29,796 bases of DNA. It comes from a virus. Below are positions 1-29,796 of the stretch, in pieces. Numbering within the stretch: position 1 is the first letter of the stretch; every line of letters starts with the position of its first letter. The notes beneath the pieces are model-generated. The model was not told the DNA's origin and did not search any database. It saw nothing but the letters and a program-made list of their open reading frames with translations. The stretch spans positions 1 to 29,796 of the IMG/VR virus record IMGVR_UViG_3300037493_000798; one strand, 5' to 3'. A program made the translations under genes and the position numbers.

Positions 1-127
1 AACTGACTTGAAAGGTTATTCAATTTGGACAAAGTTCAAAGCGATTTATCCAATAGTAGGAGGTTCGGCTTCAAGTCATAAATATAACTTGAAAGACCCA
101 AGGGATTTAGACGCTGCATTTAGGTTG
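1..127. repeat. Terminal direct repeat, left copy (circular contig overlap)
   Basis: Bases 1-127 are repeated exactly at 29670-29796. A tail-fibre reading frame continues through the join without interruption. The repeat length equals a k-mer size widely used by assemblers, so I read it as the overlap of a circular or circularly permuted genome and not as a biological terminal repeat. The unique genome length would then be 29,669 bp. Confidence 0.95.
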
Positions 128-661
128 ACTTTTACAGTAGGGTGGACTCATTCAGCAACTGGAATGACACCTTTAGTCGCTTATGCGGATACAAAATTTA
201 ATCCTTTGACACAATCTTTACCAAGAAATAGCGCTGGTATGGGTGTATATAACAGAAATAATACAGCATTTACAGGAGCGCATGGTCAAAGAGTTTCTAA
301 TATTTTCGAGTTATTTCCAAGGTGGACAGATAATAAATTTTATTGTTACATTAATGATGGGGGTGCAGGATTTAGCGGAACAATAACAGATTCAACAGGT
401 TTATTTCAAGGTTCAAGAACGGCACTTTCTGCAATAAGAATGAACAGAAACACGACTCAGTTTACAGGAACACAGGCATCAACTGGTGATTCAAATGGAA
501 ATTTATGGATTGGAGCAAGTAACAATGGAGGGGCAGGAACTTTTTTTGATAATAGACAAATTGCATTTTTTTATATTTCGGAAGGTTTTGACAATACAGA
601 AATGCAGAATATTTATACAGCAGTACAGGCATATCAAACAACTTTAGGACGTCAAGTATGA
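1..661 (+). CDS. Tail fibre / receptor-binding-like protein, C-terminal part (gene spans the contig join)
   Basis: This is the 3' portion of a gene whose ATG is at 29524. Joining the two ends gives about 268 residues. The frame is open across the join and enters at base 2. The protein is rich in Gly, Thr, Asn and aromatic residues, with segments such as GGAGFSGT and NGNLWIGASNNGGAGTFF that suggest a beta-sandwich (lectin or concanavalin-like) fold. Such proteins close tail modules in Bacteroidota phages and probably bind the host surface; the assignment is by composition and context. It ends in a 4-nt overlap with the next ORF. A TTG at base 8 is in frame but is not the real start. Confidence 0.8.
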   Translation, partial: TDLKGYSIWTKFKAIYPIVGGSASSHKYNLKDPRDLDAAFRLTFTVGWTHSATGMTPLVAYADTKFNPLTQSLPRNSAGMGVYNRNNTAFTGAHGQRVSNIFELFPRWTDNKFYCYINDGGAGFSGTITDSTGLFQGSRTALSAIRMNRNTTQFTGTQASTGDSNGNLWIGASNNGGAGTFFDNRQIAFFYISEGFDNTEMQNIYTAVQAYQTTLGRQV

Positions 662-888
662 TACAAGGTAGAATAGTAACAACAGAAACAGCAGAAAGTC
701 TACAAGGAGTATTCTTTGATGCAGACACTTTTTTTAACTTTGTTCAGGATATCAATGACGTGTATTTTTTATTTTTAAGCGAGCAAGATTCAATGGATAT
801 TGCAAACACGGAATATAGTTATTTATTAGATATACCTTTGAGTCCTTTCGAACCAAAACCAAACCCACCTTTTCCACCAATTGAATAA
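658..888 (+). CDS. Small tail-region protein, unknown function
   Basis: A 76-residue acidic protein I do not recognise. It overlaps the fibre gene before it by 4 nt (ATGA) and shares its last base with the next ATG, which suggests translational coupling. The central part is rich in Phe and Asp, and the C-terminus is proline-rich (EPKPNPPFPP), as in short linkers or adaptors. No signal peptide or membrane segment is visible. Its position between a fibre and a large tail protein suggests a virion or fibre-assembly role, but this is only contextual. Confidence 0.7.
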   Translation: MIQGRIVTTETAESLQGVFFDADTFFNFVQDINDVYFLFLSEQDSMDIANTEYSYLLDIPLSPFEPKPNPPFPPIE

Positions 889-2387
889 TGGCAATAACTT
901 TAATAGCGCGACCGCAAGATATAACACCGGTATATAATCCTGTTAAATGGATTGTAGATTCAAACGTAAAAAATTACGATGGTTTTCGATATGTCTTTAA
1001 AATAAAAGATTCATTAAGTAATGTAATTGCCGAATATAGACTTTTGCCAAATTATGGCACTGGCTACGGTGAACAAGATTTATCTAAGCTATTAAGTAAT
1101 TATGTATCGTTTGATTTGGACACTACCTCAACAAGTTACTACGCCGCTACAAATTCATTTTACACTTATAAAATCGAATTAGGCGAAGAGTACACTACCC
1201 GAGTTAGTTACACGTCAAGTTTAGTGGATAGTTCCGGAAATGTTCGTATTAATGTTACAAATACTTTTGTAGCCGGTGACCGAATAAACATAAAACAAGC
1301 GGATAGCGGAACGGCAAACCCTTACATGGAGGGATTATTTACGGTTTTAAGTGCAACTGGTTCGTATGTCGTTATAAATTCGCTTTGGTCACTTGTAACA
1401 AATGCGGCGATTGACGGTGTAATTACATACGCTGATAATAGAAAAACTTATTCGTTTAGCGCTGAATATACAAAGGCGGTTTTCAATGGTGTTTTCAGAT
1501 GGTTGGATTTTCCGACTTTTGATTACTTGGATTTCAGTTTAACGGCAAACACAAAAAGATTGCTTACAAACCAACCGACAACCTTTTATAGTACATTAGG
1601 TCAAGATATGTATTTGAATGCGTTAAATCCAAGCGGAACACCTGACTATCTAATATTTAAAAACTCGGACGGTGAATATTTTTACAAATCAATTTCAGGG
1701 ACTGAATTAGCTTATCAAATAGCGGTCGGGCCAAACAATTACGGGGTGTTAATTCCAATAGGAGCGGCAACCCTACCAATGATAAAAACCGATACAACAT
1801 TCTATGAAGTTTATTACTCAAACGCAAACAGCGGAACACCCGCTCAAAAATCTTTGATTTATACAATTAATTTAGATACGAGGGTTCAAATTTCTGAATA
1901 CCATTGTTTGTTTTTAGATAGATTAGGTTCGTTTAATTCTTTTGCTTTTCAGCTTAAAAACTACGAACGCGGCGAAGTAACACGCGATGAGTATAACAAA
2001 GACGTGACCGGATTTATAAACACGGTTCCAACGGTTGACCAATGGAGCTACGGAACTATTGAAGATGGATTTAAGACTTTCAATATAAACGTAAAGAAAA
2101 CAATTGATTTAAATACGAATTGGATGTCCGAGGAAATGAATCGATATTTCGAAGAACTTATAACATCACCGCAAGTTTATTTGAAACTCGCATCGTATAC
2201 AAATACCGAGAATTGGTTATATCCTGAAGATGAAAGCGGTTGTCCCTTGAGAATACCCGAGTCAACCGAATACCAACCCGTAATAGTTACAAACACGAAT
2301 TACGAAATATTCCAACAAAGAAATAAAAACCTTATCAAACATTCAATCACCGTTCGTTTGGCAAACCAAGATAATATAAATGGTTAG
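888..2387 (+). CDS. Tail structural protein (baseplate/tail-tip region)
   Basis: A 499-residue protein, mostly beta-rich in appearance, with many Tyr, Thr, Asn and Asp. No enzyme motif is visible. It lies in the tail module between fibre genes and a 931-residue protein, and overlaps the latter by 8 nt. Size, composition and position fit a tail-tip or baseplate component. The family is not one I can name. A tail-fibre-like role is the main alternative. Confidence 0.75.
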   Translation: MAITLIARPQDITPVYNPVKWIVDSNVKNYDGFRYVFKIKDSLSNVIAEYRLLPNYGTGYGEQDLSKLLSNYVSFDLDTTSTSYYAATNSFYTYKIELGEEYTTRVSYTSSLVDSSGNVRINVTNTFVAGDRINIKQADSGTANPYMEGLFTVLSATGSYVVINSLWSLVTNAAIDGVITYADNRKTYSFSAEYTKAVFNGVFRWLDFPTFDYLDFSLTANTKRLLTNQPTTFYSTLGQDMYLNALNPSGTPDYLIFKNSDGEYFYKSISGTELAYQIAVGPNNYGVLIPIGAATLPMIKTDTTFYEVYYSNANSGTPAQKSLIYTINLDTRVQISEYHCLFLDRLGSFNSFAFQLKNYERGEVTRDEYNKDVTGFINTVPTVDQWSYGTIEDGFKTFNINVKKTIDLNTNWMSEEMNRYFEELITSPQVYLKLASYTNTENWLYPEDESGCPLRIPESTEYQPVIVTNTNYEIFQQRNKNLIKHSITVRLANQDNING

Positions 2388-5175
2388 GATACAATTAGAA
2401 ACCGGATATTTAGATGTTAAAGAGGGGACAAACTTTCCGCTTAACTTTCAAGTGGGCGACATACGCGATTTAACGCAACGTAAAGGCACTTTCTCAAAGA
2501 GTATAACACTAAGCGGCACAAAGAACAACAACACGCTTTTAAACAACTATTACGATATAAATATTAGTTCGGGTAATTTTGATATAAATAAATTAACTCG
2601 ATGTTCGGTTCTTCAAAACGGAATTCCAATTGTAACAAACGCTTTACTTCAATTAGTAAATGTTAAAAAAGTTCAATTAACCGATGCATACGAACAAGGA
2701 TTAGAATACGAGGTTTTGGTACGTGATTCTCAAGCGGAATTTTACACGGCAATTACAAACTTTGAATTAACTGATTTGGATTTCAGTGATTGTAACCATA
2801 ATTTTGATATTACAGCGATAACGGATTCATGGAGCCACACTCAAAGCGACCATTACAAATATTTAATGCCGTATAATGACACGGTAAATTATACTGTTAA
2901 CCATTTTAAACCGGCTATTTATGCAAAAAGTTACTTTGACCGTATATTCGCAAACTCTGGATTTACTTATGATTGGACAAACTTTTCTGATTCACATTTT
3001 GATAAGCTTTTAATTCCTTATAATGGCGATGTAAACAATTTTGATTACACGGATTATAGGGTAAATGCTGAAACAACTTTTTTAAGTTCGTACGCACAGC
3101 CAAACCCGGGGTTTAACGAACCATTTACACAGCAAATAACAACGTGGACTGAAACACTCGATGTTCAAAATTTATTCAATCCTTCAACTGGTGAATATAG
3201 CGCCCCATTTAACTCCGATGTAGCTCAAGGTCAAACATATACTTTTAGTTTTACGTATGTTTATGAAATTATTTTAGATAACGCGAGTACGTCACCGCCA
3301 TTTACGGCATATTTAAAAGTTCAAGACCCTACCACGTTATTATATCAAAACGCTGAAATTGAATATAATTTACAATTTGAGTTATTGGTTAATGGTTCGG
3401 GTGTCGGCTTTATTCAGGCAATTGATGTTGCACACGTAGGTGACGGTATTTCAACCGTTAGTATAGCACCGTCAACTTCATTATCAGTTTTAAGCGCTTC
3501 GGGAACAACTACAATTCCAATTCCAATAAACATAACAGCAACTGATATTGTTGAAATAAAAGCGGGTATTTATGTTAATTCATTATACAATTATACGGTT
3601 GACGCTGTTTGGCGTAGTACAAATGCAACTTCAGGCGGTTCAAATGTACAAGTTAACCCACAGATTGATTTTAGTAGCTTAATAGTAGACATAGTTCCCT
3701 CAAATAATATTCAATTTATAGGTGGCACGCAAGTTGTTAATGATTTTATACCTCAAAAGATTAAGCAATCGGATTTTGTTAAGGCAATATTTCAAATGTA
3801 TAATCTTTATGCATATCCAAACACGAACCAACCGAATGAATTAATTTTAGTTCAACGCGATGAGTGGTATGATTCAGGAACGGAAAAAGATTGGTCAACT
3901 AAATTAGCAAAGAACCAAGATCAAGAATTAATATTTTTACCGGATTTAAGTAAAAAGAAATTAAAACTAACTTACAAGCCAGATACTGATTCGGCTAATG
4001 AAGTTTACACACAAGCAACCGCTGAAACCTACGGGCAATTAGAATATACTTTTGATAACGAATATGTCAAAGACACGGACACAAAAGAACTTTTATTTTC
4101 ACCAACACCCGTAAATAAAACAAGTTTTGACGCTTATTTACCAATGATAAACGGAATAGCGCCAAACACGAACATAAGAATACTTTACGATGCTGGATTA
4201 GAAACGTGTCAAGCGTTCAATATATACGAACAAGGAACAACGGGAACAACGGGTTTAACTTCTTATCCTCAAACGGGACATTTTAACAATGCTTTAACTC
4301 CAACTTTTGATATAAACTTCGGTGTTTGTGATTACTACTTTTACCAAACAAGCGTTTTAACGAATAATAATCTTTATAACCTATATTGGCGTAGAACGGT
4401 TAATCAAATCAACGTAGGCAAGATGTTAATAGCTTCTTTTCACCTTAACGAAGCGGATATTCAAACATTAAAACTTAACGATAAAATACGTATTGATAAT
4501 TCATGGTGGAATATTAATAAAGTAATTGATTACAACGCAAACAATGACACGTTAACAAAGGTTGAATTAATAAGCGTAGACACTGAAATCGAACTTGCTA
4601 ATTTTCCTATTAAAATACCGATTGCAATTGGTGAAATTTTAGATTCAAAAGGTAAATCCCGATTGAATACTGAAATAACAACGCAATCCAATGTTAATTT
4701 AAGCGAAGGTAACTTTAAAACGTATGGAATAGGTAACGTAATTCCAAGCGGTTTAAAAGGAATCGTTATCGGTGATAATCAAAGCGTAACTCAAAGCGGT
4801 TTAACTACTACAAATTTAACGGTTACCGAAACAATAAATGGTGAATCCGTAAACACGATACTACCAACTTATAAAAAGTATATAGCTTTAATTAGCCAAA
4901 CAGGCACAGCAAATCCTACGGTTGCCGTTTTAGAAAATACGATAGGAAATATTGTTTGGACTCGCTCATTAGTGGGGGTTTATTATGGGACTTTAACAGG
5001 TGCATTTACAGCCAATAAAACATCGGTAAATATTTCTGGGGTTTATAAAGGTTCAGCACAAGCAATAAGAAGAAATAACAATGAGGTTAATGTTATTACA
5101 ACGGCAACGCTTACAATTACAGAAACAGATTCTTTGTTAGATGAAACATATATAGAAATAAGAGTTTACCCATAA
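2380..5175 (+). CDS. Large tail protein, probable baseplate/tail-tip component
   Basis: A 931-residue protein, the largest in the genome, encoded two genes upstream of the lysis-proximal tail genes and directly before the tape measure. The N-terminus contains KGTFSKSITLSGTKNNN, a pattern I associate with tail proteins of Bacteroidota siphoviruses. The C-terminal ~100 residues (from YKKYIALISQTG) look like a separate beta-rich tip or carbohydrate-binding domain. The ATG follows ATAATATAA inside the end of the previous gene. The location suggests a distal-tail or hub role, analogous to proteins usually encoded after the tape measure; here it is before it. Confidence 0.75.
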   Translation: MVRIQLETGYLDVKEGTNFPLNFQVGDIRDLTQRKGTFSKSITLSGTKNNNTLLNNYYDINISSGNFDINKLTRCSVLQNGIPIVTNALLQLVNVKKVQLTDAYEQGLEYEVLVRDSQAEFYTAITNFELTDLDFSDCNHNFDITAITDSWSHTQSDHYKYLMPYNDTVNYTVNHFKPAIYAKSYFDRIFANSGFTYDWTNFSDSHFDKLLIPYNGDVNNFDYTDYRVNAETTFLSSYAQPNPGFNEPFTQQITTWTETLDVQNLFNPSTGEYSAPFNSDVAQGQTYTFSFTYVYEIILDNASTSPPFTAYLKVQDPTTLLYQNAEIEYNLQFELLVNGSGVGFIQAIDVAHVGDGISTVSIAPSTSLSVLSASGTTTIPIPINITATDIVEIKAGIYVNSLYNYTVDAVWRSTNATSGGSNVQVNPQIDFSSLIVDIVPSNNIQFIGGTQVVNDFIPQKIKQSDFVKAIFQMYNLYAYPNTNQPNELILVQRDEWYDSGTEKDWSTKLAKNQDQELIFLPDLSKKKLKLTYKPDTDSANEVYTQATAETYGQLEYTFDNEYVKDTDTKELLFSPTPVNKTSFDAYLPMINGIAPNTNIRILYDAGLETCQAFNIYEQGTTGTTGLTSYPQTGHFNNALTPTFDINFGVCDYYFYQTSVLTNNNLYNLYWRRTVNQINVGKMLIASFHLNEADIQTLKLNDKIRIDNSWWNINKVIDYNANNDTLTKVELISVDTEIELANFPIKIPIAIGEILDSKGKSRLNTEITTQSNVNLSEGNFKTYGIGNVIPSGLKGIVIGDNQSVTQSGLTTTNLTVTETINGESVNTILPTYKKYIALISQTGTANPTVAVLENTIGNIVWTRSLVGVYYGTLTGAFTANKTSVNISGVYKGSAQAIRRNNNEVNVITTATLTITETDSLLDETYIEIRVYP

Positions 5176-5178
5176 GAT

Positions 5179-7329
5179 ATGAACGAAATAGAAGTTCCTT
5201 TAAAGATAACCGGTGTTGGTGCAATCAAAAAAGAATTACGTGATTTAAAATCACAAATTGATTCAGCGACCGATTCAGCACAAGTGGCAAAACTTGCACA
5301 AAGAGCGGGTGAATTAAAAGACCGTTTAGCGGATGCAAATGAACAAGTGGCAATCTTCGCTTCGGGTTCTAAATTTGAACAAGTTAGTAATGGATTAGGC
5401 TCGATTAAAAGTTCATTAATGAGTTTGGATTTTGCTGAAGCCGGGGACAAAGCAAAGTTATTAACTACGACTTTGAAAGGAATAAACCCCGCGGATTTTG
5501 CAGAACAATTTAAAGGCTTTGGAAAAGTTATTGGTTCACTTGGTTCGGCGGTTGGTGTTTTAACAAAGCAATTTATAACCTTTGGTTTATCGCTTTTGGC
5601 AAACCCAATCTTTTTATTAGTTGCTGTTATTGTTGCAATTGTTGCGGCGATTCTTTTGGTAATGCATAAAATGGGTATTCTTAAAAAAGTGATTGACGCT
5701 TTAATGAAACCGATTAACGACCTTATCCAAGGATTTAAAGACCTTACCGATTGGCTCGGATTAACAAGTTATGCAGCTGAAGAAAACGCAGCTAAGATGC
5801 TCGAAGCCAACGAAAAGATAATGGAAAGTTCTAAGGAACGTCAAGAAACAATCGTGGGCAATTTTGATTACGAAATACGAATGGCTAAAATTTACGGTCA
5901 GGATACTTTGGATTTGGAATTAAACAAAAGTAAGGTAATTGGCAGCGAAGCAAAAAAACGATTATCGTCTAATCAAAAAGCATTAGATGCACAGTTGGCA
6001 CTTGGGGACAAAGCTAATAAAGAAGAGGTTAAAAAATTAAAAACAGCTATAAAAGAACAAAACGCCGTAATAAAAGACCAACGCCGGGAACGTAACGCGC
6101 TTGTGGCTCAAGATAGGGTTGACAAAGAAGCGGATGCAAAAAAAGACTTAGATAACCAAAAACAAAATAATGCTAAAATAGCTAAGGCAAATGAAGACGC
6201 GGCTAAAAATGCAGCGGCGGCGGCTAAGAAATTTGCTGAAGATAGGTTAAACGCTCAAAGAACTATTGCGGATTTGGAAATCGCATTAATTAAAAACGAT
6301 AACGACCGCGAAATCGCTACGATTAATGAAAAGTATATTCGACAAATGCAAGAGTTAGAAAAAAACGAAGCATTAACCGCAGCTGAAAAAACACGATTAA
6401 CGGAACTTTATAACCAACAGTTAGCCGTTGACCTACAAAAACAAGAACAAACCGTTATAGACGCTGAAAAGGCTAAACAAAAAGCGTTACTCGATGAATA
6501 TAATGCCGGTTTAATTAAGCAATATGAAGAACAAGATAAACAATATTTAAAACTTCAGGAATTAACACAATCGCAAACCGAATTTGCAAAAACCCAACTT
6601 GCTCAAAAGTTTGATGCTGAAATTTTAGCGGCTGGAGAAAACCAAGAATTAATAAAAGCCTTAACAACTAAATATCAAAATGATTTAAACAAAATAGACC
6701 AAGATGCAGCGGATGCAAAAGTAAAACTTGCCGCGGATACTGAAGCAAAAATACGAGCCGAACAATTAGCAACGGCAAACAACGCTTTGGATATTTCTCA
6801 AAAATCAATAACATCGATTCAAAATCTTGGTGACATAGCTTTCGCAGCTAAAATGGCAAAGGTTAAAAAAGGTAGTAAAGAAGAAGAAGAAATCGCTAAA
6901 AAACAATTTAAGTTTAACAAAGCCATGCAATTAGCGGGTGCAATCGTTGACGCAGGGAAAGCGGTTACAGCATCACTTGCGGCGGCTCCATTAGCAATCG
7001 GAGTTGTTCCAAATCCAATCGGTATCGCATCACTTGCGGCGGCTGTTACGACTTCAGCTTTAAATATTTCAAAGATAGCAGCAACGCAATTTACGTCAAC
7101 AGGTGGCGGTGGTGGGGGCGGTGGTATTCCTTCAGCATCCTCTTCTTCGACAACGGGAACGGCTACACCTTCAGTTAATTTATTTGGTCAAGGTAATGAC
7201 ATGAATAACGTAGGTGCAAATGGTCAAACTCAAACCAATGAAATAACGGTTAACGCTATTGTAAGTGAAACCGAATTAACAAACACTCAAAACAAAGTAG
7301 CCAAAATAAATAAAAACGCAACATTATGA
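5179..7329 (+). CDS. Tail tape measure protein
   Basis: A 716-residue protein that sets tail length. It has an Ala/Lys/Glu-rich coiled-coil N-terminus, a strongly hydrophobic segment at about residues 131-162 (FLLVAVIVAIVAAILLV), a long coiled-coil middle (residues ~205-560) rich in K, E, Q and A, and a Gly8 tract followed by a Ser/Thr-rich C-terminal region. This is the standard tape-measure architecture. At the usual ~0.15 nm per residue the tail would be near 105 nm. The gene overlaps the following one by 4 nt. The tail proteins that normally follow it are here upstream. Confidence 0.9.
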   Translation: MNEIEVPLKITGVGAIKKELRDLKSQIDSATDSAQVAKLAQRAGELKDRLADANEQVAIFASGSKFEQVSNGLGSIKSSLMSLDFAEAGDKAKLLTTTLKGINPADFAEQFKGFGKVIGSLGSAVGVLTKQFITFGLSLLANPIFLLVAVIVAIVAAILLVMHKMGILKKVIDALMKPINDLIQGFKDLTDWLGLTSYAAEENAAKMLEANEKIMESSKERQETIVGNFDYEIRMAKIYGQDTLDLELNKSKVIGSEAKKRLSSNQKALDAQLALGDKANKEEVKKLKTAIKEQNAVIKDQRRERNALVAQDRVDKEADAKKDLDNQKQNNAKIAKANEDAAKNAAAAAKKFAEDRLNAQRTIADLEIALIKNDNDREIATINEKYIRQMQELEKNEALTAAEKTRLTELYNQQLAVDLQKQEQTVIDAEKAKQKALLDEYNAGLIKQYEEQDKQYLKLQELTQSQTEFAKTQLAQKFDAEILAAGENQELIKALTTKYQNDLNKIDQDAADAKVKLAADTEAKIRAEQLATANNALDISQKSITSIQNLGDIAFAAKMAKVKKGSKEEEEIAKKQFKFNKAMQLAGAIVDAGKAVTASLAAAPLAIGVVPNPIGIASLAAAVTTSALNISKIAATQFTSTGGGGGGGGIPSASSSSTTGTATPSVNLFGQGNDMNNVGANGQTQTNEITVNAIVSETELTNTQNKVAKINKNATL

Positions 7330-7778
7330 TAAGTTATCAAAGTTTAATAAATAAGATTATCAATTTTTATGGTAATCATTTACAAGTAAAAAAAGTAGGT
7401 TCCGATTTTCGAGAGCAATTAGAAAACTTTGCCACTAAAGACGAAAAATACCCTTTGGTTTATATTTGTCCAATTGATGCCGCACCGTCTGAAATGGGAT
7501 TTACTACCGAAATTAATTTAGAAATCTATTGTTTTGATATTATACAAAAAGACCGCGCAAACATTAACGTAATTTTAAGTGATTGCCATTTGATTTTAAA
7601 CGACCTTTATAATTGGTTTTTAAACTCGGATGATTATAGTTTTGACATTATCGGAGTGCCTACAATGACACCATTAAACAATGATTTATTAGATTATGCC
7701 GCGGGGTGGGTAATGACCGTTACGTGTTCAATAAATAACTACACCGATTGCCAAGTTCCTGAACAAACTGAAGAATAA
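7326..7778 (+). CDS. Tail completion/terminator-like protein
   Basis: A 150-residue protein starting in an ATGA overlap with the tape-measure stop codon. It shows alternating hydrophobic strands (YPLVYICPID, INLEIYCFDII) and helices, and a late segment PLNNDLLDYAAGWVMTVTCSI that resembles small tail-terminator and neck proteins. These proteins cap the tail tube and join it to the head. The assignment rests on size, pattern and the position next to a gp10-like gene. It is not a confident family match. Confidence 0.6.
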   Translation: MISYQSLINKIINFYGNHLQVKKVGSDFREQLENFATKDEKYPLVYICPIDAAPSEMGFTTEINLEIYCFDIIQKDRANINVILSDCHLILNDLYNWFLNSDDYSFDIIGVPTMTPLNNDLLDYAAGWVMTVTCSINNYTDCQVPEQTEE

Positions 7779-7790
7779 AATTAATATAGT
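7761..7790 (+). promoter_or_regulatory. Bipartite late element, copy A
   Basis: GAACAAA at 7761-7767 and TTAATATAGT at 7781-7790 are separated by 13 nt. The second box ends one base before the ATG at 7792. The same arrangement occurs before 9484, 12082 and 27633. It is read as a candidate phage late promoter, because a -10-like TAATAT would place the start site at or near the A of ATG. An operator or translation-initiation element are alternatives. Confidence 0.55.
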
Positions 7791-7791
7791 C

Positions 7792-8205
7792 ATGCCGGAT
7801 AAGGAATTTAAACTCAAATATAAGATACGAAATAAAGCCGCAAAGGTTTTGAAGCGAGTAATCAAAGAAGATGCGTTAATCGACACCGGAACGCTTTACG
7901 AGTCAATCCGAATAAATGCTAAATTCACAATTGAGGGTAATTTAAGAATTGAAATTCTCGCGGCGTATTACTTTGGATTCTTAAATAATGGCACAATAAG
8001 CATTGAACCTTACAATATAGTTCGTGCATTCAATAAACAGTTAGAAATGGAGGGTATTATTTCCGAAATGTACGCTGAATATATCGGATGGCTTTCGAGT
8101 AAATATCCACTTGTTCAGGTTGCCGGTATGCTTAGAAAAAAACAAAATGTAATCTATGACTTTAACCCGTTATTCGGTGAATTTTGGGGTGCTTTGGAAT
8201 ACTAA
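7792..8205 (+). CDS. Neck/minor tail protein, HK97 gp10-like
   Basis: A 137-residue protein with a basic N-terminus and the motif ALIDTGTLYESI at about residues 29-40, which matches the DTGxLxxSI signature of HK97 gp10-like head-tail joining proteins. These proteins act at the head-tail interface. The ATG is one base after TTAATATAGT, so the gene may start its own transcript. Its stop codon overlaps the stop of the convergent minus-strand gene (CTAA at 8202-8205), so no terminator separates them. Confidence 0.7.
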   Translation: MPDKEFKLKYKIRNKAAKVLKRVIKEDALIDTGTLYESIRINAKFTIEGNLRIEILAAYYFGFLNNGTISIEPYNIVRAFNKQLEMEGIISEMYAEYIGWLSSKYPLVQVAGMLRKKQNVIYDFNPLFGEFWGALEY

Positions 8206-8942
8206 ACGCTTAATTCTTTTTTCATTCCTAAAAAGTTAAACACTAAGATTAACGGTAATTCGCAAACGGCGTGAAACTTAGTTAAATCTTCATTACATAA
8301 CGACCAAATGAGTTGTTCCCATGCCCATTTTTTCTGTTTCTTTTCTTCTTCAAGTTCCTTTTGTTCTTCGGAGTCCATGTTTTCAGATGGTTCAAAGTCA
8401 TCTTCATAAGATTCGGACATTAAGTTTTTATATTGGTCGATAATATCTTCGCGAAATTTAATGTATTCAGGTAGTAATCCGTAAACATCGGTAATCGGAA
8501 AATCTAAGAACCAATTTAAACGGTCATTAGAATGATAATTGTAGCTTTCTAAGACGTTATCGCCCCATTCATTAACACGAACCCGTCTATAAAGAATTGC
8601 AACGATATTAAGCAGCTTTTCAATATAGTTATCCGAGAAATAAGATTCCAAACTTATGAATTCACCAAGGGTAATTTTATTAAATGGCTTTAATTGATAA
8701 ACACCAATTTCGTTTTTATAGTTTTTATGCGGTTCGCCTTTGATAAACTTAACTTCGATTAGTAAATCTTCGAGTTCTTCGATTGTTATATCGTCCAAAT
8801 CTTCAGGATAGCAATCTAACAACGTACAAAGTACATCAATCTGATAATTAAAAACCCCGTCCTCATCGGATAGGGTTCTAAGTTCAATAAAAGATTCAAT
8901 CGTTATCTGATTCCACGCTTTCGGCAGCTTGTTTTTGAGCAT
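8202..8942 (-). CDS. Putative tail assembly chaperone, second partner (GT-like)
   Basis: A 246-residue acidic protein on the minus strand. The N-terminus reads LPKAWNQITIESFIEL and contains a later KPFNKITLGEFISLE segment. The C-terminus (EQLIWSLCNEDLTKFHAV, then LPLILVFNFLGMKKE) has the helical pattern I associate with tail chaperone or tail-assembly proteins. It overlaps the upstream 180-residue gene by 47 nt in another frame, as G and GT-type chaperone genes do. Its ATG at 8942 allows independent initiation, while an A5 run just after it could allow a frameshifted fusion. Its strand is opposite to all other structural genes. Function is inferred. Confidence 0.6.
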   Translation of the reverse strand: MLKNKLPKAWNQITIESFIELRTLSDEDGVFNYQIDVLCTLLDCYPEDLDDITIEELEDLLIEVKFIKGEPHKNYKNEIGVYQLKPFNKITLGEFISLESYFSDNYIEKLLNIVAILYRRVRVNEWGDNVLESYNYHSNDRLNWFLDFPITDVYGLLPEYIKFREDIIDQYKNLMSESYEDDFEPSENMDSEEQKELEEEKKQKKWAWEQLIWSLCNEDLTKFHAVCELPLILVFNFLGMKKELSV

Positions 8943-9438
8943 GGTTTGAAATTGTTTGTGTTACAAAGTTTAAATAAGGGATTGCAATTTCAGCGGCTTG
9001 TAATCTAAACAGCTTTGATTTATGTTTTAAGTGCGCGTTATCGTAGTGTTCCGTATTTGAAAGGTCACTTCGCTTAAATAACAAAGCCATAATATCAGAA
9101 ACCGAGTGTTTGTTTTCCTTAACAATTATTTTTTCGATTAGCTTAGTGTCTTTTACCGATAAACGCATTTCAGCATTATAAGTGAAACCGTCAATTTCTA
9201 AACTCGAAACCGGTTCTTTGTTTTCGTAATTATCACTATTGAATTCCTTTGTCTTTTGAACAAAGTATTCGAAATCTTCCCATTCATCTTCTTCGATTCC
9301 AACAACTTCAAAAACTTTGATTTGTTTTTCGATGTTATCTAATTCCGGATTGTTATGAATAGCTGAAATCTTTTCGAACTCTTCGATATTAATTTCATTC
9401 ATTTTGTTTGCAATTTGCCTACCTAAAAATTCAATCAT
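8896..9438 (-). CDS. Putative tail assembly chaperone, first partner (G-like)
   Basis: A 180-residue protein, first gene of the two-gene minus-strand cassette. The composition is acidic and helical, and the length matches small tail assembly chaperones that cover the tape measure during tail assembly. The C-terminus (AQKQAAESVESDND) is read from the region that also encodes the start of the second gene. A TATATTTG promoter box lies just upstream on the minus strand at 9455-9462. The chaperone call depends on the overlapping-gene arrangement and tail context, not on a recognised motif. Confidence 0.6.
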   Translation of the reverse strand: MIEFLGRQIANKMNEINIEEFEKISAIHNNPELDNIEKQIKVFEVVGIEEDEWEDFEYFVQKTKEFNSDNYENKEPVSSLEIDGFTYNAEMRLSVKDTKLIEKIIVKENKHSVSDIMALLFKRSDLSNTEHYDNAHLKHKSKLFRLQAAEIAIPYLNFVTQTISNHAQKQAAESVESDND

Positions 9439-9451
9439 GTTTATAATTTTT

Positions 9452-9480
9452 GAACAAATATAAATAATATTTAATATAGT
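9452..9480 (+). promoter_or_regulatory. Bipartite late element, copy B
   Basis: GAACAAA (9452-9458) and TTAATATAGT (9471-9480) are separated by 12 nt and followed by GAG and then the ATG at 9484. Upstream genes are on the other strand, so transcription of the protease/capsid unit must start about here, which supports a promoter reading. Confidence 0.55.
9455..9480 (-). promoter_or_regulatory. Minus-strand promoter for the chaperone cassette
   Basis: Read on the minus strand, ACTATATTAA (9480-9471) is followed after 8 nt by TATATTTG (9462-9455), which fits the Bacteroidota -7 consensus TAnnTTTG. The start codon of the first chaperone gene is 17 nt further on. A possible -33 TTTG (9491-9488) is 25 nt away, which is longer than usual. 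The same DNA carries the plus-strand late element for the gene at 9484, so the two promoters would overlap head to head. Confidence 0.55.
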
Positions 9481-9483
9481 GAG

Positions 9484-10449
9484 ATGACAAAGGATTTACC
9501 AATCTATAAAATTACTATTGACCCCGAATATTCGGATGGCGAAGATTTAGGAATCGAGCAAATCGCGTTCACTTCGAACCCGGCTATTAAAGTTAAAGGA
9601 ATGGCGTTTAATCATGAGGTTAAATTGTTATTCGCAGACGACTTGAAATATCGAGTTACAGCACCCGCAATGATTCCAATGGAAATTTATAGGCGTGACG
9701 ATGAAACCGGCGAATACTACGTTCAGTTTACGGCTGAAACAATCGAGCAAATACACTCAAAGTTTATGCAAGATTTAAAGAACCGTGACATCTTTAATTT
9801 AGAACACGACCAATCGCAACAAGTCCCTGCATATATTTTAGAAAGTTGGATTGTAGACAACCCAAAAGAAGATAAAGCATTCAGCACTTTTGGAATTGAA
9901 GTCCCAAAAGGCACTTTGATGTTAACGGCTCAAATCACTAACCAAGAATATTATAACGAGTTAGTAAAAAACGAACAAATCGGATTTTCAATCGAGGGGT
10001 TTTTAGGCTTAAAATTAAGTAATCAAATAAATAAATATAATATGAACAAATTACCAGACGGTGAACACCTAATCGAAGGTAAAATCTATGTCGTAAAAGG
10101 CGGTGAAATTATCGAGATTAAAGACGCACCAACAGAAGAAGTGGCTATGGAAAGCGATACGGTAGTTGAAGAAGAGGTAACAACCGAAACCGAACCTATT
10201 GACGAGCAACCGGAACCCGAAGAAGTTGAAATGGCTGTCGATGTTGCAACGGATGCAGAAGCGGTTTTAGCAATCGTTACACCTGTAATCGAAGAACAAG
10301 TAAACAACCTATTAAAAATTATCGCTGATTTAAAATCCCAAATCGAGGATATTTTAGCCGAAAGAACTGAAGACGAAATCGAATTAAAGTCTGAAGTAAA
10401 AATGAGTATTGCTGAAAAGTTCAGCGCATTAACTAAACTAAGTAATTAA
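9484..10449 (+). CDS. Prohead maturation protease fused to a scaffold-like domain (S78_2/XkdF type)
   Basis: A 321-residue protein. Residues 1-180 resemble XkdF/Peptidase S78_2 prohead proteases, with a putative catalytic His108 in NLEHD and Ser169 in GFSIEG. Residues ~215-321 are acidic and coiled, as in capsid scaffolds (TEPIDEQPEPEEVEM, then a helical stretch to the C-terminus). The protease would cut the scaffold during capsid maturation. It is directly upstream of the major capsid gene, 22 nt apart, which fits this role. An internal start for the scaffold part (for example the Met at about residue 187, NKYNMNKLP) is possible. Confidence 0.85.
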   Translation: MTKDLPIYKITIDPEYSDGEDLGIEQIAFTSNPAIKVKGMAFNHEVKLLFADDLKYRVTAPAMIPMEIYRRDDETGEYYVQFTAETIEQIHSKFMQDLKNRDIFNLEHDQSQQVPAYILESWIVDNPKEDKAFSTFGIEVPKGTLMLTAQITNQEYYNELVKNEQIGFSIEGFLGLKLSNQINKYNMNKLPDGEHLIEGKIYVVKGGEIIEIKDAPTEEVAMESDTVVEEEVTTETEPIDEQPEPEEVEMAVDVATDAEAVLAIVTPVIEEQVNNLLKIIADLKSQIEDILAERTEDEIELKSEVKMSIAEKFSALTKLSN

Positions 10450-10471
10450 TTAAAATCAAATAAAAACAAAA

Positions 10472-11404
10472 ATGGAAAGAAAATTAAAATTTGATTTGGA
10501 TATCGAAAATAACGCATTGTTATGTCCAAATCCTAATGAGTTCTATTCAAGAGCTTATTTAACAGCTGATGTTGCGGATACTTACCGAGCTTTGCCGGGT
10601 ATCAAATCAAAAACAAAATTAGCTAACGTTGCTTTCGGTTCAATCCTTAAAGCTTCAACTTGTAACTTCGAAGCTCCAACGGATACTTTGGACGCTATTG
10701 ATATCGAAGTTTGTCCATTCTCGGCAATGGCTCAAATTTGTCAATTTGACTTGGAGCAATCTTTTGTTGCTTTGCAAATGACCCAAGGTTCAAACGGTGA
10801 CTTTTCAGTTCCCGCATTTATGAACTACTATTGGGGTGAAATGGCAAAACAAATTGAAGAGGACATCGAACTAATCAGATGGCAAGGTGACACAGAAAGC
10901 GAAAATCCTTTACTTGCTCTTTGTGATGGTTATTTGAAAAAACTTTGTTTAGAAACAGGAAATTTGGCTTATCAAAACGGTGGCGCTATCAATTCTTCAA
11001 ATGTACTTGCAACTTTCAACACAGTAGTAAATAGCTTACCAGCATCGGTTAGATTTAAGAAAACAGATTTAAGAATCCGTGTTTCTTCAAATGTTGCTGC
11101 AGCTTATGAACTTGCAGCGGCTTCAGGGAATACGTTAACGTATGTTTCTGCTCCATTGCAAATGACTTACTTAGGAATTAAAGTTGTTGTTTGTGAGGGT
11201 ATGCCTGACAACACAATCGTAGCTTCTTTGCAAACTGACTTAATCTATGCGTTTGATGCTGAAGGCGATTCTAAAGCGTTGAAAGCTGTTAACTTAACAG
11301 ATACAGTTGCAGAACCTTATATCCGCACACGTGCGAATGTAAAAGCAGGTTTCTTTTATGTAAACCCAGCGCAAATATCGGTTTGGTCAGCTTGTTTTGA
11401 CTAA
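10472..11404 (+). CDS. Major capsid protein (HK97-fold type)
   Basis: A 310-residue protein directly after the protease/scaffold gene and followed by a strong terminator, as expected for the most abundant virion protein. It contains a Trp/Glu-rich middle (NYYWGEMAKQIEEDIELIRWQGD) and a C-terminal segment with YLGIKVVVCEGMPDNTIVAS and RTRANVKAGFFYVNP, typical of P-domain and A-domain strands in Bacteroidota phage capsid proteins. No cleaved N-terminal delta domain is obvious, which fits a separately encoded scaffold. The start is preceded by an A-rich leader without a Shine-Dalgarno site. Confidence 0.85.
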   Translation: MERKLKFDLDIENNALLCPNPNEFYSRAYLTADVADTYRALPGIKSKTKLANVAFGSILKASTCNFEAPTDTLDAIDIEVCPFSAMAQICQFDLEQSFVALQMTQGSNGDFSVPAFMNYYWGEMAKQIEEDIELIRWQGDTESENPLLALCDGYLKKLCLETGNLAYQNGGAINSSNVLATFNTVVNSLPASVRFKKTDLRIRVSSNVAAAYELAAASGNTLTYVSAPLQMTYLGIKVVVCEGMPDNTIVASLQTDLIYAFDAEGDSKALKAVNLTDTVAEPYIRTRANVKAGFFYVNPAQISVWSACFD

Positions 11405-11415
11405 TCAAAAATAAT

Positions 11416-11440
11416 GGGGGTGTAAAAACCCCCTATTTTA
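11416..11440 (+). terminator. Intrinsic terminator after the major capsid gene
   Basis: GGGGG (11416-11420) pairs with CCCCC (11429-11433) around an 8-nt loop and is followed by TATTTTAT. It lies 12 nt after the capsid stop codon and before the next gene at 11464. Confidence 0.8.
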
Positions 11441-11452
11441 TAAACTAAAAAA

Positions 11453-11462
11453 ATAATATACA
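11453..11462 (+). promoter_or_regulatory. Late-element relative, copy E
   Basis: ATAATATACA lies one base before the ATG at 11464, the same distance as in the four full copies. An AAACTAA is nearby (11442-11448), but only 12 nt upstream of TAATATA instead of 20-21, so this copy is atypical. It sits just after a terminator, so a promoter is needed in this region. Confidence 0.35.
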
Positions 11463-11463
11463 A

Positions 11464-11994
11464 ATGAGTTGTGAAGCATTAGAAGGTATTGTTAAGTCAT
11501 GTGACAACAATTCCGGCGGCATATACAAAGTTTGGATTAATCAACAAGATAACATCGCCTCATTCACACTTGACGGTACGTTAACTTGGACAGTTGATTC
11601 AATTACTTTGACCGACCCCGCAAACATATATACTGAATTCGAAATTCGTAGAAACACGGGTTCATATACTGAAGAAGCCGCTATTGATTTAATCAATGGT
11701 TCTTCTTATTACACTAAAACAATTACTTTAATGTTTCATCGACGTGACCAGTCTAAGTCACAAGCGATTAAAGTTTTAGGTGCTGGACAACAGTATCTAA
11801 ACGTAATCATTCAAGATGCAAACGGTAAGAATTGGTTTTTCCCTTTTATGCAATTAACGGGAGCGGCTGAAGGTTCCGGAACTGCCCGTGCGGATGGTTC
11901 TAAATATTCGGTTACGTTATTATCTGAAGAGGAATATTTATCTTATGAGGTTACTGATGCAACTGTTACTTCGGTAACAACGGTAGCACCATAA
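11464..11994 (+). CDS. Major tail (tube) protein
   Basis: A 176-residue protein in its own unit between two terminators, as expected for a highly expressed tail-tube subunit. It is beta-rich, with segments like ASFTLDGTLTWTVDSITL and a central helix region (YYTKTITLMFHRRDQSKSQ) followed by GAGQQYLNVIIQDANGKNW. The Gly/Thr-rich C-terminus includes GAAEGSGTARADGSKYSVTL. This matches the major tail protein of related Bacteroidota siphophages in size and pattern. It is placed between the capsid and the portal, not next to the tape measure. Confidence 0.75.
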   Translation: MSCEALEGIVKSCDNNSGGIYKVWINQQDNIASFTLDGTLTWTVDSITLTDPANIYTEFEIRRNTGSYTEEAAIDLINGSSYYTKTITLMFHRRDQSKSQAIKVLGAGQQYLNVIIQDANGKNWFFPFMQLTGAAEGSGTARADGSKYSVTLLSEEEYLSYEVTDATVTSVTTVAP

Positions 11995-12022
11995 TTTTAA
12001 AAAACTCTTCTCCAAGAAAATT

Positions 12023-12050
12023 AGCATCCTTAACGGGGTGCTTTTTTTTT
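12023..12050 (+). terminator. Intrinsic terminator after the major tail gene
   Basis: AGCATCCT (12023-12030) pairs with GGGGTGCT (12035-12042) around a TAAC loop and is followed by a T9 tract ending at 12050. The stem contains two G-U pairs. It is 29 nt after the stop codon of the tail protein. Confidence 0.9.
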
Positions 12051-12080
12051 AAACAAAAAGACGAACTAACTTAATATAGT
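12051..12080 (+). promoter_or_regulatory. Bipartite late element, copy C
   Basis: AAACAAA (12051-12057) and TTAATATAGT (12071-12080) are separated by 13 nt and end one base before the GTG at 12082. The element starts immediately behind the terminator at 12023-12050, so it is well placed to restart transcription. Confidence 0.6.
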
Positions 12081-12081
12081 T

Positions 12082-12423
12082 GTGATATATATAAATAAAG
12101 ACGAAGTAAACAATATAGTATTAACACTTTCAGAGGTTAGTACCTTAACAAATCCTTTTTATTTATTTGTGTTTCAAAATGAAATGAATCCAGAAAGTGA
12201 CCCTATTTTATTTAGCACTTCGGATATTTCAGCTTATCCGGAGCGATATAATCAATTTTTATTAGATGAACCCGTGGACGTTGAACTAATCAAAGGTCAA
12301 TATTCTTATTCGGTTTATGAATCGGTAACACCACCTGTTGCAATTATAGACACTACGGGAATAGTTATCGAAGAGGGTCGTATGGTCGTTTCAGGAGCTA
12401 TTATAAATTCAATTTACGACTAA
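12082..12423 (+). CDS. Structural-region protein, unknown function
   Basis: A 113-residue protein beginning with GTG, which lies one base after TTAATATAGT. No ATG close to this position would keep the conserved spacing. The protein has the pattern NPFYLFVFQNEMNPESDP and beta-rich spacing with no enzyme motif. It sits upstream of the portal gene. It is probably a small virion or head-tail protein, but I cannot name the family. Confidence 0.7.
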   Translation: MIYINKDEVNNIVLTLSEVSTLTNPFYLFVFQNEMNPESDPILFSTSDISAYPERYNQFLLDEPVDVELIKGQYSYSVYESVTPPVAIIDTTGIVIEEGRMVVSGAIINSIYD

Positions 12424-12426
12424 CTT

Positions 12427-13743
12427 ATGGCATGGTATAATATATTCAAACAAAGTGAAAAACAAGGCGTTGAAATCGTTGAGGGTTATCAAAGTTTTTC
12501 TACTCCATTTGCTAAAATTGGCGGTGGAAATCTTGCATTACCTTATGTAAATGGTCGTTACCAAGTATCCGGATACATTCCTTTCGGTTCGGATAACTTA
12601 TATCCTGAAGTTTTAAACCAAATGTATTACAGTTCACCTTTACACGGTGCAATTGTAGACTATAAAACAAATGCGGTTATCGGTGGTGGGTTTAATATTA
12701 TAATTGATAAACTAAGCAACGAACAAAAACTTGAATTATACGCTTTTGAATCTAAATTGAAGTTGAAAAAAATGGCTTCAGTTGTAACAAAACAGCTTGT
12801 TATTCATAACCGAGTTTATTTTAAATTGTGTTTTTCTGAAAAGGGTAAAATTTCTAAAATCGATAACCTTTCACCTGAAAAGTTAAGACGTTCACAGGAT
12901 GGTAAAATGTATTTTATTTGTGAGGATTGGTCTTCGCGAATAGATGTTATTGAAATCAAACCTTACCACCCATTAAATAAAGATTACGAACAACTATTTA
13001 TTTACGAATTGCCGTGTATTGGACAAGATTATTACCCATTACCGCAATATTCAAGTGCGTTAAACTTTGCTTTTCTAAGTGGTGAACTTAGTTATTTAGC
13101 AAAATCAAATATTCAAAACGCTGTTTTTCCGTCTTTTGCCATGATGTTCCCTAAGCGCCCACAAAGCGAAGAAGAAAAGAACATGATAAGACGCACCATT
13201 GATAAACTTAAAGGCGCTGAAAACGCCGGTAAGGCGGTTGCATTCTTTGCGAATAGTGCCGAACAAATGCCGAAAATAGAAAGTTTACCTACGAACTCAA
13301 ACGATAAGTTATTCCAAGAAGCATCGAACCTAAACACGGAACAAATTTGTTTTTCACACACAATTGACCCTATTTTAATGGGTGTTCGAACTACGGGTTC
13401 ACTTGGTGGCGGTGCGGATATCAAACAAGCGTATGTTATATTCGAGAAAAACGTAGTTAAACCATTACGAGAAATTGTTGAAGATATATTTAATGAATTG
13501 TTGCATATTGCAAAGGTTAACGGAACGCTTAAAATAAATAATTTTCAAATCATTAACGAAACCATTGTTGAGGTTGAAGAAAGCGCGTCAAAAACAAGCG
13601 ATTCACTAAACGCGATGAGTCCTTTGGTAGCTACAAAAGTATTAAACGCCATGACACCAAACGAAATCCGAGCATTAGCAGCGTTGCCACCGGTTGAAGA
13701 TGGCGATATAGTTCCTATTGTTAAACCTGAAACTACTATATAA
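12427..13743 (+). CDS. Portal protein
   Basis: A 438-residue protein with a portal-like N-terminal region (FGSDNLYPEVLNQMYYSSP, then LHGAIVDYKTNAVIGGGF) and a later crown/stem-like part (GVRTTGSLGGGADIKQAY, then VIFEKNVVKPLREIVEDIF). The portal forms the dodecameric ring through which DNA enters the head. Its unusual position far from terL and downstream of the capsid reflects the reversed gene order of this genome. The C-terminal region (SLNAMSPLVATKVLNAM, then TPNEIRALAALPPVEDGD) also fits portal proteins. Stop and next ATG overlap. Confidence 0.85.
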   Translation: MAWYNIFKQSEKQGVEIVEGYQSFSTPFAKIGGGNLALPYVNGRYQVSGYIPFGSDNLYPEVLNQMYYSSPLHGAIVDYKTNAVIGGGFNIIIDKLSNEQKLELYAFESKLKLKKMASVVTKQLVIHNRVYFKLCFSEKGKISKIDNLSPEKLRRSQDGKMYFICEDWSSRIDVIEIKPYHPLNKDYEQLFIYELPCIGQDYYPLPQYSSALNFAFLSGELSYLAKSNIQNAVFPSFAMMFPKRPQSEEEKNMIRRTIDKLKGAENAGKAVAFFANSAEQMPKIESLPTNSNDKLFQEASNLNTEQICFSHTIDPILMGVRTTGSLGGGADIKQAYVIFEKNVVKPLREIVEDIFNELLHIAKVNGTLKINNFQIINETIVEVEESASKTSDSLNAMSPLVATKVLNAMTPNEIRALAALPPVEDGDIVPIVKPETTI

Positions 13744-14297
13744 TGTTATATTTTATAACTGAAAATTATTTAAAAACAAACACACCGATAACGGCGAATG
13801 TCGATGTAACGGATGTAACGCCTTATATCGCAACACAGGCACAATTAAGGGTAATGCCAATTTTAGGAACTACTTTTTTTAATTATATGCTTACTGTTTA
13901 TAACGACCAAACGGCAACAAACGATGAAGAAACACTAATTAAATTCATTCAACCCGTTATAGCTTGGCGAAGTGCTGAAGATGCTGTTTTCGGTTTAACA
14001 TACCAACTTAAAAACAAAGGTTTGCAAGTTCAAAGCGGAGATTTTTCAAGTTCGGTAAGTCAACGCGAGGTTGCTTTTGGTATGGAACACTATGCACAAA
14101 AGGCTTCATTCTTTGAAACACGATTAATAAGATACTTAGTAAAAAATAGATTACTTTACGCTGAATTTATTTCACATGAAAACCGCGATACGGATTTACG
14201 TCCAATGATTGATTGCCTTGGATGTTCAGGGTGTCACACGGGAACGTGTAACGGTGAAAACGGTAATGGATATAACAATCAAATTTTAATATTATGA
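13743..14297 (+). CDS. Head-tail adaptor-like protein (DUF6712 type)
   Basis: A 184-residue protein with an N-terminus FITENYLKTNTPITANVD and AQLRVMPILGTTFF, resembling DUF6712 proteins found after portals in Bacteroidota phages. They are thought to be head-tail connector components. It starts at the last base of the portal stop. The C-terminus carries a cysteine/histidine cluster (C158, C161, C164, H165, C169), which might bind a metal. That tail is unusual for a connector and may be a lineage-specific addition. Confidence 0.7.
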   Translation: MLYFITENYLKTNTPITANVDVTDVTPYIATQAQLRVMPILGTTFFNYMLTVYNDQTATNDEETLIKFIQPVIAWRSAEDAVFGLTYQLKNKGLQVQSGDFSSSVSQREVAFGMEHYAQKASFFETRLIRYLVKNRLLYAEFISHENRDTDLRPMIDCLGCSGCHTGTCNGENGNGYNNQILIL

Positions 14298-14500
14298 ATG
14301 AATTTGTAGCGGCTATTAAAAAGAACGGCGCGGTTGGGGTTTTAGCGATGTGGTTATGGTATACACATACCGAGGTGCAAGAATTAAAAATGCGTTTATA
14401 TGAGTGTTATGGTAAGGACGGGCAAGTATCTAAAAACTTAATTGAAGATAATTCGTTTGTAGCTATAATTCCAAAAGACGAACTAAACGATAGCTTATGA
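14294..14500 (+). CDS. Holin-like small membrane protein
   Basis: A 68-residue protein with a single hydrophobic N-terminal segment (residues ~12-24, NGAVGVLAMWLWY) and a short charged tail (EVQELKMRLYECYGKDGQ). It is directly upstream of the endolysin with a 4-nt overlap, which fits a holin or BhlA-like lysis protein. One predicted membrane span and no known catalytic motif. Membrane insertion and lysis timing are inferred from position. Confidence 0.6.
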   Translation: MNEFVAAIKKNGAVGVLAMWLWYTHTEVQELKMRLYECYGKDGQVSKNLIEDNSFVAIIPKDELNDSL

Positions 14501-15015
14501 GTTACGATTGGTTAAAACATGAAACAGCACCAAAAATATTGGTCGAAGCGGTTAAACATATTGGAATAAAAGAAATTATCGGACGTTACCATAGTGAAAC
14601 TATAATAGGGTGGGCGCAGTCTTTGGATTTGGAGGATGTTTATACAAACGACGAAATCCCTTGGTGCGGTTTATACATTGCATATTGTTGTCACGCTCAA
14701 AAGTTAGACGTAGTTAAAAACCCATTATGGGCGTTGAACTGGAATAAGTACGGCACAAAGGTTGAAACACCTATGTTAGGCGATGTATTAACTTTTACTC
14801 GGAATGGCGGCGGTCACGTTGGGTTATATGTAGGGGAGGATATTACACACTACCACGTATTAGGCGGTAATCAAAATAACATGGTTAGCGTTTCAAGAAT
14901 TGCAAAAACACGATTGAATCAGGCTCGAAGAACGGCGTGGAAAATAGCGCAACCGGCAAATGTTCGGGTAATTAAATTAGAACCAAAAGGAGTAATAACA
15001 ACAAACGAAAAATAA
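14497..15015 (+). CDS. Endolysin (TIGR02594/CHAP-like amidase)
   Basis: A 172-residue protein with the TIGR02594 pattern: Cys57 in IPWCGLYIAYC, His107 in GGGHVGLYVG, and GGNQNNMVSVSRI at about 123-135. This is a CHAP/NlpC-like cysteine peptidase fold that cuts peptidoglycan. No cell-wall binding repeats are visible, so it is a single-domain enzyme. It follows the holin-like gene with a 4-nt overlap and is followed two bases on by the next gene. The catalytic Cys-His pair is seen directly; the exact bond cleaved is not. Confidence 0.85.
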   Translation: MSYDWLKHETAPKILVEAVKHIGIKEIIGRYHSETIIGWAQSLDLEDVYTNDEIPWCGLYIAYCCHAQKLDVVKNPLWALNWNKYGTKVETPMLGDVLTFTRNGGGHVGLYVGEDITHYHVLGGNQNNMVSVSRIAKTRLNQARRTAWKIAQPANVRVIKLEPKGVITTNEK

Positions 15016-15016
15016 A

Positions 15017-15241
15017 ATGGCAAAGAAAAAAAAGATTGATGTTGAAATTCAGGTGAACGATGCATCATTAGAAATTCACAGAGACGAAACAATAAGCGAA
15101 GTGAAATTAGATACTAAGAACCTGGATATCGAAGTTACAAAAACGGATGACAAAATCGAGGTGAAAGTCGATACGGATAAACCGTTTTGTGGTTTGGTGG
15201 GAAAAATTTTAGGAAGATACATTTCCAAAAGATTAAAGTAG
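15017..15241 (+). CDS. Small charged protein after the endolysin, unknown function
   Basis: A 74-residue protein, last gene of the late unit. The N-terminus is highly basic (MAKKKKIDVEI). The middle alternates acidic and hydrophobic residues in a beta-strand pattern (SEVKLDTKNLDIEVTKTDD). The C-terminus PFCGLVGKILGRYISKRLK looks like an amphipathic, basic helix that could lie on a membrane. Placement after the endolysin suggests a lysis or late accessory role. I do not recognise it. The stop codon is immediately followed by a TATATTTG box. Confidence 0.65.
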   Translation: MAKKKKIDVEIQVNDASLEIHRDETISEVKLDTKNLDIEVTKTDDKIEVKVDTDKPFCGLVGKILGRYISKRLK

Positions 15242-15249
15242 TATATTTG
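15242..15249 (+). promoter_or_regulatory. Possible promoter box before the terminator
   Basis: TATATTTG matches the -7 consensus TAnnTTTG and begins right after the stop codon at 15241. No good -33 TTTG is visible upstream. A transcript from here would run only about 60 nt before the terminator at 15289-15315. It may be a chance match or the start of a small RNA. Confidence 0.3.
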
Positions 15250-15288
15250 TACTGCATAATTTCATAATTTTAGATTAATTGTTTTATT

Positions 15289-15315
15289 AAACCCTTGCTT
15301 CGGTAGGGGTTTTTT
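15289..15315 (+). terminator. Intrinsic terminator of the late lysis unit
   Basis: AAACCCTTGC (15289-15298) pairs with GTAGGGGTTT (15303-15312) around a TTCG tetraloop and is followed by a T6 tract (15310-15315). The stem includes two G-U pairs. It closes the late region before the early promoter at 15369. Confidence 0.9.
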
Positions 15316-15347
15316 AGTTTCAGGAAAAATAAATTAAAATAATTGTA

Positions 15348-15390
15348 ACTATATTAAAAAGAATAACGTATATTTGTTGAAACAATTAAA
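15348..15390 (+). promoter_or_regulatory. Early promoter P2 with upstream ACTATATTAA and GAAACAATTAAA leader
   Basis: TATATTTG at 15369-15376 fits TAnnTTTG, with a possible -33 TTG at 15343-15345 (23 nt upstream). ACTATATTAA (15348-15357) lies 11 nt above the box. GAAACAATTAAA follows at 15379-15390, and recurs at the same place in the promoters at 20133 and 22740. The first gene begins at 15400. Confidence 0.7.
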
Positions 15391-15399
15391 TACTAAACT

Positions 15400-15546
15400 A
15401 TGAAAAATTACTTTTTTGACTTATTAGACCAAGTCACACCGAGAACAGATGAGCATAAAGACATTTTAAAGTGCTTTTTAGGCTTTTTCCCGCTACTTAT
15501 TATAACGATTGGTGCATTGTATTCACTTTTAATTTATATGCGATGA
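15400..15546 (+). CDS. Small single-span membrane protein
   Basis: A 48-residue protein starting at the first ATG after promoter P2. Residues ~26-44 (FLGFFPLLIITIGALYSLL) form one membrane span, preceded by a charged N-terminus (DQVTPRTDEHKD). Its stop overlaps the next ATG by 4 nt (ATGA), a sign of coupled translation. Function unknown. Being the first gene of an early-type operon, it may act on the host membrane or in superinfection control, but this is speculation. Confidence 0.65.
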   Translation: MKNYFFDLLDQVTPRTDEHKDILKCFLGFFPLLIITIGALYSLLIYMR

Positions 15547-15722
15547 GAACGCCTACAAATAAGTGTTACACTTTATTAGAAATAATTAATTATTGGGAAG
15601 ACCAAAAAGAAAAAAACACGGGTAAAATGAATATCGCGCACTACATGAATGTTTGTAGGGCAAAAGCGCGGATTTTACGATGGAATGACAACGATAAAAC
15701 ATGGACTCAAATATTTAAATAA
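15543..15722 (+). CDS. Small protein, unknown function
   Basis: A 59-residue protein. I chose the ATG at 15543, which overlaps the stop of the membrane protein (ATGA), over an earlier in-frame ATG at 15471 lying inside that gene. The sequence contains YTLLEIINYWEDQKEKNTG and a basic helical C-terminal half. It lacks known motifs. It belongs to a run of small genes downstream of an early promoter that probably modify the host. Confidence 0.65.
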   Translation: MRTPTNKCYTLLEIINYWEDQKEKNTGKMNIAHYMNVCRAKARILRWNDNDKTWTQIFK

Positions 15723-15723
15723 G

Positions 15724-15939
15724 ATGAAACAGACAGCAGTAGAGTGGTTGGTAGATAACCTAATCTCAGAACCTTGGTCAGAAGAACATTTTAAACACAA
15801 TACTGAATGTTGGGATAAAGCTGAAAAAATGGAGAAGGAGCATTTATGTTATTTCTATGTCAAAGGTGCGGAAGCTGAAATAAATAACCCATACGTAAGC
15901 AATATTGAATTTTACAATGAAACCTTTAAATCAGAATAA
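15724..15939 (+). CDS. Small acidic protein, unknown function
   Basis: A 71-residue protein starting at the ATG one base after the previous stop. A longer frame reading back to 15649 is rejected as it would overlap the gene before it. The N-terminus MKQTAVEWLVDNL is a pattern I have seen in Flavobacterium phage genomes, but with no assigned function. Cys and Trp residues are in the middle (ECWDKAEKMEKEHLCYFY). Confidence 0.6.
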   Translation: MKQTAVEWLVDNLISEPWSEEHFKHNTECWDKAEKMEKEHLCYFYVKGAEAEINNPYVSNIEFYNETFKSE

Positions 15940-15940
15940 G

Positions 15941-16168
15941 ATGAAATCAAAACAAGTTACCGTCCAATTTGATTACACAAACTCGGATAGTTTAGAAATA
16001 ATACTGAATAAATTGAAACACGAATTAACGCAAGGCAAAGAATTCTTTGAAGATGTAGTAAAAGATACCTCATATAATAACCGATATTTACATTTTAAAC
16101 AGGAATACAAAAAAAAGCGTAGTTTTAAAATAGAAGAAAACGTAATTTTAGTAAAATCTTATATATGA
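15941..16168 (+). CDS. Small basic protein, unknown function
   Basis: A 75-residue protein beginning at the ATG one base after the previous stop. An in-frame upstream start at 15905 lies inside the previous gene and is rejected. It contains a basic stretch KQEYKKKRSFKIEE. It ends with a 4-nt overlap to the next ORF. No recognised domain. Confidence 0.6.
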   Translation: MKSKQVTVQFDYTNSDSLEIILNKLKHELTQGKEFFEDVVKDTSYNNRYLHFKQEYKKKRSFKIEENVILVKSYI

Positions 16169-16347
16169 CACCACAAGACGAAGCGTATTACTTAGTTCAG
16201 CATTTCTCTTATGAATTTGAAATACGGGACTACAAAAAGGCGAAAGACCTTGCTATTTATTTAGCACATCGTTTAGTAATGGAAACTTTAGACCTGAAAA
16301 GAATTAAGTTCTGGAAAGAAGTAGTAACCGAAATTGAAAAGCTATGA
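16165..16347 (+). CDS. Small protein, paralogue of its downstream neighbour
   Basis: A 60-residue protein. Its start MTPQDEAYYLVQHF and its end RIKFWKEVVTEIEKL resemble the start MNPKDKANELVDVY and end QIKFFHESL...EIEKL of the next gene. This suggests duplication. It matches small Bacteroidota phage proteins of the M(T/N)PKxKAxELV type. Role unknown. It overlaps both neighbours by 4 nt. Confidence 0.65.
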   Translation: MTPQDEAYYLVQHFSYEFEIRDYKKAKDLAIYLAHRLVMETLDLKRIKFWKEVVTEIEKL

Positions 16348-16574
16348 ACCCAAAAGATAAAGCAAATGAATTAGTTGACGTTTACAGAGCTATGTTAATG
16401 AATGAAGATACTGAATGTGGTAATGAAATACTTTGTACTATTATAGCTAAAAAAAGTGCGTTGATTTCACTTGAACAAATTAAGTTCTTTCATGAGAGTT
16501 TATTTTTTGTTAATGAGGGTAGCTTGTTTGATGACTATTTAAACAAAGTAAAAGACGAAATAGAAAAATTGTAA
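16344..16574 (+). CDS. Small protein, paralogue of its upstream neighbour
   Basis: A 76-residue protein with the shared M-x-P-x-D-x-A-x-x-L-V start and E-I-E-K-L end, but with an inserted middle (NEDTECGNEILCTIIAKK). It overlaps the previous gene by 4 nt and the next small ORF by one base (TAATG). Helical in appearance. Function unknown. Confidence 0.65.
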   Translation: MNPKDKANELVDVYRAMLMNEDTECGNEILCTIIAKKSALISLEQIKFFHESLFFVNEGSLFDDYLNKVKDEIEKL

Positions 16575-16684
16575 TGTTTATAATATACAACCCAAAACAA
16601 AAGATAGACTATCGTAAAATAAAGCGGTGGAAAATTAAAGTTAATATATCAAATAATTATTTTAAGAATTTTGAATCAGATTAA
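16574..16684 (+). CDS. Very small basic ORF, 36 residues
   Basis: An ATG overlaps the previous stop (TAATG) and the frame runs 36 residues, with a basic stretch (KQKIDYRKIKRWKIKV). The overlap is the main support for its being real. It ends just before the promoter at 16696, so it would be the last gene of the operon. Confidence 0.4.
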   Translation: MFIIYNPKQKIDYRKIKRWKIKVNISNNYFKNFESD

Positions 16685-16703
16685 AAAATAATTGTTATAT
16701 TTG
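16670..16703 (+). promoter_or_regulatory. Promoter P3 upstream of the structured leader
   Basis: TTTG (16670-16673) and TATATTTG (16696-16703) are 22 nt apart, a good fit to the Bacteroidota -33/-7 pair. The transcript would start near 16709, at the first bases of the stem described at 16704-16800. Confidence 0.7.
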
Positions 16704-16800
16704 TATACGGTTTGGCTTCACACTATAAAACCGAAAGACGTTATTGAACCTCTTAATGAATTTGGACGTGAAGCCCCAAAGGATTTAAGGGGTTTTTTTA
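16704..16800 (+). ncRNA. Structured leader RNA, candidate transcription attenuator
   Basis: About 90 nt between promoter P3 and the replication genes, with no ORF. CGGTTT (16708-16713) pairs with AAACCG (16728-16733). GGCTTCAC (16714-16721), in the loop of that hairpin, is perfectly complementary to GTGAAGCC (16768-16775). AAGCCCC (16771-16777) can instead pair with GGGGTTT (16789-16795), forming a terminator followed by T7. The two pairings share 16771-16775, so they exclude each other, as in an attenuator. I do not recognise a known riboswitch class. Confidence 0.6.
16771..16799 (+). terminator. Intrinsic terminator within the leader
   Basis: AAGCCCC (16771-16777) pairs with GGGGTTT (16789-16795, one G-U), with a T7 tract at 16793-16799. 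It lies 21 nt before the next start codon, so it would limit expression of the replication operon. Confidence 0.75.
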
Positions 16801-16820
16801 TTTACTAAAAATTTAAAGTT

Positions 16821-17015
16821 ATGGAAGATTGGTTAAAATTTGATTGCAAATTAAGCCCCGAAAATGGAGAAAGTTTATTGGTTTCTGACGGAACTACAAT
16901 GTTATTTCAAATTTATAAAGACGGAAAAGATATAGGTGGAGTTGGTTTAAATAAAGAAGACGTTGAAAAAATACTGCCTTACTTATTAAAATTTTGTTAT
17001 AATGAACGGATATGA
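16821..17015 (+). CDS. Small protein after the leader, unknown function
   Basis: A 64-residue acidic protein containing SLLVSDGTTMLFQIYKDGK and GGVGLNKEDVEKILPYLL. First gene after the candidate attenuator. Overlaps the initiator-like gene by 14 nt. It may be a replication accessory or regulatory protein; this is only from position. Confidence 0.6.
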   Translation: MEDWLKFDCKLSPENGESLLVSDGTTMLFQIYKDGKDIGGVGLNKEDVEKILPYLLKFCYNERI

Positions 17016-17625
17016 ATTAAGCAGAAAATGGTTTGACTGGAGCTTTGAGAATCCTGAGCGAATCAATCCAAACCATACGGCACTTTATTTTTTTATAATA
17101 GAACACTGTAATCGTTTAGGATGGAAAGAGAAATTCGGACTACCAACAACAATGGCAAAAGAAGCAATTGGAATAAGAAGCTATAACACTTATATAAATA
17201 CGCTGAATGATTTAGTTGAGTTTGAGTTTATAAAATTAATTGAAAAAAGCAAAAATCAGTATTCAAGTAACATAGTCGCCCTATCAAATTTTGATAAAGC
17301 ACTTGATAATGCACTTGATAAAGCATTGATAAAGCACACGACAAAGCAAGGTGAAAGCATTAGTAGTATAGATAAACAAGAAACAAAGAACAACTATATA
17401 CCTGAGTTATCTGAATTTTTAGCTTATGCAATTGAAAAGGCTTCAACAATTAACCGAGAAGATGTTAAATTAAAATATGAATCTTGGATAGTAAACGACT
17501 GGAGTGTTACACTAAATAATAAAACACGTAAAATTGTAAATTGGAAAAGTACGTTATTAAACACTATTCCTTATTTACGCAAAGACGAAACTAATTTTTA
17601 TAAACCAAACATAATTCACGAATAA
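17002..17625 (+). CDS. Replication initiator-like protein with winged-helix N-terminus
   Basis: A 207-residue protein beginning MNGYELSRKWFDWSFENPE. The sequence NHTALYFFIIEHCNRLGW and PTTMAKEAIGIRSYNTY (residues ~22-65) reads like a winged helix of phage replisome organiser proteins, and similar proteins occur in Flavobacterium phages. The linker (DKALDNALDKALIKH, residues ~98-112) is coded by the repeats at 17291-17337. The C-terminal half has an NREDVKLKYESWIVNDW segment. It precedes a DnaB-like ATPase, as an initiator or helicase loader would. The last base of the stop overlaps the next ATG. Confidence 0.7.
   Translation: MNGYELSRKWFDWSFENPERINPNHTALYFFIIEHCNRLGWKEKFGLPTTMAKEAIGIRSYNTYINTLNDLVEFEFIKLIEKSKNQYSSNIVALSNFDKALDNALDKALIKHTTKQGESISSIDKQETKNNYIPELSEFLAYAIEKASTINREDVKLKYESWIVNDWSVTLNNKTRKIVNWKSTLLNTIPYLRKDETNFYKPNIIHE
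17291..17337 (+). repeat. Iteron-like direct repeats, candidate replication origin
   Basis: Four units of TTGATAAAGCAC: 17291-17302, 17303-17314 (one mismatch, TTGATAATGCAC), 17315-17325 (11 nt, last base missing) and 17326-17337. They lie inside the initiator gene, as in the lambda O gene origin. The missing base makes unit four read in another frame, so the DNA repeat is kept while the peptide is not, which favours a DNA-level role. Confidence 0.6.
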
Positions 17626-18653
17626 TGTATAAAAGACTAAAGGACGTATCTACTGAACTATTTTCAATACGAAACGAATTAAACATTAAAGGAAAATCAA
17701 TCGGTTGGGACTGGGAGTTATTACCTTACACAATTAAAGAGGGTTGCACGACTTATATAGGAGCAGCCCCCGCAAGTGGGAAAACTGAATTATGGTTTGA
17801 GTTTTTAATTAACCTTTCGTGTTTACACAATTGGAATCACGTTATTTTTTCACCTGAAACGGGAAGCGCAGCAGAAATTTACGCAGAACTTTGTTATAAG
17901 TATATCGGAAAACCTTACTACAAAAGTGAAAACACAATGACCCAATCGGAACAAATACAAGCTGAAATGTTTATTGATAAACACTTTATTGTAATTGACC
18001 CAATTGATGAGGATTTAACACTTGAACAATTTTATACAATGGTAGATGAGATTGAACGTAAAAACGAAATGACTATACACACGACAACAATAGACCCGTG
18101 GAATGAACTAACTGAAAATTATATTATGTCAGACTTAGGACGCGAAGATAAATACCTTAGCCGAATTTTAGGAATGGCACGAAGAAATGCACGAAAAACG
18201 AATCGACATAATTGCATAATTAACCACGTTCGTGACCAAGCACCGATAACAAAAGACGGAAACACTTTTTATCCTATGCCAACAGCTCGGGACTTTGCAG
18301 GTGGTCAAGTTTGGTTCCGTAAAGGATTAGCCGTTTTAATACCTTGGAGACCGCCAACGGGTTTGAGTGACGGTGACGGCAATGTATATGAAAAGAATGA
18401 AGTACATTTAAAATTAGCGAAAAGCAAACCAAAAGGAATTGGACTTTCAGGAACTTACAAAATGTTTTTAGACGTTTCTAAATATCAATATTATATGATT
18501 GACGCTTTTGGTAGGAGAATTTACGCACAAAGAAATAAATCTGAAAACACGAAACCAATATCAAATAGTTTTCCAACTTCAAAACCTGACATAGTAAACG
18601 GAAAAGAATTACTTTCGTTTAGCGAAAAAATGAATCAACAAACACCTTTTTAA
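17625..18653 (+). CDS. DnaB-like replicative helicase / RecA-fold ATPase
   Basis: A 342-residue protein with Walker A GAAPASGKT (46-54), a following FSPETG (75-80), a Walker B-like TTTIDPW (Asp157) and INHVRDQ at ~199-205. The order resembles the C-terminal ATPase domain of DnaB-type helicases. The usual N-terminal domain is absent. It probably unwinds phage DNA, loaded by the preceding initiator. No separate primase gene was seen in the window, so priming may rely on the host. The C-terminus ends NQQTPF. Two bases separate it from the next gene. Confidence 0.8.
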   Translation: MYKRLKDVSTELFSIRNELNIKGKSIGWDWELLPYTIKEGCTTYIGAAPASGKTELWFEFLINLSCLHNWNHVIFSPETGSAAEIYAELCYKYIGKPYYKSENTMTQSEQIQAEMFIDKHFIVIDPIDEDLTLEQFYTMVDEIERKNEMTIHTTTIDPWNELTENYIMSDLGREDKYLSRILGMARRNARKTNRHNCIINHVRDQAPITKDGNTFYPMPTARDFAGGQVWFRKGLAVLIPWRPPTGLSDGDGNVYEKNEVHLKLAKSKPKGIGLSGTYKMFLDVSKYQYYMIDAFGRRIYAQRNKSENTKPISNSFPTSKPDIVNGKELLSFSEKMNQQTPF

Positions 18654-18655
18654 TT

Positions 18656-18949
18656 ATGGACGAACTAACTATTATAACAGGAAAAGTAAATTTAGATACT
18701 ACCTATCTAAAAATTAAAATTAGCCTTGAAGAAATAAAAGAGAAACACGGACAAAGAACTGATTTAATAAACTCAATGGAGCGTAGTTTAGCAGACTTAC
18801 AACAAGTTAAAATTAGTTACGATGCAATCGAGAAAGAACTAAGAGCAGCACTTCAACAAAACTTTAGACTTGAAAAGCTATTAATGGAGGAAAAGTTTAA
18901 AAACAAAGATTTACAAACACAATTAAATTTTAAAAATATTGAATTATGA
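18656..18949 (+). CDS. Coiled-coil small protein
   Basis: A 97-residue protein with heptad-like leucines from ~residue 22 to 90 (KISLEEIKEKHGQRTDLINS, and the later EKELRAALQQNFRLEKLLME). It sits between the helicase and the methyltransferase. It may be a structural partner in the replication complex. The family is not recognised. It overlaps the next gene by 4 nt. Confidence 0.6.
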   Translation: MDELTIITGKVNLDTTYLKIKISLEEIKEKHGQRTDLINSMERSLADLQQVKISYDAIEKELRAALQQNFRLEKLLMEEKFKNKDLQTQLNFKNIEL

Positions 18950-19608
18950 AATATAGAATTTTAAATTTATATGCGTGTTTAGGTGGCAACCGTTACAAGT
19001 GGGACGAGATAGCAGACAACTTAGAAATTACGGCCGTTGAACTTGACCCCGAAGCAGCACGTTTATACAAAGAGAGGTTTCCAAAAGACGAAGTAATAGT
19101 AGCAGACGCTCATCAATATTTGTTAGACCATTACAAAGAGTTTGATTTTATTTGGAGTTCACCGCCCTGTCCTACTCATAGTCGTTTAGCGATGTCAAAT
19201 AAAACCAAAGAAAATTATATAAATAATTACCCTAACATGAATTTATATCAAGAAATTATTTTTTTACAATATTATTTTAATGGGAAATTTGTAGTTGAAA
19301 ATGTGATACCATATTATGAACCATTAATAACCGCACAAAAACGCGGAAGGCATTTATATTGGACTAATTTTAATTTACCGAATGAATTAAGTAAAAGGCA
19401 CATTCCTATGGATGGTAAAAACGAAATAAAAAGATTTTCAGAATTTCACGAAATTGATTTAAGTACATATAAAGGCGAACAAAGAAAAGATAAAATGGCA
19501 AAAAATTTAGTTGATTATGTAGCTGGTAAAACAATACTTGAAACAGCGTTAAATATCTACAAAAAGACGAATTTAAACCAAACTTCAATATTTGATTATG
19601 AGGTGTAA
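18946..19608 (+). CDS. Compact C5-cytosine DNA methyltransferase
   Basis: A 220-residue protein with C5 methyltransferase motifs: motif I NLYACLGGNRYKW (~7-19), motif II AVELD (~30-34), motif IV SSPPCPTHS with Cys75, motif VI VVENV (116-120), and QKRGR (131-135), similar to motif VIII. A motif IX/X-like segment (MAKNLVDYVAGKTIL) is near the end. The region between is only ~50 residues, so the target-recognition part is unusually short. It likely protects phage DNA from host restriction. The recognised site is unknown. Confidence 0.85.
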   Translation: MKYRILNLYACLGGNRYKWDEIADNLEITAVELDPEAARLYKERFPKDEVIVADAHQYLLDHYKEFDFIWSSPPCPTHSRLAMSNKTKENYINNYPNMNLYQEIIFLQYYFNGKFVVENVIPYYEPLITAQKRGRHLYWTNFNLPNELSKRHIPMDGKNEIKRFSEFHEIDLSTYKGEQRKDKMAKNLVDYVAGKTILETALNIYKKTNLNQTSIFDYEV

Positions 19609-20122
19609 AAACTGCAAAGAGAAATTTGAACCTAAAACCTTTCTGCAAAAATATTGCTTAAAAGAAGAATGTTTACGTGTTTTTGTAGCTGATGTAAAAC
19701 AAAAAACGTGGCAAAAAACAAAAGCAAAAGCAAAGCTGGATTTAATGACTTTGAGTGACTACCTTAAATTAACCCAACAAGTGTTTAATAAGTGGATAAA
19801 TCTACGTGATAAGGGGCTACCTTGTATAAGTTGCGATAAACCAATAACGGGACGTGTAAACGCTTCGCACTTTTGGAATGCAAACAACCATTACAACGTT
19901 CGATTTAATGAAGATAACGTTCATAGCTCTTGCATTACGTGTAACCAATTTCTCTCTGGGAATCTTTTGGAGTATAGAACACGCCTTATTTTAAAGATAG
20001 GTGAACAAAGATTTAACATTTTAGAAGCTGAAAGTAAGGAAACACGGAAATTCACAAAAGACGAACTACAACAATTGATTAAAGAATATAAAAATAAAAT
20101 AAAAGAAATAGACCTATATTAA
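19598..20122 (+). CDS. ninG: NinG/Rap-like recombination protein
   Basis: 174 residues counting from the ATG at 19598; an in-frame TTG at 19592 is possible but less likely. The start overlaps the methyltransferase stop by 11 nt. N-terminal cysteines (C3, C6, C20, C25) and an HNH-like core, LPCISCDKPITG (C76, C79), ASHFWNANN (H91), RFNEDNVHSSCITCN (C112, C115), match the lambda NinG family (Pfam PF05766), which act on Holliday junctions or recombination intermediates. It follows the replication genes and precedes the recombination pair. Confidence 0.85.
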   Translation: MRCKNCKEKFEPKTFLQKYCLKEECLRVFVADVKQKTWQKTKAKAKLDLMTLSDYLKLTQQVFNKWINLRDKGLPCISCDKPITGRVNASHFWNANNHYNVRFNEDNVHSSCITCNQFLSGNLLEYRTRLILKIGEQRFNILEAESKETRKFTKDELQQLIKEYKNKIKEIDLY

Positions 20123-20153
20123 AAAGAATAGTTAATTTTGAGAAACAATTAAA
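20113..20153 (+). promoter_or_regulatory. Promoter P4
   Basis: TAATTTTG (20133-20140) fits TAnnTTTG. CCTATATTAA (20113-20122) is 10 nt upstream, matching the ACTATATTAA at P2. The 17-nt block CTATATTAAAAAGAATA is identical in both. GAAACAATTAAA follows at 20142-20153. The gene starts at 20163. No clear -33 TTTG. Confidence 0.65.
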
Positions 20154-20162
20154 TTTTAAATT

Positions 20163-20525
20163 ATGTCAGTTACAAACTTTGAAGAACACACGCACGAACT
20201 TACAAGCGAAGAAATGGAAATTTTACCTATTGTAGTTCACGGATTTCGAAACTATAAAAAGGATTCACCGATAAAAGCTGAATTAATAGTTACTCGATTA
20301 AACGAATATTTAGTAGGTAGGGGATTTAAAACACGAATGACGCAACCCCGACTTAGAAAAATGGTTAACTATATTCGGACAAACAGCATTATTCCGCTTA
20401 TAGCTACGTCACACGGCTATTTTACAAGCGATTGTAAGGAAACTATACAAAACCAAATTCAAAGCCTTTACGAAAGAGCAAACAGCATAGAGCGATGTGC
20501 CAACGGATTGAGAAAATTTTTATAA
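20163..20525 (+). CDS. Winged-helix-like DNA-binding protein
   Basis: A 120-residue protein. The pattern HELTSEEMEILPIVVHGFRN, ITRLNEYLVGRGFKTRM-like spacing and QPRLRKMVNYIRTNSIIPLI, then ATSHGYFTSD, fits a small winged-helix family common in Bacteroidota phages (SxGYxxxxC or similar wing). It is likely a regulator or replication accessory. It is alone between promoters P4 and P5, so it has its own unit and could control one of the switches. Function not proven. Confidence 0.65.
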   Translation: MSVTNFEEHTHELTSEEMEILPIVVHGFRNYKKDSPIKAELIVTRLNEYLVGRGFKTRMTQPRLRKMVNYIRTNSIIPLIATSHGYFTSDCKETIQNQIQSLYERANSIERCANGLRKFL

Positions 20526-20549
20526 ATTATTTTATTTTTTCGCTTTTAT

Positions 20550-20590
20550 GTTATATTAATTAGTATATTTGTACACGTTAAACAATTAAA
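20550..20590 (+). promoter_or_regulatory. Promoter P5
   Basis: TATATTTG at 20564-20571, within a 25-bp block identical to that at P6 (22740). TAAACAATTAAA at 20579-20590 is the related leader, 7 nt after the box instead of 1-2. No clear -33 TTTG. The ERF gene starts at 20600. Confidence 0.7.
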
Positions 20591-20599
20591 TTATATTTT

Positions 20600-21124
20600 A
20601 TGAAACATTTATTTAAAGCATTGGCAGACTTTCAACAGGAAGTGCCGGTAATTCACAAAGGAACGCAAGGCTACGGATATTCGTATGCAGACCTTCCGAA
20701 AATCTTTGAAGTAATTAACCCGTTATTACAAAAAAACGCATTAGGATTCACGCAGTTAATTAACGGTCAGCAAATAGTAACCGTATTATTTCACTTTGAA
20801 AGTGGAGAAAGTATCGAAAGCAAAACAGATATTCCGCAAGGTGTACAATTAAAAGGAATGAATGATTTTCAGGTGCTTGGTTCGGCAATTACTTATTTAA
20901 GACGTTACGCTTTGAGTTCTATTTTAGGAATCGTAACTGACAAAGACACAGACGCTGGAGGTGAACAAGTAAAAGCCGTAAACACGGAAAAGAAACCTAA
21001 GATTGAAGGTGAAAGATTTTTAAAAGCTATTGAAGCAATTAGAAACAATGAATTTACAGCTGAAGAACTACAAGCGAAGTTCGAATTAAATGAAGTACAA
21101 CAAAAAGCATTGTTACTAATATGA
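20600..21124 (+). CDS. erf: ERF-family single-strand annealing protein
   Basis: A 174-residue protein with the ERF-type pattern: GYGYSYADLPKIFEVINPLL (24-43), QLINGQQIVTVLFHFESGE (52-70) and SAITYLRRYALSSILGI (95-111), then DTDAGG (116-121). ERF proteins anneal complementary single strands in phage recombination (Pfam PF04404). Its exonuclease partner follows with a 4-nt overlap. The C-terminal ~50 residues after the KPKIEG linker may be a helical tail for partner binding. Confidence 0.9.
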   Translation: MKHLFKALADFQQEVPVIHKGTQGYGYSYADLPKIFEVINPLLQKNALGFTQLINGQQIVTVLFHFESGESIESKTDIPQGVQLKGMNDFQVLGSAITYLRRYALSSILGIVTDKDTDAGGEQVKAVNTEKKPKIEGERFLKAIEAIRNNEFTAEELQAKFELNEVQQKALLLI

Positions 21125-21792
21125 AAATCCGAGCATCACAATTAGGTAAAATAATGACCTCATCTAAAACAAAAGGTGAGGTTTTATCTAAGACTTGCAA
21201 AACCTACATTCAGGAACTTGCAATCGAAAACACTTACGGAATCCGAAAAGAGTTCTGGAGTCGATACACGGACAAAGGTAACGAATGCGAAAACGAAGCA
21301 ATAGAACTTGTTAACGATGTTTTGAACTTAGGGTTTATCTTTAAAAATGAAGAGAATTTTAATAACGAATGGATAACGGGAACGCCAGACGTAAACACGA
21401 ATGAAATTCTTTTGGACGTAAAAACAAGTTGGGACGCTACAACATTCCCGTTCTTTGAAACTGAAATACCAAACAAAGATTATTACTACCAATTACAGGG
21501 TTATATGTGGCTAACTGGAAAGACGGAATCTCTTTTATGCTATTGCCTTGTAAATACGCCTTTTCAGATAGTTGAAGATGAAGTAAGGCGTGAACATTGG
21601 AAACAAGGATTGATTGACGAAAGTTTGGACGTAAGGGATTTTGTTCAAGCGAAGCATAACTATGACCATATCCCAAAAGAAAAGCGCGTAAAAGTCTTTA
21701 AAATAGCAAAAGACGAAGAAGTAATTGAAAAGATTAAACAACGCATTGAAGAATGTAGAGAATATTACAACGATTTATTAATTAACCTTTAA
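21121..21792 (+). CDS. YqaJ/lambda-exo-like recombination nuclease
   Basis: A 223-residue protein with the PD-(D/E)XK pattern: GNECENEAIE (53-62), TGTPDV (86-91, Asp90), LLDVKTSW (Asp99-Val-Lys101) and YYYQLQGYMWLTG (121-133). These are the metal-binding and catalytic parts of YqaJ-type exonucleases. It would make single-stranded ends for the ERF protein upstream, forming a recombinase pair. It begins in the ATGA overlapping the ERF stop. Confidence 0.85.
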   Translation: MKIRASQLGKIMTSSKTKGEVLSKTCKTYIQELAIENTYGIRKEFWSRYTDKGNECENEAIELVNDVLNLGFIFKNEENFNNEWITGTPDVNTNEILLDVKTSWDATTFPFFETEIPNKDYYYQLQGYMWLTGKTESLLCYCLVNTPFQIVEDEVRREHWKQGLIDESLDVRDFVQAKHNYDHIPKEKRVKVFKIAKDEEVIEKIKQRIEECREYYNDLLINL

Positions 21793-21804
21793 ACTAAAAG
21801 TAAA

Positions 21805-21996
21805 ATGAAAACAGAACAATTGAAAATTATGGCTAAGTATTACAATACGACACGCCCCGACCAAATCGTGCAAATTAAAGACATGAAAAGAAACATGATG
21901 TGGTACGAAACATTACGACAAATTGAATCAAACACGATAACAGAATTTTGCTGCAGTCAAGAAAGGTTTGTCCGTTTATATGCAGAAAAAAGATGA
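21805..21996 (+). CDS. Small protein, unknown function
   Basis: A 63-residue protein after the exonuclease. It contains MKRNMMWYETLRQIESNTI and a Cys pair (EFCCSQER). The start is preceded by an A-rich leader. Unknown. Confidence 0.6.
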   Translation: MKTEQLKIMAKYYNTTRPDQIVQIKDMKRNMMWYETLRQIESNTITEFCCSQERFVRLYAEKR

Positions 21997-22073
21997 GTAA
22001 AACAAGCACAAAGAGTAAAATTGAAGTCTTAAAGATATGGCTTCAAAGTATTAAACCAATAAAATATATTTAA
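21993..22073 (+). CDS. Very small basic ORF, 26 residues
   Basis: An ATGA overlap with the previous gene begins a 26-residue basic frame (KTSTKSKIEVLKIWL). The next gene begins 2 nt after its stop. Tight spacing is the main support. It may not be translated. Confidence 0.35.
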   Translation: MSKTSTKSKIEVLKIWLQSIKPIKYI

Positions 22074-22074
22074 A

Positions 22075-22266
22075 ATGAATGATTGGATATTAAAAAAAGT
22101 AATTACTGAAATTACTGATAGTGGAACTTCTTACTTTAGAGCAACTTACAACAATGGATTTAAAGAACTTGATGAATTTTTTGAATATGGTTATAAAATA
22201 CCAACAGTTATTGAAGTGGCTAAATTTGGTAAAAAAGAAGTAATTAATGATAAAATAAATAAATAA
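22075..22266 (+). CDS. Small protein, unknown function
   Basis: A 63-residue protein (WILKKVITEITDSGTSYF; then FKELDEFFEYGYKIPTVIEV) with an A-rich start context. Two nt separate it from the next gene. No recognised motif. Confidence 0.55.
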   Translation: MNDWILKKVITEITDSGTSYFRATYNNGFKELDEFFEYGYKIPTVIEVAKFGKKEVINDKINK

Positions 22267-22268
22267 AA

Positions 22269-22475
22269 ATGGAAGATAAAAAATGGAGCACGGGAGCATG
22301 GAAAAAGCAAACGGCAAAAGGTGAAGTAATTAACTTTACAATTAACGAAGTCAAATACTCAATGTGGGTTAATAGCTACAAAAAAGAAGAAAAACAACCT
22401 GACTTTAAAATTTTCGTGAATGACTTTAAACCTGCTGAACAACCGCAAGGTGAAAAAAATGATTTACCTTTTTAA
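22269..22475 (+). CDS. Small SSB-like or DUF736-like protein with DLPF tail
   Basis: A 68-residue protein with WSTGAWKKQTAKGEVINFTI at its start, a likely OB/beta strand series, and KQPDFKIFVNDFKP, which resembles the PDYRVF part of DUF736-type proteins. It ends EKNDLPF, like the DDxxPF tip of single-strand-binding proteins that binds partners. It may coat ssDNA during recombination. The family link is tentative. Confidence 0.55.
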   Translation: MEDKKWSTGAWKKQTAKGEVINFTINEVKYSMWVNSYKKEEKQPDFKIFVNDFKPAEQPQGEKNDLPF

Positions 22476-22478
22476 TTT

Positions 22479-22682
22479 ATGAAAGACCAAGCAAAAGTAT
22501 TAAGCAAAGCGAATGAGATTACTCGTTTAATGGTTCGGCAGCACTTACAAAAACACGAATTAAGTCTAAATGCGTTTTCTAAATTAGTTGAAGTTAGGCA
22601 GCCTAATTTACATAAGTTCATGAGTGGTAAAAGCCTTTCGAGTAGGTCAATTGAAAAGCTCGGGTTATTTTTTAGTAAATAA
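22479..22682 (+). CDS. HTH DNA-binding protein (XRE-like)
   Basis: A 67-residue protein with HELSLNAFSKLVEVRQPNLH and KFMSGKSLSSRSIEKLG (residues ~25-62), the helix-turn-helix pattern of Cro/CI-type proteins. It lacks a further domain, so it may be a simple repressor or antirepressor-like switch. A terminator follows directly, making it the last gene of its unit. Its target is unknown. Confidence 0.75.
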   Translation: MKDQAKVLSKANEITRLMVRQHLQKHELSLNAFSKLVEVRQPNLHKFMSGKSLSSRSIEKLGLFFSK

Positions 22683-22686
22683 ATTT

Positions 22687-22716
22687 AAGGCGGAACGTAA
22701 AAAATTCCGCTTTTTT
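22687..22716 (+). terminator. Intrinsic terminator after the HTH gene
   Basis: AAGGCGGAA (22687-22695) pairs with TTCCGCTTT (22705-22713; one G-U) around a 9-nt A-rich loop and ends in T6 (22711-22716). It lies right after the HTH gene stop. Confidence 0.9.
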
Positions 22717-22717
22717 A

Positions 22718-22761
22718 TTTGTAGTGTTATATTAATTAGTATATTTGTAGAAACAATTAAA
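22718..22761 (+). promoter_or_regulatory. Promoter P6
   Basis: TTTG (22718-22721), 18 nt, TATATTTG (22740-22747), then GAAACAATTAAA (22750-22761). A 25-bp block around the box is identical to that at P5. It serves the run of genes from 22772 to terL. Confidence 0.75.
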
Positions 22762-22771
22762 CAAAACAATT

Positions 22772-23125
22772 ATGAAAAATTTATTAATGAATTGCTCGGA
22801 GTGTGACGGTAACGGATATGTAACTATTGATTTAAACGATACTCATATCCCTTATGAACAAAAAGAAATGGATTTTAGCTGTATGTCATGTAACGGAAAA
22901 GGTTACCAAATAAATAAAGACGAACTAAACGAAAAGATTGAAGCTATTAACGATATGATTCAAGGAATGCAAGTTAGAATGAGAATGCACTCGGATTTTA
23001 TTATTCAGCTTAAAAAAGGAATGTTAGACGAATTAGCGGTGAAATACGTTTACAAGTTAGATATTTGTTCAATTGCACTTGGTAGACTTTTGAACTATAA
23101 AAGAAAATTGTATAACTTAGCCTAA
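22772..23125 (+). CDS. Zinc-motif protein with two CxxCxGxG elements
   Basis: A 117-residue protein with CSECDGNGY (8-16) and CMSCNGKGY (37-45), DnaJ-type CxxCxGxG zinc motifs, followed by a helical half (from residue ~50). Likely a small zinc protein, perhaps acting with host or phage proteins. Not a full DnaJ. First gene of the P6 unit. Confidence 0.7.
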   Translation: MKNLLMNCSECDGNGYVTIDLNDTHIPYEQKEMDFSCMSCNGKGYQINKDELNEKIEAINDMIQGMQVRMRMHSDFIIQLKKGMLDELAVKYVYKLDICSIALGRLLNYKRKLYNLA

Positions 23126-23135
23126 AATTTTAGGC

Positions 23136-23390
23136 ATGGAGTTAATATTTATAATTGCAGTTGCTTGGTGGTTTGTTAATTTCGAACCCTTGCAGCTGCT
23201 TTTTGATTTTATATTTAAACAGATTAATATTTCGCATCTTTCAGATTACATTCATTCGAGTTTAGGTTGCTGGAAGTGTTGGTCGTTTTGGACAACTTTA
23301 ATTTACACCGGTAGTTTTTTCATGTCGTGTTTGGCGGCTTTAATTGCTTATTCTTTAGAATTATGTTTGAACAAGTTGACATCCAAGTAA
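23136..23390 (+). CDS. Small membrane protein with CxxC
   Basis: An 84-residue protein with a hydrophobic N-terminus (FIIAVAWWFVNFEPL), a CWKCWSFW motif in the middle, and a second hydrophobic segment (LIYTGSFFMSCLAALIAYSL). Two membrane spans are likely. Start is 11 nt after the previous stop. Function unknown. Confidence 0.6.
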   Translation: MELIFIIAVAWWFVNFEPLQLLFDFIFKQINISHLSDYIHSSLGCWKCWSFWTTLIYTGSFFMSCLAALIAYSLELCLNKLTSK

Positions 23391-23566
23391 TAAAAGAAAT
23401 AGCGGCATCACAGGATGTTGTTAAGTATTCGAAAGTCAGTTTAAACAAACTCAAAAAAATTAAAGAATTAAAAACAAGTAAAAAGGATGGAGAGTGTTTT
23501 TGTTCAAATGTCAGGCGGCGCGTGTGGTTCAAAGATTTCATGCAGTGGTTTGAAAACAATTCTTGA
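23363..23566 (+). CDS. Small protein ending in a CFC...RRR...WFE motif
   Basis: A 67-residue protein from the ATG at 23363, overlapping the membrane gene by 28 nt. A longer frame from 23327 is rejected because it lies deep inside that gene. It ends with ECFCSNVRRRVWFKDFMQWF, a pattern I recognise from small Bacteroidota phage proteins without known role. It overlaps the next gene by 80 nt in another frame, which is a long overlap. Confidence 0.6.
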   Translation: MFEQVDIQVIKEIAASQDVVKYSKVSLNKLKKIKELKTSKKDGECFCSNVRRRVWFKDFMQWFENNS

Positions 23567-24080
23567 TAAATACATAAACACGAATTACAACGAAATCAGA
23601 AAATACACTAATTATTTCTTGGTTCGAATGAGTAGCGCCATAAGTGCGGATACTGTTATAAACAATTCCTATCTATATTTAGTTAAGTTGAACCCAAATA
23701 TAAACACGGAAAACGAAATTAAAAGTTACCTTTTAAACACCATTAAAAAACAAATCCTATGGAATACATCACAAAGCAATAAAGACGACCTTGTAACCGC
23801 TTTAGAAAGTCATTCAAACGAAACAAACGACGATTCAGATTTAATATTTAAAATAGCACAGGAACAAAAATACCAACTTGAAAAATCATGTATTGAAATT
23901 TACAGAAACACGATTAACGATAAAATAAAGTTAATTATATTTGAAGCGTATTACGACAAAGGATATATAACAGCACGGGCGATGGGTAGTTATTTTGATT
24001 TACCCTATACAACCGCTCACTACTGGATTAAAGAAATTAAAGAAGATTTACGTAAAATAAAACTTGAATATGAAAATTAA
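23487..24080 (+). CDS. Sigma-70-like regulatory protein
   Basis: A 197-residue protein with a helical N-terminal part (LDKYINTNYNEIRKYTNYF, ~26-44), NEIKSYLLNTIKKQILW (~76-92) resembling sigma region 2, and a C-terminal HTH (GYITARAMGSYFDLPYTTAH, ~159-178) with a following basic helix, as in region 4. It may direct RNA polymerase to late genes. The start could be 23487, 23508 or a later one, since the first ~26 residues overlap another gene. Sigma similarity is by pattern; function is inferred. Confidence 0.6.
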   Translation: MESVFVQMSGGACGSKISCSGLKTILDKYINTNYNEIRKYTNYFLVRMSSAISADTVINNSYLYLVKLNPNINTENEIKSYLLNTIKKQILWNTSQSNKDDLVTALESHSNETNDDSDLIFKIAQEQKYQLEKSCIEIYRNTINDKIKLIIFEAYYDKGYITARAMGSYFDLPYTTAHYWIKEIKEDLRKIKLEYEN

Positions 24081-24291
24081 AGAAGAATACAAAGGGAAAA
24101 CGATAATAAAATACGATTCAATCCTCGGAGAAAAACGAATCATTGTAAATAATTTAGACCCTAAGCAATTTACTTATTATCAATCAGTGGGACTTGGTTA
24201 CTTATTTGAGCCTGAAGCGATAAGTTACACAGGAATAGAACAAGAACCAACGGAAGAAAAACCGAAAAGACGAAGAAAAAAAAGTGAATGA
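24070..24291 (+). CDS. Small conserved-looking protein with a basic tail, unknown function
   Basis: A 73-residue protein from the ATG at 24070, overlapping the sigma-like gene by 11 nt. Contains KTIIKYDSILGEKRIIVNN and ends PKRRRKKSE, a very basic tail that may touch nucleic acid. A TTG at 24064 is possible. Unknown. Confidence 0.6.
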   Translation: MKIKEEYKGKTIIKYDSILGEKRIIVNNLDPKQFTYYQSVGLGYLFEPEAISYTGIEQEPTEEKPKRRRKKSE

Positions 24292-24488
24292 GTCTTTATT
24301 TAACAAGTGATTATTACATCGTATTTATGAACCCATCAAAGCATAAATCAGAATGGAACGCGCTAAGATTAATAATGAAAGTAACGGAAATAAACTACGC
24401 TGTTTTTATAGATTACAGGCTTTACGATATGGAAGTTCACCCCGTAACAAAACACGAATACAATACATACACTTATAACCCTAATTAA
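24288..24488 (+). CDS. Small protein, unknown function
   Basis: A 66-residue protein, aromatic-rich, starting in an ATGA overlap with the previous gene and ending just before the next one. The sequence contains YYIVFMNPSKHKSEWNAL. No motif recognised. Confidence 0.55.
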   Translation: MSLYLTSDYYIVFMNPSKHKSEWNALRLIMKVTEINYAVFIDYRLYDMEVHPVTKHEYNTYTYNPN

Positions 24489-25040
24489 ATGAAGTTAGTA
24501 AACATAAACGAGGTTAAACCAAACCCGAAGAACCCAAGGCAAATAAAAGATGACAAATTTAGAAAGTTAGTCAAGTCAATTCAGGAGTTTCCTGATATGC
24601 TAAATAAACGACCTCTAATTGTTTTTACTGACGTAGATAACAAATACGTTGTATTGGGTGGTAATATGCGTTTAAAAGCGTGTAAAGAAGTAGGGATAAA
24701 AGAAATACCGATTATAGTAGCTGACGAATGGACTGAAGAACAAAAAAACGAATTCCTAATTAAAGACAACGTAGGGTTTGGAGAATGGGACTGGGATAGT
24801 TTAGCAAATGAATGGGACGTTGAAAAGTTAGAAGATTGGGGTTTAAATATTCCTAACTATGAAACTAATGAAGTAGATTATTCAGGAAAGAACCAAGAAA
24901 TTGACGTTGATTTATACGATAATGAAATGATAATTAAATTAAAATACAGTGAAGACGATTATAATTTAGTACGTGAACAATTAAGTAAAATTGCAGCAAC
25001 ACCTGAACAAGCGGTTTATAAATTATTAGGTAATGAATAA
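24489..25040 (+). CDS. ParB-like N-terminal domain protein
   Basis: A 183-residue protein. The start VNINEVKPNPKNPRQI and the central VLGGNMRLKACKEVG (55-69) match ParB/Srx-type domains. These often sit with DNA methyltransferases in phages, as here, where it overlaps the downstream methyltransferase by 8 nt. It may help target modification or act as a nuclease or DNA-binding protein. The role is not fixed by the sequence. Confidence 0.8.
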   Translation: MKLVNINEVKPNPKNPRQIKDDKFRKLVKSIQEFPDMLNKRPLIVFTDVDNKYVVLGGNMRLKACKEVGIKEIPIIVADEWTEEQKNEFLIKDNVGFGEWDWDSLANEWDVEKLEDWGLNIPNYETNEVDYSGKNQEIDVDLYDNEMIIKLKYSEDDYNLVREQLSKIAATPEQAVYKLLGNE

Positions 25041-26085
25041 ACACTTATTTCCGTACAAATGGAATTTAGCTGATGGATATCCAAGCGCAAACATTCAAAA
25101 AAATGATTATAATGTTTTTGGAACTTTTATTTGTGGCGGCGGTTCAACAATGGGTTATAAATTAGCAGGGTTTAATCATTTGGGCGGCGTTGAAATAGAC
25201 CCACCGATTGCAGACATTTACAAAACAAACCATAATCCGAAACACCTTTATAGATTAGATATTCGAGAATTTAATAAACTTGAAAATTTACCTACTGAAT
25301 TATACAATCTTGATATTTTAGACGGTTCGCCACCTTGCTCAACTTTTTCAATGGCTGGAAGTAGGGAAAAAGCATGGGGAAAGGAAAAAGTATTTAGGGA
25401 AGGACAAACAAAGCAATCTTTGGACGATTTAGTTTTTGTTTATTGCGATACAATTATAAAATTACAGCCAAAAGTATTTTTATTAGAAAATGTAAAAGGA
25501 ATTATTCAGGGAAACGCGAAAGTATATTCAAAGAATATTGTTAAAAAAATGAATAATGCAGGTTATAATGTACAAGTATTTTGTTTAAATGCTGCATCAA
25601 TGGGCGTGCCTCAAAAACGCGAACGAGTATTTTTTATTGGACACAAAAAAGAATTTAATTTACCTAAATTGAAACTTGAATTTAATGAAAAGGCAATACC
25701 ATTTGGAAATGTATTTGAAAATATTGAATATAATGATTTAACAAAAAACGAGCAATTTTTATGGAATAATAAAATTTATGGTGATGGCGATTTTGGAGTA
25801 ATCAATTTAAGATTAGGAAATAAACAAAATTCATTCACAACAAAATTACTTTACAAAGACAAGGTTTGTAATACTGTAACAGGTGGAGACAATAATGTTT
25901 TATTTGATATTCCACGAAAAACAACAAAATACGAAGTTTTTCAAATAGGCACATACCCACTTGATTATAATTTCAAATCAATAGAACCTAAATATTTAAT
26001 TGGAATGAGTGTTCCACCTGTAATGACCGCACAGATAGCAAATCAGATTAAAATTCAATGGTTAGATAATATAACAGTGAAATAA
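25033..26085 (+). CDS. C5-cytosine DNA methyltransferase
   Basis: A 350-residue protein with clear C5 motifs: I TFICGGGSTMGYKLAGF (31-47), IV GSPPCSTFSMAG with Cys102, VI LLENVKG (150-156), VIII GVPQKRERVFFIG (191-203), and IX/X NTVTGGDNNV ... PKYLIGMSVPPVMTAQIANQ near the end. The region between VIII and IX would read the target. It is a second methyltransferase, unlike the compact one at 18946. With ParB-like partner and no restriction enzyme in sight, it probably serves protection from host restriction. Confidence 0.9.
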   Translation: MNKHLFPYKWNLADGYPSANIQKNDYNVFGTFICGGGSTMGYKLAGFNHLGGVEIDPPIADIYKTNHNPKHLYRLDIREFNKLENLPTELYNLDILDGSPPCSTFSMAGSREKAWGKEKVFREGQTKQSLDDLVFVYCDTIIKLQPKVFLLENVKGIIQGNAKVYSKNIVKKMNNAGYNVQVFCLNAASMGVPQKRERVFFIGHKKEFNLPKLKLEFNEKAIPFGNVFENIEYNDLTKNEQFLWNNKIYGDGDFGVINLRLGNKQNSFTTKLLYKDKVCNTVTGGDNNVLFDIPRKTTKYEVFQIGTYPLDYNFKSIEPKYLIGMSVPPVMTAQIANQIKIQWLDNITVK

Positions 26086-26093
26086 CAGAGATT

Positions 26094-26471
26094 ATGGCAG
26101 ACAAATTAGAAAACTTAAAAAAGTTTGAAAAAGGCGAAAGCGGAAACCCTAACGGAAGACCTCGAAAATATATTACAGCATTAAAGGAACACGGATATAA
26201 AAATTCAGAAATTAACGATTGCATCCTTGTAATGATTTCGATGAACCTCGATGAATTAAAAGACGTTTGGCAAAATTCAAAAGCAACGATACTCGAAAAG
26301 ACGATTGCAAACGCATTAAGAAAGTCACTTGAAAAAGGTTCTTTATATTCAATTGAAACTTTATTAAGCCGGGCAGTAGGTAAGCCAAAAGAATCAATCG
26401 ACCATACAACAAACGGTGAAACAATGCGTGATATTACAATAACAATAGTCAATGCAAATAAAGGCGACTAA
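26094..26471 (+). CDS. terS: Terminase small subunit-like protein
   Basis: A 125-residue protein directly upstream of terL, overlapping it by 20 nt. The start KFEKGESGNPNGRPRK contains the GNPxGRPR motif seen in DUF5681 and small terminase-like proteins. The helical middle (EKTIANALRKSLEKG) fits oligomerising DNA-binding proteins. It would recognise the packaging site. Assigned mostly by position. Confidence 0.75.
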   Translation: MADKLENLKKFEKGESGNPNGRPRKYITALKEHGYKNSEINDCILVMISMNLDELKDVWQNSKATILEKTIANALRKSLEKGSLYSIETLLSRAVGKPKESIDHTTNGETMRDITITIVNANKGD

Positions 26472-27603
26472 CATATTCCAAAAGAACTTTGACGCGCTCC
26501 AAAATAACGGGGTGCGTTTTGTTATTAATGAGGGTGGTTCACGTTCAAGTAAAACTTATTCGCTTTGTCAGTTGCTAATCGTTTACGCTTTACAAAACAA
26601 TCATAAGGTAGTTAGTATAATTCGAAAGACTTTTCCGGCGTTACGGGCTACGGTAATGCGTGACTTCTTCGAAATCTTAAAAGACTTGGATATCTATTCA
26701 CAGGAACGACATAATAAATCCGAACATATTTACACGTTTGAAAATGGTTCAATAGTGGAATTCTTTTCGGTTGACGATGAACAAAAGATACGAGGGCGCA
26801 AAAGGGATGTTGCTTGGTGTAATGAAGCCAACGAATTGTATTACGACGATTTCACCCAACTAAATATGCGAACCGAATTCAAACTGATATTTGATTACAA
26901 CCCCTCGGAATCTTCAAGTTGGTTATATGAACTACCGAAACACGAATCCATTTTAATTAAATCAACGTATCGCGATAATCCATTTTTACCGGATAGCATT
27001 AAAAAACAAATCGAGGATTTAAAACGAACCGATGAGGCGTTATATCAAATCTATGCACTTGGTGAAAAGGCAATTAGTAAAAGTAATATTTACTCGAATT
27101 GGACTTTCTTAAATCACCGCCCCTCAAAGTTTGTGAATTTTGTTTATGGTTTGGATTTTGGATACAATCACCCCACGGCATTAGTTCGGGTTTATTGGTG
27201 CGATAACGATATTTTTATTGAAAAGGTAATTTATGAAAGCTACCTAACTACGACAAACCTAATCGACAAAATGCTAAGTTTAAATATCGAAAAACACGTA
27301 ACCATTTTAGCGGATTACTCGCGACCTGAAATAATCGCCGAAATGAACAACGCCGGGTTTGATGTTCAAAACGCAAATAAGGTAGTTAAAAAAGGAATTG
27401 ATAACATTAAAACCTTTGGTGTATTTTGCGAGGATAACAAAGAAATCAAAAAGGAATACGATAATTACAAATGGAAAAAAGTAGGTGACATAATCACGGA
27501 CGAACCGGTTAAACTATTTGACGATGCTATGGATGCGATTCGATACGCTGTGACCAATATACGCCAAGAATATTACACCGACGATTCTTACTTTTCGTTC
27601 TAA
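26452..27603 (+). CDS. terL: Terminase large subunit
   Basis: A 383-residue packaging ATPase and nuclease. Walker A GGSRSSKT (28-35), a Walker B-like DVAWCNEANE (119-128) with NE in place of the usual DE, and nuclease acidic residues at GLDFG (Asp235), ADYSRPE (Asp288) and FDDAMDAIRYA (Asp358 region). It pumps DNA into the prohead through the portal. Slightly short for the family but all elements are present. Next to terS. Confidence 0.9.
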   Translation: MQIKATNIFQKNFDALQNNGVRFVINEGGSRSSKTYSLCQLLIVYALQNNHKVVSIIRKTFPALRATVMRDFFEILKDLDIYSQERHNKSEHIYTFENGSIVEFFSVDDEQKIRGRKRDVAWCNEANELYYDDFTQLNMRTEFKLIFDYNPSESSSWLYELPKHESILIKSTYRDNPFLPDSIKKQIEDLKRTDEALYQIYALGEKAISKSNIYSNWTFLNHRPSKFVNFVYGLDFGYNHPTALVRVYWCDNDIFIEKVIYESYLTTTNLIDKMLSLNIEKHVTILADYSRPEIIAEMNNAGFDVQNANKVVKKGIDNIKTFGVFCEDNKEIKKEYDNYKWKKVGDIITDEPVKLFDDAMDAIRYAVTNIRQEYYTDDSYFSF

Positions 27604-27631
27604 ACATAAACACGAATAAAAATAATATAGT
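27602..27631 (+). promoter_or_regulatory. Bipartite late element, copy D
   Basis: AAACATA (27602-27608) and ATAATATAGT (27622-27631) are 13 nt apart and end one base before the ATG at 27633. Upstream is terL; downstream is the tail fibre and the whole tail module. Confidence 0.5.
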
Positions 27632-27632
27632 C

Positions 27633-29237
27633 ATGGCATACCGAGAAAGACAAAAGATTAGTCAAATGACACCTAAGGGTGCTGACCTCGAAGCTACCGA
27701 CCTAATCGAAATTAGTGAATTAGTTAGTGGTTCTTATCAAACGAAATCCATTACAGGACTTGAAATAATTAACGCTGCAAGTGGTGGAGCTTTGGATTTA
27801 CAACTTGTTACTGATAACGGAAACACAACTACAAACAGCATATCGGTAACAATTGGAGTTAATGAATATAGCGCCGTAAATGCTTTAAATGTAACCACTG
27901 AAAATATAGCGGCAGATACACACGCAACGATTGAAAACACGGGAACATTATTATTAAAAACGGGAGCTGAAGAAAGTTCATTAAAAAACACGAACGTAAC
28001 AAATCCAAGTGTTATTCTCGAGTTTCCTAATAAGGCAACCGGTAGTTATACAATAGCAACAACAAGCGATTTAACAAGCGGAACGGTTACAAGTGTAGAT
28101 TTAACTATGCCTTCAGCATTTTCAGTTAGTGGAAATCCAATAACAACAAGTGGAACATTAGCGGTTACGGGTGCTGGGGTTGTTTCTCAATATGTAAGAG
28201 GTGATGGTTCATTGGCTAATTTTCCTTCTGTTTCAGGTGGCGGCGCTTCAACAAGTTATTATTTAAATGGCTCAGTTAATCAAGGTACAATAGGCGGTGT
28301 TACTTATTATGAAATGAATAAAACTCCGATATTAGGAACGGGAACTGATTTCATTCGTACAAATGGCGCGGGTAATGGTTACATCGCTTCATTCTTAACG
28401 GATGCAAATGACCCAAATTTATTAAAGATACCTGGAGGTAATTGGAATTTAGAGTTTTATTTTTCAGCTTCAAGTGGCGGAAGTTCACCCTCGTTTTATG
28501 TAGAACTTTATAAATACAATGGAACTACATTTACGCTATTGGCTTCGAATTCAGGTAACCCCGAAGGTATCACGAATGGAACTACAATAGATGCTTATTT
28601 CACAGCTTTAAGTGTTCCTGAAACTATTTTAGTAGCAACGGATAGATTAGCTATTCGAGTTTACGTAACTACAGCAGGGCGAACAATAACATTACACACA
28701 GAAGATAACCACCTTTGCCAAGTCATTACAACGTTTACAACGGGTTTAACAGCATTAAATGGTTTAACAGACCAAGTTCAAAACTTTGCAACTGGGACAA
28801 GTGGGACTGATTTTGGAATAAGCTCAAGTGGTTCGACACATACGTTTAATTTACCAACGGCTTCGGCTACAAATAGAGGTGCGTTAAGTACAACTGATTG
28901 GACTACGTTTAACGCAAAAGCACCAACGGAAGTCACTATAAACACTCAGACTGTTAATTACACTTTAGCTTTAAGTGATAACTATAAATTAATCGAAGTA
29001 AACAACGCGAGTGCGAGAACAATAACAATACCTACAAATGCTGTGGTAACTTTTCCAATAGGAACACAAATTTTGATTAGTCAATATGGAGCAGGTCAAG
29101 TTACTATTACACCTGACACTGGTGTTACTTTACGTTCAAGTGGTGGAAAGACGAAAACAGCTGCTCAGTACGCAATGGCTACCTTAGTAAAACGCGGAAC
29201 AAATGAATGGTATTTAGCTGGAGATATAACAACTTAA
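27633..29237 (+). CDS. Tail fibre / receptor-binding-like protein
   Basis: A 534-residue protein rich in Thr, Ser, Gly and Asn, typical of fibre shafts. The N-terminus (KISQMTPKGADLEATDLIEI) is a common attachment region in Bacteroidota phage fibres. NRGALSTTDWTTFNAKAP (414-431) is a repeated-type fibre motif. The C-terminal ~95 residues (from VNYTLALSDNYKLIEV) form a compact beta domain ending in NEWYLAGD. It would bind the host surface or hold the tip. It lies directly after terL, where most phages have portal genes. Confidence 0.75.
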   Translation: MAYRERQKISQMTPKGADLEATDLIEISELVSGSYQTKSITGLEIINAASGGALDLQLVTDNGNTTTNSISVTIGVNEYSAVNALNVTTENIAADTHATIENTGTLLLKTGAEESSLKNTNVTNPSVILEFPNKATGSYTIATTSDLTSGTVTSVDLTMPSAFSVSGNPITTSGTLAVTGAGVVSQYVRGDGSLANFPSVSGGGASTSYYLNGSVNQGTIGGVTYYEMNKTPILGTGTDFIRTNGAGNGYIASFLTDANDPNLLKIPGGNWNLEFYFSASSGGSSPSFYVELYKYNGTTFTLLASNSGNPEGITNGTTIDAYFTALSVPETILVATDRLAIRVYVTTAGRTITLHTEDNHLCQVITTFTTGLTALNGLTDQVQNFATGTSGTDFGISSSGSTHTFNLPTASATNRGALSTTDWTTFNAKAPTEVTINTQTVNYTLALSDNYKLIEVNNASARTITIPTNAVVTFPIGTQILISQYGAGQVTITPDTGVTLRSSGGKTKTAAQYAMATLVKRGTNEWYLAGDITT

Positions 29238-29248
29238 AACAAATAAAA

Positions 29249-29521
29249 ATGAGTACAAATTTAATGGGCGAATTAGTAGCCAACAATGGAACATTTATTC
29301 TAAACAACACGACGGAAAAAACAGCGGTTATCGATGCCATTGTTGTATTAGAAGATACGGTATTTAACGCTATTAAAATAGCGGGAACGGACGTAAAGGC
29401 GAATTATATCGGAACACCTGCAACTGCCGTTAAAGCGGGAGCAATTATAACTCCAACTTCGGATTTACAATTTAGCGGTGTAGATTTAACTTCGGGTAGT
29501 GTTGCATTAGTTTTAGGTTAG
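29249..29521 (+). CDS. Small fibre-associated or virion protein
   Basis: A 90-residue protein from the ATG at 29249, after an A-rich leader. An earlier in-frame ATG at 29207 lies inside the fibre gene and is rejected. The protein (TEKTAVIDAIVVLEDTVFNA, then a Gly/Thr-rich C-terminal half) looks like short trimer-type spike or fibre proteins. It lies between two fibre genes. Confidence 0.65.
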   Translation: MSTNLMGELVANNGTFILNNTTEKTAVIDAIVVLEDTVFNAIKIAGTDVKANYIGTPATAVKAGAIITPTSDLQFSGVDLTSGSVALVLG

Positions 29522-29523
29522 TC

Positions 29524-29796
29524 ATGTATGGATACGGAAACAGTATGTTCTTAGCAACAACAGGAATATTAGCAAGAAGTAGCGGTGGGTTTGACCCAGA
29601 CGCTCAAGCATTTATAACAGCGGCTGGAATAACAGACCCTACGCAACAAGGAGCCATTAATACTTTGGTAACTGACTTGAAAGGTTATTCAATTTGGACA
29701 AAGTTCAAAGCGATTTATCCAATAGTAGGAGGTTCGGCTTCAAGTCATAAATATAACTTGAAAGACCCAAGGGATTTAGACGCTGCATTTAGGTTG
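29524..29796 (+). CDS. Tail fibre / receptor-binding-like protein, N-terminal part
   Basis: Begins at ATG 29524, 2 nt after the preceding stop codon, and is open to the end of the window, where it continues at base 2. The N-terminus (MYGYGNSMFLATTGILAR, then SSGGFDPDAQAFITAAGI) resembles fibre proteins of flavobacterial phages. About 91 codons are here; the rest are at 1-661. The full protein is about 268 residues. Confidence 0.8.
   Translation, partial: MYGYGNSMFLATTGILARSSGGFDPDAQAFITAAGITDPTQQGAINTLVTDLKGYSIWTKFKAIYPIVGGSASSHKYNLKDPRDLDAAFRL
29670..29796. repeat. Terminal direct repeat, right copy
   Basis: Identical to bases 1-127. See the left copy. It lies within the fibre gene that spans the join. 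Confidence 0.95.

Follow-up and report, generated by a model that had tools for sequence, protein, structure and literature searches.

Classical attenuators with mutually exclusive structures place a terminator in the 5' leader. A small aptamer can also lie within the stem of an intrinsic terminator, as in the HMP-PP (thiS motif) riboswitch, which is found beside thiamin genes (PMC6478431). In phage HK022, the putL and putR elements are folded, cis-acting, promoter-proximal RNAs of the early operons, and put is described as an RNA of ~70 nt with two stem-loops just 3' of the early promoter (PMC9378689). Little seems to be recorded on the timing of early genes in Bacteroidetes phages, and our search of the open-access literature found no usable transcriptome of these phages and no description of an element like the one reported here. 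We analysed the window, which is the whole IMG/VR virus record IMGVR_UViG_3300037493_000798 (29,796 bases). Its source is a tailed phage with promoters of the Bacteroidetes pattern, and the cultured terminases closest to its own, at 33.8% identity, are those of Flavobacterium phages. As judged from comparative sequence analysis, positions 16708-16799 of the window encode a conserved, structured 5' leader RNA of ~90 nt, an undescribed RNA family ahead of a replication operon.

Results

The leader and its locus

The leader lies ahead of early genes of the phage. It consists of a P1 hairpin and a second hairpin, P2 capped by P3, that runs into a U-tract, and the loops of the two hairpins pair with each other (kissing loop). 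The parts of the locus, all on the + strand, are as follows.

16696-16703, +: promoter -7 element TATATTTG, Bacteroidetes sigma-ABfr-type, near-invariant in 102 aligned members
16708-16713, +: 5' strand of P1, CGGTTT; double changes in all 6 P1 pairs; P1 pairs among the top covarying
16714-16721, +: 5' kissing-loop strand GGCTTCAC, in the P1 loop; pairs with 16768-16775
16722-16727, +: conserved A-N-N-A-T-A of the P1 loop; four positions 99-100% conserved in 102 members
16728-16733, +: 3' strand of P1, AAACCG; covaries
16734-16745, +: single-stranded linker AAAGACGTTATT, family pattern AAG...TTATT; several positions 94-100% conserved, unpaired
16746-16756, +: 5' strand of the P2 terminator stem, GAACCTCTTAA; double changes in 10 of 11 pairs, 97.9% of cells paired
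16757-16760, +: internal loop TGAA, facing GGAT; 91-99% conserved
16761-16765, +: 5' strand of P3, TTTGG; the top three covarying pairs of the alignment are P3 pairs
16768-16775, +: 3' kissing-loop strand GTGAAGCC, in the apical loop of the terminator hairpin; covaries
16776-16780, +: 3' strand of P3, CCAAA; covaries
16781-16784, +: internal loop GGAT; conserved in the alignment
16785-16795, +: 3' strand of the P2 terminator stem, TTAAGGGGTTT; covaries
16793-16799, +: U-tract (T7), sharing bases with the foot of P2; near-invariant, with 6-8 nt as the longest T run in 91 of 98 distinct members
16800-16820, +: A-rich translation initiation region, without a second promoter
16821-17015, +: first gene after the leader, 64-aa protein of unassigned function
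17002-17625, +: initiator-like protein; weak replication-initiation O-like match (phrog_18020, E 0.0044)
17625-18653, +: replicative helicase-like protein (phrog_5482, E 6e-39; phrog_239 DNA primase/helicase, E 4e-13)

A first-pass annotation of this DNA had placed a promoter before the ~90-nt stretch, and TATATTTG is indeed present there, immediately abutting P1. The consensus of such promoters is TANNTTTG/TAHHTTTG with its G at -5, a spacing measured in Flavobacterium johnsoniae (PMC6847099), and by analogy with that spacing transcription should begin at about 16708, the first base of P1. No TAnnTTTG was found between the U-tract and the ATG (16800-16820) in the source genome. The leader's own promoter is the sole promoter-like site directly ahead of 16821-20122, a stretch from which expression would therefore need some read-through. 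Methyltransferase, Erf-like and exonuclease genes lie 3' of the helicase-like gene. Elsewhere in the window (15242-15320), TATATTTG is followed ~40 nt later by a strong terminator (AAACCCTTGCTTCGGTAGGGGTTT and a T run), which either closes a very short transcript or serves the preceding gene.

Covariation supports a single fold

We scored column pairs in an alignment of 93 distinct rows with an R-scape-like test, using the G statistic with average-product correction and, as the null, substitutions replayed on a FastTree tree. Twenty of the top 21 covarying pairs fell in P1, P2, P3 or the kissing helix. The kissing helix contributed 6 of its 8 pairs to the top 17 (E <= 0.01), the remaining two being near-invariant; 97.7% of its cells were paired, with double changes in 6 of 8 pairs and 26 distinct strings in the alignment. 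These counts are independent of the alignment model, because the covariance model behind the alignment did not include the kissing pairs. Over the whole fold, double changes occurred in 26 of 29 pairs, and of 2824 cells 96.9% were paired. P1, P2 and P3 had already emerged from a structure prediction on a sequence-only alignment, in which 17 of 20 pairs carried double changes. There were 149 G-U pairs versus 8 A-C cells, and the selected strand is therefore the transcript, an RNA of the + strand. Folding of the single sequence was only slightly better than that of shuffled sequences (z -1.6); where single-sequence folding is weak, the comparative evidence is decisive, and by base-pair covariation beyond phylogeny the alignment describes a structured RNA family.

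The most conserved bases of the family are unpaired: A..AUA in the P1 loop, AAG...UUAUU in the linker and UGAA/GGA in the internal loop, which might form tandem G-A pairs. The A-N-GU that opens the 3' kissing strand is also among them. The lone outsider among the top 21 pairs lies inside the linker, where the unpaired positions 16738 and 16740 covary strongly in a non-Watson-Crick manner (GA or AG), perhaps reflecting a tertiary contact or two sub-lineages.

These results bear on several proposals of the first-pass annotation. The 8-bp complementarity that it had noticed is real, GGCTTCAC being the perfect complement of GTGAAGCC, and it covaries with the terminator; the CGGTTT/AAACCG hairpin (16708-16713/16728-16733), whose loop contains the first arm, is also present, and the guess of a pseudoknot was right. 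The terminator had been drawn differently, as AAGCCCC/GGGGTTT followed by T7. Those letters exist, with T7 at 16793-16799, but the pairing is not conserved in relatives: only 63.5% of its cells were paired, no better than slid controls. Compensatory changes, which the annotation had proposed to look for, do exist in relatives. We rejected this hairpin, which is also the weaker one, at -8.3 kcal/mol versus -16.1 kcal/mol for the P2-P3 hairpin of the source. The conserved terminator stem pairs GAACCTCTTAA (16746-16756) with TTAAGGGGTTT (16785-16795), and P2-P3 of the members has a median of -16.9 kcal/mol versus -7.5 when shuffled. The idea of two mutually exclusive structures holds only for the AAGCCCC/GGGGTTT hairpin; because the conserved stem can form together with the kissing pairing, such competition is unsupported, and all covarying base pairs fit one fold. 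The 93-row test revealed no further covarying helix, and thus no conserved pairing that competes with the terminator. With a U-tract directly behind a stem that contains GC, placed between its promoter and the first gene, the leader has the sequence form of an intrinsic terminator or attenuator leader.

The proposal of a structured, terminator-bearing leader ahead of the initiator and helicase operon was borne out. It had been said to match no nameable class, in agreement with our search of Rfam 15 at gathering and relaxed thresholds, in which the window and 12 further member or sister loci had no match and weak hits were at chance level. Taken together, the earlier observation is partly confirmed and its interpretation partly supported.

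Distribution and gene context

Protein and pattern searches of IMG/VR yielded at least ~280 loci. The element itself was found, with a profile followed by covariance models R1 and R2, on at least ~180 distinct IMG/VR contigs after removal of duplicates. With the same kind of model, whose E-values are rough, we identified members in the cultured phages Flavobacterium FL-1 (E 7e-14), Cellulophaga phi10:1 (E 6e-9) and Cellulophaga phi18:3 (E 4e-10); Cellulophaga phi19:3 was weaker (E 1e-3), with a kissing pairing CCTTCAC/GTGAAGG visible by eye. The kissing pairing is retained with different letters in FL-1 and phi10:1. The element precedes gp024-gp026 in phi10:1, where gp026 is a DNA primase/helicase, and gp007-gp006 in phi18:3, where gp006 is annotated as a DNA replication protein. 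Klebsiella matches to the FL-1 element map within a topoisomerase gene, and we regard them as chance. A structure-only scan gave a score >= 40 at 177 of 3,319 promoter sites, versus 2 of 2,500 shuffled ones, and showed the same architecture in unrelated letters, that is, sister forms, in Flavobacterium columnare FCV-1 and Polaribacter Danklef. At least five cultured phages carry the element or a sister form. The covariance model found no match in crAss001, B124-14, Flavobacterium 11b, filifjonk9-1, Riemerella CRP5 or Cellulophaga phi38:1, phi40:1 and phiST, and Danklef fell below its cut-off despite the sister form. Querying cultured phages by DNA similarity to the element returned nothing useful.

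In all 101 testable members, an ORF on the same strand begins 2-45 nt after the element (mode 16-18 nt), which puts the leader at a set place between its promoter and the start codon. The first genes behind it fall into 61 protein clusters by a rough k-mer grouping; they include DnaD-like loaders or initiators, NUMOD4/HNH and GIY-YIG endonucleases, an MT-A70 methyltransferase and a ParB/methylase fusion, and are too diverse to point to a metabolite. Most of the ~30-kb genomes tested have one strong copy, and four loci have two. In Cellulophaga phages and in some contigs (L301, L307, L131, L135, L138, L139), a small hairpin, GGTAATCTTAAAACC or GGTATCTTAAAACC, recurs after the leader and ahead of the start codon. 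Inspection of the main-type alignment shows early stop codons behind the AUG of AATGAA, varying from member to member.

Sister leaders

A second type of leader has AGTAG...CGAA around the 3' kissing strand. All 21 sites that we anchored on these letters have the loop complement, with 0.44 expected. Among leaders of this type with kissing pairs, the genes that follow L002:7049, L104:6269, L116:4047, L214:8415 (- strand), L237:3938 and L288:5994 resemble NUMOD4/HNH endonucleases by eye. At 9 of the 23 sister-leader sites listed, the complete 5' kissing strand is repeated just before the start codon (L005:886, L027:4352, L032:1598, L039:409, L054:1253, L058:4294, L062:2025, L063:4340, L103:787), and the repeated strand and the loop change together (GGGCAG, GAGCAG, AAGCAG). 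Two more repeats, GTTGCAG, were seen by eye (L065:4224, L075:3314). The repeated strand of the sister leaders stands behind the U-tract. The terminator-loop strand of these leaders could thus pair with the translation start as well, which hints at a translational role. In the main type, such a repeat is rare (3 of 114).

A further form lacks P1 (L003:262-411, L099:4871-5020, L130:4695-4844); here AACAACCAC pairs with GTGGTTGT in the hairpin, the paired letters return where the gene starts, and an open frame in the leader translates by eye as PRGCGY..GGY..NNNH. Leaders with short U-tracts, namely that of phi10:1 and some sister types, may not terminate. We suggest, at slightly less than even confidence, that Flavobacteriia phages encode a superfamily of leaders whose 5' hairpin pairs with the terminator loop to make a new ligand- or protein-sensing aptamer, with several sub-types that have unrelated letters, the same architecture and private kissing sequences, before replication, methyltransferase or homing-type endonuclease genes.

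Discussion

The reading that we favour, and consider moderately probable, is that the leader is a cis-acting attenuator whose terminator embeds a kissing-loop aptamer for a putative ligand or protein. The transcript would begin with, or close to, the first base of P1; once P1 has folded, its loop would pair with the apical loop of the intrinsic terminator hairpin (P2-P3 and U-tract), giving a compact fold held around the near-invariant single-stranded bases. RNA polymerase would either stop at the U-tract and release an RNA of ~90 nt, or read through into the early replication and recombination operon, whose first start codon lies ~20 nt on. The conserved unpaired core would be the likely binding site of the factor behind this balance, which could be a small molecule, a protein of phage or host origin, or the polymerase itself; as a riboswitch ligand site the core is suggestive only. 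We infer termination and its regulation because the U-tract is conserved and no other promoter-like site lies between leader and gene; the ligand is postulated. Regulated termination is plausible, and the leader probably decides whether the downstream genes are switched on. Counting against this reading, the first genes are diverse, the search for a conserved antiterminator pairing that would account for switching found none, and some related leaders have short U-tracts.

The same features can be read in other ways. The leader might bind the elongating polymerase and make it ignore the adjoining terminator and others further along the early operon, like HK022 put, an unlikely alternative in our estimate. 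Its promoter-proximal position at the head of an early operon, usually in one strong copy per genome, its conserved unpaired bases and the comparable size and place of put would all agree with this; however, put is described as a pair of stem-loops, and the introduction to that account mentions neither kissing loop nor U-tract (PMC9378689), whereas the element here includes a terminator-like U-tract. That tract also argues against a 5' stability or translation element, in which the fold would shield the 5' end or tune ribosome access and the U-tract would be no terminator: a GC-containing stem foot with 6-8 T is the conserved form of an intrinsic terminator. Such an element would account for a fold that starts at about the predicted first nucleotide, for the nearly constant distance to the start codon and for the strand repeats of some sister leaders, but such repeats are exceptional in the main type, and we judge this explanation to be as improbable as polymerase modification.

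Promoter, folded body and terminator-like end also make up a complete unit of ~90 nt, as expected of a free-standing small RNA acting in trans, to which the adjoining gene would be incidental. Trans action needs no particular placement, yet an ORF on the same strand lies within 45 nt in 101 of 101 cases despite the 61 first-gene clusters, which makes this quite improbable. Chance complementarity beside an ordinary terminator would fit the unremarkable single-sequence folding; it is refuted by the covariation and by the number of contigs, and we assign it a negligible probability. Attenuation by a terminator-embedded kissing loop remains the reading that we favour. Compact, strongly covarying and present in cultured phages, the leader opens regulated termination in Bacteroidetes to direct tests.

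Comparison with the described systems places the phage leader as follows. It resembles the HMP-PP riboswitch in having a putative small aptamer within the terminator stem and an unusually conserved terminator loop with a possible pseudoknot, and differs in that an alternative P1 breaks the terminator stem of the HMP-PP riboswitch, whereas the covarying pairs of the phage leader fit one fold; it also stands before early genes rather than beside thiamin genes (PMC6478431). With HK022 putL and putR it shares a promoter-proximal, folded, cis-acting RNA of a phage early operon in one or two copies per genome, and it has a kissing-loop fold with a U-tract in place of two stem-loops, as compared by description only (PMC9378689). 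Like classical attenuators it carries a terminator in the 5' leader, but in the main type we saw neither a conserved antiterminator nor, on inspection, a conserved leader peptide. In guanidine-II and purine riboswitches, as in the phage leader, loop-loop pairing organises the fold, and the phage leader is set apart from both by the order of its helices and by its conserved bases.
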